Origin: Paenibacillus assamensis DSM 18201
GTDB lineage: Bacteria > Bacillota > Bacilli > Paenibacillales > Paenibacillaceae
DNA length: 64,000 nt
Reading direction: 5' to 3'
Assembly: GCF_000422445.1 (NCBI RefSeq)
Contig: NZ_AULU01000003.1
Coordinates: 434,001-498,000, forward strand
Made by a program: the position numbers and the translations under genes. This document shows, piece after piece, positions 1 to 64,000 of this stretch; positions within the stretch are counted from its first letter, which is position 1, and every line of letters starts with the position of its first letter. The notes beneath the pieces were generated by a model that did not search any database, was not told the DNA's origin, and worked only from the letters and a program-made list of their open reading frames with translations.

Positions 1-67
1 TTCTCCAAGGCTTTACGTACCCAACTTCCTCTTGCTTAAATTTGATATTGTACCTTTGATTATTCAT
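1..67 (-). CDS. partial CDS running off the window edge, unknown function
   Basis: An ATG at 67 opens a minus-strand frame that stays open for 22 codons to the window edge. It overlaps the last codons and stop of the upstream membrane-protein gene by 8 nt (ATGAATAA). A GGAG-type ribosome binding site sits about 10 nt upstream, inside the 3' end of that gene. This is the normal arrangement of a translationally coupled second gene in an operon. The visible residues (start MNNQRYNIKFKQ) are charged and not membrane-like. Too little is present to name a family. Confidence 0.5.
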   Translation of the reverse strand, partial: MNNQRYNIKFKQEEVGYVKPWR

Positions 68-641
68 TTTCGTGTTTCTCCCCCTCATATTTTTTAATCA
101 TTTCCCCCATAACGTTAGTTGTGTGATTAAGCTTTTCGATAAGCGACCGATTTTGTGCATGAAGTTCAATATATTTTTCTTTTAGTTCGATATATTTCTC
201 ATCTTTATTGTTTATTTTATTTTTTAGGTTTGATATTTCGTCGTTCAAGTCTTTAATTTTATTCGCATCCGCTCGCGACCTATTTTCCGAATATTTTCTA
301 CCCAAGACAATAGTTCCAATCGTCGCAGCTAAAGCAATTAGAAGAACTGCATTTGAATCAATTTTTAACATATGAAATTTAATGTCTTCGTACCAAGTAA
401 AGCCTGAACCTATAATCGCCAATAAAAAATAAATTCCCCCAACAGTAATCATTAGAAAATTGATCGCTTTTGATATTGCTTTATACACATTTCTGTTTAT
501 TGAGCCAGTGCAAATACCTGCTATTGTAAAGAAAAGAGCACTAACATTAAGACATGTAGCTGCATATTCATCTAAGAAGAAAATGTCAAGTTGCATTAAA
601 ACTCCTAAACTTATAAGCAGAAATACAATTAGGTAGTACAC
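60..641 (-). CDS. small membrane protein with C-terminal coiled coil, unknown family
   Basis: The 193-residue product starts at GTG (641), 8-14 nt after a strong AAAGGAGGAGG site. The first ~120 residues contain about four hydrophobic segments (roughly 2-20, 28-48, 58-80 and 95-113). Residues ~120-190 are highly charged with heptad spacing rich in Lys, Glu, Asn and Leu, predicting a cytoplasmic coiled coil. No catalytic motif is visible and I do not recognise the family. It is AT-rich compared with the groEL block and lies beside IS debris, so it may be accessory DNA. It is probably co-transcribed with the truncated gene at the window start. Confidence 0.7.
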   Translation of the reverse strand: MYYLIVFLLISLGVLMQLDIFFLDEYAATCLNVSALFFTIAGICTGSINRNVYKAISKAINFLMITVGGIYFLLAIIGSGFTWYEDIKFHMLKIDSNAVLLIALAATIGTIVLGRKYSENRSRADANKIKDLNDEISNLKNKINNKDEKYIELKEKYIELHAQNRSLIEKLNHTTNVMGEMIKKYEGEKHENE

Positions 642-744
642 TGTCCTCCTCCTTTCACGTAATCATAGGGCAGAGCCTAGTTATCAAATATCACTAGTGC
701 TAAATTACTATTTCGGCTCCTCTTAATATTAGCATATAATGGGT

Positions 745-774
745 ATGAATGATTATTTTCAAATAATCATTCAT
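745..774. repeat. 13-bp perfect inverted repeat with 4-nt loop
   Basis: ATGAATGATTATT (745-757) and its exact complement (762-774) flank a 4-nt spacer, about 105 bp upstream of the membrane-protein gene start. Neither side has a U-tract, so it does not look like an intrinsic terminator. It could be a repressor operator for the leftward gene or an insertion-sequence end. Nothing else distinguishes these options. Confidence 0.5.
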
Positions 775-873
775 TAATTTGTAGCATAACACTTCGTGGA
801 ACAACATTATTATTGCAGGGAAGAAAGAGAGTTTTATCATACATTCTAGATTGATTCCACCTTCTCTTTGTAA

Positions 874-1041
874 TCAATTATACAAAGTCACTCCCTTAAA
901 CCACTGCTTAATCCAACGGTCCAAGGCAGATACGCTCAGCTCGCACTCATCTACAATAGTTGCTCTTGGCTTCCCATTCTCGAATAATTGAACCATCTAT
1001 CTCTTAAACTCAGAAGAAAACGTGCGTCTTTGTTTTGGCAT
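874..1041 (-). pseudogene. IS3-family transposase OrfA remnant
   Basis: From ATG 1041 the frame reads MPKQRRTFSSEFK, then a stop at codon 15 (TAG, 997-999), then resumes in the same frame with MVQLFENGKPRATIV and LDRWIKQW before ending at 874. This matches the N-terminal helix-turn-helix segment of IS3-family OrfA proteins. Normal OrfA is about 90-100 residues and is followed by a frameshifted OrfB with the DDE domain; here only ~50 codons remain, one is a stop, and no OrfB follows. The element is therefore dead. A TTGGACAG stretch just upstream (1093-1100 region, minus strand) resembles the leader end of such elements. Confidence 0.75.
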
Positions 1042-1105
1042 AGTAGATCCGCTCCTTGTCATATTGCTCTTATTCTACTAACCCTTATTTTTTCTGTCCA
1101 ACTAA

Positions 1106-1133
1106 GTGTAGCCGATCCAGTGTAGCCGATCCA
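1106..1133. repeat. perfect 14-bp tandem duplication
   Basis: GTGTAGCCGATCCA occurs twice back to back (1106-1119 and 1120-1133) with no mismatch. It lies at the outer edge of the transposase remnant and 35 bp upstream of the next gene. It may be a scar of element insertion or excision, or simple slippage. It is longer than the usual 3-4 bp target duplication of IS3 elements. Confidence 0.7.
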
Positions 1134-1168
1134 ATTGGGAGTTAATAAAAAACAAGAGGTGAGTACAT

Positions 1169-1444
1169 TTGATAGCGAGAAAGATTTTACTATTGATCTA
1201 TTTGTTCTTAATCTTCTTATTTGGGATTTTACTTGTACCATTTAAATTAGTGTGGGGAGCACAAAAGGAGATTGATAGTATTGTCTTTGCTCCAATATGG
1301 AGCACTATTTATCGAGGCAAAGTTGTGAACGGATATAGTCTCTTTTATGAACTTTACACAGGTAGATTAGCCCTGACTCTTGTTGTTTTGTCACTCATCT
1401 TCATTGCGCTGTTCAAGTTCTTCACTCCCAAAGAGGAAGTTTAA
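1169..1444 (+). CDS. small two-helix membrane protein, unknown function
   Basis: The 91-residue product starts at TTG 1169, preceded by GAGGTGAG at about 1153-1160. Hydrophobic segments lie at residues ~4-28 and ~68-86, joined by a polar extracytoplasmic loop of about 38 residues; the tail is short and charged. A clean terminator follows 17 bp after the stop, which supports a real transcription unit. I do not recognise the family. It may be one of many short Bacillota membrane proteins of unknown role in the accessory stretch before groEL. Confidence 0.6.
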   Translation: MIARKILLLIYLFLIFLFGILLVPFKLVWGAQKEIDSIVFAPIWSTIYRGKVVNGYSLFYELYTGRLALTLVVLSLIFIALFKFFTPKEEV

Positions 1445-1460
1445 AACTTGTGAAAAGTAT

Positions 1461-1497
1461 AAAAGGTTGCTCCTTATATTTGAGAAGCAACCTTTTT
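1461..1497 (+). terminator. intrinsic terminator after small membrane protein gene
   Basis: AAAAGGTTGCT (1461-1471) pairs with AGCAACCTTTT (from 1486), and the 3' arm runs into a T-tract ending at 1497. It ends the plus-strand unit at 1169-1444. I see no gene in the remaining ~180 bp to the next, minus-strand terminator. Confidence 0.8.
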
Positions 1498-1675
1498 CTA
1501 TTCAATCATGATATTTCATCGAGCACAATACCATGCTCTTCAAGAGCATATGAGATATTTGGGTTTGATCATGTAATCACGATATGCAACATAGTTTTTT
1601 TCTCTGCACCTAATACGTCTATTAAAGTTAAGCATCTGATTAATTTGATCATCTGAGGTTAGGTAACTTTAACAA

Positions 1676-1716
1676 CACAAAAAACCACTCCCTAATAGAA
1701 TTATTAAGAAGTGGTC
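1676..1716 (-). terminator. probable groESL operon terminator
   Basis: On the minus strand ACCACTTC (1708-1715 side) pairs with GGAGTGGT (1684-1691) and is followed by TTTTTTGTG. It lies about 105 nt past the groEL stop. A second, imperfect hairpin overlaps the groEL stop (about 1801-1825) but has no T-tract. Confidence 0.65.
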
Positions 1717-1820
1717 ATTGCTTGATTTATTATTCGTAACTGTGACTGCTTCTTAAATCAAGGCCAAAATAACCTCAATTTAAGGAGCTGAGTGGTCTAA
1801 CGTAATGGCTCAAAAGCCTA

Positions 1821-3485
<1,665 letters not shown>

Positions 3486-3542
3486 CTATATTTATCCCGC
3501 CGCTCTCGACGGTCTCATTTACAAGTAAGTATGTGCGGGCAA

Positions 3543-3824
3543 TTACCCAAGAATAGCGTGAATGTCGCTTTCTTTCATAATCAAATACTCTTTGCCTTCG
3601 AATTTGATCTCTGTGCCAGCATATTTAGAGAAGATGACACGATCGCCTTCTTGTACTTCAAGCGGAATACGTTGACCGTCTTTGATTGCACCGCTGCCTA
3701 CTGCTACTACACGGCCTTCTTGCGGCTTCTCCTTAGCTGTATCTGGCAATACGATACCAAATGCAGTCGTTTCTTCTTTCGCGATTGCTTCGATCAATAC
3801 GCGTTCTCCTAAAGGTTTGATCAT
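3543..3824 (-). CDS. groES: GroES co-chaperonin, 10 kDa
   Basis: The 93-residue product carries the classic [12 protein letters not shown] start, the mobile-loop region around residues 15-33 (TAFGIVLPD) and [15 protein letters not shown]. It caps the GroEL ring. ATG 3824 follows an AAGGAGG site by 8 nt. It is the first gene of groES-groEL, with a sigma-A promoter and a CIRCE operator in the leader. The operator points to heat-shock repression by HrcA, whose gene is not in this window. Confidence 0.98.
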
Positions 3825-3913
3825 GAAAAATAGCCTCCTTCTAACTGAAAGGTTATATAGTTAGAGCAGCAGCTACATTAAGCAGCGCGCTCCAGTAAAC
3901 CACTTTGTCATTA

Positions 3914-3940
3914 TTAGCACTCGTAATCGGTTAGTGCTAA
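3914..3940. promoter_or_regulatory. CIRCE operator (HrcA binding site)
   Basis: TTAGCACTC (3914-3922), a 9-nt spacer and TAGTGCTAA (3932-3940) form the CIRCE inverted repeat. The canonical element is TTAGCACTC-N9-GAGTGCTAA; here the right arm has T for G at its first base, one mismatch in total. It lies just downstream of the predicted groES transcription start, where HrcA would block transcription until heat stress. Confidence 0.93.
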
Positions 3941-3951
3941 TAACAATCTCT

Positions 3952-3980
3952 ATGATACTGATTTTATGTCTAGTTTGCAA
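3952..3980 (-). promoter_or_regulatory. sigma-A promoter of groES-groEL
   Basis: Minus-strand -35 TTGCAA (3975-3980) and -10 TATCAT (3952-3957) are separated by 17 bp. Transcription would start near 3945, so CIRCE occupies about +5 to +32. The geometry fits HrcA-controlled groE promoters. Confidence 0.8.
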
Positions 3981-4082
3981 GTAGTAAGCCAGCATTTTTT
4001 ATAATAAAAATGCCTTGCGAGCCTATCCGTCACGTTCCGACACCGCTTACGAACACCTTCACCATCATACCCGAAAACGTAC

Positions 4083-4132
4083 GAAAAAAAACAACCCAAG
4101 CCACTTGTAAGCAATGTCGCTTGTTATGGCTT
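4083..4132 (-). terminator. terminator after tatC
   Basis: On the minus strand AAGCCATAACAAGC pairs imperfectly with GCTTACAAGTGGCTT around a small loop and is followed after GGGTTG by eight T residues. It lies 18-67 nt beyond the tatC stop and separates the tat unit from the groES promoter. Confidence 0.65.
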
Positions 4133-4149
4133 GAGCTGAGAGATCGTGT

Positions 4150-4932
4150 CTAGCTTACTGAATACGGATGTTCTGCTTCAAACTCTTCTTCCCACGCCTT
4201 ATCTCTAGCTAACTGCTTGCGATAGATGAAGGAAGATAACAGCACACTGAATTCATATAACAAAATAAGTGGAATCGTTATCAAAATATCCGAGATAAAA
4301 TCCGGAGGCGATATGGAGACCCCGATTAGAACCAGTCCGAAGTAAGCAAACCGCCGCATTTTGCGCAGCCGCAGCGGATTCAAGATCCGTATAGCCGTCA
4401 AAAACATAATCACCAAGGGCAGCTCAAACAGTAAAGCCATCGGCAATACAAGATTAAACAAGAACGTTAAGTAATGTGTAATCCCATACAGCTCTTGCAG
4501 CCCTAGCTGTTGGTTCACATTCGCTGTGAACTGGAACGCCATCGGCGCAACAATATAGTAAGCGAAGCACATCCCTGCAATGAACAATACAAATACGAAA
4601 GGTATGTACTTCAACGTTGCCCTTCGCTCATGCTTCCTTAAGCCAGGACTAACGAATGCCCAGAGCTGATACATGATGAAAGGGAGCGTTAACGATAAGG
4701 CGACGAGAAATGCAAACTTCATATAAATACCTACACCGTCCCAAGGTGAGAAGCTCTTGAACGTGTAGGTATCAGCCGGAGGTCGGCTAATCACGTATTG
4801 GAACAGCGGTTCCGCCAAAAAGAAACCGCCGATAAGACCGGCGATTAGCACAGCCACAATATACATAATTCGTCTGCGCAGCTCCGTAATATGCTCGATA
4901 ACAGATAACTGTTGTTCAGTATCTTGCGACAT
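4150..4932 (-). CDS. tatC: Sec-independent protein translocase TatC
   Basis: TatC is the multispanning receptor for twin-arginine signal peptides and recruits TatA to export folded proteins. Six hydrophobic segments are visible. The cytoplasmic N-terminus has the conserved HITELRRRI stretch (about residues 12-20), and the first loop contains FVSPGLRKHERR, including the Pro-Gly-Leu typical of the family. I choose ATG 4932 (MSQDTEQQLSVIEHI, 260 residues) because an in-frame start 12 codons upstream adds a segment atypical of TatC. It lies 123 bp downstream of tatA on the same strand, the paired arrangement seen at B. subtilis tatAY-tatCY. Confidence 0.95.
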   Translation of the reverse strand: MSQDTEQQLSVIEHITELRRRIMYIVAVLIAGLIGGFFLAEPLFQYVISRPPADTYTFKSFSPWDGVGIYMKFAFLVALSLTLPFIMYQLWAFVSPGLRKHERRATLKYIPFVFVLFIAGMCFAYYIVAPMAFQFTANVNQQLGLQELYGITHYLTFLFNLVLPMALLFELPLVIMFLTAIRILNPLRLRKMRRFAYFGLVLIGVSISPPDFISDILITIPLILLYEFSVLLSSFIYRKQLARDKAWEEEFEAEHPYSVS

Positions 4933-5055
4933 GCCTACACACCAACCTGTTCTTGCCGTATTCCGCACAACGCTGCTTCACGCCACAAACCATAACATGG
5001 AAGCCTCAGCTCTGCTGGCAGATAGCTCCCTATCGCACCTGCTGGGCTATTCCAA

Positions 5056-5355
5056 TTATTCTGGCAGGCGACGTGATGTGCTGGGCTGACTTGGCGGTTC
5101 GCTGGACAGTGAAGCGGCTTGTCCATTCGAAACGTTAGCAGATGAAGACAGCACTGTGGATTCGGATGAAACTTCCTTGCGCTCCGTACCCTTGTTATCC
5201 TCATCGTCTCGCATAACATCACGTGCGCCAGCCTTGAATTCACGAAGTGTCCGACCGAATGCACGGCCAAGCTCAGGCAGCTTGTTAGGTCCGAACAGCA
5301 GTAAAGCCAAGATCAAAATGAGAATAAGTCCTGGAATACCTATACCGGATGGCAT
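5056..5355 (-). CDS. tatA: twin-arginine translocase pore subunit TatA
   Basis: TatA oligomerises to form the Tat conduit. ATG 5355 is preferred over the upstream GTG 5376, because the AAAGGAG ribosome binding site lies inside the 5' extension and is correctly spaced from 5355. The 99-residue product has a hydrophobic helix (about residues 6-20), then FGPNKLPELGRAFGRTLREFK, the conserved FGP hinge and amphipathic helix. The tail is long, acidic and Ser-rich. An extended -10 (TGGTATGAT, with TATGAT at 5404-5409, minus strand) suggests a local promoter. It forms the Tat system with tatC downstream. Confidence 0.95.
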   Translation of the reverse strand: MPSGIGIPGLILILILALLLFGPNKLPELGRAFGRTLREFKAGARDVMRDDEDNKGTERKEVSSESTVLSSSANVSNGQAASLSSEPPSQPSTSRRLPE

Positions 5356-5510
5356 ACCTGGATCGACTCCTTTCACCCATGTCTACATACAAATGCTGTA
5401 ATCATCATACCACAACATTCACCTATAAAATACCAACTTTTATTGTAGATGAGCAAAAGAAATCATTTTATAGCCAGCACTTGCACGAAAATGAAATTGG
5501 CAGGGGTGAT

Positions 5511-6002
5511 TTAGTCATGATCATGGTAACGTCCGCTCGCTACCTCTAGAGCATGAGGCAGCTGATCAATAACGGCCATTAAGTTATCATGAACGCCTTT
5601 TGGGCTTCCTGGCAGATTGATAATGAGCGTACGATTGCGAATGCCGCACACACCGCGAGACAACATAGCTCTGCGCGTCTTCTGCATGGACGTATATCGC
5701 ATTGCCTCTGCTATGCCGGGCACAATCCGATCTACTACCTTTAGTGTCGCTTCAGGTGTCACATCTCGGGGAGAAAGACCTGTACCGCCTGTGGTCAGAA
5801 TCAAATCTGCTTTATAATAATCCGCCATTTCAATTAGAGAGGCCGAAATATCATTCATCTCATCTGGCACGATGCGATAGTCCACGATAACGCCGCCCAG
5901 CTCCTCTTCTACCAATTCACGAATAACCTGTGCGCTCGTATCTTCCCGTTCACCGCGTGATCCTTTATCGCTTGCGGTCAATAGCGCTACTTTCCAATTC
6001 AT
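5511..6002 (-). CDS. molybdopterin adenylyltransferase (MogA/MoaB family)
   Basis: The product (163 residues from ATG 6002, with GGGAGGAGG 7 nt upstream) belongs to the MoCF/MogA family, which adenylylates molybdopterin before molybdate insertion. Visible motifs are LLTASDKGSRG at the N-terminus, LILTTGGTGLSPRDVTPEAT near residues 70-90 and NLPGSPKGV near 130, the signature loops of the fold. It follows moaC by 27 bp on the same strand, consistent with a molybdenum-cofactor unit. In Bacillota this gene is variously named mogA, mog or moaB, so no symbol is given. Confidence 0.92.
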   Translation of the reverse strand: MNWKVALLTASDKGSRGEREDTSAQVIRELVEEELGGVIVDYRIVPDEMNDISASLIEMADYYKADLILTTGGTGLSPRDVTPEATLKVVDRIVPGIAEAMRYTSMQKTRRAMLSRGVCGIRNRTLIINLPGSPKGVHDNLMAVIDQLPHALEVASGRYHDHD

Positions 6003-6029
6003 AACCAATCCTCCTCCCGACCGTTAACC

Positions 6030-6512
6030 TTACTGCTCGTCCTCAACCCGATAGTCGCCATTCTTTCCGCCTGACTTCTCAACAAGGTAAGTCGGTCCAA
6101 TGACGATATCTTTTTGGAGAGCTTTGCACATATCATATACCGTAAGCGCAGCTGCGGATACCGCCGTCAGCGCTTCCATTTCGACGCCAGTCTTACCTGT
6201 CGTCTTCACTTCCGCTTCTATAGTCAATGTATCTTCATCGTTGTCTGAGAACGTAATATTCATACCTGTAAGCATAAGAGGATGGCACATCGGAATCCAT
6301 TGCGCTGTCTGTTTGCCAGCCATAATACCAGCTATTTGCGCAACCGCCAGCACGTCCCCTTTTTCGATCTGACCTTGCTTAATACGCTGGAGCGTCACAG
6401 GGTTCATACGAACGGTCGTGCGAGCTGTAGCTGTGCGCTTCGTAACATCTTTGCTCGTAATATCAACCATCTTCGCATGGCCTTGCTCGTTAAAATGCGT
6501 CAACACGTCCAT
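6030..6512 (-). CDS. moaC: cyclic pyranopterin monophosphate synthase MoaC
   Basis: MoaC completes cyclic pyranopterin monophosphate formation from the MoaA product in molybdenum-cofactor biosynthesis. The 160-residue protein has the family hallmarks [22 protein letters not shown] (about residues 73-80) and [21 protein letters not shown] (about 108-128). The start lies 3 nt after the stop of the folate enzyme gene, and its ribosome binding site lies within that gene, so translation is probably coupled. moaC also sits in this neighbourhood in B. subtilis. Confidence 0.97.
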
Positions 6513-6515
6513 CTT

Positions 6516-7193
6516 TCACCGATCCTTCCCACAAGCTATGCCTGCATAAGTCCATTGTACACCATCTGGGCAAATTATGAGATGTACAGGCACATCATGG
6601 TTCTCCATCGGTACATTCACTACCTGCTGCCACTCATAAATAAGGGCAGCGATATACGGCAGTTCCTTGCGTCCCTGCTGCAGCTTCGCTAAGAAGCGGT
6701 CATAATAACCCGCCCCCATGCCAATCCTGCCCCCAGCTAGGTCGAATCCTAGCCCTGGCACGAGTACAGCATCGACATTAACGAGTTGTTCAGCGCTTAA
6801 TGCGGGAACCGTATGTTCCGGCTCTTGGATGCCATACAATCCCATCTGCATCTTGCCCTCAGGGTGCCATGCATGCCAGCTCATCTCACGGTTTGCTTGA
6901 TGTGTAACAGGGACATAGACCTCATTTCCCTCTTGAACAAGCGTTGTAAGCATAGGCACGATATCCAGCTCTTGTCCAAATGGCATATAGGCAAGCACCC
7001 GCAGCGGTCTATTGGCGTCCTGCCGTAACTGCCCGAGCCAACATAGAGCATGCATGCAGGCTTCGGCACTTGCTTGCTTACGTTCTTGAACTGTCACTGC
7101 TGATCGACGCGACTTTAGCTGAACGCGGAGCGCATGTTTCGAAGAAGCAGAAGAATCAGCAAGCTGACGCACATCTTCATTACGTTCTACCAA
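6516..7193 (-). CDS. 5-formyltetrahydrofolate cyclo-ligase
   Basis: The enzyme converts 5-formyl-THF to 5,10-methenyl-THF using ATP. The sequence shows an N-terminal basic helix with KHALRVQLKSRR, YMPFGQELD, VLVPGLGFDLAGGRIGMGAGYYDRFLA (about residues 145-170, the conserved phosphate-binding GxGxGYYDR loop) and a C-terminal HDVPVHLIICP. Its 225 residues are slightly above the usual ~185-200, the excess being at the N-terminus. TTG 7193 follows GGAGG by 9 nt. It heads the moaC-mog run and is divergent from the ABC-F gene. Confidence 0.94.
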   Translation of the reverse strand: MVERNEDVRQLADSSASSKHALRVQLKSRRSAVTVQERKQASAEACMHALCWLGQLRQDANRPLRVLAYMPFGQELDIVPMLTTLVQEGNEVYVPVTHQANREMSWHAWHPEGKMQMGLYGIQEPEHTVPALSAEQLVNVDAVLVPGLGFDLAGGRIGMGAGYYDRFLAKLQQGRKELPYIAALIYEWQQVVNVPMENHDVPVHLIICPDGVQWTYAGIACGKDR

Positions 7194-7359
7194 TAGCTCA
7201 CACCTCCTGCCAAGTTAAACATAGCTATCTTCCGCAGCACATGAAGTCATTGGTTTATGTTTATTTATGAGTACTTCCATAAGCACGTGAATGATTTTCT
7301 TCTTTAAGTGTATCACCCTTCCGTCGCTACGGCTAGCAATGTACGAACGTTTGTGGTCG

Positions 7360-7387
7360 TTTTCCAAGAATTCATGTACACTATAAT
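7360..7387 (+). promoter_or_regulatory. candidate sigma-A promoter of the ABC-F gene
   Basis: A perfect -10 TATAAT (7382-7387) lies 27 bp before the ABC-F start codon. The best -35 is a weak TTTTCC (7360-7365) at 16-bp spacing. The call rests mainly on the -10, which would give a leader of only about 20 nt. Confidence 0.45.
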
Positions 7388-7414
7388 CAGCTGGTGATAC
7401 GGAGGAGAATTAGT

Positions 7415-9400
7415 ATGCTGCTTCAAGTAAACAAAGTTACGAAATACTACGGCATTACGCCTGTGTTAACCGATATATCTTTTCATATTCAAGCCCGTGA
7501 AAGAATGGGGTTAGTTGGGGTCAACGGCGCGGGCAAGTCTACCCTGCTTAAAATTATTGCCGATGAGCTGTCGCCCGATTCAGGGCATGTATACAAAGCA
7601 AAGGAAACGACAATCGGCTACTTGGCTCAAAATAGCGGATTGCAATCCAATTTGTCCATATGGGATGAAATGATAGGCGTATTCCAGCATCTAATCGAAG
7701 CAGAGGCTGAACTGCGCGAATTGGAGAAGCAAATTGCAGATCCAGAGCTGGCTCAAGATGCTGCTCGTTATGAAGAAACGATGCACCGCTATTCAGAACG
7801 ATCCGATTGGTTCCGGGAGCAGAACGGCTATGCTATGGAAGCTCGCGTCCGCGGTATTCTTCACGGTATGGGCTTCGGGTCCATGGATCCGAACACGCTC
7901 ATTCATACGTTAAGCGGCGGGCAGAAGACCCGCCTTGCCTTGGCGCGCATGCTGCTGCAGCAGCCAGACATCCTGTTGCTGGACGAGCCAACGAACCACT
8001 TGGACATCGATACTCTAACATGGTTGGAGCAATACCTTCGCTCCTATCCGGGTGCTGTACTCGTCGTTTCTCACGACCGCTACTTCTTAGATGCTATGGT
8101 AACGGGCATCGTTCAGATCGAGCGCAATCATGCGAAGCGCTACACGGGCAATTACAGTAGATATATGGAACTGAAAGCTGCTGAATACGAGCAAGAATTG
8201 AAACAATACGAGAAGCAGCAAGAAGATATTGCGAAAATGGAAGCATTCGTACAGCGCAATATTGTTCGCGCTTCGACAACAAAGCGTGCTCAGAGCCGTC
8301 GTAAAGCATTGGAGCGTATGGATCGTATCGACAAGCCATTAGGCGATCTGAAGCGAGCTTCATTCTCTTTTGAGATTACACGAACGAGCGGACGTGACGT
8401 ACTGCGCTTGAGTAATGCATCTGTGTCTTATGAGCCTGACAAAACCCTATTCAAGAATGTCGATCTCAATCTCGATCGCGGTGAAACGGTAGCCTTGATC
8501 GGACCTAACGGTATTGGTAAGTCAACGCTGCTCAAGAGCCTTATCGGCAAGCATAAGTTGGATAAAGGGCAGTTCCAATGGGGGACGCATGTATCCATTG
8601 GCTACTATGATCAAGAACAAGAAGCATTGAATCCGAACAATACGGCATTAGAAGAAGTGTGGAGTTCATTCCCACACTTAGATGAAGTGCGAATTCGTAC
8701 GGTTCTGGGCAGTTTCTTATTCAGCGGAGATGATGTGCTCAAGCTGGTTGGCTCGCTAAGCGGCGGCGAGAAGGCTCGTGTAGCTTTAGCCAAGCTGATG
8801 CTGCTGCAAGCTAATATGCTCATTCTAGATGAGCCGACGAACCATCTTGATTTATTCAGTAAGGAAGTGCTAGAAGCTGCCCTAATGGACTACGAAGGGA
8901 CATTGCTGTTCATTTCACACGACCGATATTTCTTAAATAAGATGGCAGAACGCGTTGTAGAATTGACACCACAGGGTGCCACTTCATACTTCGGTAACTA
9001 CGATGATTATATAACGAAGAAGCAGGAGCTGGAAGAAGATGCTTCGGAGCTGGAGCAACGCGGAAAGACACCTCCTGCTACTGTGCACACGTCGACTTCA
9101 CCTGCCTCTAACTCATCTGCTAGTAGTGACGGTGCTGGAGATACAGCAGGGCGTTCTGGCGCTGCCCAATACGAGTTGGACAAGCAGAAACAGCGTGAAG
9201 AACGTGCTCGCCAGCGCAAAGCGGAACAGCTGGAAGTTAAAATTGCAGAGCTGGAGTCGGAAATTGAACAGTTGGAGACGGAATTGGCTGATCCTGCAGT
9301 TTATAACGACTATGTTCGAGTGCAAGAGATTCAAGAACAAGTACAGCAGAAGAAATCTCAGTTGGAACAGCAATATGCGGACTGGGAAGCTTGTATGTAA
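7415..9400 (+). CDS. ABC-F family ATPase, YdiF-like
   Basis: This soluble protein has two ABC domains and no membrane segment. Walker A motifs are GVNGAGKST (about residue 38) and GPNGIGKST (about 368), signatures are LSGGQKTRLALARM and LSGGEKARVALAKL, and Walker B ends in LLDEPTNHLD twice. Between them is the interdomain linker typical of ABC-F proteins, and the C-terminus is a charged coiled coil preceded by a Ser/Thr/Ala-rich spacer. ABC-F proteins act on ribosomes as translation factors or antibiotic protectors; overall it looks like B. subtilis YdiF. ATG 7415 is chosen because GGAGGAG lies 8 nt upstream, inside the longer frame from 7394. Confidence 0.95.
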   Translation: MLLQVNKVTKYYGITPVLTDISFHIQARERMGLVGVNGAGKSTLLKIIADELSPDSGHVYKAKETTIGYLAQNSGLQSNLSIWDEMIGVFQHLIEAEAELRELEKQIADPELAQDAARYEETMHRYSERSDWFREQNGYAMEARVRGILHGMGFGSMDPNTLIHTLSGGQKTRLALARMLLQQPDILLLDEPTNHLDIDTLTWLEQYLRSYPGAVLVVSHDRYFLDAMVTGIVQIERNHAKRYTGNYSRYMELKAAEYEQELKQYEKQQEDIAKMEAFVQRNIVRASTTKRAQSRRKALERMDRIDKPLGDLKRASFSFEITRTSGRDVLRLSNASVSYEPDKTLFKNVDLNLDRGETVALIGPNGIGKSTLLKSLIGKHKLDKGQFQWGTHVSIGYYDQEQEALNPNNTALEEVWSSFPHLDEVRIRTVLGSFLFSGDDVLKLVGSLSGGEKARVALAKLMLLQANMLILDEPTNHLDLFSKEVLEAALMDYEGTLLFISHDRYFLNKMAERVVELTPQGATSYFGNYDDYITKKQELEEDASELEQRGKTPPATVHTSTSPASNSSASSDGAGDTAGRSGAAQYELDKQKQREERARQRKAEQLEVKIAELESEIEQLETELADPAVYNDYVRVQEIQEQVQQKKSQLEQQYADWEACM

Positions 9401-9468
9401 TCTGACGTGGATATGGTACATCCTTGTGTAATTGACATGCCCCACGAAAAATGTCGTAATTAAAATAG

Positions 9469-9518
9469 GAGCCCACTGTAATCGTTCTTTACGAGAATAC
9501 AGCGGGCTCTCTATTTTT
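9469..9518 (+). terminator. intrinsic terminator of the ABC-F gene
   Basis: GAGCCCACTGTA (9469-9480) pairs with TACAGCGGGCTC (9498-9509), one mismatch in 12, followed by TCTATTTTT. It lies about 70 nt after the ABC-F stop. Confidence 0.9.
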
Positions 9519-9543
9519 CATGTTCCACCACTTGGAGGAAAAA

Positions 9544-9807
9544 TGTGGACAGTAAATTTTATTCACAACATAAAATGGATTTATTTACATTCGATTCATA
9601 AATGAGCACCGCCAACTTCGCTTAATACCAGCATTTTCAACAAGATATCCAATCTTATCCACCGTTTTATGCACACTATCCACAATTTTGAAAATACTTT
9701 GTGAAAAAATGATCCCCTATTTTCTTCGCATTCAACTCCTTGTGGCAATTGGCCCTATGGTACTTTTCCCCATTAAATATCTAATATGTGGATAACTATT
9801 GTCCACA
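9544..9807. promoter_or_regulatory. cluster of seven DnaA-box-like sequences
   Basis: The consensus DnaA box is TTATCCACA. One perfect copy lies on the minus strand at 9787-9795. Near copies are TTATTCACA (9559-9567), TTATCCACC (9655-9663), TTATGCACA (9667-9675), CTATCCACA (9676-9684) and TTGTCCACA (9799-9807), each with one mismatch, plus CTGTCCACA on the minus strand at 9544-9552 with two. Three of them are packed into 30 bp, two directly abutting. The ~530-bp gap between the ABC-F gene and leuA holds no gene besides this cluster and the terminator. From memory, B. subtilis has a DnaA-box cluster near gcp (tsaD)/ydiF, which would be the matching neighbourhood. Confidence 0.75.
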
Positions 9808-9930
9808 TGAAAAATGTCACACTTTGTCGCTTTTACTCTTTTCTCGCATGTTCGCGTGCACTGGACGTTTCATTTATGCACATCATGCGCGAGCAGCATG
9901 CTGTATACCATTTTTGAACGCTTCATCCAT

Positions 9931-11541
9931 CTATCCTTGTACCGCAGACTGCTGCGAATCCGTTGCTTCGCTCTCTGATAATCCGGCACTGCTCCAAGCT
10001 TGATTACAAGAGGCCATATAAGCCTCTGCTATCGCAAGCATAATGTCGCAATGAGCAGCCGTTCCACGATAAGAATGACCATTCACCTGTACCGTAACTG
10101 CGGCTTCTCCCACTGCCTCTTCACCAGATGTAAGGGAATGCAGCTCCAAATCCTCAAAGCCAATCTCGTTGCCATGTGCCTGCTGCATCGCTCGAATCAG
10201 CGCCTCTACAGGACCTGCTCCGATACCTGCATACGTGTACTCCTTCTGTTCATGAATGTTGAAGATCGTCACGCTTGCTACTCTTGCGCGGGAGGTGCCT
10301 GCCACAACCTGCACATCAACGAGCTTGAAACGCCCCCACTCTTGATCAAGCGCTTCACCTACGCAGGTCAACAATTGTTGATCCGTAACAACTTTTTGGT
10401 TGTCAGCAAATTGCTTGAAACGATCGTATACATCATTAAGTTGATCTGCATTCAGTTCAATGCCATACTGGCTCACTTTGTGCTTAATCGCATGTCGTCC
10501 TGAATGCTTGCCCAGTACGATTAGCTCATGCGGAATGCCAAGACGGACAGGGTCCATAATTTCATACGTGTTGCGGTTCTTCAACAGTCCGTCTTGATGG
10601 ATGCCCGACTCATGCTGGAACGCATTGCGACCGACGACTGGCTTGTTAAAGGCTATTGGCATATGCATCATGCGACTTACGCTGCGAGAAACTTCGTACA
10701 AATGCTCCATTTGGACGTTCGTTTCAAGCTGCCAATAATCTTTGCGCGTATCAAGTGCCATGACCAGTTCTTCCAATGCGCAGTTGCCCGTACGCTCGCC
10801 GACACCGTTGACGGTCACTTCAATTTGATTCGCCCCGGCTTCAATCGCGGCAAGGCTGTTCGCAACAGCAAGGCCAAGATCGTTGTGGCAGTGTGCGCTG
10901 AAGCATACGTTCTCAGCGCCACGCGCTTCCCGGCGAACGAAACGGAACATTTCGCCGAATTCATGCGGCATGGCATACCCGACCGTGTCAGGCAAGTTAA
11001 TAATGCCGGCGCCTTCCTCGATGGCGGCTTCTACTAGCTCCGCCAAGTAGCTCTGGTCAGCGCGCGTCGCATCCATCGCGCTGAACTCGACGCAGTCGAC
11101 GAATTGACGCGCGTAGGCGACCATTTCGCGAGCGCGCTGTTTGACTTCGGCACGCGTCATGCGCAGCTGATGCGTGAGGTGAATGTCAGACGCGGAGATG
11201 AACAAGTGGATGCGGCGCTTTTCCGCATCTGCGGTTGCTTGGACTGCCGCGTCGATATCCCCGCGCACGGCACGCGCGAATCCGCAGACTTCAATCTGCG
11301 GATAAAGGCGGGAAATGCGCTGCACGGCTTCGAATTCCCCTGGACTGGAGACAGGGAATCCAGGCTCCAGCACATCTACGCCCAAGCGAACCAATTTATC
11401 TGCGAGCAGCAGCTTCTGCTCGAATTGAAGTGCGGCGCCTGGCGCTTGTTCCCCGTCTCTCAACGTCGTATCGAAAATCGTAATGCGTCTCTTTGCCTCG
11501 TTCGTTACTGGACCTTTACCCGTAAAAATCATGTTCGTCAT
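9931..11541 (-). CDS. leuA: 2-isopropylmalate synthase
   Basis: LeuA condenses 2-ketoisovalerate with acetyl-CoA, the first committed step of leucine synthesis. The 536-residue protein has the TIM-barrel motif FDTTLRDGEQAPG (residues 23-35), metal-binding HCHNDLG near 215-222, GNCALEELVMAL, and a C-terminal allosteric LeuA dimer domain (about 390-510). The tail is slightly longer than usual. ATG 11541 lies 7 nt after GAGGAG; longer frames run into the T-box leader and are not used. No other leu or ilv gene is adjacent. Control is expected through two leucine T-boxes upstream. Confidence 0.97.
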   Translation of the reverse strand: MTNMIFTGKGPVTNEAKRRITIFDTTLRDGEQAPGAALQFEQKLLLADKLVRLGVDVLEPGFPVSSPGEFEAVQRISRLYPQIEVCGFARAVRGDIDAAVQATADAEKRRIHLFISASDIHLTHQLRMTRAEVKQRAREMVAYARQFVDCVEFSAMDATRADQSYLAELVEAAIEEGAGIINLPDTVGYAMPHEFGEMFRFVRREARGAENVCFSAHCHNDLGLAVANSLAAIEAGANQIEVTVNGVGERTGNCALEELVMALDTRKDYWQLETNVQMEHLYEVSRSVSRMMHMPIAFNKPVVGRNAFQHESGIHQDGLLKNRNTYEIMDPVRLGIPHELIVLGKHSGRHAIKHKVSQYGIELNADQLNDVYDRFKQFADNQKVVTDQQLLTCVGEALDQEWGRFKLVDVQVVAGTSRARVASVTIFNIHEQKEYTYAGIGAGPVEALIRAMQQAHGNEIGFEDLELHSLTSGEEAVGEAAVTVQVNGHSYRGTAAHCDIMLAIAEAYMASCNQAWSSAGLSESEATDSQQSAVQG

Positions 11542-11590
11542 GTTCATGCTCCTCGCTTTCATATTTATATGCCTTGCTTGCCTCAGGTAC

Positions 11591-11866
11591 AAAAAAACAG
11601 GCCTGCCATCTCCTAAGAGACGACAGACCTGCCGCGGTACCACTCTTGTTGGAACACGTCCTGGCTGCATCAACAGCCGCGCATTCCCCCTTATCCTCAT
11701 AACGGCGAGGTTCCGGAACGGCCTGCTCCAACTTGTCGCATGTTGCGACAGCTACTATCAGCCACTCTTGCTCCCAGGCGAGTTCAAACGTCTCCCTACT
11801 GCGTCGCACCGACCCGCAGCTCTCTGTAAGGCAGTATCACTCTACTACTCCTGTTCATTGCGTGTA
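11591..11866 (-). ncRNA. T-box leader 1 (leucine specifier), proximal to leuA
   Basis: Minus strand, in order: stem I with AGAGAG and GGTGCGAC motifs, specifier-loop segment GAACTCGCC with CTC (Leu) at 11780-11782, the T-box AGAGTGGTACCGCGG (about 11633-11646), and a terminator hairpin (11598-11631) with a run of seven T. The hairpin ends about 50 nt before the leuA start. Uncharged tRNA-Leu should favour the antiterminator and permit leuA transcription. I see no strong promoter directly upstream, so read-through from the distal T-box unit is likely. Confidence 0.93.
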
Positions 11867-12315
11867 TTTATGTTCGTTTCATAAGCTATCGGTTATATAT
11901 TGAAGCTGTTTTGCCATACTGCTTGTTGTAAGTAACTTATACATTTGATTCGTTGATGTGCTGTTCATTTGTCCGTTTATCGTGGATTGTTGATGAAAAA
12001 TGTCTTTCCAATAGTGGACAGTCTTTTGTTAAAAGATATAGTCTGCTCAGACTTTCGGTCTACCATATACAGCACATCATTCGAAATTAGACACCACATA
12101 TAGCTAGGATTTTATTTGGAGCAGCTAACAACTACATTGTGCCTGGTGTCCACCTTTTTATAGACATTTCAGTATATTGTCCACGTTAGAAGAACAAATT
12201 TTCTAGTCGAAGCATGAATGAAGCTGGGTTTTATTTTTGATTCATCTTCCCTCTTCTGCTCAGAATCAGAACTAGTACATTCAATTTAGCAGTTCAGTCC
12301 CTCATACATACAAAA
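11867..12315. other. 450-bp spacer between the two T-boxes, no gene seen
   Basis: This AT-rich stretch has no convincing coding frame on either strand and no recognisable tRNA or riboswitch. It contains several loose DnaA-box-like words (for example TTGTCCACG near 12178) with two or more mismatches. It would lie inside the leader transcript if the distal promoter drives leuA. Confidence 0.5.
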
Positions 12316-12710
12316 TACAAAAAAAGCCCGCCGTCTCTTATAAAGAGACGACAGGCTGCTGCTGCCGTGGTACCACTCTCGTTGGTGAGCTGTCTTTCGC
12401 GAAAAGACAAACTTCACCCGCTCCACCGCACACGTCCCATGTCCGGACATCGACCGTGCGCGTGCCTGATGACGGGGGCTTCCGTAGCGAACTACACAGA
12501 AGGAGGTTCTAGTTCATCATGCTCTTTGAAAGATACTTAGATGCTCATGTCGGCATCTAGATCTAGCATAATTCACATTAACTGCCTAATCCTTCGCTCG
12601 CTCCGCTCCAAGGCGAGTTCAACGTTATCCACCTACCGCATCGCACCGTACTGCGGCTCTCTGAAGGCTTCACACTTCTACTGTTCCTTGTCACAGCGTT
12701 TGCATTATTC
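12316..12710 (-). ncRNA. T-box leader 2 (leucine specifier), distal
   Basis: This second leader has the same order of elements: AGAGAG and GGTGCGATGCGG in stem I, specifier segment GAACTCGCC with CTC at 12615-12617, T-box AGAGTGGTACCACGG (about 12365-12379), and a terminator hairpin (12325-12357) followed by seven T. The part between specifier and T-box is about 235 nt, longer than in leader 1 (about 130). No structural gene follows directly; the next element downstream is T-box 1. Confidence 0.92.
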
Positions 12711-12743
12711 TTTTTCCAATTATTCGGAAAAGGTTTGTTGATT

Positions 12744-12772
12744 ATTATAGTACCCCAATCATGAATAGTCAA
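12744..12772 (-). promoter_or_regulatory. strong sigma-A promoter driving the T-box/leuA transcript
   Basis: Minus-strand -35 TTGACT (12767-12772) and a perfect -10 TATAAT (12744-12749) are spaced by 17 bp. It starts transcription about 30 nt before the first T-box. It is the clearest promoter upstream of leuA. Confidence 0.88.
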
Positions 12773-12941
12773 TTACATTGTCTCAAAAAAATGATCAACA
12801 GATTCAACATCCATCATGCACCTAAAGGGACTTACTATTTTCACTATTAATAGCACGCTCATGCACGGATAAAAAGAAGCGATGTCGGGCATCTTTTGCT
12901 TAGCCTGAACAACTATCAACTATTAAGAAGAGGTGAACCCG

Positions 12942-13721
12942 TTGCCAAACATCAACGTAAACGATACCTCCCTTTACTATCAGGTTCAAGGGCAAGGCGT
13001 ACCTATTATGTTTATCCATCCACCGCTGCTAACGTCGGACAACTTCGATTATCAAGCGACCCAGCTATCAAACCATTTTCAAGTCATTACGTTCGACATC
13101 CGAGGCCACGGTTCCAGTGAGCGTTCGTTCGAGCCAGTCACCTATCCGCTCATCGTACAGGATATGCTGAAATTGATGGACGCTCTTAACATAAAACAGG
13201 CGTATGTGTGCGGCTACTCAACAGGTGGCGGTGTAGCGCTGCACGCACTGTTGACTGCTCCAGAACGCTTTCTTGGAGGTATACTTGTAAGTGGTATGTC
13301 AGAAGCTAGCGATATATATTTAAGACTTAGAATGGCTACAGCAATTGCACTCAGCCGCTCTAAATTAAAATCGTTTCTTAGATTGGTCATTACGTGGGGA
13401 AATGCGGACAACCTCATAACATTTCGCAATTTATATCGCTCTTCACAACAGGGAAATAGCGACAATTGGTACGAATATTACCGTTACTCCCTAGATTACA
13501 GCTGCACGGATCAATTGCACCAGATTCAGGCCCCTGTGCTGCTCGTGTACGGAAAAAAGGACAAAAGTTTTCATCGGTATGCAGTAAAACTACAGCGGTA
13601 TTTGCAAAACAGCAAACTTATTTGGATTCCAAAAGCAAAGCATCAAATTCCAACAAAGAATGCTATCATGTTGAATGACTGTATGGAGAACTGGATTACT
13701 GAGCAGGAAACACGAGTGTAA
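12942..13721 (+). CDS. alpha/beta-fold hydrolase
   Basis: The ~259-residue product has the order of an alpha/beta hydrolase: IMFIHPPLL (oxyanion region near 25), DIRGHGSS (near 53), the nucleophile elbow GYSTGG with Ser near residue 92, Asp in YGKKDKSF (near 207) and His in AKHQIP (near 235). The substrate cannot be told. TTG 12942 is favoured because AGAGG lies 8 nt upstream; GTG 12933 would overlap that site. It is divergent from the T-box promoter and convergent with tsaD, so probably a single-gene unit. Confidence 0.88.
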   Translation: MPNINVNDTSLYYQVQGQGVPIMFIHPPLLTSDNFDYQATQLSNHFQVITFDIRGHGSSERSFEPVTYPLIVQDMLKLMDALNIKQAYVCGYSTGGGVALHALLTAPERFLGGILVSGMSEASDIYLRLRMATAIALSRSKLKSFLRLVITWGNADNLITFRNLYRSSQQGNSDNWYEYYRYSLDYSCTDQLHQIQAPVLLVYGKKDKSFHRYAVKLQRYLQNSKLIWIPKAKHQIPTKNAIMLNDCMENWITEQETRV

Positions 13722-13819
13722 AAGATGGATACTACTTCGATACTACTATCATCAATAAAGCTTGTCCGCTTGTTGCAAACAAATCAAAAATAAATATAAT
13801 ACTGTGCTCTATTTACACA

Positions 13820-13859
13820 AGAAAAATCCCCAGCTTCGTTAGGAACGGAACTGGGGATT
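13820..13859 (-). terminator. terminator shared by tsaD and the hydrolase gene
   Basis: AATCCCCAG (13825-13833) and CTGGGGATT (13851-13859) form a strong stem, extended by TTC/GGA pairs. The minus-strand arm is followed by TTTTTC, so it mainly ends the tsa operon; it may also act on the convergent hydrolase transcript. Confidence 0.88.
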
Positions 13860-13867
13860 GTCTAAAT

Positions 13868-14956
13868 CTATTTTACAGACCAACCCTCCAAGGAGAACGT
13901 TGGATGTGCGTTAAAATCGAGTGACGAGAAGTCTTGCTGTTTCCATTTCAAATATCCAGCCGCACCAATCATCGCCGCATTATCTGTGCAATATTCCATC
14001 GGCGGCACGAGCAATGGCACACCTTCCGCTTCGCAGCGAGCTGTCAGTTCAGCGCGCAGGCCTTTGTTCGCAGCTACGCCACCGCACAGTAGAAGCTGCT
14101 TAGCATCATATTCCTTAACAGCACGCATCGCTTTGCCAACAAGTACGTCGATGACAGACTCTTGGAAGCCGCGAGCGATAGCCGAATAGTTAGGCTCATT
14201 GCCTTTCATTTTCGACTGGTTCACAACGTTAAGCACGGCTGACTTCAATCCACTGAAGCTGAAGTCATAGCTGTCAGGTTCCAACCAAGAGCGAGGCATT
14301 TCTACCACTTCTTCTGCTTCACAAGCAAGCTTATCGATATGCGGTCCTCCCGGGTATGGAAGATTAGCTGCACGAGCGACTTTGTCGTAAGCTTCGCCTA
14401 CTGCATCATCTCGCGTGCGTCCGATCAGTTTGAACTGTCCTTCATTTTCAATATGAACAAGCTCCGTATGTCCACCTGATACTACAAGAGCCATACAAGG
14501 ATATTCAATCTTTGCCGTAAGCTGATTCGCATAAATATGACCTGCGATATGATGAGTTCCGATAAGCGGAATGTTAAGGGCCATAGCTAGCGACTTAGCA
14601 GCTACAATTCCAACAAGCAAAGCTCCTACTAGCCCTGGGCCCTGTGTGACAGCGATCGCTGACACGTCTTCCAATGAAATGCCCGCTTCCTCCACAGCCT
14701 GCTCGATCATCACAGTGATGGTTTCCACATGCTTACGGGAAGCAATCTCCGGTACCACACCGCCAAAGCGGCGATGCACATCGATTTGACTCGAAATCAT
14801 ATTCGACAACACTGCATGCCCATCGCGCACGATAGCTACGGACGTCTCATCACAGCTTGTCTCAATTGCTAATATATAAATAGGCTTATCCGACGGCGTT
14901 GAAATGCTTATATCACTGTTGCCGTTAACGATACTACCTGTAACTTTCTCATTCAC
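13868..14956 (-). CDS. tsaD: tRNA N6-threonylcarbamoyladenosine transferase TsaD
   Basis: TsaD transfers threonylcarbamoyl to A37 of ANN-decoding tRNAs. Visible motifs are ILAIETSCDETSVAIV at the N-terminus, the metal-binding HxxxH in GTHHIAGHIYAN (about residues 130-141), VSGGHTELV, and the C-terminal CGGVAANKGLR. From GTG 14956 it has 362 residues, with a ~25-residue leader before the conserved start; the exact start is uncertain. The frame extends upstream through rimI, but that part is not TsaD-like. It is the last gene of tsaE-tsaB-rimI-tsaD. Confidence 0.96.
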   Translation of the reverse strand: MNEKVTGSIVNGNSDISISTPSDKPIYILAIETSCDETSVAIVRDGHAVLSNMISSQIDVHRRFGGVVPEIASRKHVETITVMIEQAVEEAGISLEDVSAIAVTQGPGLVGALLVGIVAAKSLAMALNIPLIGTHHIAGHIYANQLTAKIEYPCMALVVSGGHTELVHIENEGQFKLIGRTRDDAVGEAYDKVARAANLPYPGGPHIDKLACEAEEVVEMPRSWLEPDSYDFSFSGLKSAVLNVVNQSKMKGNEPNYSAIARGFQESVIDVLVGKAMRAVKEYDAKQLLLCGGVAANKGLRAELTARCEAEGVPLLVPPMEYCTDNAAMIGAAGYLKWKQQDFSSLDFNAHPTFSLEGWSVK

Positions 14957-14987
14957 CGTTTGCTTTCCCACCTTTAAGCTCTTTAAG

Positions 14988-15479
14988 CTAGTAACTACTT
15001 GCACGTAATTGATCGATATTCGTCCACATAATGAGCGCATCTTCGTTATTATCAGAATAATAGCCTTTACGGACACCTGCAGGTTCAAAATCATATTTAC
15101 GATACAAGCGCTGAGCCACTTCGTTTGTGACACGCACTTCAAGCGTCATTTTATTCATACCCTGTGCAGCAGCTTCTGTGATGAGTGTCTGCATAAGCTG
15201 CTCCCCATAACCGTGTCCTCTGCTGTCAGGATGAACGGCAATGTTTGTAACATGCGCTTCATCAATTACTGTCCACATGCCTGCATAGGCAATGATCGTA
15301 CTATTTTCTTCAATGACCCAATAATGTGCAAAAATATTGTTTGTCAGCTCATTGTAAAACGCATCATTCGTCCATGGCAGCGTGAACGAAGCTTGCTCCA
15401 CGATCTGTACAGCCTCAATATCTGCGACCGTCATTGGCCTTACTCGTGCAGGCTCAGTATGAAGGCTTGCTTGTTCCAC
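14988..15479 (-). CDS. rimI: ribosomal-protein S18-alanine N-acetyltransferase RimI
   Basis: This is a GNAT acetyltransferase of about 163 residues. The acetyl-CoA loop is HPDSRGHGYGEQLM (near residues 84-97), and RLYRKYDFEPAGVRKGYY plus EDALIMW near the end are typical of RimI, including the Tyr after the LYxKxGF-like stretch. The family acetylates the N-terminus of S18 and other proteins. GTG 15479 has AAGGAG 10 nt upstream; GTG 15488 is too close to that site. It lies between tsaB and tsaD, as in many Bacillota. Confidence 0.92.
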   Translation of the reverse strand: MEQASLHTEPARVRPMTVADIEAVQIVEQASFTLPWTNDAFYNELTNNIFAHYWVIEENSTIIAYAGMWTVIDEAHVTNIAVHPDSRGHGYGEQLMQTLITEAAAQGMNKMTLEVRVTNEVAQRLYRKYDFEPAGVRKGYYSDNNEDALIMWTNIDQLRASSY

Positions 15480-15637
15480 TGAGTTCACGCTCCTTATCTA
15501 GCATGTATTCGATTCTAATCCTACTGAGATAGGCTGCTCCAACCATTATTCAAGGTGCAAATGAAATGGTGCATGGTCGAAAGACTATCTCTCGAAGACA
15601 GTTGATCCTATTAGTATTTAATACCGATTATCCCGTT

Positions 15638-16492
15638 TTATTGCCCCTGCTGTTGCTGCTTCAGCTTGGTTTCGGCTTCGGTCAATTGAGTGTAGTTCGG
15701 CTCCAAGCGATGAACTTCATCTGTATCGCCTGCAAGCAGACGCGCAAGACCGAGTATCCCTATCCATGCAGCGTCTATAGGTGATGATTCTAGATGGACA
15801 CGGTGGCCAAATGCAGTCTTCAGCTCCTCCAACTTGGCCCGGTGCTGATCGACATCTCCAGCGAAAATAATATGCAGCTCTGGATTGTTCTCCAGTGCTT
15901 GTGCTGCTTCATCCGCAACATCTACTAACATACGAATGCCATCTGCTGATTGACGAGTACACGCTTCCTCTATCGATAAGCTGCCTGTTATTACATGCTT
16001 TATCAGCGGTTGTCCATTGATATCAAATGCAGCTGTATATACTTGACCACGACGTGCATCCATAATTGGATAAATACGTACAGGTGCGCTGCAAGCAATA
16101 GAGAGATCTTGGTCATTTGTATTTTTTTCCGCTACAAGTACGTTCGCTTTCTCCCCTTGCGCAGCAGCAGCAATCCCGCTCAACGCAAGTGCATGCAAGC
16201 TAGATACGCCAACAACCGGTTTACGCCATGCCCATGCCAGCGTTTTTGCTGCGGTCACCGAAATACGCACGCCTGTATAAGAACCTGGCCCGATACCAAC
16301 TGCAATACCATCGACTTGGCTGCCTGTCCAACCTTGTTCCGTCAACATTGCCTGCATCGTTGGATTGAGTCTAATCGAATGATTACGTTCCTCCGAGGAC
16401 TGGATTGTATTTATAATGCTCGTCCCTTCCAACAGCGCAGCTGCCATCGTAGCTGTCGACGTATCGAAGGCCAACATTTTTTTTGTATGCAT
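15638..16492 (-). CDS. tsaB: tRNA t6A biosynthesis protein TsaB
   Basis: TsaB is the inactive paralogue that pairs with TsaD. The N-terminal LAFDTSTATMAAALL and GIGPGSYTGVRISVTAAKTLAWAW (about residues 67-90) are diagnostic. At 284 residues it is longer than E. coli TsaB (231), as is common in Bacillales, with inserts around residues 110-130 and a Gln-rich end. The start lies 4 nt after tsaE. A ~160-bp gap before rimI lacks a clear terminator, so the four genes probably form one operon. Confidence 0.95.
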   Translation of the reverse strand: MHTKKMLAFDTSTATMAAALLEGTSIINTIQSSEERNHSIRLNPTMQAMLTEQGWTGSQVDGIAVGIGPGSYTGVRISVTAAKTLAWAWRKPVVGVSSLHALALSGIAAAAQGEKANVLVAEKNTNDQDLSIACSAPVRIYPIMDARRGQVYTAAFDINGQPLIKHVITGSLSIEEACTRQSADGIRMLVDVADEAAQALENNPELHIIFAGDVDQHRAKLEELKTAFGHRVHLESSPIDAAWIGILGLARLLAGDTDEVHRLEPNYTQLTEAETKLKQQQQGQ

Positions 16493-16496
16493 TAGA

Positions 16497-16973
16497 TTAA
16501 ATTCCTCTCCACTTTATCTCGTTCAACTGTGTCGCAAATGGCTCGCCGTATGCCGTCAAACGTATAGAACGGCTCTGCTCTCCTTCATATTGAATGAATA
16601 AATGCAAATATTGAGGTGGCAGCAATGGTGTAATAATGCTCGACCACTCCACAATCGTTACTCCATCTCCGTAGAAATATTCATCCAAGCCAAGTTCATC
16701 CGCCTCAGCCATGCCAACACGATAAACGTCCATATGATAAAAAGCCATTTCGCTGCCTTCGTATTCTTTAATAATTGTAAATGTCGGGCTGTTCACGACC
16801 TCATTCACGCCTAAGGCCTTGGCAAACGCCTGCGAAAAGCGTGTTTTGCCTGCTCCCAAATCCCCGTCAAGCGCAATAACAGCACCTGGTCGGCATTTTT
16901 TAGCCAGATGCTCTGCCAATTTTACCGTATCTGCTTCACTATTTGATAGATAGGTCATTTCCACTGATTGCAT
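16497..16973 (-). CDS. tsaE: tRNA t6A biosynthesis ATPase TsaE
   Basis: TsaE is the small P-loop ATPase of the TsaBDE complex. The Walker A GDLGAGKTRF lies near residues 37-46, with VNSPTFTIIKEY (about 60-71) and the HMDVYRV and VEWSS motifs following, all family signatures. ATG 16973 is chosen because GGAG lies 8 nt upstream; an upstream GTG (16982) overlaps that site. It is the first recognisable gene of the tsa operon. Confidence 0.95.
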   Translation of the reverse strand: MQSVEMTYLSNSEADTVKLAEHLAKKCRPGAVIALDGDLGAGKTRFSQAFAKALGVNEVVNSPTFTIIKEYEGSEMAFYHMDVYRVGMAEADELGLDEYFYGDGVTIVEWSSIITPLLPPQYLHLFIQYEGEQSRSIRLTAYGEPFATQLNEIKWRGI

Positions 16974-17166
16974 TGCGTTCACTCCAAACGTTTACTGAAC
17001 AGCGGTCAGCTGTACCTTTTCTCCATTTCATCATTAGCTGGCTGCTCAATTGTATTTCTATATTATATCGGTGCATAAAGTGTTGCCGCAAGGAATTTAC
17101 AGAAGACGCCGCAATGTGGAGGAGGAAATTTCCTGAGGTAGACTTTATTTCATAAACGCAAATAAA

Positions 17167-17237
17167 CAGATGAAGGATTTCACATTGCCTAAGCTCCCTT
17201 ATCGTGCAAGGACAGCCTCGACCTTCTCCTTCATCTG
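17167..17237. repeat. 11-bp perfect inverted repeat with long loop
   Basis: CAGATGAAGGA (17167-17177) and its exact complement (17227-17237) are 49 nt apart, in the ~300-bp gap between tsaE and sspH (16974-17272). There is no T-tract. It could stabilise the sspH mRNA end or act in the tsaE leader. I see no gene in this gap; a 105-codon frame across it overlaps tsaE and looks like chance. Confidence 0.45.
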
Positions 17238-17272
17238 TGATATTAATCTGTACCATTAACTAGCATGAGAAA

Positions 17273-17464
17273 TTATTGATGGCTTTCTTCCTTCAATCGT
17301 TCAACGGATACCGTTTGTGTATCCGCAGGATTTGTACCCACTTGAACCGTAGCCATCCCGTTGGCAACATCCACACTTTCAATCCACACAGAGTGCTCCC
17401 CGTCTAGCTGTACAACGAAATTGCTTGGTGAATCATAAATTTCCTTGGCTCGATTAACATTCAT
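17273..17464 (-). CDS. sspH: H-type small acid-soluble spore protein
   Basis: The 63-residue product begins MNVNRAKEIYDSPSNFVVQLDG and continues with VWIESVD, the pattern of SspH-family spore proteins (about 59 residues in Bacillus). These accumulate in the forespore; unlike the alpha/beta SASPs their exact role is unclear. GAAGGAGG precedes ATG. A sigma-G/F-like promoter lies about 85-115 bp upstream. It marks the organism as an endospore former and lies divergent from the NHEJ genes, which in B. subtilis are also forespore genes. Confidence 0.9.
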   Translation of the reverse strand: MNVNRAKEIYDSPSNFVVQLDGEHSVWIESVDVANGMATVQVGTNPADTQTVSVERLKEESHQ

Positions 17465-17547
17465 TGGCTGCTTCCTCCTTCATCTTGCTAAAACGCATCG
17501 TAGTTACCTTTTTAGTCTTTCTTGTCGCTTTCATATTCAATGGTTAA

Positions 17548-17578
17548 AAGAATGGCTCTAGCTCTACACTTTGATTCA
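17548..17578 (-). promoter_or_regulatory. candidate forespore (sigma-G/F) promoter of sspH
   Basis: Minus-strand -35 TGAATC (17573-17578) and -10 CATTCTT (17548-17554), spaced by 18 bp, resemble the TGAATA / CATACTA forespore consensus with one mismatch in each box. The position fits a leader of about 75 nt. Confidence 0.4.
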
Positions 17579-17695
17579 TTATGTTCACTTCTATTGCCAG
17601 CATTAATAACGTCTCCCAATCATTCAAGATCATGCATGTAGCGTGTTCTTATATGGCATGTACTTGTATCCAAACGGGCATCCAACACTTACCCG

Positions 17696-17724
17696 TGTTG
17701 ACTTCCTCCACGAATCTCATACTA
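17696..17724 (+). promoter_or_regulatory. candidate forespore promoter of ku
   Basis: A CATACTA -10 (17718-17724), identical to the sigma-G consensus, lies 70 bp before ku. The -35 is weak (TGTTGA at 17696-17701, 16-bp spacing). A second similar -10, CATTCTA, occurs at 17758-17764. The 330-bp gap 17465-17794 holds only these promoter candidates and the one for sspH. Confidence 0.35.
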
Positions 17725-17794
17725 ACAGCATTAACGTGCAGTCTTGATCTTCATACCCATTCTAAAGCCTATCCCATAAAAAGGAGGGAAAAAC

Positions 17795-19204
17795 ATGCAT
17801 ACGGTGTGGAAAGGGGCTATTAGCTTCGGCCTTGTCCATGTCCCAGTTAAAATGCATACGGCCACCGAAGATAAGGACATTTCGCTGCGTATGATTCATA
17901 ACAAATGCGGCAGCCCTCTATCTTATATTCGGGAATGCCCGGTTTGCGATACAGAAGTGCCTTGGGGCGACATTGTTAAAGGATATGAGTACGAGACAGG
18001 TCATTTCGTGCTATTTGATAAAGAAGAATTAGACGCACTTCAAGAAGAAGCCAGCCGTTCCATTGCCATTCAAGACTTCGTCGACTTGCAGGACATTGAT
18101 CCCATTTATTATCAGAAGACTTATTATTTATCACCTGATCAAGCTGGAATGAATGCTTATCAATTGCTTCGTGAAGCGCTTAGGCATACAAATAAAATTG
18201 GCATCGCTCGTGTTACGCTGCGAGCCAAAAGCAGCTTGGCTGCCATAAGAGTTATCGATAATTGTCTCGTTATGGAGACGATGCATTTTCCAGATGAAAT
18301 ACGCGTATCCAGCGCAGTTCCAAATGTACCCGCACAGGTACAAGTTAACGACAAGGAGTTGGAGATGGCGAAACTGCTAATTGGCCAATTATCCACTTCT
18401 TTTGAACCACATAAATATAAGGACGAGTATCGTGAGCGACTCCTCTCACGCATTCAGCAAAAAATAGCTGGCAAAGAAGTGAAAGCTGCTCCTCAGCTTC
18501 ATCAGGAGACACCTATTGTCGACCTGATGGCGGCGTTGCAGGCGAGCATCCAAGCTACGATGCCGGGAATGGCACCTGCCATGATAGCGACAGACGCAGG
18601 AATTACGGCGGCGGGGGCGCAACCATTGGGTGCAGCTAATGCCAGTGAAACCGCTGGCGCAAAAAACACTGCTGTTAAGCCACGCCGGCGCAAGGCTGCC
18701 TCTGGCACAGGCGCGGCTCCAGCGAGCAACAGCGCTGCTCCAGTGGACAACCGCGCAGCGGCAAGTGGACGTGGTCGCGGGCGCAAAGCAAATGCAACTG
18801 CGGAAGCTGGTGCAACCTCCCTTACGGGAGCGGCTAGCTTCACGGGCGAGCATATCGCCGCAAGCGCAGCGACGACTGCGAACGCAGCTGCACGCGCGAA
18901 CGCGGCTGCTGGCGCTGCAGGTGCACGCAAGCGCACAGCGAAAGCTGCGCCTGAGGTGCTTACAGCTGGAGCTGCCGCTCTTGATAGCGGCGCCTCAGCG
19001 AAGGCAGTGCACAGCGCGAACGCTGCAAGCGCTGGCCCGGTTGATGCCAGCGCTGCGAAGCCGCGCAGCACGCGTCGTCGGCGCATGCAAGCAGCTGAAG
19101 CTGCGCCTGAAACAGCAGCAAGCCCTGCGGCTGCTGCTGACGAGAGCGCTGCCGCTAAGCCTGCGCGGCGCACACGGCGACGCAAGAGCGAGGCGCATGC
19201 CTAG
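17795..19204 (+). CDS. ku: non-homologous end-joining protein Ku with long low-complexity tail
   Basis: Residues 1-253 are a complete bacterial Ku core: MHTVWKGAISFGLVHVPVK, the CNKCGSPLSY-type segment and a CPVC pair near 48-51, FEPHKYKDEYRERL near 203-216, and the IVDLMAALQASI end helix. Ku homodimers encircle broken DNA ends and recruit LigD. Residues 254-469 are an Ala-rich tail dotted with Lys/Arg clusters (KPRRRKA, RGRGRKA, RKRTAKA, RSTRRRR, RRTRRRK), reminiscent of histone H1 tails. Such basic extensions are known in some Ku proteins but ~215 residues is long. AGGAGG precedes ATG. Confidence 0.95.
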   Translation: MHTVWKGAISFGLVHVPVKMHTATEDKDISLRMIHNKCGSPLSYIRECPVCDTEVPWGDIVKGYEYETGHFVLFDKEELDALQEEASRSIAIQDFVDLQDIDPIYYQKTYYLSPDQAGMNAYQLLREALRHTNKIGIARVTLRAKSSLAAIRVIDNCLVMETMHFPDEIRVSSAVPNVPAQVQVNDKELEMAKLLIGQLSTSFEPHKYKDEYRERLLSRIQQKIAGKEVKAAPQLHQETPIVDLMAALQASIQATMPGMAPAMIATDAGITAAGAQPLGAANASETAGAKNTAVKPRRRKAASGTGAAPASNSAAPVDNRAAASGRGRGRKANATAEAGATSLTGAASFTGEHIAASAATTANAAARANAAAGAAGARKRTAKAAPEVLTAGAAALDSGASAKAVHSANAASAGPVDASAAKPRSTRRRRMQAAEAAPETAASPAAAADESAAAKPARRTRRRKSEAHA

Positions 19205-20345
19205 GGCGCCCCGCTCACGCACTGCAGTGCGGCAAGCAAAGCAGGCTGCGGCATCTGCTCCATTTAACGCAGCAGACATGAACATTGCTGCCCCAGCCAC
19301 TATTCCGGCTGCCGCAGAGCCAGCAGCAATGGCAATGCGTGTAAGCGCCATCGACCTGCACAGCTTTGTGCCGATGGCGCCCATTTTAGCTGATGCCGTC
19401 CCCCAAGGCCCCCAGTGGCTGCATCAGCTGAAATGGGATGGCATTCGCCTGATTGCGGACTGCAATCTTACTATTAAGGATCGAAGCATAAAATTGTATA
19501 CAAAGCGAATGCTGGATCGAACTTCCTCATTTACGATAATCGAACAAGCTCTTGCTCAGCTACCTGCGTTGCAAGGTCGTTCTGCCTTGTTGGATGGGGA
19601 AGCAGTCGTCATCGATCCAAGATTGCGCAGACCTTCCTTTAGTCTTATTTTGCAGCGCCAGCGATCATCTATTGCAAAACAGAACGATATAGCCGCCCAT
19701 CAGCGTTGGCCATTATCATACGTATTATTTGATCTTATCGCTCTAGACGGTCAAGATTTGCGGACATGGCCTTATGAAGCGCGGCATCAACAACTATTGA
19801 ATTTATTTGCACAACAGAAGATCGATTCACTTTCCAACCAAGTCTCTGTTCAGGTAGCGGACGTTTATGAAGACGGTCAAGCACTTTGGTCATGGGCAGT
19901 AGAGCATCAATGGGAAGGGATTGTAAGCAAACTAAAAAAGGCTCCCTACAGCTGCGGCAAAAAGCATCAGGCATCATTTAAATGCAAAAAGGAATTAGAG
20001 CTAACAGCATTAGCCTACGGCGTAATCATGAACGAAGGACGCATAGCGAGCCTCATTCTTTTCTCTCACGAAGGAAGCTATTTAGGACGTGTTGCCATCG
20101 GTCTTCAACAGCAGCATCGAGAGCTTCTAGAAACGTGGGCACAGCATCCTGAGTATGCCACCAAATATGCAGCCGAACCAGCATTGTGCCCAAGTAAATC
20201 ACTGCCACAAGAACTACGTCGTCTATCGATACGATGGTTTCATGCACCTCTGCCCTGCCTCGTAGCCGCATTGGAAATGAATGAATCGGGATTGCTTCGA
20301 CATCCAAAGTTGCTTGCGCTCCCTTACTTGTCTGGACAAGCATGA
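19197..20345 (+). CDS. ATP-dependent DNA ligase, LigD ligase domain only
   Basis: ATG 19197 overlaps the ku stop by 8 nt, in another frame. The 382-residue product has an Ala-rich leader (about 55 residues) and then a ligase: nucleotidyl lysine K79 in KWDGIR, LLDGEAVV, EGIVSK and FKCKKELELTA motifs, and an OB-fold region to the end. It seals NHEJ breaks. There is no phosphoesterase or polymerase domain, unlike Pseudomonas LigD, and unlike B. subtilis LigD, which joins ligase and polymerase in one chain. Tight overlap with ku indicates co-expression. Confidence 0.92.
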   Translation: MPRAPRSRTAVRQAKQAAASAPFNAADMNIAAPATIPAAAEPAAMAMRVSAIDLHSFVPMAPILADAVPQGPQWLHQLKWDGIRLIADCNLTIKDRSIKLYTKRMLDRTSSFTIIEQALAQLPALQGRSALLDGEAVVIDPRLRRPSFSLILQRQRSSIAKQNDIAAHQRWPLSYVLFDLIALDGQDLRTWPYEARHQQLLNLFAQQKIDSLSNQVSVQVADVYEDGQALWSWAVEHQWEGIVSKLKKAPYSCGKKHQASFKCKKELELTALAYGVIMNEGRIASLILFSHEGSYLGRVAIGLQQQHRELLETWAQHPEYATKYAAEPALCPSKSLPQELRRLSIRWFHAPLPCLVAALEMNESGLLRHPKLLALPYLSGQA

Positions 20346-20519
20346 ACAGTAACCATTCATCGGATGATAAATGAACTAAAATACGCTCTCTGGTCATACA
20401 GCATCATCTGACATTGGATGCCTACTTGTTTTGTTCAACGTTTACTTTTTTACTCATGATTTCAATTTTTACATTCTTTTAAAAAGCAATCTCAGCAAAG
20501 CATAAGGAGTGTATAGAGG

Positions 20520-21407
20520 ATGACAGCCCCCTTCATCATGCTGCAAGTCGAAGGTCATGAAGTCAAATTATCTAACCCAAACAAGCTATTATGGCCCGAG
20601 CTTCAGATTACGAAGGCAGATTACTTGATGAAGCTGCTGCATCTTGCCCCCTATTTGCTGCCTGCTTGTGCCAATCGTTATTTAACTACGATACGCTATC
20701 CAGGCGGGGTACCTGGAGAGTCCTTCTATCAAAAAAACTGTCCTGATTCTGCCCCTGCCTTTGTAGAAACAGCCATACATGGCGACATTCGATATGTGCT
20801 GCTAAATAATACGGCCACCCTGCTATGGCTGGCTAATTTAGCTTGTATCGAGTTTCATCCATCTTTGCATACCGTCGATAATCCATTGCCAGAGCAATGG
20901 ATTATTGATCTGGATCCTTCTGTGACAGTTGAACCGCGCATTATGGAAGCCGCCAAGCTAGTCGGTGAACTGCTATCCTCACTTGGCATCAGCAGTATTC
21001 CAAAAACGTCAGGTGCTACAGGTGTTCAAATTATCGTCCCTATTTCCAAAGGCCCAACCTTCGATGAACTGAAAGGTTTAGGGCTATTTGTAGCCCGTTA
21101 TTTATGCGAGCGCCATCCTAATCTGTTCACAATCGAACGATTGAAAAAGCATCGTGGGACCCGCATTTATATCGATTATGCGCAGCATGATGCAGGCCGT
21201 ACGATTGCTGCCGCCTATACGCCACGCGCCACTCCGTACGCCTCGGTCTCTACACCTCTAACATGGGAGGAAGTAGCACGTAATCCAAGCCCGCAGCAAT
21301 TCACATTGTTAAATGCAGCAGAACGCTTAAACCAAGTCGGAAATCTATTAACACAAGTGCCACCACAGCAAATGGAGTCTATCCTACTTGCTCTAAAGCA
21401 GCGGTGA
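20520..21407 (+). CDS. NHEJ polymerase, LigD primase-polymerase domain only
   Basis: The 295-residue protein is an archaeo-eukaryotic primase-type polymerase of the LigD family. Visible parts are VKLSNPNKLLWPE, ITKADYL, FYQKNCP, the catalytic acidic motif DLDPS (about residues 137-141), SGATGVQIIVPI (the family's SGxxG(L/V) motif near 170) and IDYAQHDAGRT near 225. It fills gaps at broken ends. It lies 174 bp after the ligase gene on the same strand, with AAGGAG before ATG. Its 3' end overlaps the convergent cls gene by 15 bp. Confidence 0.93.
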   Translation: MTAPFIMLQVEGHEVKLSNPNKLLWPELQITKADYLMKLLHLAPYLLPACANRYLTTIRYPGGVPGESFYQKNCPDSAPAFVETAIHGDIRYVLLNNTATLLWLANLACIEFHPSLHTVDNPLPEQWIIDLDPSVTVEPRIMEAAKLVGELLSSLGISSIPKTSGATGVQIIVPISKGPTFDELKGLGLFVARYLCERHPNLFTIERLKKHRGTRIYIDYAQHDAGRTIAAAYTPRATPYASVSTPLTWEEVARNPSPQQFTLLNAAERLNQVGNLLTQVPPQQMESILLALKQR

Positions 21408-22814
21408 TAACATTCGAGAAATGGCTTCCATCACACGCTGTTTATGGGATCGCTCAATAAAATGACGATATTCGATTTCTCTGCTTACTTCAAAGTCTTC
21501 AAAGAAATCGGCCTCCACACGATAAATAGCGTTGCTATCAAATAGAATAGCGTTAAGTTCAAAGTTGCAATAGAAACTGCGCATATCCATATTTGCTGTA
21601 CCTATACAGGCTAATGTCTTATCAATGATGAGCGTTTTCGCATGACAAAATCCTTGTTGATATTCATAAAATTTGACCCCTGCCTTCATCAGCTCTTCTA
21701 CATACGAACGAGCCGCCCAATCAACGATGTTCGAATCTGATTGATGCGGAATAATAATGCGAACGTCGACTCCACTCATTCCTGCCGTCTTAAGCGCCAG
21801 CCTAATGCTCAGATCAGGCACGAAATAAGGAGTCATCATCCATATTCTTTCTTGTGCACCTATAAGGGCTCCGAAGAATAATTCCTGTGTTGCTGCAAGA
21901 TCTGCATCAGGGCCACTTGAGACCATTTTTACTTGTTCATCTCCTGTACACTGATGCGGCGGGAATAACTCCTCCTGCCAAACCTTCTGTCCCGAAGCAA
22001 ACGACCAATCATGTAAAAACACAGCTTGCAGCGCATAAACCGCATCTCCCTCGATCTGCATGTGCGTATCACGCCAAAAACCAAGTTTCTCATGGTAACC
22101 AGCATATTCATCACCGATATTAAGACCGCCAACATAGCCGATTCGCCCATCGACAACAACAATTTTTCGATGATTGCGATAATTCAATCGCCGCCGAAAT
22201 AGGGAAACCGTAAGCGGCAGAAAGAAATGAAATTCGACCCCCGCCTTCTGCAACTTCGTCACATAGGCTTGATTCAATTCCAAGCTGCCAACCCCGTCCG
22301 CGATAACACGAACTTTCACACCTTCACTTACTTTTTGAATAAGCAATTCCTGAATCATACGTCCAATTACATCATCTCGAATAATATAGAACTCCATATG
22401 GATATGATGTGTCGCTGACTTCAATCCTTCCAGTAAGGCGTTATAAGTCTCCTGTCCATTTGTTAAAATAACCGTTCGATTACACCCAGTTATAGGACTG
22501 TCCGACAAGGCTGATACAAGTCCAAACAAGCGCGGCTGCTTCCTCATGTACTCATTATTCATCCTATTCCGGTCTGTAATTCTAGTAATACTCTTTATAC
22601 GTCCTAGCAAATCGTCCTCGTAACGATTATGCCGTACTCGCCTTCTCGCCGTATAATCCTGAGCTACAAAATAGTACAGTACAAAACCAATGAGCGGGAA
22701 GCAAAAGGAAATCAATAGCCATGCTACGGTCTTCGAAGGATGCTTATGCTCCAGAAACACAATCGTAATCAACTGGATTATGTAAATGACAAGTGCTGCA
22801 ATAATCCATAACAT
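21393..22814 (-). CDS. cls: cardiolipin synthase, phospholipase D family
   Basis: The 473-residue enzyme joins two phosphatidylglycerols into cardiolipin at the membrane. It has two N-terminal membrane helices (about residues 1-20 and 30-52), the first HKD motif HRKIVVVDG near 216 and the second HAKTLIIDK near 390. ATG 22814 follows GGGGGAG; an in-frame extension of 42 codons upstream has no ribosome binding site and is not used. No terminator fits between it and the convergent polymerase gene, as their stops overlap. Confidence 0.95.
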   Translation of the reverse strand: MLWIIAALVIYIIQLITIVFLEHKHPSKTVAWLLISFCFPLIGFVLYYFVAQDYTARRRVRHNRYEDDLLGRIKSITRITDRNRMNNEYMRKQPRLFGLVSALSDSPITGCNRTVILTNGQETYNALLEGLKSATHHIHMEFYIIRDDVIGRMIQELLIQKVSEGVKVRVIADGVGSLELNQAYVTKLQKAGVEFHFFLPLTVSLFRRRLNYRNHRKIVVVDGRIGYVGGLNIGDEYAGYHEKLGFWRDTHMQIEGDAVYALQAVFLHDWSFASGQKVWQEELFPPHQCTGDEQVKMVSSGPDADLAATQELFFGALIGAQERIWMMTPYFVPDLSIRLALKTAGMSGVDVRIIIPHQSDSNIVDWAARSYVEELMKAGVKFYEYQQGFCHAKTLIIDKTLACIGTANMDMRSFYCNFELNAILFDSNAIYRVEADFFEDFEVSREIEYRHFIERSHKQRVMEAISRMLSPLL

Positions 22815-23153
22815 CCCTACTCCCCCTCTACATGGTTCTATCCAAACATTACGTTTATGTCCATAAATCAGCATCCATTTTATGTATGTATTTTCACTTC
22901 CTATATGAAATAGACGCATGCACATGATTTGAATCATCATTTTGCATCATCATCGAGGCAGTCTCAGCACAGATCCAGATCTATTTATTTACCACATCAC
23001 GACAAACCCTTTGGAACTTGTAGTCATGTTCTGTCCTACTATCGAATAAATTTGTATTAGGGTTTGTACAAGTTCGTTTAGGTATTCCATCCTGTGTTAT
23101 TCAACTCTCGTTAGCCTTGCAAGTCTAGACTGAATAGAGTGAGGTGATAACTT
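22815..23153. other. 339-bp gap between divergent cls and M23 genes
   Basis: This is the promoter region for both genes. I find no convincing -35/-10 pair on either strand; a TTGTAC (23064-23069) and TGTTAT (23095-23100) are too far apart. No gene, RNA motif or strong palindrome is seen. Confidence 0.4.
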
Positions 23154-24197
23154 ATGAAGCGGCGGTGGTGGAAACAATCTACAACGCTACTCGTCATCCG
23201 AGAAGCGGAACAACCAGTCAAGCAAGTAAAGATTCCGAAGCTGCTCATCGTCTCTGTACCCATTGCAGCAGTCATGTCTCTTTCCGCATTTGTTTTACAT
23301 TTACAATGGAAATCGGCTGAGCATATTCAAGAGTTGGAAGGTCAGTTAGCTAAGCAGACACTAGTACTCGATGTCACCGTGAAAAATAAGGAGCAAGCAG
23401 TAAGTAAGCTGCAACAGGAAATCATCCGTCTAAGCAAAGAGACAGAAAATGTGAAACAGCGCGTGTCCAAAATTAGTCATTGGGAACGACAGCTTAAACA
23501 GTTTGTCCAAGGTAATAAAAATCAATCGAAGGATGCTCCTACTCGCAGCTTATCCCGTACCAGCGCGCTGCCTATTTCACGCCTTAACAGCAAGCAACAA
23601 GGCGGCGAACTTCAAGCTCTGACGAATGAACAGCTGTTGAAGCTGTCCCAACAATCTCGGTTCAATATTGAAGAAGTAAACAAGCTGATTACCGAAATGG
23701 AACGTTCCCTCCCAACATCGATCAAGCAAGCGAAAAAGAAACAAGCGGTTATTCAAGGCACGCCGTCCTTATGGCCAACACAATCACAGCAGTTGACTTC
23801 TGGCTTTGGCTACCGGAAAGACCCTATAACAGGACAGGCTTCTTTCCATGCAGGTGTTGATATTGCTGGCGATATAGGCGATCCGATTTATGCTGCTGCT
23901 GAAGGAAAGATAACAACAGCTGAATCTCATTATGCAAGGGGCAACTATATCATTATTTCTCATGTGAATGGATTAGAAACGTGGTATATGCATCTTAACA
24001 GCATCCAAGTACGTGTCGGAGATCAAGTAGCCAAGGGAGATAAGATTGGAGAACTCGGAAATACAGGAAGAAGTACAGGGCCGCATTTACATTTTCAAGT
24101 TATGCAGCAAGGAGAAGCAACAAATCCATATCCATATATCGGATCTTCGGCCTCCTTCCCTGCCTCACATAAGCCACATAAAAAGATAGATGCTTAG
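23154..24197 (+). CDS. membrane-anchored M23 (LytM-type) peptidase
   Basis: The 347-residue protein has a cytoplasmic Arg-rich start, one membrane helix (about residues 29-48), a coiled coil (about 52-115), a linker and a C-terminal M23 domain. Zinc ligands are visible in HAGVDIAGD (about 231-239) and HLHF (about 310-313), with WYMHL between them. Both catalytic motifs look intact, so it may cleave peptidoglycan peptide cross-links. It is 29 bp upstream of the bactofilin gene, an association known in cell-shape systems. Confidence 0.92.
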   Translation: MKRRWWKQSTTLLVIREAEQPVKQVKIPKLLIVSVPIAAVMSLSAFVLHLQWKSAEHIQELEGQLAKQTLVLDVTVKNKEQAVSKLQQEIIRLSKETENVKQRVSKISHWERQLKQFVQGNKNQSKDAPTRSLSRTSALPISRLNSKQQGGELQALTNEQLLKLSQQSRFNIEEVNKLITEMERSLPTSIKQAKKKQAVIQGTPSLWPTQSQQLTSGFGYRKDPITGQASFHAGVDIAGDIGDPIYAAAEGKITTAESHYARGNYIIISHVNGLETWYMHLNSIQVRVGDQVAKGDKIGELGNTGRSTGPHLHFQVMQQGEATNPYPYIGSSASFPASHKPHKKIDA

Positions 24198-24226
24198 CTA
24201 ATTATTCAACAAGGAGTTGAGGCTCA

Positions 24227-24748
24227 GTGTTTGGAAAAAGTTCACGTCCCAGTATGTCAGATACGATCATCAGTTATGGAACAGTGATGGAGGGCCATCT
24301 GAACTGCCAATCCAACTTACGCATTGACGGTCAATTCAAGGGCACGATCACATGCCAAGGGACCGTTATTATAGGAAATAACGGGGAAGCTCACGCAAAC
24401 ATTGAGGCGAAGCAAATTATCAATGCTGGAACGATATATGGAGAACTTAAAGCCGCAGGAAAGCTAACGATAACATCGACAGGGCATCTAGTAGGTAATT
24501 GTGTATCGCAATCCATTATTATTGAAGAAGGCGGTACATTGAATGGCATTAGCAAAATGGAGGGGCCAGAATCATCGGCAGAACAAATACGCACATCTAT
24601 CTCCCTTCCCTCCAGTAGCATAGAAGGCTCATCCACTTCCAATGATGACAATCAACAACTAGAGACAGATGTTTTATTTCCCCAAGATCAATCAAGCCGA
24701 TATCATCCTAATAAGAAGAAAAAACGTAAAGAGAAGCAAGCGGGATGA
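24227..24748 (+). CDS. bactofilin
   Basis: Residues ~12-115 are a bactofilin domain: TIISYGTVMEGHLNCQSNLRIDGQFKG and repeated short beta strands with Gly-Asn turns. Bactofilins polymerise into filaments without nucleotide and position wall enzymes. The tail (about 115-173) is polar and ends in a Lys/Arg cluster. The start is GTG 24227 with AAGGAG 10 nt upstream. It is co-directional with the M23 gene and followed by a strong terminator overlapping its last codons. Confidence 0.92.
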   Translation: MFGKSSRPSMSDTIISYGTVMEGHLNCQSNLRIDGQFKGTITCQGTVIIGNNGEAHANIEAKQIINAGTIYGELKAAGKLTITSTGHLVGNCVSQSIIIEEGGTLNGISKMEGPESSAEQIRTSISLPSSSIEGSSTSNDDNQQLETDVLFPQDQSSRYHPNKKKKRKEKQAG

Positions 24749-24771
24749 AGCTTGCTTCTCTCTTTTTTTTT
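24730..24771 (+). terminator. terminator overlapping the bactofilin 3' end
   Basis: AGAGAAGCAAGC (24730-24741) and GCTTGCTTCTCT (24750-24761) form a perfect 12-bp stem followed by eight T. The 5' arm encodes the last residues of bactofilin and the stop codon lies in the loop region. Confidence 0.93.
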
Positions 24772-24834
24772 GCGAAGAGAAGTACGGAGGGGAACTAGCC
24801 GTAACACACATCGTCCTTGCATTTTTTATCGTTT

Positions 24835-25047
24835 TCAAAAGAAATGTCCGGTCTTCAAAGAATTCCACAATTGAGTCAATATTGTATGCATAGGTGTACA
24901 GCGATCACAGCTCCCCAGTGGTATTTGAGCTTTATAAAAGCCTGTACGGAATTGAATGACCGTACGCTCCGCTGGTACCCTCTCTTGACAGCCGAGACAA
25001 TATACAGGGTTGTGAACAAGTGAGGGGGATGAATCCGACACATCCAT
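24835..25047 (-). CDS. small two-CxxC (possible zinc-ribbon) protein, unknown function
   Basis: From ATG 25047, with GGAGG 11 nt upstream, the frame gives 70 residues with CLGC near residues 17-20 and CDRC near 47-50, about 27 residues apart. This spacing fits a zinc ribbon. The frame extends 16 codons further to a GTG (25095) without a clear ribosome binding site. It lies downstream of the LCP gene and could be the last gene of the polysaccharide operon. The family is not recognised; it could also be a chance frame. Confidence 0.5.
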   Translation of the reverse strand: MDVSDSSPSLVHNPVYCLGCQERVPAERTVIQFRTGFYKAQIPLGSCDRCTPMHTILTQLWNSLKTGHFF

Positions 25048-25148
25048 GGCAATATAAGCCTCCTCATAATCCTTGAAAAAGGACCGTCTAATCACTAAAA
25101 ATCGACATTTTTGCTACATTTCGTATCATAAATGTACGACTTCCTGCT

Positions 25149-26183
25149 TTATTTGTCAAGATTAGGCTCCAAATTGTTACGTAGTAAGTTATGAATGCGT
25201 AGCCGTTCCTTTTTGGATACTTTCCAATAATAAATGCCTGCGATCCGCTCAGAAGCACCTGTCAGTGTCGTTTTTTCAATCTGATTAATAGACGAAGCAT
25301 GCTTCGCAGCAAGTGAAATCCAATCTTCGAATGCCAAATTGGTTCGTGTATGTTGTTGCAGCACATCAATAATTGCACCTAAACGTACAACACCATCTGT
25401 AGAAGCAGCTCTTTGCGCCAATGCACGAAGTACTAGACTTTGTCGATCCATACGCCCGAAATCTCCCTTAGGATCTTGTTTGCGCATGCGTACATATGCT
25501 AATGACTGCTCCCCGCTTAGCTCAATATTCCCCACTGCAAATCGATGCCCGTCCGTTTCAAACGGAATTTGGTTATGTACTTCTATGCCGCCTAGTTCAT
25601 CAATAACAGCCTTAAATCCCTCCATATTTGTCTTAATATAATAATGGATAGGGATCTCAAATAACTGCTCGACGGTTGCAACTGTCATAGCGGTTCCGCC
25701 ATAGGCATAAGCATGATTGATTTTATCCAGCTTGTTTAAATCTGCCAACTCTGTTCGTGTATCTCTCGGAATATGTACGATGACAGCACTACCTTGCTTA
25801 GGATTGACCGCAACCATAATTAAGCTATCAGAACGGCCACTGTCATGTGCTCGCTCATCGACACCCATTAACAGCATCGTAAACGGCTCGCTTTTGCCAA
25901 CATCCGGTTGTGAATCCACTGCCACTGGCTCCATTACTGGAACAGAGGTACTCCTATTAGATTTACGATTATGTACTGGATTTACTTGATCCGTCTCTAG
26001 CGGCTCAATGGTTGAACGAAGCAACTCCTTGCGCTCTGGTAATGCCTCGTACATCGAATCCGCCGCACGCTTTAGTGTCATCCCAATGATAAGTACAGCA
26101 GTACAACTTCCAATCAGTATAAGTAAGCAACAAGAAACGGCGATTTTCTGCCAAGTTCTCCATCGACGCCATATTCGCAACAT
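25149..26183 (-). CDS. LytR-CpsA-Psr (LCP) family glycopolymer transferase
   Basis: LCP proteins transfer lipid-linked glycopolymers to peptidoglycan. The 344-residue product has one N-terminal membrane helix (about residues 15-37), a variable linker, then the LCP domain from ~100: LLMGVDER, RSDSLIMVAVNP, HIPRDTR with the catalytic-site Arg pair, and YVRMRKQDPKGDFGRMDRQ. It is the last clearly assigned gene of the exopolysaccharide run, 1 nt after the preceding stop. Its presence suggests at least part of the polymer is wall-attached. Confidence 0.93.
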   Translation of the reverse strand: MLRIWRRWRTWQKIAVSCCLLILIGSCTAVLIIGMTLKRAADSMYEALPERKELLRSTIEPLETDQVNPVHNRKSNRSTSVPVMEPVAVDSQPDVGKSEPFTMLLMGVDERAHDSGRSDSLIMVAVNPKQGSAVIVHIPRDTRTELADLNKLDKINHAYAYGGTAMTVATVEQLFEIPIHYYIKTNMEGFKAVIDELGGIEVHNQIPFETDGHRFAVGNIELSGEQSLAYVRMRKQDPKGDFGRMDRQSLVLRALAQRAASTDGVVRLGAIIDVLQQHTRTNLAFEDWISLAAKHASSINQIEKTTLTGASERIAGIYYWKVSKKERLRIHNLLRNNLEPNLDK

Positions 26184-26184
26184 A

Positions 26185-26844
26185 TTAGGACCACTCCGCT
26201 TCTCTTATTCGCTCCAAACCAGTAAGCATAGTTTGCGACTGCATCTTGTTCCACCATGTATATGCTTCTCTTGCTTCCTTGCCATTACGAGGCGAAGGTG
26301 AAGTCGTAGATGGCCTCCTATCAGCAATACACTGTACATATTCGGCTACTTGATCCTTCATCGTATACTGAAGGCGATGCCAACCTGCCAGCGCTTGCTC
26401 CAATGCTGCACACCGTTCACCATGCTCCGTCCCTATAGCTAGCGGAAGCGGACGATGCAGCAATACAGGAGGCACATATACAACATCTCCCGAGAAACGT
26501 TGAGACTGATTCAGCTGTTGCCGCATCATCGTTGTCGTTCCAGGCTGTACTTCAGCCGCAATGACAACGAGTGCATGTTCAGCTACATGAGGCAGCAGCC
26601 ATTCCACGAGCGAATGTGGATCAAGTGAAGTAGACGCGCTCCTATTGACGAAAAAGAGTACATCTGAGCGCTTCACTGCATACGAAGCATTGATCGTACA
26701 CAGCAGCCGATCTCCTAGTTCCTGCCGCCATCGTTCTGCACATGGTGCGCTATTCGCTACGAGCCATACATCGTGCTTTAAGCCAGCAAGTCTAATGGCC
26801 AATGACAAGCCTTGGAGATCCCCACCTAGCACAGCGCATCTCAT
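26185..26844 (-). CDS. truncated nucleotide-sugar dehydrogenase-like protein (NAD domain only)
   Basis: The ~219-residue protein aligns by eye with the N-terminal Rossmann half of UDP-glucose dehydrogenase: CAVLGGDLQGLSLAIRLAG replaces the usual GxGYVG loop, SDVLFFV corresponds to ADVIFIAV, and VVIAAEVQPGTT to the VTKSTVPVGT strand. The central and C-terminal domains with the catalytic Cys and UDP-sugar site are absent, and the Gly-rich loop is altered. It probably has no dehydrogenase activity. Intact coding length, ATG with AGGAGG, and 1-nt spacing to the LCP gene argue against a dead gene. Confidence 0.7.
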   Translation of the reverse strand: MRCAVLGGDLQGLSLAIRLAGLKHDVWLVANSAPCAERWRQELGDRLLCTINASYAVKRSDVLFFVNRSASTSLDPHSLVEWLLPHVAEHALVVIAAEVQPGTTTMMRQQLNQSQRFSGDVVYVPPVLLHRPLPLAIGTEHGERCAALEQALAGWHRLQYTMKDQVAEYVQCIADRRPSTTSPSPRNGKEAREAYTWWNKMQSQTMLTGLERIREAEWS

Positions 26845-26871
26845 CACCTATCCTCCTATAATTGATAGTTG

Positions 26872-27750
26872 TTAGCTGCGTATTTCCAGCGTTTGAATAT
26901 AATCTGCCAACGCCTCACGCCATGGTCGTAGAGAAGGTAGTCCATGAAGCGTCAGTGCTCTTCCTGCTAATACCGAGTAGGCTGGGCGTCTAGCTGGGCG
27001 AGGAAATTGTGAGGTTGGCACCGATCTTACTTTGACATTCAAATTTGCTTCTTCCATAATGGCGGAAGCGAATTGATACCAAGAGCAGCTGCCAGAATTC
27101 GAGACATGGTACGTTCCGAACCAATCTGTCTGTATCAATTTAAGAAGGCATTCGGCTAAATCCTTCGTATAAGTGGGGCTACCTATCTGATCATGAACCA
27201 CTTTTAGTTCATGATTGGTTTTGCCCAGTTCCAGCATCGTCTTTACAAAATTAGATCCATGCCTGCCAAAAACCCATGAAGTACGCACGATAAACGCACG
27301 GCGGTTCAATTGACATACGATTTTTTCCGCTTCCCGCTTAGAAGAACCGTACACATTAATCGGTCTTGGCGTAGCAAATTCATCATATGGTCTCGTACTT
27401 CGCCCGTCGAACACATAATCCGTGCTGAGCATTAGTATTTTCGCATCAACTGATTCAGCAGCGGCAGCAACATTACGCGAACCATACACATTCACGCGAT
27501 ATGCTTCATCACGCTCATTTTCTGCCTGGTCCACCTTCGTATAGGCAGCTGCGTGAATAATGCCCCAAGGCTTTATCCGGCCAATTACTTCATGAACTTG
27601 CTCACTATCGGTAATGTCTAAATTCGCACGAGTACACCCTATCGCAGGCACATTATGTTTATCCAGCAGCTCCATAATGTCTGTACCAAGCTGCCCTGAC
27701 GCACCTGTAACCAATAACGGTCTGTTCATCTGCATTTCTATTCCACTCAT
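26872..27750 (-). CDS. dTDP-4-dehydrorhamnose reductase (RmlD family)
   Basis: This extended short-chain dehydrogenase makes dTDP-L-rhamnose in the last Rml step. Motifs are TGASGQLGTDI near residue 14, HAAAYTKVDQAE near 70, STDYVFDG near 110, YGSSKREAEK with the catalytic Tyr/Lys, and RTSWVFG, all typical of RmlD. ATG 27750 is preferred over an upstream GTG. rmlA, rmlB and rmlC are not in the window, so rhamnose precursor must come from elsewhere, or this reductase acts on a related 4-keto sugar. Confidence 0.88.
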   Translation of the reverse strand: MSGIEMQMNRPLLVTGASGQLGTDIMELLDKHNVPAIGCTRANLDITDSEQVHEVIGRIKPWGIIHAAAYTKVDQAENERDEAYRVNVYGSRNVAAAAESVDAKILMLSTDYVFDGRSTRPYDEFATPRPINVYGSSKREAEKIVCQLNRRAFIVRTSWVFGRHGSNFVKTMLELGKTNHELKVVHDQIGSPTYTKDLAECLLKLIQTDWFGTYHVSNSGSCSWYQFASAIMEEANLNVKVRSVPTSQFPRPARRPAYSVLAGRALTLHGLPSLRPWREALADYIQTLEIRS

Positions 27751-27894
27751 ACATTCACCACCATTTCTCATCTGGATGCACATTCACGGCTTGTGAAGCT
27801 ATTGCTGTCAGATAAGGTAGATTGAATTGTGAGTGTAAATTGCCATGAAGTGAGTAAAGACGAACGTGTAACGAAGCCGTAAGTAACAGAAGAA

Positions 27895-27920
27895 GAGGCG
27901 GTGCTCATTCCGTCCGCCCC
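27895..27920 (-). terminator. possible intra-operon hairpin before rmlD
   Basis: On the minus strand GGGGCGG pairs with CCGCCTC around a 12-nt loop and is followed by TCTTCTTCTG, an interrupted pyrimidine tract. It lies in the 195-bp gap between the beta-helix gene and the RmlD gene, the widest gap in the downstream half of the operon. It could attenuate transcription of the last genes. Confidence 0.35.
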
Positions 27921-27945
27921 TTCACGTCATTGTACGTTTTACCTA

Positions 27946-29799
27946 TTAAAATGGTGTCTGTACGATAATTGGTGTATTTCCGATTGCTACTGTCTTTTCT
28001 CCACTCAACGGAGTCATTTCCGAAACAATCGTATTGTTAATCCAAGACAACTGTTGATGCGCGCGGTCTGCTACACCTAAGCTTCTAAGCAATAGCCCCG
28101 TGTACATCTTCGATGTCGTACGATCTTCTACTACGACATTATTTCGTACGAAGCAGTTAGAGAAGAGTGGGTTCTCATATAACGCAATACCCGAGCTGTA
28201 TCCTTCTTTGCCACTGTATAACGCGCCTGGGTTAACGATTGTATTTTCCTCAACAACTACGTTGTTCTGTACCCCTTCAATGTTCCAAGTGATACCGTTG
28301 GTATACGCATTGCGTATAATGTTTCCTTTAATAAGAAGACCTTCTACTTTGGTGCCACTACCTTGTAAAGATAAGTCGATGCCGGCAGCGTGGGGAGCAA
28401 GCGTCATATAGTTGCCGCCAGGATGTTTGAAGTCAATGAAGTTGTCTGTAATCGCAATGTTGATCCAAGCATCACCGCTAGGATGATGGAATTGAATACC
28501 TGCTGATTCTGCATTGGTGGATAAAAATCCGCCACCACGAGCATTCACGATAATGCTGTTGTTCGTTATCGTTAGCTGCTTCACATCTCCGCGGGTAGCC
28601 CATAAGCTCATACCGAATACAGCATCTTCGATGCGGTTATTTGTAATGAGGTTGTTCTCGTTCTTGTAGTCTCTGTTGGCTGTGGATGCGTAAATGATGC
28701 CTGTGCGGAATTTCTTCGTAACGTTATAACTTACGACTTTGCCGAAACCGTGTACTTCTATCGCCGTATTACTGCCAGCGCCTCCGGCTTCAAAATAGTT
28801 TCGCGTAATAATGGCATTGTTGCCGACAGCGTAAATCGTAGAGGTATCAAAGAAGAATGGAGCTCCTACTCCCATATTAAGAAACTGACAATCTTGCACG
28901 ACTAAATCATCGACTACATTTGCCATCACACTTTGAATGGATAAGCTGTTCCTAACGGTAACACCTTGGAACTGCGCTCCCTTTCCTGTGTAAAGTGTGA
29001 ACACGCGCATGGCGTTGTTCGTATCGCTTGGCTTCTCCGTAATCGGATTATTTTGTGCATTTGCATCCACAGTCAATTCTCTAACATATATATGATCGAT
29101 CGGCTTCGTAAATTCAAACACCGTATTGTACTTGCCCATATTATTTCTAACTTTCAACGTTCCACGGCCTTCAAGCGAGACATGCCCTGGCATACTAATA
29201 ATCGTCTGTTGAGGTACCGTCATTGTACCGAGCACATAGTTGCGATTTTGAGTGAAATGAACCGCTGCTCCCTTCTTTAAGGTGGTTGCAAAGTTCACTG
29301 CCTCTTGAATAAAAGGCCTATCATCTTGAATTGCATTTCCTAGTGCGCCGAACCACTCAGGATATACTTTCTTAATTGTACCTGTGGCGACAACGCTTCC
29401 ATCTCCAGTAAAGAGCGTATACAGGCCACCTTGCAATCCGCCATCCAACTTCAACGTCTTGCCCGAAGCCACTTTAATATTCGCATTTTGCCCAAATACA
29501 AGGGTCAGCTCTTTACGAAATACGAGATCTTCATTCAGCACATAGGTTCCTGTTGGAAAATAGATTTTGCCGGACAACATTTCACTTGCTTTACGCAAAG
29601 CTGTGGTATCATCTGTCGTTCCATTCCCTGTTGCTCCAAGTGACTTAATATTGGTGCCTTGTGGCGCAGGGGTCTCTAATGCTGCAGCTGTATTCTCCGA
29701 AGAAGAGTTCCACTGTATGCCAACAATAACAAAAATAACACCTATAACAAGCATCCATTTCTTACATCGTTGTAAACACATATTCGTTTTATGCCCCAT
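27946..29799 (-). CDS. secreted right-handed beta-helix protein (pectate-lyase-like)
   Basis: The ~617-residue protein has a basic start and one hydrophobic helix (about residues 14-30, signal anchor or signal peptide). Near residue 50, IKSLGATGNGTTDDTTAL is the typical entry of the pectate-lyase-3/tailspike superfamily, followed by many short NNxI-type beta-helix coils. Such proteins cleave or modify polysaccharides outside the cell. Inside an exopolysaccharide operon it is probably a lyase, hydrolase or epimerase acting on the cluster's polymer. No active site can be assigned by eye. ATG 29799 has AGAGGTG upstream. Confidence 0.85.
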   Translation of the reverse strand: MGHKTNMCLQRCKKWMLVIGVIFVIVGIQWNSSSENTAAALETPAPQGTNIKSLGATGNGTTDDTTALRKASEMLSGKIYFPTGTYVLNEDLVFRKELTLVFGQNANIKVASGKTLKLDGGLQGGLYTLFTGDGSVVATGTIKKVYPEWFGALGNAIQDDRPFIQEAVNFATTLKKGAAVHFTQNRNYVLGTMTVPQQTIISMPGHVSLEGRGTLKVRNNMGKYNTVFEFTKPIDHIYVRELTVDANAQNNPITEKPSDTNNAMRVFTLYTGKGAQFQGVTVRNSLSIQSVMANVVDDLVVQDCQFLNMGVGAPFFFDTSTIYAVGNNAIITRNYFEAGGAGSNTAIEVHGFGKVVSYNVTKKFRTGIIYASTANRDYKNENNLITNNRIEDAVFGMSLWATRGDVKQLTITNNSIIVNARGGGFLSTNAESAGIQFHHPSGDAWINIAITDNFIDFKHPGGNYMTLAPHAAGIDLSLQGSGTKVEGLLIKGNIIRNAYTNGITWNIEGVQNNVVVEENTIVNPGALYSGKEGYSSGIALYENPLFSNCFVRNNVVVEDRTTSKMYTGLLLRSLGVADRAHQQLSWINNTIVSEMTPLSGEKTVAIGNTPIIVQTPF

Positions 29800-29944
29800 C
29801 CTTTCCACCTCTTTAATGACAGCATAGCTCTATACCATTCATATCCCCTTGGTATCAGCTTCATGCATCATATGCCGAATCCCCTTCGTCCGTATGGTCA
29901 AGCACCCTCTGCACTTGTCCTTCTTAAGGGACGGCAGGTTCCGC

Positions 29945-31066
29945 TTATCCAGATGAGACCTCCGAACAGCTTGATTCCGTTGAAGTATTAAAGAGCAATG
30001 GGTTGCGATACATTGGAAAATAGGCGGATTCAGCTCCAGCTATACCGTACTGTTGATTCAAGATTAGCGCGGCAGCGTCATACAGTGATTGATGCCGAAT
30101 GCGTCGGCCGACATAGAAATCAGCCCATTCACGTTCGTTGAAGCTGCGCTTAAATCGAAACAAGTTGTCGTTCCCCGTTACCCCTCCTCCTAAATGAAGT
30201 TTCTTGAATCCTTGTGACTTCGCCCATAAAGCTGCTTCATAGATGAGCAAATTAATTGGAGCAGCCTTTAAATATGCTTGATCAGAGCCCATAAGATGAT
30301 AATGCGCATAATCACCTTCATGCATAAAGAGACAGGAAGCGATCACCTTGTCATCTGCATGAACTTCTATTAGCTTCACATATCCCTCTAAATAAGACGT
30401 TGTATTTTGGAAAAAGTTGCTATCAAAGTAATAGTATGCACTTGCCTGCTTTTTTAACATGGTCGCGTCGTACAAGCGAATAAGATCATCCAACCGTGTC
30501 GGTTCCTTAATGGTTACGTAAAACCCTTCTTTTTGAGCACGTCTAATCCGATTGCGATTATCCCGCGAGAACGTCTTCAACATATCTTCTTCTGACAGAG
30601 TAAGATCAATAAACACCGTATTGCGCACAAACTCTGGTCTCACATCATCATAATCCCGCCAATTGTTCAATAAAGGATGGAAGCGGACGAACTCCGAGAC
30701 AATACGGTGCTCGCGGCAGTATGCATCAAATTGAAGCTCAAATTTGCGAAACAATCTCGCTCTCCTATCGGCATCGGCTACGTTCGATATCGGTCCACCA
30801 TATCCGTACGGAGTCGTAATATCATAGATGGGTTTGGTCACATTCAGCTCACGCAGCCCTGGGAGATGGCTCGCATCGCGCAATAGGTAAGGATAACAGA
30901 CAAACTCGTCGCCCTCCTCGTAGACAAACAACTGCGACTTGCCTTCCCCATTGTCTTCATAAACCTGACAGTACTCTGCCGAGAAATATACATCTGTATC
31001 AAGTGCAGCTCGCGTATATGTATTCCATTTCTCACGATTCGCCATATCAAGCAAGAAAGCATTCAT
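29945..31066 (-). CDS. FemAB/GNAT-like acyl or aminoacyl transferase
   Basis: The ~373-residue product from ATG 31066 has features of FemAB-type and BioF2-like GNAT proteins: VFIDLTLSEEDMLKTFSRDNRNRIRRAQKEGF near residues 170-200 and FKKLHLGGGV near 305. It begins 23 nt after the formyltransferase stop. Relatives add amino acids to peptidoglycan precursors or acylate amino sugars. In this operon it may decorate the repeat unit; the acyl donor and target cannot be told. A longer frame to 31210 overlaps the previous gene and is not used. Confidence 0.8.
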   Translation of the reverse strand: MNAFLLDMANREKWNTYTRAALDTDVYFSAEYCQVYEDNGEGKSQLFVYEEGDEFVCYPYLLRDASHLPGLRELNVTKPIYDITTPYGYGGPISNVADADRRARLFRKFELQFDAYCREHRIVSEFVRFHPLLNNWRDYDDVRPEFVRNTVFIDLTLSEEDMLKTFSRDNRNRIRRAQKEGFYVTIKEPTRLDDLIRLYDATMLKKQASAYYYFDSNFFQNTTSYLEGYVKLIEVHADDKVIASCLFMHEGDYAHYHLMGSDQAYLKAAPINLLIYEAALWAKSQGFKKLHLGGGVTGNDNLFRFKRSFNEREWADFYVGRRIRHQSLYDAAALILNQQYGIAGAESAYFPMYRNPLLFNTSTESSCSEVSSG

Positions 31067-31088
31067 GAATATTCCATTCCTCCGTACA

Positions 31089-31850
31089 TCATGTATTGTC
31101 ACTAGCAATCGAAACATATACTTTTCCATGATCCGTTTGCATGTATGCAGGTTCATGACCAGGGAACTGAAAGGCACGCGCCGTATTATAAATGAAATGC
31201 GGAGCAGCATGCTCAGGAATTTGCTTCAACATTCTCACTTCTTGTGCTCGATAGGTTCTCGGTTCAACCTGTAATTCCTCAGCTAATGCTAGCTGGTCAA
31301 CGCCCGTCGAATGCCCTTCCCATATGCGAGGCAGCCACTCTTTTAATAGATCTAATCCATATTGATTGCTCAGCTGAAACAATTCATATACCGTGTCAGC
31401 AGGTTTAATAGGGAAGCGTTTCACTCCGATAAGTAAGCCTTCGTCCACCTTTTCATTCATCCAATGGATGCTCGTTCCGTATTCCTCTCGACCTTCTATG
31501 ATGGCAGCTGCGTCACACATGGAACCACGCATTTCAGGCAGAGGAGCTCCATGAAGATTGACGACTCCTAACGTAAAACGCTCTAGGTGACGTGCACGCA
31601 GCAGTTCGTGATAACGAACACTGACCCCTAGATCAGCCTCTAATTCGCACACCTGCTCAAGCTTCAGTACAGGAACTCCTAACCGCCTTGCTTCATCGTA
31701 CATATTTTCGTCCTTTTGAACGAGACGCCACTTCGATAAGGGTTCTGTCGAGCATACGACCCCCAGCACTTCTACCCCCGGCTGACGCAGCAGCCATCTC
31801 AAGCAGTCGACTGCTACGCCCATACTTCCGAATACAATGATTCGCTTCAT
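31089..31850 (-). CDS. sugar N-formyltransferase-like protein
   Basis: The 253-residue protein has the formyltransferase fold of Met-tRNA formyltransferase and sugar N-formyltransferases: VFGSMGVAVDCL at the start, the active-site NLHGAPLPEMRGS near residues 98-110 (Asn and His of the N-H-D triad), and SIHWMNEKVDEG near 126-137 supplying Asp. The usual N10-formyl-THF donor is implied. It lies next to an EpsN-like aminotransferase gene, which suggests the acceptor is a 4-amino-dideoxy nucleotide sugar. It takes the place of the EpsM-type acetyltransferase found in B. subtilis eps. Confidence 0.85.
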   Translation of the reverse strand: MKRIIVFGSMGVAVDCLRWLLRQPGVEVLGVVCSTEPLSKWRLVQKDENMYDEARRLGVPVLKLEQVCELEADLGVSVRYHELLRARHLERFTLGVVNLHGAPLPEMRGSMCDAAAIIEGREEYGTSIHWMNEKVDEGLLIGVKRFPIKPADTVYELFQLSNQYGLDLLKEWLPRIWEGHSTGVDQLALAEELQVEPRTYRAQEVRMLKQIPEHAAPHFIYNTARAFQFPGHEPAYMQTDHGKVYVSIASDNT

Positions 31851-31886
31851 TTTATCTCTACTCTCCTTGCAGAGGTGGTTGGTAGC

Positions 31887-32504
31887 TTACATCGTTTTTG
31901 ATTTCAAGCTGACGCGCCGTTCTCGATCTAGTTCCGCTACAAACATAGTTGGACATACTGCGTTGTTCTTACCCACCGCAACTTGATTAACCGTTTTGAA
32001 CAAAATAACGATGTCCAGCCACATACTTTGTCTCTCGACATAGTCGCGGTCACATTGAAATCTTGCTTGCCACGACAACATGTTGCGACCCGAAATTTGT
32101 GCTAGCCCTGTAATGCCTGGTCGTACAGTAAACCGAACCCGCTCCGCCTCATAATAGTAAGGATTATATTTGCTAGGCAGTGGGCGTGGGCCAACTAGAC
32201 TCATATCTCCCTTTAACACATTGAACAGCTGCGGTAGCTCATCCAAGCTGCTCATGCGTAGAATATTGCCCGCTTTCGTCAAGCGCTGTTCATCAGGCAG
32301 CGGCTCTCCGTTCGGCAGAACTTCATCACTCATCGTTCGAAACTTATATAATTTAAATGACTTCATATGCAAGCCCGTTCGCTCCTGATAGAACATAACG
32401 GGCTTGCCAATAGTTATCCGCACATACATCGCAATTAGAAGCAGTAACGGACTAAACACAATAATTAAAAAGAAAGAAAATACAATGTCAAACAACCGTT
32501 TCAT
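31887..32504 (-). CDS. initiating sugar-phosphate transferase, EpsL/PglC-like
   Basis: This 205-residue monotopic phosphoglycosyl transferase has one N-terminal re-entrant helix ([18 protein letters not shown]), [20 protein letters not shown], the catalytic-site region [27 protein letters not shown] and [15 protein letters not shown]. It resembles PglC and B. subtilis EpsL, which load a diamino or amino-dideoxy sugar phosphate onto undecaprenyl phosphate. ATG 32504 has AAAGGAG 6 nt upstream, within a longer TTG frame. Together with the aminotransferase and formyltransferase it forms an EpsL-EpsN-like block. Confidence 0.92.
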
Positions 32505-32582
32505 AATGATCTCCTTTAATTTCAAAAGAGTTGTTCCCTAGCGACCACATGTATCATCTAGCTATTCAGGCTTGAGCATCAT

Positions 32583-33749
32583 TCAAGATAAAGAGTAGAT
32601 GGGTCGGAGAGCGGATTGAACACCGTCAATGACTCTGTTCTGATCATCAATAGCCAAGCTTGAGCCTGATGGCAAACAGATCCCTCTCTCGAACAACATG
32701 TCGCTAACACTCTCATTTTCTTCGTGACGATAATAACGGCAGCCAGCGAATAACGGCTGTGCATGCATCGGCTTCCATACTCGTCGAGATTCAATGTTCA
32801 TAACTTCTAGCTCCTGTACTACATCAAGCGGAGAAGCCTCAATAAGATGCGGATCTAGCGTCAAGGTCGTGAGCCAACGCGTCGAACTGCCCCATAATGG
32901 GTCTGGCATAAATGAAATACCTGGTCTGTCACCAAGCGCCTGCTGGTATCTTTCAAATACAGCTCGTCGCAATGCGATCCGCTCGTCGATCACATTCAAT
33001 TGACTGCATCCAATAGCAGCAAGAATGTTGCTCAACCGATAATTGTAACCGACTTGACTATGCTCATAATGATAGGCAGGCAGCTTAGCTTGAGCTGACA
33101 AATAACGTGCATACTCCAACTTGTCACTGTAATTGGACACAAGCGCGCCACCGGCTGAAGTTGTAATCAGCTTATTTCCGTTGAAAGAGTATATCCCGTA
33201 GTCTCCAATTGTTCCTGCCATCTGTCCCTTGTATGTCGCTCCAAGTGCTTCCGCCGCATCTTCTATAACACATATGCCGTACTGCCGACATATTTTCATA
33301 ATGGCATCCATATCGGCACACTGGCCATATAAATGCACAACAATGACTGCTTTGGGCAGTTGACCAAGCATGTTAGCCTCGTACAACGCTCGTTCAAGTG
33401 CACGTGGAGACATATTCCATGTCGTAGGCTCTGAATCTATAAATACAGGTTCTGCACCTAAATAACGGATCGGATTCACACTAGCAACGAACGTAAGCGA
33501 AGAACAAAATACGATATCTCCTTCTTGAACCCCTGCTAATTCGAGTGCAAGATGTATCGCTGCTGTCCCTGAGCACAATGCTACCGTTCCTTCTATTCCT
33601 ACTAATTCGCTTATTTGACGTTCGAATTGCTCGACCATAGGCCCCAGAGGCGCAATCCAATTGCTTGCAAAAGCTTCCGCAATTTTCGCCAACTCTTCTC
33701 CGCTCATATGTGGAGGAGATAAGTATATACGGTCAGATATATTCAACAT
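32583..33749 (-). CDS. PLP-dependent sugar aminotransferase, EpsN/PglE-like
   Basis: The ~388-residue DegT/DnrJ/EryC1 family enzyme would transfer an amino group to a 4-keto-6-deoxy nucleotide sugar. Visible are IYLSPPHMSGEE at the start, SNWIAPLGP, CSGTAAIHLALE, VIEDAAEALGA and SFNGNKLITTS with PLP Lys near residue 190. The overall look, including WNMSPRALERAL and GICLPSGS, is very close to B. subtilis EpsN. Its expected substrate is made by the EpsC-like dehydratase at 45636-47576. ATG 33749 is chosen over GTG 33755 on ribosome-binding-site spacing. Confidence 0.94.
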   Translation of the reverse strand: MLNISDRIYLSPPHMSGEELAKIAEAFASNWIAPLGPMVEQFERQISELVGIEGTVALCSGTAAIHLALELAGVQEGDIVFCSSLTFVASVNPIRYLGAEPVFIDSEPTTWNMSPRALERALYEANMLGQLPKAVIVVHLYGQCADMDAIMKICRQYGICVIEDAAEALGATYKGQMAGTIGDYGIYSFNGNKLITTSAGGALVSNYSDKLEYARYLSAQAKLPAYHYEHSQVGYNYRLSNILAAIGCSQLNVIDERIALRRAVFERYQQALGDRPGISFMPDPLWGSSTRWLTTLTLDPHLIEASPLDVVQELEVMNIESRRVWKPMHAQPLFAGCRYYRHEENESVSDMLFERGICLPSGSSLAIDDQNRVIDGVQSALRPIYSLS

Positions 33750-33765
33750 TCTCACCTTCTAATCA

Positions 33766-35109
33766 TTAAACTGGTACTCTCAATGATGTCTCCCGCTGCG
33801 GCACGAACGGTCTTCCCATAGATATATATTCATATCCTAGTTCCGCCATTTTTTCTGCGCTCCAGCAATTTCGACCATCAATCACTAACGGCCTAGACAT
33901 CGAACCATGCAGCTTCTCCCAATCGGCTTCAACGATCTGTTCCCATTCCGTCAATATCAAACATGCATCGCAATACATAACCGTATCCTGAACAGTAGGC
34001 ATATATACGACTTGATCACCTAGTACATGACGAGCCTCTTCAGCAGCAATAGGATCATAGGCACGAACGATTGCACCTGCTTCTAGCAGCTTCGGAATAA
34101 TCGTCAACGAAGGTGCATCTCTTACATCATTCGTATTGGGCTTAAATGCTAGACCCAGCACTGCGATTCGTTTACCTGCAAGCGTACCTAGTGACTGCTG
34201 CAGCTTATCTATGACGATAAGACGCTGTTTTTCATTCGTATCAATGACCGCTTCAAGAATCGAGAACGAACAGCCCGCTTCTTGCGTTAAATGGCGAAGC
34301 GCATACGTATCCTTCGGAAAGCAAGAGCCTCCATAGCCGATTCCTGCCTGCAAAAATCGATGACCGATTCTGCTGTCCAGTCCCATACCCTGTGCCACTT
34401 CATCTACGTCAGCCCCGAGCTGGTCACATAGATTAGCAATGGAATTGATATAGGAAATTTTCATAGCTAAGAAACAATTAGAAGCGTATTTAATAAGCTC
34501 CGCACTCTCGATAGAGGTCTTCAAAACAACAGTGCCGAACGGCTCATGAAGCTCTGCAATAATAGCTGCAGCTTCAGGCCGATCGGCACCAATTACTGTC
34601 CGTTCCATATTTAAGCAATCATAAACCGCTGATCCTTCTCGTAAAAATTCAGGGTTGGATACGATATCGAACGAATATTGATTATGCGCGGACTCCCCAA
34701 TCCACTGCGCGATCAAACGCCCTGTTCCAACCGGAACTGTACTTTTGGTTACAATGACTTTGTAGCCATTGATCACCGTTCCAATCATACGTGCAGCTTG
34801 CTGAACATAGTCCAGATTGGCTTCACCTGTCTGCGACATGGGTGTCCCAACTGCAATGAAAATAACATCTGCTGTTTGAATGGCAGCGGCGATATCCGTC
34901 GTAAAACTTAGTCTTCCTTGCTGCATGCCTTCCGCTACCAACTTATCAAGCCCAGGTTCATAAATCGGAATTTCGCAGCGTTTCAAACGTTCGATTTTAG
35001 TTGCATCCACATCACAACAAATTACTCGATGCCCCACATGAGCGAAGCAAGTGCCCGAGACGAGCCCAACATAACCCGTGCCAATTACCGCTATTGAATA
35101 GCTCTTCAT
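33766..35109 (-). CDS. UDP-glucose 6-dehydrogenase
   Basis: The 447-residue enzyme oxidises UDP-glucose to UDP-glucuronate. It has the N-terminal GTGYVGLVSGTCFA loop, VTKSTVPVGTG, NPEFLREGSA, the catalytic GGSCFPKD with Cys near residue 261, and LGLAFKPNTNDVRDAPS in the C-terminal domain. The start overlaps the end region of galU, with only 1 nt between stop and ATG and the AGGAGG site inside galU. With GalU and the downstream-acting epimerase it supplies uronic acid precursors. Confidence 0.96.
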   Translation of the reverse strand: MKSYSIAVIGTGYVGLVSGTCFAHVGHRVICCDVDATKIERLKRCEIPIYEPGLDKLVAEGMQQGRLSFTTDIAAAIQTADVIFIAVGTPMSQTGEANLDYVQQAARMIGTVINGYKVIVTKSTVPVGTGRLIAQWIGESAHNQYSFDIVSNPEFLREGSAVYDCLNMERTVIGADRPEAAAIIAELHEPFGTVVLKTSIESAELIKYASNCFLAMKISYINSIANLCDQLGADVDEVAQGMGLDSRIGHRFLQAGIGYGGSCFPKDTYALRHLTQEAGCSFSILEAVIDTNEKQRLIVIDKLQQSLGTLAGKRIAVLGLAFKPNTNDVRDAPSLTIIPKLLEAGAIVRAYDPIAAEEARHVLGDQVVYMPTVQDTVMYCDACLILTEWEQIVEADWEKLHGSMSRPLVIDGRNCWSAEKMAELGYEYISMGRPFVPQRETSLRVPV

Positions 35110-35110
35110 C

Positions 35111-36055
35111 CTATGATCCTCCTGCCGTATATTCCATCAACTGATTACGTTTACTTTCAGCAACAGTGCCGTTCAACAGCTGATGCTGCTCAACCGTCTC
35201 TATGAGATAGGCGAGCATGTCATCAGACAGTTCCTCTCTCCTCAGTGCAAAGTCCACCGTCGCTTTCAAGAAGCCAAGCTTATCGCCGACATCATATCGA
35301 GTTCCTTGGAATTCATAGGCAAGTACCGCCTGCCATTGATTCAGCGTCATAATGGCATCTGTCAGCTGAATTTCATTGCCAGCTCCAGGCTGCTGATGCT
35401 CCAGCACTTCGAAAATTTCAGGTCGTAAAATATAGCGCCCCATAATAGCGTAGTTCGATGGCGCTTGCCCTACAGGAGGCTTCTCCACTAGAGACTTCGT
35501 GTGCATGAGGGAAGGCTCGACGGAAGGACCCAGCGGATCAATGATCCCATACTTACGGACATCCTCATCTGGAACATATTGCACGCCTACAACTGAACTA
35601 TGGTAACGATCAAACACATCCATCAACTGTTTAATACAAGGTACTTCCGACTGCACAATGTCATCGCCAAGCAGGACAGCAAACGGCTCATTGCCAATGA
35701 ACGTTCGTGCGCACAAAATGGCGTGCCCTAAGCCTTTAGGTTCTTTTTGACGGATATAATGGATGTTAGCCATCTTAGAAATCTGTTGAATCTCTTCTAA
35801 CGCCTCTAAGTTACCCTTCGCTGCTAAGCTTTCCTCCAGCTCAAAGGACTTGTCGAAATGGTCTTCAATCGCCCGCTTGCCACGACCGCTAATAATCATA
35901 ATGTCCTCGATGCCTGATGCGATCGCTTCTTCCACGATATATTGAATCGTCGGCTTATCTACAATCGGCAGCATTTCCTTGGGCTGTGCCTTCGTCGCAG
36001 GAAGGAATCTCGTACCTAAGCCAGCAGCTGGAATAATTGCTTTTCTTACTTTCAT
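35111..36055 (-). CDS. galU: UTP-glucose-1-phosphate uridylyltransferase
   Basis: The 314-residue enzyme makes UDP-glucose. It carries [27 protein letters not shown] at the start, [21 protein letters not shown] near residue 130, and the GalU-typical EIQLTDAI and [15 protein letters not shown] 36055 follows GGAGGGAAAGAA; 18 upstream codons in the same frame are not used. Several GalU-type paralogues are common in Bacillota, so this may be a cluster-dedicated copy (gtaB-like). Confidence 0.95.
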
Positions 36056-36119
36056 TTCTTTCCCTCCATCCAGTTCTGTCTCTGCCCCATAAAAAAATAT
36101 CAATCCCAAGCTCCAGTTC

Positions 36120-37067
36120 CTAAGCTCCGCTCAGGGCTGACAATGTCTGACGTCCAGCATCTCTCGTGTAGGTTAGCGTACGTGCAAGTCCAGTCTGCAA
36201 GTCTATCGCAGGCTCCCAACCTAAGCGATTACGTGCCTTTGTATTATCCAAATAACTATGCTCAATATCCCCTATTCGCGGTTCCAAATAGATCGGATCA
36301 TCTACTCCTGTATGTGCTTGCAGATGGCGATACAACTCATTAACACTTGTAGGTTCAGCGGTGCTAATATTGACCGTCATACTCCCCTCGGACGTCAAGG
36401 CAAGCACATTCGAACGTGCAACATCCTCAACATGGACAAAATCCCTCGTCTGATTGCCATCTCCATAAATAACGGGACGTCTGTTATCGAGCATATGATC
36501 AACGAAAATGGATACAACGCCACCTTCACCTTTCGAAACTTGCCGCTCTCCATATACATTGGCATAGCGCAAAATCGAATACTGCAAATCAGGCAGCTGC
36601 TCATGATACATTTTGATATATCTCTCAGGCGTATATTTGGAAATACCGTATGCGGACATAGGTGCTATCGGGTGCCGCTCATCAATCGCTAAATACTGCG
36701 GATTTCCGTATGCAGCAGCCGAGGAAGAGTAAACAAAGCGACTAACACGGTATTTTTCGCAGCACTGCAATAAGCGGATCGTCCCTACAATGTTTACCTC
36801 TGCATCAAATATGGGCTCACGAAGAGAACGCTGCACGTCGATTTGAGCAGCCATATGAATAATCGCTTCGGGTTGCTCTTGTTCAAACACTTCATTTAAT
36901 TGGTCATCCATAATCGACAACGTATATAGCTTCGCATCACTCGATACATTCGCCACATTGCCGCTGCTGCCGTCATCAATGACAATGACGTTATGATTCG
37001 CCTGCAGCAATTGATCAACGACATGCGATCCTATAAACCCAGCTCCACCGGTTACGAGTATGTTCAA
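36120..37067 (-). CDS. NAD-dependent UDP-sugar 4-epimerase (GalE-like)
   Basis: The 315-residue extended SDR has [36 protein letters not shown], and Tyr-x3-Lys in [13 protein letters not shown] near residues 148-152. It probably interconverts UDP-Glc/UDP-Gal or the N-acetyl forms; the sequence alone does not decide. It starts at TTG 37067, overlapping the stop of the upstream glycosyltransferase (TTGA), with GGAGGG 7 nt before, so the two genes are translationally coupled. Confidence 0.9.
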
Positions 37068-38410
37068 TGGAATCCCTCCTCCCTGCTGCTATTTGCATAA
37101 GAAGCCTGATCATGATGATGAGTTGCGGCTTTACCGTGACCCACCCGCTGCTTGTGCAGCGAATGATAAAAATAAGCATGTGCCTGAACCACATCTTCAG
37201 GATCAAAATCTCGCAAAGCCCGAATATGCCCATTCACCCCTAAACGAACACATTCTTCAGGATGCTTAATGAGCCATATCATCCGTTCAGCCAGTTCATG
37301 TATATCACCAGGCTCAATGAGCAAGCCCGTAATTCCATCCATAACGGAATCCATCATTCCCGTTGTTCTTGTCGCTATCGTCGGCTTACCTGCCACCGCA
37401 GCTTCGATCAGTACATTAGCGAACCCTTCACGGTAAGAAGGTAGTACTAAACAATCTATCGCGGCATAAAACACGCCAAGTTCCCGCTGAAACCCTACAT
37501 GAATGATGTTGTCATCATTTTCAATCGTTTCAACGGTTTTAGCCGAGATCGGATCTCCTTGCTCCTTTTCCCCAACCAAAAGCAATACGGCATGAGGAAT
37601 GACTTTTTTGACGAGATGAAAGGCTTCGACAAGAATGTCCACCCCTTTATCCTTCGTCAATCGACCAATGAAGCCAAGTACCGGAGTATCTTGAGCAATC
37701 CCCAAGGATTGACGCAGTGCTTCGGCATGCTTCTGCCGTTCATCTGTTAAAATAAACGGCTCCGCCTTTACACCTTTACAGCTGCCATTGTGAAGGACTT
37801 CTACTTTTCCAAGGGCACATATGCGATTCCGATGCAAAACTTCTTTCAAGCTTGGGCTAACGGCTATCACCTTATGTGCACAAGCTGCCGACAGTCGTTC
37901 AGTCGTCACCATAAGTGCCCGCTTCCAGCCCTTTAACGTTTCAAACCGCAAACCATGACATGTATAAATGCGAACTGGCACGCGGCATAACCAAGCTGCT
38001 ATACTAACGAGCAAGCCGGCCTTGGGCGTTCCTGCATTCACAATATCCGGCTTAATGCGCCGAATCAGTCGGATGGCATGCCATAGCGACACGACATCTT
38101 TCGTTAATGATATTTCACGCTCTATGGTGAGCTGAATATGCGTCGCTCCTTCTAACGTTTGCGAAGAAGGAGCGCCGTCACTCATAACAAACACCTCATA
38201 TCCCTGCTCCTGCAAGTAACTAAGTTGGCGCTCCAAAAAAGATACTCCGCTCTCAGCAGTAACGGCGAATAGGATACGATGATTTACTTTCGATGTTTTC
38301 GATAATTCCGATGCTTCTGGTGTTATGGAGTTTTCAGAATGCTGCAAAGTTGTTGATGATGGTTTCTCCTCAATCGCAACTGCTGAATCGCGCTTATCCA
38401 AACTCGACAT
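37064..38410 (-). CDS. family 4 glycosyltransferase
   Basis: The 448-residue protein is a GT-B enzyme: VTAESGVSFLERQLSYL near residue 49, NAGTPKAGLL, YTCHGLRFET, then GFIGRLTKDKGVDILVEAF near 242 and the donor-binding SYREGFANVLIEAAVAGKPTIA near 325. Its EAAVAGKPTI stretch and N-terminal fold resemble EpsD/Cps GT4 enzymes using UDP-HexNAc. It carries an unusual 40-residue polar N-terminal extension with a strong ribosome binding site (AAGGAGG) in front, and a His/Ser-rich end. Confidence 0.9.
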   Translation of the reverse strand: MSSLDKRDSAVAIEEKPSSTTLQHSENSITPEASELSKTSKVNHRILFAVTAESGVSFLERQLSYLQEQGYEVFVMSDGAPSSQTLEGATHIQLTIEREISLTKDVVSLWHAIRLIRRIKPDIVNAGTPKAGLLVSIAAWLCRVPVRIYTCHGLRFETLKGWKRALMVTTERLSAACAHKVIAVSPSLKEVLHRNRICALGKVEVLHNGSCKGVKAEPFILTDERQKHAEALRQSLGIAQDTPVLGFIGRLTKDKGVDILVEAFHLVKKVIPHAVLLLVGEKEQGDPISAKTVETIENDDNIIHVGFQRELGVFYAAIDCLVLPSYREGFANVLIEAAVAGKPTIATRTTGMMDSVMDGITGLLIEPGDIHELAERMIWLIKHPEECVRLGVNGHIRALRDFDPEDVVQAHAYFYHSLHKQRVGHGKAATHHHDQASYANSSREEGFH

Positions 38411-38438
38411 AATGTCCTATCCTCCTTACACTCAAATT

Positions 38439-39095
38439 TCAACGTGCTCCTTTTCCAGTCAAAACGACCGTAATCGTCTTGAGAAAAATTTTCGTCTCCA
38501 TCCGTACAGAAGGATTGGTTATGTAGTACATATCATGTTGAAACTTCTCTTCCGGAGTGAGGTCATATCCACCATTTACTTGTGCCCAGCCTGTTAGACC
38601 AGGCTTAACGAGCACGCGATTCATAAATCCGGGTATTTCTTGGTTAAACTGCTGCATAAATGCATTTCGTTCGGGGCGAGGTCCGATAAGACTCATCTCG
38701 CCTTTTAATACATTGATCAGTTGAGGAAGCTCATCTACTCTTGTCTTGCGAATGAACTGCCCTACTTTGGTCACTCGCTCATCATGCGCAGCTGCCCATT
38801 GTGGACCGTCCTTCTCAGCGTCCATGACCATAGACCTTAATTTAATAAGCTTAAATTCCCTACCTCTATAACCAACGCGATCCTGTACATAGAAAGCCGG
38901 ACCTGAGGAATCCATCTTAATGCATACAATGAATGCCACTACGATAGGTGCAGTTAGCATGAGAAGCACTGTCGCAAGCACAAAGTCAATGATTCGTTTA
39001 ACGATTAGAAATAGGATGGAATCGTTTACTTTGGGCTGAATATATACCGTTTCCGAGCTCTTTTCGCTTAACGTGAGTTCTGTTATTTGACCCAT
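38439..39095 (-). CDS. initiating sugar-phosphate transferase (polyprenyl-phosphate hexose-1-P transferase)
   Basis: This 218-residue protein is a second phosphoglycosyl transferase of the PglC/WbaP catalytic-domain type: a membrane segment (about residues 28-60), DRVGYRGREFKLIKLRSMV, RKTRVDELPQLINVLKGEMSLIGPRPER and VKPGLTGWAQVNGGY. It attaches the first hexose- or HexNAc-phosphate to undecaprenyl phosphate. Its motif details (GPRPER, NGGYD) differ from the EpsL-like enzyme at 31887-32504, so the operon encodes two distinct priming enzymes. Confidence 0.92.
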   Translation of the reverse strand: MGQITELTLSEKSSETVYIQPKVNDSILFLIVKRIIDFVLATVLLMLTAPIVVAFIVCIKMDSSGPAFYVQDRVGYRGREFKLIKLRSMVMDAEKDGPQWAAAHDERVTKVGQFIRKTRVDELPQLINVLKGEMSLIGPRPERNAFMQQFNQEIPGFMNRVLVKPGLTGWAQVNGGYDLTPEEKFQHDMYYITNPSVRMETKIFLKTITVVLTGKGAR

Positions 39096-39151
39096 AACGA
39101 ACCTCCCACAGAAGAACTGGTATCCTAGTGAATGATCAGCCTAAACCTCAT

Positions 39152-40198
39152 TTATACGTGAAGCACACGCTCTGCTGTCCGCTGTTCTTTATAGGTCAAA
39201 TACCATTCAGCAAAGCGTTGAATGCCCACTTCAATCGTTGTATCTGGACGGAAATCAATATCGTGCTGCAGACTGGATATGTCCGCATACGTTTGCGGCA
39301 CGTCACCAGGCTGCATCTCCTTCATCACGAGCTCTGCTCGTACGCCTAGATGTTTTTCCAATACACGGATGAAATCGAGCAATGGAACAGGTTGATGATT
39401 GCCAATGTTGTACAGCTTGTATGGAGCTTGTTCCCCGTCACGTTGTGGAGCACGTGGAAGCAGCCTCATAATGCCTTCTACAATGTCATCAATGTAAGTG
39501 AAGTCGCGCATCATATTGCCAAAGTTATAGACATCGATTGGCTTGCCTGACGTGATTCGTTCTGCAAATGAGAAGTAAGCCATATCTGGCCTTCCCCATG
39601 GTCCATATACCGTGAAGAAGCGAAGCCCCGTGGTCGGCAAATCGTACAAATGACTGTAGGAATGCGCCATTAGCTCATTTGATTTCTTTGTGGCGGCATA
39701 CAAACTAACAGGGTGATCCACTCGATCCTCTACAGCAAATGGGATTTTCTTATTCGCTCCATACACGGAGCTAGAAGAGGCGTAGAGCAGATGCCCTACG
39801 CCTTGTAAACGGGCAGCCTCCAATATATTGGCTGTCCCAACGATATTCGATTGAATATAAGCTTGCGGGTTAGTTAAGCTGTAACGAACCCCCGCCTGCG
39901 CTGCTAGATGCACAATGACATCTGGCTTCGTCTCCCGCATTAACTCGTGAATTCTATCCCCTTCTTCAATAGATAAGCGATAGAAGCGGAACGGTTGCTG
40001 CGGAACTTGTGAAGATTCCCCTGTTTGCAACAAGGATTTAGATTGTGCCAGCAACCGCTCCAGCCGCTGTTCCTTCAATGTCACATCATAATAATCATTC
40101 ATATTGTCGATACCGACGACTTGATAGCCCGCTTCCAAGCAGCGAGCCGCAACATGCGAGCCGATGAAGCCAGCTGCACCTGTAATCCAAATGTTCAT
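39152..40198 (-). CDS. UDP-glucuronate 4-epimerase family protein
   Basis: The 348-residue extended SDR begins [22 protein letters not shown], with IDNMNDYYDVTLKEQRL, LAAQAGVRYSL, SSSSVYGANKKIPF, YAATKKSNELMAH with the catalytic Tyr/Lys, and FTVYGPWGRPDMA. These motifs are typical of enzymes converting UDP-GlcA to UDP-GalA. With UDP-glucose dehydrogenase in the operon, galacturonate in the polymer is plausible. The ATG overlaps the upstream glycosyltransferase stop (ATGA), and GGTGAAAGG supplies the ribosome binding site. Confidence 0.92.
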   Translation of the reverse strand: MNIWITGAAGFIGSHVAARCLEAGYQVVGIDNMNDYYDVTLKEQRLERLLAQSKSLLQTGESSQVPQQPFRFYRLSIEEGDRIHELMRETKPDVIVHLAAQAGVRYSLTNPQAYIQSNIVGTANILEAARLQGVGHLLYASSSSVYGANKKIPFAVEDRVDHPVSLYAATKKSNELMAHSYSHLYDLPTTGLRFFTVYGPWGRPDMAYFSFAERITSGKPIDVYNFGNMMRDFTYIDDIVEGIMRLLPRAPQRDGEQAPYKLYNIGNHQPVPLLDFIRVLEKHLGVRAELVMKEMQPGDVPQTYADISSLQHDIDFRPDTTIEVGIQRFAEWYLTYKEQRTAERVLHV

Positions 40199-41406
40199 CC
40201 TTTCACCATCCCCGGATTCGTTAAAATGGACCGACGTACCGCTTCTTCCTTGAAAGACTGCCAAAAAGCTGTTCGTCTTTTGTCCAAAACATCCTTTGTA
40301 TATTGTTGTGCAGTCGCAAAGTTTGCTGCTGCTGCATTTCGCTTCATATCACGATTGCTTATCATTATTTGCATCTTCTCCGCCAATCCTGCTACATCGC
40401 CAGCTCGGAATATCCATTCCTCTGGCAGCAATTCCGGGATTCCTCCGGCGGTAGACCCAATGGCTGGCAGGGCGCGACTCATAGCCTCAATTAACGCGCG
40501 AGGAAGCCCTTCTTGGAAGCTCGGTTGCATGTAGAAATCCAACTCGTCCAGCCAACGGAAAACTTCTTCACCGCTCGGGACAGGATCACAGAACTCCACA
40601 CGATCCGCTACGCCCCAACGTTCAGCTAGCTCGATCCATTTTCCTTTATCCCCTTCACCTAGCACGCGAAGCCGGAGCATTTGCCCTTTTAACATGGATA
40701 ATGCTTCGATGGCGGTATCTACACCTTTGTTATTCGATGCCAATGAGCCAACAATGCCTGCCGTTTGCCAACCATCTTTATGTTCATCCAAGCGCTGCAA
40801 GCGAAGATCGAGCACCTGTTGAGGTACTGGCGGAACTTCGACATTGGAACAGTTGATATGGTATCCCCAGCTTGGATAATGATGCTGTAGAAACGCACGG
40901 GTTACATAGAGCGCATAGGGAGCTTGTCGAACCGCTTTCTTCGTTCGCCACGTCATAATCGGCGCATAGCACTTGCCCTGCCATGAGCCATGATTCATCA
41001 GCGCATCCCAAGCGTGGCCTACAACTTCAACCGCCCATGGCTTGCCTAGCCGCTTAGCCACACCAATCGCTACCGTCCCTATCTCACTTGGCAAGCGCGC
41101 AATCAATCCATCAGCTTCTTGCAGCTGTTCCTCCAATATGCGAATGACTTCTTTACGCTTGGTCAACTGTGAGACAGGATTGCTTATCGAAGGCACATGG
41201 TGAAAACTAACGTTAGGACCGCTCGACAACTTACGGTTCAAGCGCGGTTCATCCTTGCCAACCTCCACCACTCTCGTTACAATGGCTAGTTTCTCACAGA
41301 CTTCCAAGTACCGCTGCCATACCGTGTAATCAAAATAATTATGATAGTACTGTTCTGTACCTCTTACTTGTTCAATACGCACATCATAGGCAAAAACGAA
41401 CTTCAT
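40195..41406 (-). CDS. family 4-like glycosyltransferase
   Basis: The 403-residue GT-B protein has a variable N-terminal half and a recognisable donor half: GIVGSLASNNKGVDTAIEAL near residue 215, RVLGEGDKGKW and SFQEGLPRALIEAMSRALPAIGS near 298-320 with the EGLPRALIEA signature. The sugar is unknown. It is 53 bp after the next upstream glycosyltransferase gene and overlaps the epimerase start by 4 bp. Confidence 0.88.
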   Translation of the reverse strand: MKFVFAYDVRIEQVRGTEQYYHNYFDYTVWQRYLEVCEKLAIVTRVVEVGKDEPRLNRKLSSGPNVSFHHVPSISNPVSQLTKRKEVIRILEEQLQEADGLIARLPSEIGTVAIGVAKRLGKPWAVEVVGHAWDALMNHGSWQGKCYAPIMTWRTKKAVRQAPYALYVTRAFLQHHYPSWGYHINCSNVEVPPVPQQVLDLRLQRLDEHKDGWQTAGIVGSLASNNKGVDTAIEALSMLKGQMLRLRVLGEGDKGKWIELAERWGVADRVEFCDPVPSGEEVFRWLDELDFYMQPSFQEGLPRALIEAMSRALPAIGSTAGGIPELLPEEWIFRAGDVAGLAEKMQIMISNRDMKRNAAAANFATAQQYTKDVLDKRRTAFWQSFKEEAVRRSILTNPGMVKG

Positions 41407-41459
41407 CGCGCACTCCCTTCCTCACCGTACCGTTTTTCTTGAAAATGATTTCAGTCGGA

Positions 41460-42800
41460 CTAAAGTTGTCTGGAAACGGCGTTTTCTTCTATTCCATGTT
41501 TCTTCAGTACATCGCGGATAAGCGACTCGTACTGTTCAACAACATAAGATAATGTAAATTTGTTTAAGCGCTGAAACTGAGTATCCATAGAATCCGCATA
41601 AGAAACCGCAATTTCACGTCTGGAATCAGATTCTATAAAATGGCCAACGATCTGCTTACTCGTTACATTCGACACTTCTTTACGCTGTCGTTGGACTGCC
41701 AACTCCACCACTTGTTTTTCCAGCGCGTTTGCCATTGCTTCCGCATCCCCACAAGGGACCAGTAGAGCGGAATGAATTCCTTCCAATACTTCTTCTGTAC
41801 CTGTTGCTGTACGCGTAGCGACGATGCTTGTGCCCAAAGCGACCGCCTCGATGAGCGCTGTAGGCAATCCTTCTACATCCGAGCTCTGAACATAAACATC
41901 CGCCTGACGCAAAAAAGGCAATGGATTGGAAGCATATCCCGGAAGTTCTACCCATGACGCTAAAGCTTTATCAGCGATAAGCTTGGTTAGACGTTCACGC
42001 TCCGCACCTTCACCGATAATAAGCGCCCTTACTTTACACCCACGCTGGTGAAGGCGATGTACGGCCTCGATGAGCAGATCATATCGCTTCTCAGGCGACA
42101 ACCTGCCGAGTCCTAATAGGACTGGGATATTCGATGCCATGACATCATCAGGATCAGCTGTATCAACTGCATCTTCTATAACCCCGCTATCGCTAGTTGC
42201 TCTAGCTTCCTCTAGCCTCTGCTGCAGCCAGTGATGCTCAACGGGTTCATTAGCGCGACTATAGAAGCTTTCATTCAGCACCGCATTATAAATGACATGC
42301 ACTAATGAACGAGGAACCTGAAGAATGTCCTTCAATTCCTCGCCCATCATGTGCGAGCAGCCAACAACCGCATCAGCTCTTTTATAACACCAGCGTCTCA
42401 TGATGTTTACAGCTTTACCTCGATGACGGCTAATGGAACTGTGCTCACATAGTACCGTAGCAAATCGCAAACCTGATAAGCGGCGTCCTACTACATTCAA
42501 CACATTGTTCTCCCACATATGTGAAATGACGACATCAGGACGAACTTGGCGCAGCGTTCGCATATAAGCCTTCCAAGCACTCCGAAGTCGTGGAGCATTC
42601 ATTTCTGACACTTGTACATAAGAAGGAAGGAGAGCCATATAAGGTCCCTCCTTCCGGTTTACGATAAGATGAAGTTCATATCGCTCAGGATCAAGCCCCT
42701 GAAGCAGCATACTAACAGCCTTCTCCGCCCCGCCGCCAGCCAATGATGTAATTAGCATCGCAACACGCGGTTTCGCTTTCTTGCCCGTCTGCCCAATCAT
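41460..42800 (-). CDS. family 4 glycosyltransferase
   Basis: The ~446-residue protein starts with ITSLAGGGAEKAVSMLLQGL, the Gly-rich acceptor loop of GT4 enzymes, then CEHSSISRHRG, LGRLSPEKRYDLLIEAV near 230 and SSDVEGLPTALIEAVALGTSIVATR near 308. An insert around residues 195-220 (Asp/Ala-rich) separates the two domains. ATG 42800 has TGAGGTG 6 nt upstream. It lies 24 bp after the polymerase gene. Confidence 0.9.
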   Translation of the reverse strand: MIGQTGKKAKPRVAMLITSLAGGGAEKAVSMLLQGLDPERYELHLIVNRKEGPYMALLPSYVQVSEMNAPRLRSAWKAYMRTLRQVRPDVVISHMWENNVLNVVGRRLSGLRFATVLCEHSSISRHRGKAVNIMRRWCYKRADAVVGCSHMMGEELKDILQVPRSLVHVIYNAVLNESFYSRANEPVEHHWLQQRLEEARATSDSGVIEDAVDTADPDDVMASNIPVLLGLGRLSPEKRYDLLIEAVHRLHQRGCKVRALIIGEGAERERLTKLIADKALASWVELPGYASNPLPFLRQADVYVQSSDVEGLPTALIEAVALGTSIVATRTATGTEEVLEGIHSALLVPCGDAEAMANALEKQVVELAVQRQRKEVSNVTSKQIVGHFIESDSRREIAVSYADSMDTQFQRLNKFTLSYVVEQYESLIRDVLKKHGIEENAVSRQL

Positions 42801-42824
42801 TACTTTCACCTCAACTCAGCTACT

Positions 42825-44279
42825 TCATCGAACACGAAACGTATTCGCTTTATGACGTTCTGGAATTCTCTTCATCAATTGCTCCAGCACTTTCGGTCTC
42901 ATAATCGCCGCCAAGACAACAATAAATATGACGAATAGAAAAGCATAGGCAATATCCATGATGACAACGTTCATCGGACTTCGCTGGAACATGATCGCTA
43001 GCGGCAAACAAATATATTTGAGCATCGAAGTTCGGGATATCCACACTAACAACAGACCTACTACGAAAAATTGAATTACAATTCCTGTGTGTCCCCCAAC
43101 CATCCACGCTTGCGCTATCGGGGAGAACCCTCTTCCTCCACCTTCATTAAAGATGTACGGATAGAAATACCACACATACCAATCACCCAACGTTTTTGGT
43201 TTGCCATGCCCGAATACAGATTGATAGATGACAGAAGGCAGCATGTACGCCACTGATGTTAAATAAGAAGGATCCGCTTCTGGATAATGGTCAACACGTA
43301 TAATATCTGATGTAACAAGAAACCCCGCCCCTGTCTCCCCAGTAGAAAACGCCCATCGCTCAGGAGGAAAAGAAGATAACGGGACGTCTTCAATAAGACT
43401 GAGTCTTGCATTGTTGAACAGCGACGAAATAAATACCATCATAATCAAAATAAGGACGACATGCTGGAAACGACTTATTCGAATATAGCCACGGTCGATA
43501 AATAGCGCCAAGCTTGGCAGCAGAGCGATAACAACATAAAGCCGGCTACCTATTAAGAAAAAGAAAAAGAACGTTAACAGCAATACAATAAAGCCAAACA
43601 GTTTCAGCTGCGCACGCGTACGCACCGACATCGCCAACAGCAGCAAGGAACTCGTTATAATCGATTTCCAAGGCAGCGATATTCCTTCAACCGTACTGAT
43701 TGCTTTAAATCGTTCAATTCGATTGGCAGCCCCTAAAGATGCGAATCCACCTAACCGTGATTGATCATAGGCCATAATCACAATCCCTATAAGCAACACA
43801 ATGAGCGCAGGCCAGAACAGCAGCGGTCGGAAGAGACGCTGCTCTGCTTCTTTTTTCTCGATATGTTCAGGTGTCCACAGCGGTTTGCTAAATTTCGGAC
43901 GCCCTTTTTTCAAATGAATAACCGAGGCAACCGTAATACCGATCAACATACAAACATTCGACAGTACATACAACTGTATAACCTGAACTAGTTCTTCTTC
44001 GGTTCGTTCATGAAGTGCACCAATTAGATGATCCAACGGATACGTAATACTATAAAGGGTGAAAAACAGCAAAAATAACGTAATCAAATTATTGAACATA
44101 GAGCGAATGTGATTGCGTTTTCCATACCAAATACTAAATGATATATTCATAAACACAATCAACACGATATAAAATAACAAGGGCTGTTTGTCCAGCCACT
44201 CATAGAGACCATAAATGATAGCCAGCATGACGAGACTTGATAGAACCGTTACAATGGCTAGTTTGCATATACGTCCCAT
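42825..44279 (-). CDS. Wzy-type polysaccharide polymerase
   Basis: The 484-residue protein has about 11-12 hydrophobic helices and a large hydrophilic loop (about residues 295-390) containing FSTGETGAGF and GGGRGFSPIAQAW. This layout fits O-antigen/exopolysaccharide polymerases, which join lipid-linked repeat units outside the membrane; sequence conservation is weak in this family. Position between the flippase and glycosyltransferase genes supports the call. The start lies 3 nt after the flippase stop. Confidence 0.85.
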   Translation of the reverse strand: MGRICKLAIVTVLSSLVMLAIIYGLYEWLDKQPLLFYIVLIVFMNISFSIWYGKRNHIRSMFNNLITLFLLFFTLYSITYPLDHLIGALHERTEEELVQVIQLYVLSNVCMLIGITVASVIHLKKGRPKFSKPLWTPEHIEKKEAEQRLFRPLLFWPALIVLLIGIVIMAYDQSRLGGFASLGAANRIERFKAISTVEGISLPWKSIITSSLLLLAMSVRTRAQLKLFGFIVLLLTFFFFFLIGSRLYVVIALLPSLALFIDRGYIRISRFQHVVLILIMMVFISSLFNNARLSLIEDVPLSSFPPERWAFSTGETGAGFLVTSDIIRVDHYPEADPSYLTSVAYMLPSVIYQSVFGHGKPKTLGDWYVWYFYPYIFNEGGGRGFSPIAQAWMVGGHTGIVIQFFVVGLLLVWISRTSMLKYICLPLAIMFQRSPMNVVIMDIAYAFLFVIFIVVLAAIMRPKVLEQLMKRIPERHKANTFRVR

Positions 44280-44282
44280 TTG

Positions 44283-45617
44283 TCACCCACCTGTCTTTTC
44301 AGAAAGAAGTACGTTAGTTTTCAATTTTTGACGCATCAGGGCTTTCATACAGTTACGCCAAGCAATTCCCGCCAGCAGCAAGGATAAGAAATTCGAAACA
44401 AGCAGTGTATAGCCTGTACTTTGCATCGGCATATCCAGAGCTGTCACCGCATATTGCAGCACAACGGTTATAAGCACCGTACATAAATGAATAACAAGTT
44501 GCGCCCGGAACACTCTTGCAGCGGTCAAAGCAAATCCAAGCAACGAACCGAGACAACTAAAAGCGGTTGAAAGCGTGAGGATCAGGAACAAGTCACTATA
44601 CTGTGCATAATCTGCTCCATACAAAATAGTTAACAACCACGAGCCCAGTAACCAGCTTCCAAGGGTCATGCCCATTCCAATTGCACCGATCATATACGCA
44701 GCCTTCCGTAGTAGAGCACGAAGCGCATGGCGATCAACTGCTGACCACGCTCTTGCAAGATGTGGGCTAATGCTTTGCCCGAGGGCTGAAACGACTGTAG
44801 TAGCTGCCACCATCACATACATGAGAGCAGAGAAATAGCCAAGCGCAGCTTCTCCATACGCATCCGAGATGAAATAGCGAGGCACGTTCGCTTGCAGAGA
44901 TACAAGCATCATAACGATCCCCATCGGCCAACATTGCCGCAATAGCTGCAGGCCTGCCCGTCTGCTTCCACTCCATGAAAAACCTTCGAGCCGCCTTGCT
45001 CTCGGTATATCAAAGACAATTAATATGCCGCCCCATGTTAACGCGTATACCGTCAAAGCTGCGAGCAAACTTTCGGTGTAAAGATAGGCCCCGCCAAATA
45101 AAGATAAAGACAGCAGCCCACGCAGGATGAGAGACTGTGCACTCCAATCCATGCGATGATGCTGCTGCCACCAGCCATACAATAATTCGCTAATCGATTC
45201 GAACCATTTTGATAGGCCGATTAGTATAATAGCAATACATGTTTCCCAGCTTGACATATATATCGCCGCACATCCAAGTGTAGCAATCAACGCCAAGCAA
45301 GAACTAACAACACGGAGCTGAACGTAAACACCACTAGCGTATACCTGCTCTGTATCCGTAGCTAGTATCCCTCGCAGCTGCATATTGGTAAATAAAAAAA
45401 TAGGTGCGCTAATCGCCAAAGCTAGCGAAAATACACCTACATCTTCCACAGATCCACGCTGTGCCAATATGATCAACAACGCCCACTGACAAGCAGCGTA
45501 CAATACATTGCCTGTAAGCGTCCACGAGAACAGATGCCATAAGGAAGTCCGTCGTGTGTGCGCATGATGATCCGCCCCTGCGATGCGCTTGCCCCGTCTA
45601 CTTAGAAGACTTCCCAT
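44283..45617 (-). CDS. Wzx-type oligosaccharide flippase
   Basis: The 444-residue protein has about 12-14 hydrophobic helices and the start pattern of MATE/Wzx flippases (SWTLTGNVLYAACQWALLIILAQRGSVEDVGVFSLALA), followed by polar residues inside helices. It would move undecaprenyl-linked repeat units across the membrane for the polymerase. AAAAGGAGAG precedes ATG. It is 18 bp after the EpsC-like gene and 3 bp before the polymerase gene. Confidence 0.9.
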   Translation of the reverse strand: MGSLLSRRGKRIAGADHHAHTRRTSLWHLFSWTLTGNVLYAACQWALLIILAQRGSVEDVGVFSLALAISAPIFLFTNMQLRGILATDTEQVYASGVYVQLRVVSSCLALIATLGCAAIYMSSWETCIAIILIGLSKWFESISELLYGWWQQHHRMDWSAQSLILRGLLSLSLFGGAYLYTESLLAALTVYALTWGGILIVFDIPRARRLEGFSWSGSRRAGLQLLRQCWPMGIVMMLVSLQANVPRYFISDAYGEAALGYFSALMYVMVAATTVVSALGQSISPHLARAWSAVDRHALRALLRKAAYMIGAIGMGMTLGSWLLGSWLLTILYGADYAQYSDLFLILTLSTAFSCLGSLLGFALTAARVFRAQLVIHLCTVLITVVLQYAVTALDMPMQSTGYTLLVSNFLSLLLAGIAWRNCMKALMRQKLKTNVLLSEKTGG

Positions 45618-45635
45618 CTGTCTCTCTCCTTTTCG

Positions 45636-47576
45636 TTATACCAAAGACAACTTCTTCTCTCTCCAATCGACAACTGCTTGCTTTTCATCCTGATCCGTAC
45701 ATACCGTCGCTGCAACTTGATTTGTAAATCCATCTTCGTTAGGCAGCATATAAGTCGGGATAAGCCGCTTCAGTGCTTCACGTATAGGCGGATTCTCTTC
45801 ATTGAGTATTTCTTTTATAGCGACGACTTCCTCTTCAAGTACTTGCTGCGGTACGATAGGTGGCCGTCCCACAAAAATACGCGAATGCTTCGTTACATTT
45901 AATCCTTCTTCCGCTGTCAGCATCTCTTCAAACAACTTCTCACCTGGTCGTATACCTGTGAATACAATAGGGATATCCACGTCAGGCTCATAACCGGACA
46001 AGCGTATAACCGCTCTAGCCAAATCTACAATCTTAACGGGCTCACCCATGTCGAGTACGAACACTTCTCCACCCTCTGCATAAGCTCCAGCCTGCATAAC
46101 AAGCTGAACGGCTTCAGGTATGGTCATAAAATAACGGATCATATCAGGATGTGTAACCGTGACAGGGCCTCCATGTTGAATCTGTTCTTTGAACAACGGA
46201 ATGACACTGCCGCGACTACCCAGCACATTGCCGAATCGAACAGCGGCGAATACTGTCGAGCTTTGTTTGCTTAAACTTTGAATATACATTTCAGCTGCGC
46301 GCTTCGTCGCTCCCATAACACTTGTCGGATTGACCGCTTTATCAGAAGAAATAAATACGAAACGATCTGCACCATAGCGGTGAGCTGCCAGCGCAACATG
46401 GATCGTACCAAATAAATTGTTTTTCACTGCCTCCGATGGATTGCGCTCCATTAATGGCACATGCTTATGAGCTGCTGCATGGAATACAACCTGCGGCTCA
46501 TAAGTAGCAAATATGCGATCTATCCGCGCTGCGTCTTTCACATCTGCAATGACCGTTTCCAATTTCAGTTTAGGATACTTGGAGCGCAATTCGCGCTCGA
46601 TGACATAAATGCTGTTCTCCCCTTGTCCGAGCAGCAGCAAAGCATTCGGCTCAAAATGAGCAATTTGCCGACAAAGCTCTGAGCCTATCGAACCTCCTGC
46701 TCCGGTAACAAGCACCGTTTTCTCATGCAAATAGGTAGAAATATGACCCATATCAAGACGGATTTGCTCTCTTCCAAGAAGCACTTCAATATCGACATCA
46801 CTAATTTTATTAATCGTGACTTTTCCTTGAATCAGATCATTCAACAGCGGAATCATCCTCACTCTTGCTTTCGTCGCGATACAAATATCGACGATAGGCT
46901 TCAACTGCGACATGGAGAGCGATGGGATGGCAATGACGATAACTTCAACGTTATACTCCTCCACAAGTTGGGGAATATCCCGCAGCATCCCAGCCACTAG
47001 AACCCCATGAATTTCACAATGAAGCTTGGAAATGTCATCATCTACGATACATATCGGTTCCATCGGCTCAAGAAAAGTAGATTTCTGTTTAAGCATTTCT
47101 CTTGTTATAAGACTGCCGCAGCTTCCTGCTCCAACAACGAGTGTCCTCGTTCGTTCGGATTTCATATTTGAGTGTTCACGGCCTGTACGCACTTGGATCA
47201 ACCGTCGTATAAATCGAATTCCACCAATTCCAAGAAGCATCGTTTCCAACAAGGATAGAATAATACCAACCGACATATTGCCACCCAAACACAACCATGT
47301 AACACAAAAGGCGATCAATACACTTGTACAGAGCGCCTTAACGATGGAATATAGTTCTCCTACACTTGCATACTGCCATACTCGATGATAGAGCTTGCCT
47401 ATGTATAAGCTTGCTAGCGAGAAGATGACTGTTAATCCTCCGAACAGCATTCCGTGCGGCATAAACTGCTCTTTCCATTCGCTCCCGTATTGCAAATAAA
47501 AAGCGAGAACAATACTACTACTGACGACTGCTGCATCCAGACTCATCAGAACGAATAACCGCTTGGCTTTGTTCAT
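45636..47576 (-). CDS. membrane-bound UDP-HexNAc 4,6-dehydratase (EpsC/PglF-like)
   Basis: The 646-residue protein has four N-terminal membrane helices (about residues 8-125), a CoA-binding-like Rossmann segment (TLVVGAGSCGSLITREML near 145) and a catalytic SDR domain: VLVTGAGGSIGSELCRQ near 291, FHAAAHKHVPLME, ISSDKAVNPTSVMGATKRAAE. The active site has Met-x3-Lys in place of Tyr-x3-Lys, as in PglF-type dehydratases. It should make UDP-4-keto-6-deoxy-GlcNAc for the EpsN-like aminotransferase. It follows the epsB-like gene after a structured 255-bp gap. Confidence 0.94.
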   Translation of the reverse strand: MNKAKRLFVLMSLDAAVVSSSIVLAFYLQYGSEWKEQFMPHGMLFGGLTVIFSLASLYIGKLYHRVWQYASVGELYSIVKALCTSVLIAFCVTWLCLGGNMSVGIILSLLETMLLGIGGIRFIRRLIQVRTGREHSNMKSERTRTLVVGAGSCGSLITREMLKQKSTFLEPMEPICIVDDDISKLHCEIHGVLVAGMLRDIPQLVEEYNVEVIVIAIPSLSMSQLKPIVDICIATKARVRMIPLLNDLIQGKVTINKISDVDIEVLLGREQIRLDMGHISTYLHEKTVLVTGAGGSIGSELCRQIAHFEPNALLLLGQGENSIYVIERELRSKYPKLKLETVIADVKDAARIDRIFATYEPQVVFHAAAHKHVPLMERNPSEAVKNNLFGTIHVALAAHRYGADRFVFISSDKAVNPTSVMGATKRAAEMYIQSLSKQSSTVFAAVRFGNVLGSRGSVIPLFKEQIQHGGPVTVTHPDMIRYFMTIPEAVQLVMQAGAYAEGGEVFVLDMGEPVKIVDLARAVIRLSGYEPDVDIPIVFTGIRPGEKLFEEMLTAEEGLNVTKHSRIFVGRPPIVPQQVLEEEVVAIKEILNEENPPIREALKRLIPTYMLPNEDGFTNQVAATVCTDQDEKQAVVDWREKKLSLV

Positions 47577-47594
47577 GCTATGAATCGTCCTTTC

Positions 47595-47825
47595 TTCCCT
47601 TTTGACCTATTAAAAGATACAGCTATGTCGTTTAAGCCATACCATGTCGTAAACGACACAACTCTCTCTTTTACAAGAGCCATAGGGCATTTAACCCTTC
47701 CTCACATCGCACCACCGACGATATACGTCTAAGGCGAAATTTCGCCCACAGCACGACCGAGTACCTCCAATGATATAGGTGTAGGAGATATTACCTTACC
47801 TGCGAAAATAATCACAAGCGATACT
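47595..47825 (-). ncRNA. candidate EAR-type RNA (eps-associated antitermination element)
   Basis: The 255-bp gap lies exactly between the epsB-like and epsC-like genes, where B. subtilis eps carries the EAR RNA that promotes read-through of the long operon. The minus-strand RNA can form many stems: CTCC/GGAG (about 47765-47790), palindrome GGCGAAATTTCGCC (47733-47746), GACG/CGTC (about 47717-47730), CTCTT/AAGAG (about 47665-47680) and TGTCG/CGACA (47644-47657), the last in competition with a longer 9-bp pair TGTCGTTTA/TAAACGACA (47626-47658). No frame or promoter is obvious. Position and structure support the call; the EAR consensus itself was not checked. Confidence 0.6.
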
Positions 47826-47831
47826 AGCCAA

Positions 47832-48557
47832 TTACTTGCTTGTAGCAGACATCTTTAACCCTTGTTGGGATCGAGCCCCTTTTTTCATCCATTTCTTATC
47901 CATATGTTCTTCGCTCGCATTCAGTACCGTGCCAAGGATATGAGCGTGAACGCGTTCCAATTGAGATTGCGCCTGCTGCAGTGCCTTCCATTTGGTCTTG
48001 CCAGGTTGGACAACGAGCAGCACACCATCTGAGCGGACCGCAATTTGTTTCGCTTCATTAACGAGCAGCACCGGCGGTGCATCGAACAGCACGATGTCAT
48101 AGGCTTCACGAGCTTGTTCAATAAATTGATCGAACTGAGAAGAGGCCAAAATTCTACCTGGATCATCCAAGAGATCTCCCGCACTGATGAGGTCTAAGTT
48201 GTGAATCGATGTTTCCTTCGCAAATTGTGACGGGGGAGTTGAAGTCTGTAATAACTGAAGCAATCCTTTTGAACCATCCATGCCAAACACTTCATGCAAA
48301 CGAGGCCTTCGAAGATCCCCATCGACAAGCAGCACTTTTTTGCCTTCTGCGGCAAAGGCCACAGCTAGATTGGATACGGTCGTCGTTTTTCCCTCACTCA
48401 AACGTGACGATGTAACGGTAATCACACGCGGTGCCCACATCTCTTCTCCTCGCTGCACGAACTGCAACTGCGTACACAGAGAGCGGTAAGATTCAGCAAT
48501 GGGAGAAAAGGGCTGCCGTTCCATAATCCGCGCGTACTTATCACTGAGTCGTAACAT
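47832..48557 (-). CDS. CpsD/CapB-type ATPase (EpsB-like) of polysaccharide assembly
   Basis: The 241-residue protein belongs to the BY-kinase family that works with Wzz-type activators. It has ESYRSLCTQLQF, Walker A SEGKTTTVSNLA near residues 52-63, Walker A' VLLVDGDLRRPRLHEVF near 76-92 and Walker B YDIVLFDAPPVL near 148. The C-terminus (HMDKKWMKKGARSQQG) has no tyrosine cluster, which normally carries autophosphorylation. ATG 48557 follows AGGAGG by 8 nt and overlaps the upstream Wzz gene by 17 nt. No CpsB/YwqE phosphatase gene is nearby. Confidence 0.93.
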   Translation of the reverse strand: MLRLSDKYARIMERQPFSPIAESYRSLCTQLQFVQRGEEMWAPRVITVTSSRLSEGKTTTVSNLAVAFAAEGKKVLLVDGDLRRPRLHEVFGMDGSKGLLQLLQTSTPPSQFAKETSIHNLDLISAGDLLDDPGRILASSQFDQFIEQAREAYDIVLFDAPPVLLVNEAKQIAVRSDGVLLVVQPGKTKWKALQQAQSQLERVHAHILGTVLNASEEHMDKKWMKKGARSQQGLKMSATSK

Positions 48558-49302
48558 AAGCATCCCCTCCTGATGTTGTCTGTCTTTGTCTCGACGCTCT
48601 ATCATGCTTAGTGCGCACATGCTTCCGATTCATCTTAGGAATAACAGCCAGCGTTGTAAGACCCGTTGCCAGTTCAATATCTTCCTCGGTGTACACACTG
48701 TCGTCGAAGAACGAAATGACAAGTGCCAAACTAATCCCTGCAGCAAATGCAGCGATAGCAGCGATAATGACGTTCATGAGTCGATTCGGCTTAATAGGGC
48801 TTGGCTCCGCATTTTTATCCGCTGAGGTTAATAAAGTGACATTGTCGACGTGCATGAGACTTGGTATTTTGGCAATAAACAGAAGCGTAACTTCATTGGC
48901 AAGCCGTGCTGCCATCTGGTAGGACTCATTTTCTACGGAGATCGTTACCACTTGTGTATCGTTCGTAGAAGACACCTTAATCATGGAGAGCAATTGAGCT
49001 GTCGTATAAGGGATGTCAGTATTTTTACGCAGTACCTCTTTTAAAATCCAATCCGTACGAATTAACTCTTTGTAAGTTTGTATCAACTTAATGTTTGCAT
49101 TAAGTTCATTAATGTTGATGGTCCCTTGCCCTTCTTCGAATTGCGTCTTATTGACAATAAATTTGGTAGATGCTTGATAAACAGGCTTTAGTACCAAATA
49201 GCTGTAATAAGATGAAGCAATTATGCCGATAACTACAAAGAAAGCTATTATCCCCTTTCGCTTCCATATCGTCTGCAGCATATGTTTAAGATCGAGTTCC
49301 AT
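48541..49302 (-). CDS. Wzz-type chain-length/activator protein (EpsA-like)
   Basis: The 253-residue protein has the Wzz topology: a short cytoplasmic N-terminus, membrane helix at about residues 18-40, an extracytoplasmic middle with FIVNKTQ and NIKLIQTYKELIRTDWIL, and a second helix at about 175-200 preceded by the Pro-rich PSPIKPNRLMN. It regulates chain length and activates the following ATPase. It is the first gene of the exopolysaccharide operon, with AAGGAGG upstream of ATG. Confidence 0.92.
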   Translation of the reverse strand: MELDLKHMLQTIWKRKGIIAFFVVIGIIASSYYSYLVLKPVYQASTKFIVNKTQFEEGQGTININELNANIKLIQTYKELIRTDWILKEVLRKNTDIPYTTAQLLSMIKVSSTNDTQVVTISVENESYQMAARLANEVTLLFIAKIPSLMHVDNVTLLTSADKNAEPSPIKPNRLMNVIIAAIAAFAAGISLALVISFFDDSVYTEEDIELATGLTTLAVIPKMNRKHVRTKHDRASRQRQTTSGGDAYVTTQ

Positions 49303-49638
49303 CTGTTGACTTATCCTCCTTATGATTAATGAATACAGTGCTAGTCTTTTTTAGAGACTTTCTCCTTACATCGATAGCCTAATTATTAAAATTTCGCTAA
49401 AATGCTTGCATAAGTGACTTCATTTGCAGAACCGTAATGATATAATAAGCCGTCTATAAAATGATTCGATGCTCCCCCTTACTTCTGACTCTGTAGAAAA
49501 CAAGCGGAATGCTTCGTGTTCTGCGTATTCTTTACAAGGAATCAAACCTATTGATGTCGAATAGAAAATGTGGCTACAATTAACGATGGATACAATGACA
49601 TTTCATTTGTAAAAATGGTATAATATGTACTGGAACAT
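49303..49638. other. 336-bp gap, presumed exopolysaccharide operon leader
   Basis: The gap between the PilZ-like gene and the Wzz gene should contain the operon promoter. It is AT-rich; I see TATTATATC (minus strand, about 49437-49445) as a -10-like word but no good -35, so no promoter is called. A small hairpin AGTCT/AGACT lies near 49344-49360. No perfect SinR-box pair is seen. Confidence 0.35.
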
Positions 49639-50100
49639 CTATATTTTCCATGCACTTTCATATATCGTTCTCAGTACTTGATCACTTGCTCGTTGATACA
49701 TCTCATGAATGCCCTTTTGTGTTGGCATCATACGAACCAACTCATCATTAAGCAAACGCAATAAGCGCGAACGTTCTTCAGACTGAAGCTGAAGACGAAT
49801 CCCGTAGCAGATTAAATGTTGATTAGCATCACACCATACTACACGGCCATACAGCATGATTTCCTCTTCATGTAAACGAAGCTTGAAGCTCAGAACATAA
49901 TCACGTTCATGCTGGAGCGGCAAATCTAGATGTGAGAACATATACAGTCCATAAGGACTTACAGAGGTGACTAAGACAGGACATGTAAGAGAAGAATGTA
50001 CCGGTTGCTGGTTGACGAGTTCAACGCCCATAGACGCTAATACGGGACGCTTTAAGGTAAGCCTTAAACTTAAATGATGAGGAAACCCATTTATCGACAT
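49639..50100 (-). CDS. PilZ-domain-like protein
   Basis: The ~153-residue product from ATG 50100 (AAAGGGG upstream) has a PilZ-like core: VLVTSVSPYGLYMFSHLDLPL near residues 40-60 resembles the D/NxSxxG motif, followed by beta strands and GRVVWCDANQHLICYGIRLQL near 82-102. The usual RxxxR c-di-GMP motif is not clear; RLTLKR near the N-terminus is only approximate. It lies upstream of the exopolysaccharide operon on the same strand, a reasonable place for c-di-GMP control of secretion. Binding remains uncertain. Confidence 0.7.
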   Translation of the reverse strand: MSINGFPHHLSLRLTLKRPVLASMGVELVNQQPVHSSLTCPVLVTSVSPYGLYMFSHLDLPLQHERDYVLSFKLRLHEEEIMLYGRVVWCDANQHLICYGIRLQLQSEERSRLLRLLNDELVRMMPTQKGIHEMYQRASDQVLRTIYESAWKI

Positions 50101-50372
50101 GGTTGTATCCCCTTTACTAAGAAAAAAATAGATCACGGAGCCGATGATGAGTGTTGGTGAGCGCAAATTGCGATACATTTTGTAGAATACTATTGGGATT
50201 AGAAGGTTAATTTTGATACGATTTGTAACTTTTCACTTCTTTACTTTACGATACATAATGTAGCATGTCAATCCTTTTTAAGTTCTATTTTTTAATTGAT
50301 GCCTTCAACGATACATTTCGTCACGTAACAATAAAAATGTTAACAGTTACCCGCCACAGAGGAGGAAGCAAG

Positions 50373-50747
50373 ATGACAACTGGGAATCGAATATCACAGT
50401 TAAGAGAGTCAAAAGGGTGGACTCAAGAGGAACTTTCCAACAAGTTAGGTATTACGAGAGCAGCATTGTCTCATTATGAGAAAAATCGACGTAAACCGGA
50501 CTTTGAGGCACTTACACAATTAGCGGACTTATTCGAGGTATCGATTGATTATCTCGTTGGTCGTACTTCTCTTCCTCAAATGGAACTTTCACCAGAAATC
50601 CAGGCTTTTACTGAGCATTTGGAATTGGCTGAAGAGGAAATACTCCAACGTTTCAAATTAACGGTAGATGGGGATGAATTAACCGAAGAGGAAGCGAGAC
50701 GATTCATCGCCTTTGTACGAGCTGAACGTTTCATGCGCGGCAACTAA
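50373..50747 (+). CDS. XRE-family (SinR-like) transcriptional regulator
   Basis: The 124-residue protein has an N-terminal helix-turn-helix: RISQLRESKGWTQEELSNKLGITRAALSHYEKNRRKPDFEALTQLADLF in residues 6-54. It is followed by an acidic segment and a C-terminal helix with EEEARRFIAFVRAERFM, which could dimerise, as in SinR-type proteins. ATG 50373 has GAGGAGG 7 nt upstream; the longer frame from 50265 is not used. It is divergent from the PilZ-like gene at the head of the exopolysaccharide region, so it may control that locus, though this is inference. Confidence 0.9.
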   Translation: MTTGNRISQLRESKGWTQEELSNKLGITRAALSHYEKNRRKPDFEALTQLADLFEVSIDYLVGRTSLPQMELSPEIQAFTEHLELAEEEILQRFKLTVDGDELTEEEARRFIAFVRAERFMRGN

Positions 50748-50770
50748 TCTTAAAATGTTGCTAAACACGG

Positions 50771-50816
50771 AACAAGCGTGCAGACACTGTACATTCGTAC
50801 GGTCTACACGCTTGTT
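50771..50816. terminator. bidirectional terminator between convergent genes
   Basis: AACAAGCGTGCAGAC (50771-50785) pairs with GTCTACACGCTTGTT (50802-50816) with one mismatch. It lies between the ends of the XRE gene and the small gene on the other strand. Only short T-runs flank it. Confidence 0.75.
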
Positions 50817-50817
50817 T

Positions 50818-51006
50818 CTATGTGTTAGGATGAGGCTCCTTTATGTTCTCTATGTTCTTTTTATTATATTCATCCCATCGTTCTAAAGGAATATCCAGTT
50901 GATTGAGGATCTCTTTAATATCTACTGTAATCGTTAGCGGATTGTCCTCGGTTTGTTCAACTACCGTGCGCTGGGTCTTATCCGTTACATCGTGTCCTAC
51001 CTTCAT
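50818..51006 (-). CDS. small hypothetical protein
   Basis: The 62-residue product is polar and acidic, with ILNQLDIPLERWDEY near the middle and no membrane segment or Cys. The start is ATG 51006, with GAGG about 9 nt upstream. A good terminator follows immediately. I do not recognise the family. Coding character and the terminator support a real gene. Confidence 0.6.
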   Translation of the reverse strand: MKVGHDVTDKTQRTVVEQTEDNPLTITVDIKEILNQLDIPLERWDEYNKKNIENIKEPHPNT

Positions 51007-51179
51007 TCACCAAACCTCGTTTCTCTCAGAATCCCGCAACTTATGGTATCTCTCTATTAAAGTATCCAGTTACGATACCCCTATTATATCGATATAGAAA
51101 CGCTTAAACTGTCGGACAATGGAGGAGCGAATACGAATTATCCCTTCTATTTTTGTCGAATCGTATGGGAAATGAGTAA

Positions 51180-52484
51180 TTACCTGTCACACGTGATAGA
51201 ACTAGAGTCATGAACTTGTCGTCCGCGCTGCATCCACGCGTGCAGCATATAACTGCTTAATGACAAGCCCGCTACAATTATGGATACAACGACGACCATG
51301 TTTAATCCACCTGTATCGTAAGCAATTCCTAGAGCTAGCGGTCCTATCATTCGCCCTATGGAGCTGATTCCTCCTACTAAACCTAAGTAAAAAGGAGCTT
51401 CTCTACCTGCCACCTTACTTATATAAGCTGGAACAGCAGGGGATACTAGCATTTCACCTAACGTAGCTACAATCATGGCAAATACAAATCCGATATAACT
51501 AGGCCATATCCAAATCATCAAATAAGCAACGCCATACAAGGCCGCGCTCCAAGTCAACTGAGAAGTGGAGTGGGCTGCCCAGGTTCGCTTCAACCAACTC
51601 AGAAGTGGTTGTCCAGCAAAAATGAAAATGCCATTAATGGTCCATAACCAGCTGTACATCTTCATCTCCATTCCTTGATCGGTCAAGTGTGGAGCGACAC
51701 CTGTCCCCCACATCGAGTTCGCGAGCCAAATAAACATAGATCCACAGCCAATGAACAAATAAATGTGAATCGAGCGAAGCTTGGTCGAAAGTGAAAGATG
51801 CGGCATCGCGCCTATCGCCCTGTTGTCTGATAACGCGCTATTTCCTACCTCCCGACTGTCAGGCTTCGATCTTGTACTAGAAATGGCAGCCATGCGGCTA
51901 GAACTAAGTTCATTGTTCATATAAAAGTGAAAGAATACTGCGAAAGCCACTGATGCTGCTGCATTCATTAAGAAAGTCAAATTAAAAGAAATGTCAGCCA
52001 GCACACCACTCACGGCTGTTCCTAAAGCCACACCAATATTGTTGGCTACATAGAAAGAATTAAATAATTCATCTCTGCGCTCTGGCCAGCGGAATCCAAT
52101 AAACGATTGCATCGCCGGCATCGATAAGTTAGAAGTAAAACCGATAGCAAACATCGTCATGATATAGCCCCACCAACTTGTATAGGCTGTCACTACAAGC
52201 GAAGCTTGAAGTATGGCCGATGCAGCTAATGAACCAATTAGAAGGTTCCTAACTCCCCATCTATAATAAAAAGAACCGCCAGCAACTTGTCCAATCATTC
52301 CTCCTAAAAATTGCATGGTGATGACAAAGCCTGCTTCTGCCAAACTGCGCCCCAGTTGTTGATGGACAAATATTGTCGTTAACGGCCACATCAGAGCCGA
52401 TCCTGCCGAATGAATCATACTGGCCCAAATAAAAACATTCATTTCACGAGTATTCTTTCTGAATATAGACCACGGTGATTCCAC
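51180..52484 (-). CDS. major facilitator superfamily transporter
   Basis: The 434-residue protein has about 12 hydrophobic helices in two halves joined by a polar loop near residues 195-235. The first half contains GQVAGGSFYYRWGVRNLLIGSL, the MFS loop-2 motif in the form GxxxDRxGxR-like with Asp replaced. It starts at GTG 52484, 10 nt after AGGAG. It resembles drug or sugar exporters of Bacillota, but the substrate is unknown. It sits alone, downstream of the gltB terminator. Confidence 0.88.
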   Translation of the reverse strand: MESPWSIFRKNTREMNVFIWASMIHSAGSALMWPLTTIFVHQQLGRSLAEAGFVITMQFLGGMIGQVAGGSFYYRWGVRNLLIGSLAASAILQASLVVTAYTSWWGYIMTMFAIGFTSNLSMPAMQSFIGFRWPERRDELFNSFYVANNIGVALGTAVSGVLADISFNLTFLMNAAASVAFAVFFHFYMNNELSSSRMAAISSTRSKPDSREVGNSALSDNRAIGAMPHLSLSTKLRSIHIYLFIGCGSMFIWLANSMWGTGVAPHLTDQGMEMKMYSWLWTINGIFIFAGQPLLSWLKRTWAAHSTSQLTWSAALYGVAYLMIWIWPSYIGFVFAMIVATLGEMLVSPAVPAYISKVAGREAPFYLGLVGGISSIGRMIGPLALGIAYDTGGLNMVVVVSIIVAGLSLSSYMLHAWMQRGRQVHDSSSITCDR

Positions 52485-52530
52485 TTAGATGTCACTCCTG
52501 TCTTTGTCGTCATCCTATGTACATAGAAGC

Positions 52531-52589
52531 AAAAAAACAACCTTAATCCTCTCTACCATTATATATGGTAGATGATGGATCAAGGTTGT
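52531..52589 (-). terminator. terminator of the glutamate synthase gene
   Basis: On the minus strand ACAACCTTGATCC pairs with GGATTAAGGTTGT, with an inner CTACCAT/ATGGTAG stem, followed by TTTTTTTG. It lies 41-99 nt after the gltB stop. Confidence 0.9.
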
Positions 52590-52629
52590 ACAAGCTAAAT
52601 CGTTATCATATGAATCCGAAAGTTACTGA

Positions 52630-55600
52630 CTAGTTGCCGCCAACACGGGACAACTCGCGCATATTCGCTTCGAATGCTGCCAACAAAGCAGCTTCCCCCA
52701 CTAAGCCCTTTGCTTCAACCTTCTCAATTAGCTCTAACATGCGCTTATAGTCTTTAGGAATAACGCGTACGAACTTAGGCAATAACTCCTGCCACTGGTC
52801 CAGCACTTTACTACCAATCGAGCTGCCCGTGTAATGCACGTGCTTCTCAATCATGTGGCGCAGCTGCTCTATTTCGCTTTCAAGCTCTACACGCTCCAAA
52901 AGTACCATTTCCAAGTTGCAGTTATGAACGAATGTATTGTCTGTATCAAGTACGTAAGCAATACCACCCGACATACCAGCTGCAAAGTTTCTGCCCGTAG
53001 AACCTAGTACAACTACGCGTCCACCAGTCATATACTCACAGCCGTGATCGCCCACGCCTTCAACAACAACATTTACACCAGAGTTACGAACAGCAAATCG
53101 CTCTCCTGCTATACCATTTATATAGGCTTGACCGCTAGTCGCTCCGTAGAACGCGGTATTACCAATAATGATATTTTCTTCTGCTGCAAATGTAGCGCGC
53201 GGTGACGGCTTCACAATCAACTTACCGCCGGACAATCCTTTACCGACGTAGTCATTGCTGTCGCCTTCCACCTTCAGCGTCATTCCCTTCGGTACGAATG
53301 CACCGAAACTTTGACCTGCTGAACCTGTAAAAGTGAAGGAAATCGTGTCTTCTGGCAAGCCTTGTGCTCCGTACTTACGAGTAACTTCGCTGCCTAGGAT
53401 CGTGCCTGTTGCACGATTCACATTCGTAATAGGGAATGTTCCCGTTACCGGCTGCGCATGCTCCAACGCCGCTTGAGCCGCAGGCACTAGATGAAGCATA
53501 TCCAACGTTTCTTCAAGACCGTGGTTTTGCTCCCGAACTTTCGTGCGAGCAGAACCTGCTGGAAGCTCTGGCTGATACAGCACTGTAGATAAATCGATAT
53601 GCTTCGCTTTCCAGTGGTCACTTACTTCTTTCACATTCAAGCACTCTGTACGACCAATCATATCGTCTAATGTACGGAATCCAAGCTCCGCCATTAACTC
53701 ACGCAGCTCTTCAGCAACGAACTTCATGAAGTTTACAACATGATCAGGGTCGCCTTTAAAGTTTTTGCGAAGGTCTGGGTTCTGTGTCGCTACGCCAACT
53801 GGACAAGTGTCCAGCTGACATACACGCATCATAATGCAGCCTACTACAACGAGTGGTGCTGTAGAGAAGCCGTATTCTTCAGCCCCGAGCAATGCTGCGA
53901 TCGTAAGATCACGACCAGTCATCATTTTGCCGTCTGTTTCTAGACGAATACGGTCCCGCAAATTGTTGAGAATAAGCGTCTGATGCGTCTCTGCCAATCC
54001 AAGCTCCCACGGGAGACCTGCATGGCGGATTGAACCTTGAGGGGATGCCCCTGTTCCGCCATCATAACCACTGACAAGAATAATGTCTGCGCGACCTTTT
54101 GCTACACCAGCAGCAATCGTACCGACACCGACTTCAGATACGAGCTTCACGTTAATCGCTGCACGTGGATTCGCATTTTTCAAGTCATAAATAAGTTCCG
54201 CTAAATCTTCAATCGAATAAATATCATGATGCGGCGGCGGAGAGATAAGACCTACACCCGGTGTGGAACCGCGAACTTCCGCTACCCAAGGATACACTTT
54301 ACGCCCTGGCAGCTGTCCACCCTCACCTGGCTTCGCGCCTTGCGCCATCTTAATCTGAATTTCATCCGCATTAACCAAATAGTTAGACGTTACACCGAAG
54401 CGTCCTGATGCCACCTGCTTAATCGAGCTTCGGCGCCAGTCGCCATTAGGGTCCTTCACAAAGCGTGCCGGATCTTCTCCACCCTCACCGGAATTCGACT
54501 TACCACCGATGCGGTTCATCGCTATCGCCAGCGTCTCATGCGCTTCCTTCGAGATGGAGCCAAACGACATCGCTCCAGTCTTGAATCTTTTGAAGATGGA
54601 TTGTAACGATTCCACTTCTTCTATAGGCACTGGTGCGCCAATTGGCTTAAGCTCAAATAGAGAGCGCAATGTACCGTTTTGACCGTACTCTTTTTGTACG
54701 AGACCAGAGTACTTTTTGTACAATTTGTAGTCGCCTTTGCGGCATGCTTCCTGCAATGTGTGTATCGTCTGCGGATTGAACAGATGTTCTTCCCCGTTCT
54801 TGCGCCATTGATAATCACCGCCGGAATCTAACTCCGTATCGCGACCTTCTTGTACCGCATATGCACGATTGTGATGTGCAAGCGTTTCTTGAGCTACTTC
54901 TTCAAGACCAATTCCACCGATACGTGAAGGTGTCCATCTGAAATATTTATCAATAAAGGACTGTTCCAAGCCAAGTGCTTCAAATATTTGAGCTCCGCGG
55001 TACGACTGCACCGTAGAAATACCCATTTTGGATAAAATTTTGACAACACCCTTGGTTGCTGCCTTAATGTAGTTCTTCACTGCTTTATCATGCGATATTT
55101 TACGAATCAAGCCTTGGCGAATCATGTCATCCAATGTCTCGAATGCCAAATATGGATTGACCGCGCTGACGCCGTAACCGAGCAGCAATGCGTAATGATG
55201 AACTTCGCGCGGCTCACCAGACTCAAGCAGCAATCCAACCTTCGTACGCGTACCTTTTTCAATCAAATGATGATGCAGGCAAGATACAGCCAACAAAGCT
55301 GGAATCGCAGCATTTTCTGCGTCGATGCCACGGTCGGACAAAATAATAATGTTGTGTCCTTTGCTTATAACGCGATCTGCTGCTTCGCACATCGTCTGTA
55401 AAGCCGCACTCAAGCCATTTGCTCCTTCATTCGCTGGGAACAAAATAGGAATCGTAATGGACTTGAATCCTGGGCGTCTAATATGACGCAGCTTCGCAAA
55501 GTCTTCATTAGACAAGACTGGTGTATCCAATCGAACATGACGACAGCTCTCTGGCTCCGGATGCAGCAAGTTGCGCTCAGGCCCAATCGTTGTCCCTGTA

Positions 55601-57228
55601 GCCGTAACAATTTCCTCACGGATTGCATCGATAGGTGGATTCGTCACCTGCGCGAACAATTGCTTGAAATAGTTGTATAGGCGCTGAGGACGCTCGGAAA
55701 GTACGGCGAGCGGCGCATCATAACCCATCGATCCGATTGGTTCAACACCACTTGACGCCATCGGCTCAAGCACTTTGCGCAGCTCTTCAAATGTGTAGCC
55801 AAACGCCTGTTGTCGCTGTTGAACATTCTCATGCTTCGGCTCCGGTACTTCGGGTGCCTCTGGGAGATCATCAAGGCCAATCAAGTGCTCATCAAGCCAC
55901 TCTTGATAGGGGTTCTCGTTAGCAATTTGCTGCTTAACTTCCTCATCGGAGATAATTCGACCTTGCTCTGTATCAACGAGCAAAATACGACCTGGGCGAA
56001 GACGGTCTTTATACAAAATCTGTTCAGGTGCAATGTCCAACACACCTGCTTCAGAACTGAGAATGATTAAGTCATCTTTTGTCACATAATATCGGGATGG
56101 TCGAAGACCATTACGGTCCAAAATCGCACCGATCTGCACGCCATCAGTGAACGCCATTGCAGCAGGGCCATCCCATGGCTCCATCATGCAGCTGTGGTAT
56201 TCATAGAACGCGCGTTTAGCAGGATCCATGCTATCGTGATTGGACCATGGCTCAGGCACCATCATCATTGCCACATGTGGCAGCGAACGTCCAGATAAGT
56301 AGAGGAATTCAAAGGTGTTATCGAACATCGCTGTATCGGAACCGTCTGGATTAATAACCGGTTTGATCTTCTCTAGATCCGCATCAAATACTTCGGACTG
56401 ACAGAGCGTTTGACGAGCATTCATCCAGTTCACGTTACCACGCAGTGTGTTGATCTCTCCATTATGAATCATGAAGCGGTAAGGATGGGCACGCTCCCAG
56501 CTCGGGAACGTATTTGTACTAAAGCGCGAATGCACAAGCGCAATCGCGGTCTCTAACGTCGGATTTTGCAGATCCAAGTAGAAATGACCTACCTGCTCCG
56601 TTGTAAGCATTCCCTTATACACGATCTTGCGGCAAGACATGCTCGGAATATAGAACGTATCTGCGCCTTCCTCGTTCGTATAACGGATCGCCTGCTCCGC
56701 ACGCTTGCGAATGAGATAAAGCTTTCGTTCGAATGCCAGATCGCTCTGAATATCTTCACTGCGACCGATGAACAGTTGACGAACGCAAGGCTTTACCGCT
56801 TTAGCGGACTGACCTAATGTTTCATCGTTTGTTGGCACGGTGCGGAAACCTAGGAAGGTTTGACCTTCGTCTTCTACAATTCGACGAAGCTCCGCCTCGT
56901 GACGCTCCCGGATACGGACGTCTTGGGACATAAACAACATACCAACGCCGTAGCGTCCCGCTTCCGGCAATTCCACGCCTTGCTCTTGCATCTGTTGTGC
57001 AAAGAAACGATGCGGCAGCTGCAGCATAATGCCTGCCCCATCCCCCGTATTAGGTTCGCTTCCTTGACCGCCACGATGCTCCATACTAACCAAGACAGTT
57101 AACGCTTGGCGAACGATGTCATGGGACTTCTGCCCTTTGATATGGGCGACAAATCCCATACCACATGCATCTTTCTCGTACTGTGGATCGTATAGACCCT
57201 GCTTCTGAGGTAAGCCGTATGCTTTCAT
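52630..57228 (-). CDS. gltB: glutamate synthase (NADPH/ferredoxin-type) large subunit
   Basis: This ~1532-residue enzyme makes two glutamates from glutamine and 2-oxoglutarate. Domains in order: class II amidotransferase with nucleophile Cys22 after a 21-residue propeptide ([14 protein letters not shown]); central domain (about 470-750); FMN-binding barrel with [18 protein letters not shown] and [11 protein letters not shown]; 3Fe-4S cysteines in [15 protein letters not shown] near residues 1130-1143; and a GxGxG beta-helix near 1250-1450. ATG 57228 has AAAGG 9 nt upstream. No gltD small subunit gene follows, as MFS and other genes flank it. Confidence 0.97.
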
Positions 57229-57303
57229 AGGATGCAACCTTTCTATATGTTAATGTAGGTATTCATGCATGTATTTATAATTATTCATTTGAATTATTGT
57301 ATC

Positions 57304-57332
57304 ATTTTATCACCGCCCCATATTGAAGGCAA
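57304..57332 (-). promoter_or_regulatory. candidate sigma-A promoter of gltB
   Basis: Minus-strand -35 TTGCCT (57327-57332) and -10 TAAAAT (57304-57309) are spaced 17 bp, giving a leader of about 70 nt. The 474-bp gap 57229-57702 contains this promoter, a nested palindrome and a downstream terminator, but no gene. Confidence 0.6.
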
Positions 57333-57534
57333 TTCAAACTTTTTATGCGCTTGATAATTTTTGTTTTACAACAAGACAGGATTTCCGAGCTGATTACTTG
57401 CAGTACTGCGCCGATTTCACATTAAAAATGATGGATCGTTGTTTTAAATCACATCAAAATTGGAACTTAATCCGCTCATTTCTGCCATGTGGCTGTTGCT
57501 CATCATAAAGCTCAAATGCATAAACCGGACAAGT

Positions 57535-57575
57535 TTTGTGTATTTTTATACAAACTATTGTATAACAAACACAAA
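57535..57575. repeat. 41-bp nested palindrome upstream of gltB
   Basis: TTATACAA (57546-57553) and TTGTATAA (57558-57565) form an 8-bp perfect inner repeat around a 4-nt spacer. An outer 7-bp pair, TTTGTGT (57535-57541) and ACACAAA (57569-57575), flanks it. It lies about 200 bp upstream of the gltB promoter and resembles an operator. It lacks a T-run. It does not fit the TnrA consensus TGTNA-N7-TNACA by eye. Confidence 0.5.
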
Positions 57576-57619
57576 TCCACTTCAGAAATCGCCCATCAAC
57601 CTTATGACTATATACAAAT

Positions 57620-57646
57620 CGCAGCCCCTATAACATAGGGACTGCG
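57620..57646 (-). terminator. probable terminator of the Ig-like repeat gene
   Basis: CGCAGTCCCTAT pairs with ATAGGGGCTGCG around a 3-nt loop on the minus strand, 57-83 nt past the stop. The following sequence (ATTTGTATATAG) is AT-rich but has no long T-run, so efficiency is uncertain. Confidence 0.6.
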
Positions 57647-57702
57647 ATCAACTTGTACTTATTTCTTTTTTATACTGGGTAGTGACCGATCAGCAAGGTG
57701 TA

Positions 57703-59946
57703 CTATTTGACCGAAACTCGCATCGAGACAGATTTGCCATCGAATGTGAATTTGACCGATGCGCTGCCTTTTGTCACTGCTGTTACTTTTCCACGTTCTA
57801 CTTTCACTTTAGAGCTAGAAGGTACATACTTCACTTGCGGAGTGACATCAACCACTTCACCCGTATCGTAAATTGCATTCACCTTCCAGTCAGCTGTTTG
57901 ACCAACTGTCATCTTTAGTGAAGAAGTAGTTGTCTCCAGCTTCAAAAGACGCGGTTTCACATGAACAGGAATAACAAGCTGGTTGCCTTGGTACTCCCCA
58001 ATAATTCTCGTGCTTCCTAGAGCAAGACCTTTAACACTAGAACCACGCAAACTCGCAATGCTTTCATTTTCAACTTTCCAGTCAATACGACTTGTCAGTG
58101 TAGCCTTCTTGCCATCGCGGTATATACCCGTTACTTTGAAGCTTTTGGACTTATTAATATTCACATAGACAGGATTCGGTTCAATAACGAAACGAACGAC
58201 TTCCTGCTCAATTGAGATCTTAATGCTAATCTTTACATTTGAATACGTACCATTCAATGTTACTCTGCTCGGCACAAGCCCCTTCATCTTACCGTCACGG
58301 ATAAGCAAGTTGTTGTTGCTTGCTTCCCATTTTATTTCTTGCGTTACATCAAGTTCTTCACCATTTGTAAATACAACCGTTGTCTTAGGCAGCGCAAGCT
58401 CGCGGCCCGTCACGATGGACATGTCCGTTTGGTCTGTACGCAGCATTAACGCTTTGCGCAATACTTTCACGTCTGTGCTTAATGCTAGGCCGTTTGACGT
58501 CACCAACAGTTGAGCATCTCCACTGCTTATAGCTTTCATTTTGTCATCTTCTACTTCAAATACAGCAGGATTGCTGGACGTATACGTAACCACGTTGCTC
58601 AAGTCAACTTTGTCGCCGCCAAACGTAATGCCTTGTACTTTCGGAAGAGGCTTCACATCTTCTACGTACAATTCTTGCTTAAACGGCTCCTTTGCATTTT
58701 CCTTTGCATCTGTCCATTCTAACTTTTCGATTTTCGGGTACACCGTCACATTTACCGATTTAGATAACCCATTATAACTAGCTGTTATTTTAGCCGTTCC
58801 TGCAGCTTTCGCTTGCACAACACCGCTCTCAACCGTCACAGCCATGACATTATCGGAACGCCATTCAGCAAGTGCCGTTACATTATCAGGAGCAGCTAGA
58901 TCTTTCTGAGCAAATAGCTCTAGTTTAATCCCTTTTGTGTCACCCAGCATCACATGCTGATCTTCATCTGGTGTAATCCGTATGGCATGATGAGAAGGAC
59001 GTACAACAGCCGTTACACTCTGGGAGCGACCAAGGTATGTAACCGTTACCGTAGCTGTACCAACATTAATTGGCTTCACTTTTCCGTCTTTTACTTGAAC
59101 GATATTGGAATCACTTGTTGTCCAAGTTGCCTTCAATGTCACATCTTCCGTTGCGCTGCCCTTTTTCTCCGTAGTTGCAGTAAGTGCATATTCCGCACCA
59201 CCATACTGGAATTCAATCAACTTGTTCGGGGACAACTTCAACTCATCGTAAGCATACTCTACTTTGACTTCGATCGTCTTTGTGATCCCTTTATGTTTCA
59301 CCGTAATTTTCGTTGTGCCTGCAGACTTAATATCAAGTACGCCTTTATCCACATCCACGATATTCGCATCAGCAGAGGACCATAACGCTTCTGCTGTTAC
59401 ATCATTTTCTGTGTTGGACGATTTATCGTTGGCAAATACTTTCCATTTGTGCTTAGCGCCAAGCATCGTAGTCATAGAAGCATCTACTTCTTGTCCACTA
59501 TCTGCATTACGAACGATAAGCTTCTCGTACATAAATTCAGATACTACCGTCTTCTTCAACGTAAAGCCTTGATACTTAACCGTAATTTCAGATGACCCTT
59601 TACCAGCGCCTTTGACCCAACCGTTCTCTACCGTTACAGCAGACGGATTGGAAGAAGTCCATGTCGCTGCTCCCGTAACATCCCTTAAAGTAGATTCTCC
59701 TTTAATGGATGCCAACACTTTCATCTGTACAGACGAACCATCCACGATAACATGTACAGGAGTTACCGATGATTCAAATTGAAGTCCCGTTACCGTTTCA
59801 GCAGTCGTTGTCTTCGTTGTCGTTGATGCACTAGCAACGGATTGCCACGGAGATATACTCATTATTAATGTAACAACAAGCAAGCTTGCCAGCCATGTTG
59901 TCATTTTGCGCCCGAAAGAGCGTTTGCGTACTACTAAATTGCTCAA
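57703..59946 (-). CDS. secreted protein with eight Ig-like (BIG2-type) repeats
   Basis: The 747-residue protein starts at TTG 59946 with AAAGGGG upstream. Residues 1-40 are a signal peptide (Lys/Arg, hydrophobic core, likely cleavage at VASAS). The remainder is about eight repeats of ~85 residues with the BIG2 pattern: TWTSSNPSAVTVENGWVKG, DVTAEALWSSADANIV, TWTTSDSNIVQV, and ending G(T/S)xxIxVxYxG. No catalytic domain, SLH or LPxTG anchor is seen, so it may be released or associate with the wall non-covalently. It may act in adhesion or as a structural surface protein. Confidence 0.9.
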   Translation of the reverse strand: MSNLVVRKRSFGRKMTTWLASLLVVTLIMSISPWQSVASASTTTKTTTAETVTGLQFESSVTPVHVIVDGSSVQMKVLASIKGESTLRDVTGAATWTSSNPSAVTVENGWVKGAGKGSSEITVKYQGFTLKKTVVSEFMYEKLIVRNADSGQEVDASMTTMLGAKHKWKVFANDKSSNTENDVTAEALWSSADANIVDVDKGVLDIKSAGTTKITVKHKGITKTIEVKVEYAYDELKLSPNKLIEFQYGGAEYALTATTEKKGSATEDVTLKATWTTSDSNIVQVKDGKVKPINVGTATVTVTYLGRSQSVTAVVRPSHHAIRITPDEDQHVMLGDTKGIKLELFAQKDLAAPDNVTALAEWRSDNVMAVTVESGVVQAKAAGTAKITASYNGLSKSVNVTVYPKIEKLEWTDAKENAKEPFKQELYVEDVKPLPKVQGITFGGDKVDLSNVVTYTSSNPAVFEVEDDKMKAISSGDAQLLVTSNGLALSTDVKVLRKALMLRTDQTDMSIVTGRELALPKTTVVFTNGEELDVTQEIKWEASNNNLLIRDGKMKGLVPSRVTLNGTYSNVKISIKISIEQEVVRFVIEPNPVYVNINKSKSFKVTGIYRDGKKATLTSRIDWKVENESIASLRGSSVKGLALGSTRIIGEYQGNQLVIPVHVKPRLLKLETTTSSLKMTVGQTADWKVNAIYDTGEVVDVTPQVKYVPSSSKVKVERGKVTAVTKGSASVKFTFDGKSVSMRVSVK

Positions 59947-60127
59947 GCTATATTCCCCTTTCCCTACTTCATACCGAAGTATGTCGCAAAGTCATGTATA
60001 TATTGATATATCGGCAATTGGAAAGGTTTTTTTTACGATAATCCGAATGTACGCTGCATTATTGTGAAAATTAAGACTTTATAACTATATCTTCTACAAA
60101 TTTGCAATCGAAAGAACTGCACGTATT

Positions 60128-61249
60128 TTATTTTCCTAAAAACATCCCCATTGGGCTGCGTACTGACCGTTGTGGAGCCAATCTATTGCCAATGTACTGC
60201 ACAGCGATACATAACAGCATCGTAAGTACAGTTGTCACGACTACCATCCCAATAGATCCATACCATGCCGAACTATGAAGTTCTAAGCTTTCCAGTATAA
60301 GCACATGAGCGAGGAATATGAAAAAGGCATATTGCCCCACATTCATAATTCCTTTCATCCAACGAGATTCTGCGAATACAAGGGCACATTTCCATACAAG
60401 CAAAATTGTACAACATACATATACAAACACCGTTACACGATAAAAATGAATCGAATTGCCAAGATCTGATGAAATGCTAAACGATAAATGGACGTCTGCG
60501 AGCTGAAGAATAAGAGAAGCAACATATACACTTGTACAAAAGGCGAGTGATTTGTTCTTAACGTACTGCAAGCATTTTTCGAAATGCAAGCCAACTGCTA
60601 GTCCTACTACGAAATAGCCCATCATACCAAATAACGTAGGTGCAATTAAAATTTCCCAAGCTTTCCCGAGCGACGCAGGTATGTAGTCAAATGAAGAAAG
60701 GAATAGAAGTTGATACGCAGCCGTGTACAGAAGTTGAATGCTGCCGATGATGAGAAGAAAGCCTCCGACGTTCCATTTTAAACCTTTGAGCCAAAGAGGC
60801 AGAAGAATGATGCACTGCAACAAAAGAGGAATGAAATACAATTGATGAAAATATCCTTTGCCCAACACAAGAGCAACGATGAGATGCTGCAACCCCCACG
60901 GGTTGATCATAAACCAAGTGAACACTAAGCCGATAACAGTCCATAGCAAGTATGGCAGCAGCAGATCGCTTCCGCGCTTTAGGATTAAACTTGGATAAGA
61001 AATGGGCTTATCCTTCAGCCGATACGTGATGAGCAGTCCCGACACAAACAGAAACATAGGTACAGAAAACCTGCCCCATGCGCTTGCCCAAACCAAGGGC
61101 AGCACTCCTGCCTCCATCTGACCTCCCCATCCAGCATGATCCGGATACTGTACGGCTATTCCCATTGAAATAACGTGAATGAGAACGACACCCATTATCG
61201 CGACGCCACGCATCGCTTCGAGTTCCCATCGCCGATTTACACTTGTCAC
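60128..61249 (-). CDS. acyltransferase-3 family membrane protein
   Basis: The 373-residue protein has about ten hydrophobic helices. The N-terminus has RRWELEAMRGVAIMGVVLIHV, where the conserved Arg-Gly and His of the acyltransferase-3 family are visible, followed by FSVPMFLFVSGLLITYRLK. Relatives O-acetylate wall or exported polysaccharides. It starts at GTG 61249, 7 nt after AAGGAGG. It lies between the Ig-like gene and the YhgE/Pip gene, with no link to the exopolysaccharide operon other than possible substrate. Confidence 0.88.
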   Translation of the reverse strand: MTSVNRRWELEAMRGVAIMGVVLIHVISMGIAVQYPDHAGWGGQMEAGVLPLVWASAWGRFSVPMFLFVSGLLITYRLKDKPISYPSLILKRGSDLLLPYLLWTVIGLVFTWFMINPWGLQHLIVALVLGKGYFHQLYFIPLLLQCIILLPLWLKGLKWNVGGFLLIIGSIQLLYTAAYQLLFLSSFDYIPASLGKAWEILIAPTLFGMMGYFVVGLAVGLHFEKCLQYVKNKSLAFCTSVYVASLILQLADVHLSFSISSDLGNSIHFYRVTVFVYVCCTILLVWKCALVFAESRWMKGIMNVGQYAFFIFLAHVLILESLELHSSAWYGSIGMVVVTTVLTMLLCIAVQYIGNRLAPQRSVRSPMGMFLGK

Positions 61250-61364
61250 ATTCGTACCTCCTTACGATTTGCCGCCCGCCGTTACGTGTATACTTGTTGC
61301 AACGAATCTAATGAAGTCTTACAACCAATTCGAGCTTTCATTCCTATTTCCTGCTGAACATGGA

Positions 61365-61402
61365 AAAAACCCTCAAATGCTGGTTCAGCACTTGAGGGTT
61401 TC
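61365..61402 (-). terminator. terminator of the YhgE/Pip gene
   Basis: Minus-strand AACCCTCAAGTGCTG pairs with CAGCATTTGAGGGTT (one mismatch) around a short loop, then TTTTTTCC. It lies 75-110 nt past the pip stop. Confidence 0.88.
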
Positions 61403-61475
61403 TCTGACTTTCAATTATTCCCGTTTTAAAATGGGACGACGAGAAGAAGGTGTATCCTGTTCTTACTTCGCCAGC

Positions 61476-63488
61476 TTACTTTGCAGTCAAAGCACCTTGA
61501 TCACTGCGTGCTTCACGCGCCTTCATAACGAAGTAGCCAAGTGTCAATGCACCGAATGCAACAATGTAAATCGCAAGAATACCTGACTGGCTAAGCAGCA
61601 TACTTGTATCCCCACTTGAAATGACTGCTTTAAATCCATTTACGGTATACGTCATTGGCAGCCAGTCACCAATCACTTGCATAGATGCAGGTGTCAGCTC
61701 CACTGGGAACGTTCCTCCACAAGATACAAGCTGAAGAATAAGAATAATGATGGCAACAAATCTTCCTGGGTCACCAAGCACGGTAACGAGGGATTGAATA
61801 ATAAACATGTACGTCATACTGGATAAAATACTGAAACCGATAAATTGAGCGGTATTTTGTACTTCCAGCCCAAGGCCGAATATAAGAATAGCATCTGCCA
61901 CCAGTGCCTGCACGACACCGACGGATACAAATAATAACGTTTTGCTCACAAATCTACTCCATCCAGAAGCTAACGGATCAGGAGATTGTACGAGCGGAAG
62001 TACTATCGTAAGAATAAGTGCACCTACAAACAATCCGAGTGACAAGAAGTAAGGAGCGAATCCTGTACCATAGTTCGGTACTTTATTAATGCTGGATTCC
62101 ACAACCGTTACAGGCTTCGCGTACATTTCGATGCGCTTCTCTGAACCCTGCACACTTGCAGCTTCATCAGCTGCTTCATTTAGCTTACTCGCTAGTTCAC
62201 CAGAACCATCCTTCAGTTCGCGTACACCATTTTGCAGTTTGCCTGCACCCTCATTTAGCTTACTGCTGCCATCTGCAATCGTCGTGATCGCTTTCGTTGC
62301 TTCTGTGACTCCACCTTTGAGTTGTGCAGCACCATCAGCAAGCTGCTTCGCACCGACAGTCAACTTGCCGCTGCCCACAGCAGCCTCGTCAAGTTTCTGT
62401 CCAAATTGCTTCATACCGCCAACAAGCTGAGTTTGACCATCTTTCAAAGCGGATGCACCCGCTACCAGCTTCGTCTGGCCTTCATTTAGCTTGCTTGCAC
62501 CTGCTTGAACGTCACGGCTCGCTTGCATAATCTGCTTCATAGCTGGGTGATTCGCTAATTCTGGGCTTGCTTTTACTAATTGCTCTAGACCACCTGCGAG
62601 CGCCTTTGTCCCTTCTGCCAGCTCTTTGCTGCCAACTGCGGAGCTTTTCAAGCCTGCTTGCAGTTGAGTAGCCCCTTGCTCACTCTTCCGAGCTCCTTGC
62701 TCTAGTTGATCATGAGCTTGGGCAAGCTGCTTCAAACCTTGATTCATGGAAGCTGCACCTTTGTTCAACTCAGCTGCGCCTAAGTTAAGCTTTTGCGCAC
62801 CATCTGCCAGTGGAGTTGTGCCCTGCTTCAACTTCAATGCTCCGTCGGAAAGCTTCGCCATATTCGTTTTCAGCTCAGCTGTACCATTCGCTAATGTCTT
62901 CGTACCATCGTGGATCTTGGTTGCACCGTCACCAGCTTCACCTAATCCTTCCGATACTTTCTCAACCTGCTCGAACATCAACTTCGTATACGATTCCGTA
63001 ATCGTTCGAGATATCTCAGAATTAACTTTATGAATGGCAGTTCCCCCGATTTGCGCTGCCAAGAAGTTATGCCCTTCATTCGTTTGGAATAACAACTCTG
63101 CTTGCTTTGGCTCGTCATCCATTAAGCTTGCTGCACGCTTAGAAAAGTCCTCTGGAATCGTGATCGTCATGTAAAAACGATCTTCTTTAAGTCCCGCTAG
63201 TGCTTCCTGTGAAGATACGAAGTGAAAATCAAGTTCTTTACTTTCCTTCAGTTCATCAACTAGCTCTTTACCGATAGTCAGCTTTTCGCCTTCCAACTCA
63301 GCACCCTTGTCCTCATTTACAATCGCGACGGGCAGATCTTTCATTTTTCCATACGGATCCCAGAACGTACCTAGAAATAGTGCACTGTACATAACCGGAA
63401 TCATCATTACTGCAGTAACTGGAACCAAAACCTTTGGGTTCCGCAGTATGTTCCCCCACTCTGCAAAAAATAATCGCAAACCTTTCAC
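61476..63488 (-). CDS. YhgE/Pip-family membrane protein
   Basis: The ~670-residue protein has one N-terminal helix (about residues 22-40), a long extracytoplasmic region, and five to six C-terminal helices (from about 490). Residues ~195-450 are coiled-coil repeats of the form L-x2-GA-x2-L-x2-G, as in Pip, the Enterococcus phage infection protein, and B. subtilis YhgE. The exact role is unknown; relatives serve as phage receptors, ABC-2-type exporters or ESX-associated proteins. GTG 63488 has AAAGG 9-10 nt upstream; GTG 63497 is also possible. An operator-like palindrome lies upstream. Confidence 0.88.
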   Translation of the reverse strand: MKGLRLFFAEWGNILRNPKVLVPVTAVMMIPVMYSALFLGTFWDPYGKMKDLPVAIVNEDKGAELEGEKLTIGKELVDELKESKELDFHFVSSQEALAGLKEDRFYMTITIPEDFSKRAASLMDDEPKQAELLFQTNEGHNFLAAQIGGTAIHKVNSEISRTITESYTKLMFEQVEKVSEGLGEAGDGATKIHDGTKTLANGTAELKTNMAKLSDGALKLKQGTTPLADGAQKLNLGAAELNKGAASMNQGLKQLAQAHDQLEQGARKSEQGATQLQAGLKSSAVGSKELAEGTKALAGGLEQLVKASPELANHPAMKQIMQASRDVQAGASKLNEGQTKLVAGASALKDGQTQLVGGMKQFGQKLDEAAVGSGKLTVGAKQLADGAAQLKGGVTEATKAITTIADGSSKLNEGAGKLQNGVRELKDGSGELASKLNEAADEAASVQGSEKRIEMYAKPVTVVESSINKVPNYGTGFAPYFLSLGLFVGALILTIVLPLVQSPDPLASGWSRFVSKTLLFVSVGVVQALVADAILIFGLGLEVQNTAQFIGFSILSSMTYMFIIQSLVTVLGDPGRFVAIIILILQLVSCGGTFPVELTPASMQVIGDWLPMTYTVNGFKAVISSGDTSMLLSQSGILAIYIVAFGALTLGYFVMKAREARSDQGALTAK

Positions 63489-63542
63489 ACGCTTCACTCA
63501 CCTTTGTGCTAAATATCATTTTAAAAACCCACCAAAACCTCC

Positions 63543-63576
63543 TGACCAAATAGTTCATTTGGTCATTTTAGGTCAA
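63543..63576 (-). promoter_or_regulatory. operator palindrome overlapping the pip promoter
   Basis: TGACCAAAT (63543-63551) and ATTTGGTCA (63557-63565) are perfect 9-bp arms around AGTTC. Minus-strand -35 TTGACC (63571-63576) and a weak -10 TATTTG (63547-63552) are spaced 18 bp, so a repressor bound to the palindrome would block the polymerase. The likely repressor is the adjacent TetR-family gene, whose 3' end is ~165 bp upstream of pip on the same strand. Confidence 0.65.
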
Positions 63577-63740
63577 AAGAAACGCCTCGCCCGCTCTGCA
63601 ATGAAATATACAGCGCATAAAACAGCTGTATATCTAGCTGCGATTGGACGCGACGCAATAAACCTATAACATATCTTGCCCCTTAATGGGCAAGCTGCTA
63701 ACTCATAATAAAATGATTAACCTATTTAACCACACAAAGG

Positions 63741-64000
63741 TTACTCATCCTTCGATTCATACGGTGTTACTCGCAGAATTCCCTTCATAAAGTATTTATA
63801 GAAGGTTTCCTTTATCGTATCTTTATCCAATGGATCATGAATCTTATTCCATTCCGTTGTTAAAGAACGATACAATTGATACATAATAAAGCTCATAATA
63901 CGCGGATCGCCTTGTGCCAGTTCACCACGATCCATAGCTGATTGAAGCTGAGCTTCAATGTAAGTAAGCAATTCACTTTCAAGTCGGTTCAGTGCCTCAT
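63741..64000 (-). CDS. TetR-family regulator, 3' part only (window edge)
   Basis: The frame is open to the window edge at 64000 and ends at 63741, giving the last ~86 residues. The visible part is helical, with QSAMDRGELAQGDPRIMSFIMYQLYRSLTTEWN, matching the ligand-binding C-terminal half of TetR/AcrR regulators; the DNA-binding start lies outside the window. It precedes pip on the same strand, and a 23-bp palindrome lies between them. Genes for YhgE/Pip proteins next to TetR regulators are common. Confidence 0.75.
   Translation of the reverse strand, partial: EALNRLESELLTYIEAQLQSAMDRGELAQGDPRIMSFIMYQLYRSLTTEWNKIHDPLDKDTIKETFYKYFMKGILRVTPYESKDE

Follow-up and report, generated by a model that had tools for sequence, protein, structure and literature searches.

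The primary paper on the EAR element is reportedly that of Irnov and Winkler (2010), and the mechanism of the element is, to our knowledge, poorly defined. According to passages of a review (PMC7858274), the eps operon of Bacillus subtilis requires its EAR over its entire length, and antitermination by this RNA extends to distal as well as heterologous terminators. Excerpts of two further articles (PMC8955417, PMC11658703) count it among a small number of RNAs believed to modify RNA polymerase with no dedicated protein involved. The put RNA of phage HK022, which is described in the same excerpts as acting on RNA polymerase in this way too, is a phage element, unlike the RNA considered here. 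The conAn system of pLS20 and canT of Tn916 resemble EAR in being RNA-based systems of processive antitermination in long Gram-positive operons, but, as these excerpts have it, they reside on conjugative elements, and conAn also uses a protein. The JUMPstart/ops element with RfaH likewise controls elongation in polysaccharide operons, and JUMPstart is mentioned beside the epsC RNA in the available passages of Weinberg et al. (2010); it differs, however, in relying on a protein factor and a non-template DNA element (excerpts of PMC12691694).

The LoaP system with the dfn-type UNCG hairpin of B. velezensis is similar in layout, in that a small RNA hairpin and a leader terminator precede a long operon, and the polymerase passes the terminator once the elongation complex has been acted on (excerpts of PMC12691694). 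It requires a NusG paralogue that binds the hairpin, whereas the genome studied here gives a single match to the NusG family (PF02357, E ≤ 0.001). No LoaP-type factor is therefore seen in this genome at that threshold, and a LoaP-type hairpin was discarded as an explanation of the present locus.

The locus lies in a 64,000-nucleotide stretch of Paenibacillus assamensis DSM 18201, referred to as the window in the following. It is a non-coding gap near the head of an exopolysaccharide (EPS) operon, on the operon (minus) strand, and the analysis below leads us to consider it probable that this gap holds two consecutive RNA devices, namely a canonical EAR and, right behind it, a hairpin resembling an intrinsic terminator that would act as a gate. 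The positions of all features are collected in Table 1.

Table 1. Features of the gap and of the operon around it, with positions in the window.
Feature	Positions	Strand	Evidence or remark
Non-coding gap	47577-47831	-	255 bp; ORF list and sequence; flanked by epsB-like and epsC-like ORFs
EAR / epsC RNA (Rfam RF01735)	47684-47796	-	108.8 bits, gathering threshold 42; full length, model 1-117
EAR pseudoknot strand 1, AGGU	47793-47796	-	pairs with 47777-47780; model positions 1-4
EAR pseudoknot strand 2, ACCU, in P1 loop	47777-47780	-	model positions 17-20
EAR P1 hairpin	47762-47790	-	stem 47784-47790 / 47762-47768
EAR P2, enclosing P3 (47732-47747) and P4 (47717-47729)	47701-47761	-	covariance match and fold
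EAR P5 hairpin, 3′ end of EAR	47684-47698	-	covariance match and fold
EAR-adjacent terminator-like hairpin	47611-47673	-	14-bp core 47650-47663 / 47621-47634; 22-pair stem
U-rich tract UAUCUUUUA	47611-47619	-	6 U of 9; imperfect, interrupted
"14-bp palindrome" TGTCGTAAACGACA, plus-strand letters	47645-47658		in 5′ arm and loop of the long hairpin
Probable ribosome binding site GAAAGGA of the epsC-like gene	47588-47594	-	sequence; inference
EpsC-like nucleotide-sugar dehydratase (Polysacc_synt_2)	45636-47576	-	Pfam PF02719, 407.8 bits
EpsB-like putative tyrosine kinase (AAA_31)	47832-48620	-	Pfam PF13614, 62.4 bits
EpsA-like chain-length regulator (Wzz)	48541-49302	-	Pfam PF02706, 64.4 bits
EPS operon, 21 co-directional ORFs	25149-49302	-	ORF list and Pfam

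The setting agrees with what an earlier note, made from the sequence alone, had described. The gap measures exactly 255 bp between two minus-strand ORFs, and the spacing of the operon is otherwise tight, the next largest gaps in the run being 162 and 136 bp when ORF starts are taken mechanically. The operon of more than 20 genes corresponds to a run of 21 co-directional ORFs in the ORF list, which is probably transcribed as a single unit and in which Pfam recognizes Wzz, Wzx/Wzy-like proteins, glycosyltransferases, sugar-nucleotide enzymes and LytR-CpsA-Psr; the ORF at 44283-45617 falls just below the flippase cut-off (27.0 vs 28.2 bits), and the ORF at 26185-26847 has no Pfam match. The placement between epsB-like and epsC-like genes is borne out by PF13614 upstream and PF02719 downstream of the RNA, the designation of the former product as a tyrosine kinase being suggested by the AAA_31 domain together with the Wzz neighbor.

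Other features were observed in the window. Directly upstream of the operon, 336 bp before the Wzz gene, a PilZ-domain gene of the c-di-GMP receptor type is found (49639-50178, minus strand). Three direct copies of ATGTATCGY on the minus strand (50170-50178, 50248-50256 and 50308-50316) surround the divergent starts of this gene and of an HTH_3 regulator gene (50265-50747, plus strand). The motif occurs seven times in the window against 1.1 expected, a number reached by none of 100 shuffles, and the HTH_3 protein may use it as an operator. The mechanical start of the PilZ ORF falls on the first copy, and the true start of this ORF may be further in. A T-box leader (RF00230, 114.2 bits) is present at 11613-11867 on the minus strand; a strong hairpin and its T run occupy 11596-11633.

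The search with the Rfam model RF01735 identifies the RNA on the operon strand of the gap at 108.8 bits, far above the gathering threshold, and at a single place in the genome, so that, as judged from sequence, its membership of the EAR family is near certain and the earlier note, which had proposed this search, was correct in naming EAR. All five EAR helices are present. The whole gap folds better than all of 200 dinucleotide shuffles (z −4.0), and the fold yields five EAR hairpins and one downstream, in line with the count of at least five given in the earlier note. A pseudoknot had been predicted earlier for the epsC RNA (PMC2864571, Figure 2 legend). The one located here, which joins the 5′ end to the P1 loop, is supported by covariation, which the earlier note had named as a check: across 82 dereplicated EARs, taken from an alignment of 159, the pair 1/20 has a covariation of 1.04 and is 94% paired, with AU in 43, CG in 19, UA in 8 and UG in 5 sequences.

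The proposal of a possibly divergent member, on the other hand, has to be abandoned. The window copy departs from the family at one position of at least 90% conservation, where G8 is replaced by A; pairing is maintained by a compensating U at the partner position C34. This single compensated change and the canonical score indicate that the EAR of the window is, in its sequence, canonical and not divergent, i.e., an ordinary new copy of a known RNA family, and a divergent EAR is excluded by the score and the conserved nucleotides.

A different reading of the gap, namely as a promoter region for epsC, would be suggested by its size alone. A consensus scan for sigma-70-like sites lists none for the minus strand within the gap, and the EAR match is full length. 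The empty scan speaks against a promoter of the sigma-70 kind, and we consider the promoter reading as a whole extremely improbable.

The hairpin behind the EAR starts at 47673, with ten bases separating it from the EAR 3′ end at 47684, and it is therefore not part of the EAR. Its predicted energy is −24.4 kcal/mol (z −6.35). The stem score of 41 is the best on the 24.6-kb operon strand (25000-49640), where 37 stems score at least 22 and the runner-up has 34. Over the entire minus strand of the window, only a hairpin running into TTTTTT ranks higher. A stable stem followed by a U-rich tract, by which intrinsic terminators are recognized, is found here, and the hairpin looks like such a terminator on this basis. 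A simple terminator scan, which admits only loops of 3-8 nucleotides, does not list it. The covariance model R1, introduced below, finds one place in the genome at E ≤ 0.01, which excludes the hairpin being a genomic repeat.

The earlier note had assigned a 14-bp palindrome and two mutually exclusive pairings near the 3′ end of the gap to the structured RNA. The pairings are in fact those of the separate hairpin 3′ of the EAR. The palindrome TGTCGTAAACGACA is an imperfect 6-bp inverted repeat around AA, which as RNA gives a small hairpin of −6.3 kcal/mol. The two pairings do exclude each other, because one arm is common to both, but the rival one exceeds the 9 bp described: a 14-bp core lies within a stem of 22 pairs.

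This mutual exclusion could be taken to indicate an attenuator/anti-attenuator switch, perhaps one linked to a ligand. However, the long stem is far more stable than the short palindrome (−24.4 vs −6.3 kcal/mol), and three copies of the same genus (L002, L006 and L013) have lost one or more outer pairs of the palindrome but preserve the long stem. In addition, a switch involving the EAR finds no support in the pairing of the hairpin arms with it. Compared with the mean of the EARs of 25 other loci, the 5′ arm pairs better with its own EAR in 14 of 26 loci and the 3′ arm in 11 of 26, i.e., in about half, in what is a weak test that uses ungapped duplexes only and EARs related to each other; within these 26 loci no pairing beyond chance is seen. 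The available passages of Weinberg et al. (2010; PMC2864571) list the epsC RNA as a riboswitch candidate and add that it may not be one, in view of antitermination activity reported to those authors. A conserved alternative pairing of comparable stability is absent, and an attenuator- or riboswitch-type switch was rejected on this ground; we regard it as very unlikely. Since the EAR and the hairpin do not overlap, both are able to coexist, and this, together with the lack of preferential cognate pairing, makes it unlikely that the EAR acts by refolding the hairpin.

The arrangement of an EAR followed by a hairpin is repeated in other genomes. EAR matches (E ≤ 0.001) were obtained from overlapping samples, namely in 42 of 60 mixed relatives, in 127 of the 197 genomes sampled from the family, in 135 of 198 from the order and in 61 of 398 from the class, a much wider occurrence than earlier described. 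The loci compared consist largely of the top-scoring EARs of the individual searches, to which 60 regions picked from lists were added. The resulting 163 loci were reduced to 159 by removing one duplicate and L249-L251 (weak EARs of the window's genus, 45.9-52.1 bits, with unplaced ends), and then to 95 by removing similar spacers. A stem was called strong when it reached a home-made score of at least 24 within the first 140 nt 3′ of the EAR.

With these thresholds, which were chosen after inspection of the data and tightened after a first look, strong stems are found in 56 of the 95 dereplicated loci, vs 103 of 1900 dinucleotide shuffles; the control regions give 9 of 95 just upstream of the EAR and 8 of 95 at +300 to +440. 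When a U tract is also demanded, 34 of 95 loci remain, vs 17 of 1900 shuffles, with 1 of 95 and 2 of 95 in the respective controls. As many as 53 of the 56 strong stems begin at most 60 nt from the EAR. The 95 loci span 22 families, 16 of which have strong stems and 12 U-tract hairpins. The first look (159 loci, 180 nt, looser criterion) had given 98 strong stems vs 6.9% of shuffles, with 20 of 159 upstream and 13 of 159 at +300-480, and 87 of 159 terminator-like hairpins vs 27 of 159 shuffles, which is the same trend, less sharp.

A strong adjacent hairpin is absent from 39 of the 95 loci. The window RNA resembles the described EAR in its full-length match, pseudoknot, conserved nucleotides and epsB-like/epsC-like placement, and differs from it in the terminator-like hairpin right behind, which EARs with top Rfam scores, e.g., L202, L203 and L207, do not have. 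These examples, which by their scores we take to be close to B. subtilis, indicate that EAR does not need the hairpin. In L007 and L259 (family f7), near-perfect hairpins of 26-27 pairs were noticed about 22-79 nt 3′ of the EAR; in these the T run is 5′ and the A run 3′, opposite to the order in a terminator. When the 95 unsplit spacers were subjected to a Gibbs motif search, only U-rich and mixed motifs emerged. A DNA-pattern scan of named genomes for an EAR core gave at least 80 records, most of which, among the matches listed, come from phyla unlikely to carry EAR and are probably due to chance; its 120 stretches were left out of all counts.

Within the order, families f1, f6 and f7 share a recurring hairpin sequence, [UAAAAA]NCGAGYUAUGYY..UUU - loop - AAA..RCAUARCUCG[NUUUUUA], giving a Paenibacillales consensus of CGAGYUAUG...CAUARCUCG-UUUUUA. 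An alignment of 26 such hairpins, A1, has changes on both sides in 16 of 24 pairs, a covariation that is partly circular and mostly restates that a hairpin forms, because the members were chosen for having a stem. The covariance model R1 was built on these same 26 hairpins. Over 36 whole genomes it gives 26 rows, corresponding to 11 sense places, the opposite strand of 7 of them, and 8 rows for five other places. All 11 sense places, which include all 10 of those with at least 48 bits, lie at most 90 nt 3′ of an EAR; 8 of the 11 are in the model alignment, and those in G013, G009 and G022 are not. Of 13 loci from the window's genus, R1 recognizes 7, of which 5 belong to its own alignment, and on 134 other loci it gives 13 sense matches at E 1 or better, several of them near-copies of model members.

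The five places elsewhere score 29.8-43.7 bits, and the Rfam search finds no EAR near them in the surrounding stretches of 2.8-10 kb. Three of the five are hairpins with T runs at gene ends. One, at 4005-4079 (+) of L295 in G001, a genome of the window's genus with no EAR match, lies beside genes recognized by eye as Cas-like (43.7 bits) and is probably an ordinary terminator. A further match of 37.3 bits, at 2057-2128 (-) of L297 in G021, was observed inside a cluster, where it separates two genes that by eye are galU-like and sugar-transferase-like, with no EAR found within the 4.1-kb stretch.

A second type of hairpin occurs in family f6, with cousins in f1, and reads UUUAAUUAU.UGGUCUUU...AAAGGCC.UAUACUUAAG. 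In the form UUUAAUUAUAUGGUCUUU...AAAGGCCUUAUACUUAAG it is present in most of L177-L201 and in others of f6, within about 20 nt 3′ of the EAR. It has no clear U tract, and the terminator reading does not explain it.

Such hairpins bring up the most serious alternative, according to which EAR works as described and the hairpin downstream is a stability or processing element, or a structural extension of the EAR, serving to protect or mature the mRNA 5′ of epsC. The f6 hairpins of, e.g., L177 and L196 end shortly before a stretch resembling a ribosome binding site. A core (C)UAUG...CAUAG is recognizable by eye in hairpins with and without a U tract. Moreover, by our criterion 22 of the 56 strong hairpins have no U tract and call for a different explanation, although at least four of these (L014, L019, L261 and L275) are A1 members with visible U tracts, which means that the criterion misses some. 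However, in the 26-member family of the window conservation is among the highest in the U-tract columns and exceeds that of the A side, and the R1 matches away from EAR include the three gene-end hairpins with T runs. We consider this alternative unlikely, with an appreciable residual chance of being right.

Less affected by this circularity than the paired changes in A1 is the asymmetry between the two sides of the tract. In A1 columns 88-91, 102 of 104 cells retain U, whereas in the partner columns 9-12 A is retained in 85 of 97; when seven columns are taken on each side (86-92 and 8-14), the numbers are U in 135 of 182 and A in 113 of 172. Within the tract, A-U pairs are replaced by G-U wobbles with the U side retained. 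This bears on another proposal, namely that the hairpin serves as a terminator in both directions or as an insulator, aimed chiefly at antisense or read-in transcription, and that EAR allows the transcript of the operon through. The antisense strand of the window does score with R1, at 38.8 bits, because the A tract and the U tract are complementary. The sense match at 47598-47677 reaches 64 bits, a value to be read with the window copy being in the R1 alignment, and is thus far above the antisense one; the U side is the better kept, but the two strands come close in a few loci (e.g., L274, 68.8 and 65 bits). We give this proposal very little weight, and relative to the gate it is a difference in emphasis only.

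In the favored reading, that of a canonical EAR with a gate terminator behind it, the EAR would fold during transcription into P1-P5 and the pseudoknot. On the basis of its published behavior in B. subtilis, we infer that it would then act on the transcribing RNA polymerase here as well, making it resistant to intrinsic terminators along the operon. The terminator-like hairpin ten bases on would be the first and strongest terminator met after the EAR. A polymerase lacking a folded EAR would halt there, before epsC, while an EAR-modified one would continue through the 19 ORFs from epsC onwards.

The open-access searches and the passages covered, including those of PMC10653937 and PMC4935679, show no report of an EAR-terminator pairing, the primary EAR paper being outside this scope. 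The adjacent hairpin as a new pairing is thus unproven, and the partner hairpin is under-described. We see it as an evenly balanced matter whether, in Paenibacillales and several other families of Bacilli, EAR is one half of a two-part module with a dedicated gate terminator right behind it, recognizable by sequence in Paenibacillales, so that expression of the rest of the operon would be conditional on EAR; the stem may even be tuned as an ideal EAR substrate.

The EAR call in the window alone is an ordinary annotation. If EAR and the hairpin travel together, they would constitute a compact natural unit, which measures 186 nt in the window, with which EAR action could be reconstituted in vitro. 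The pairing, if true, would suggest how a costly polysaccharide operon stays off unless EAR works.
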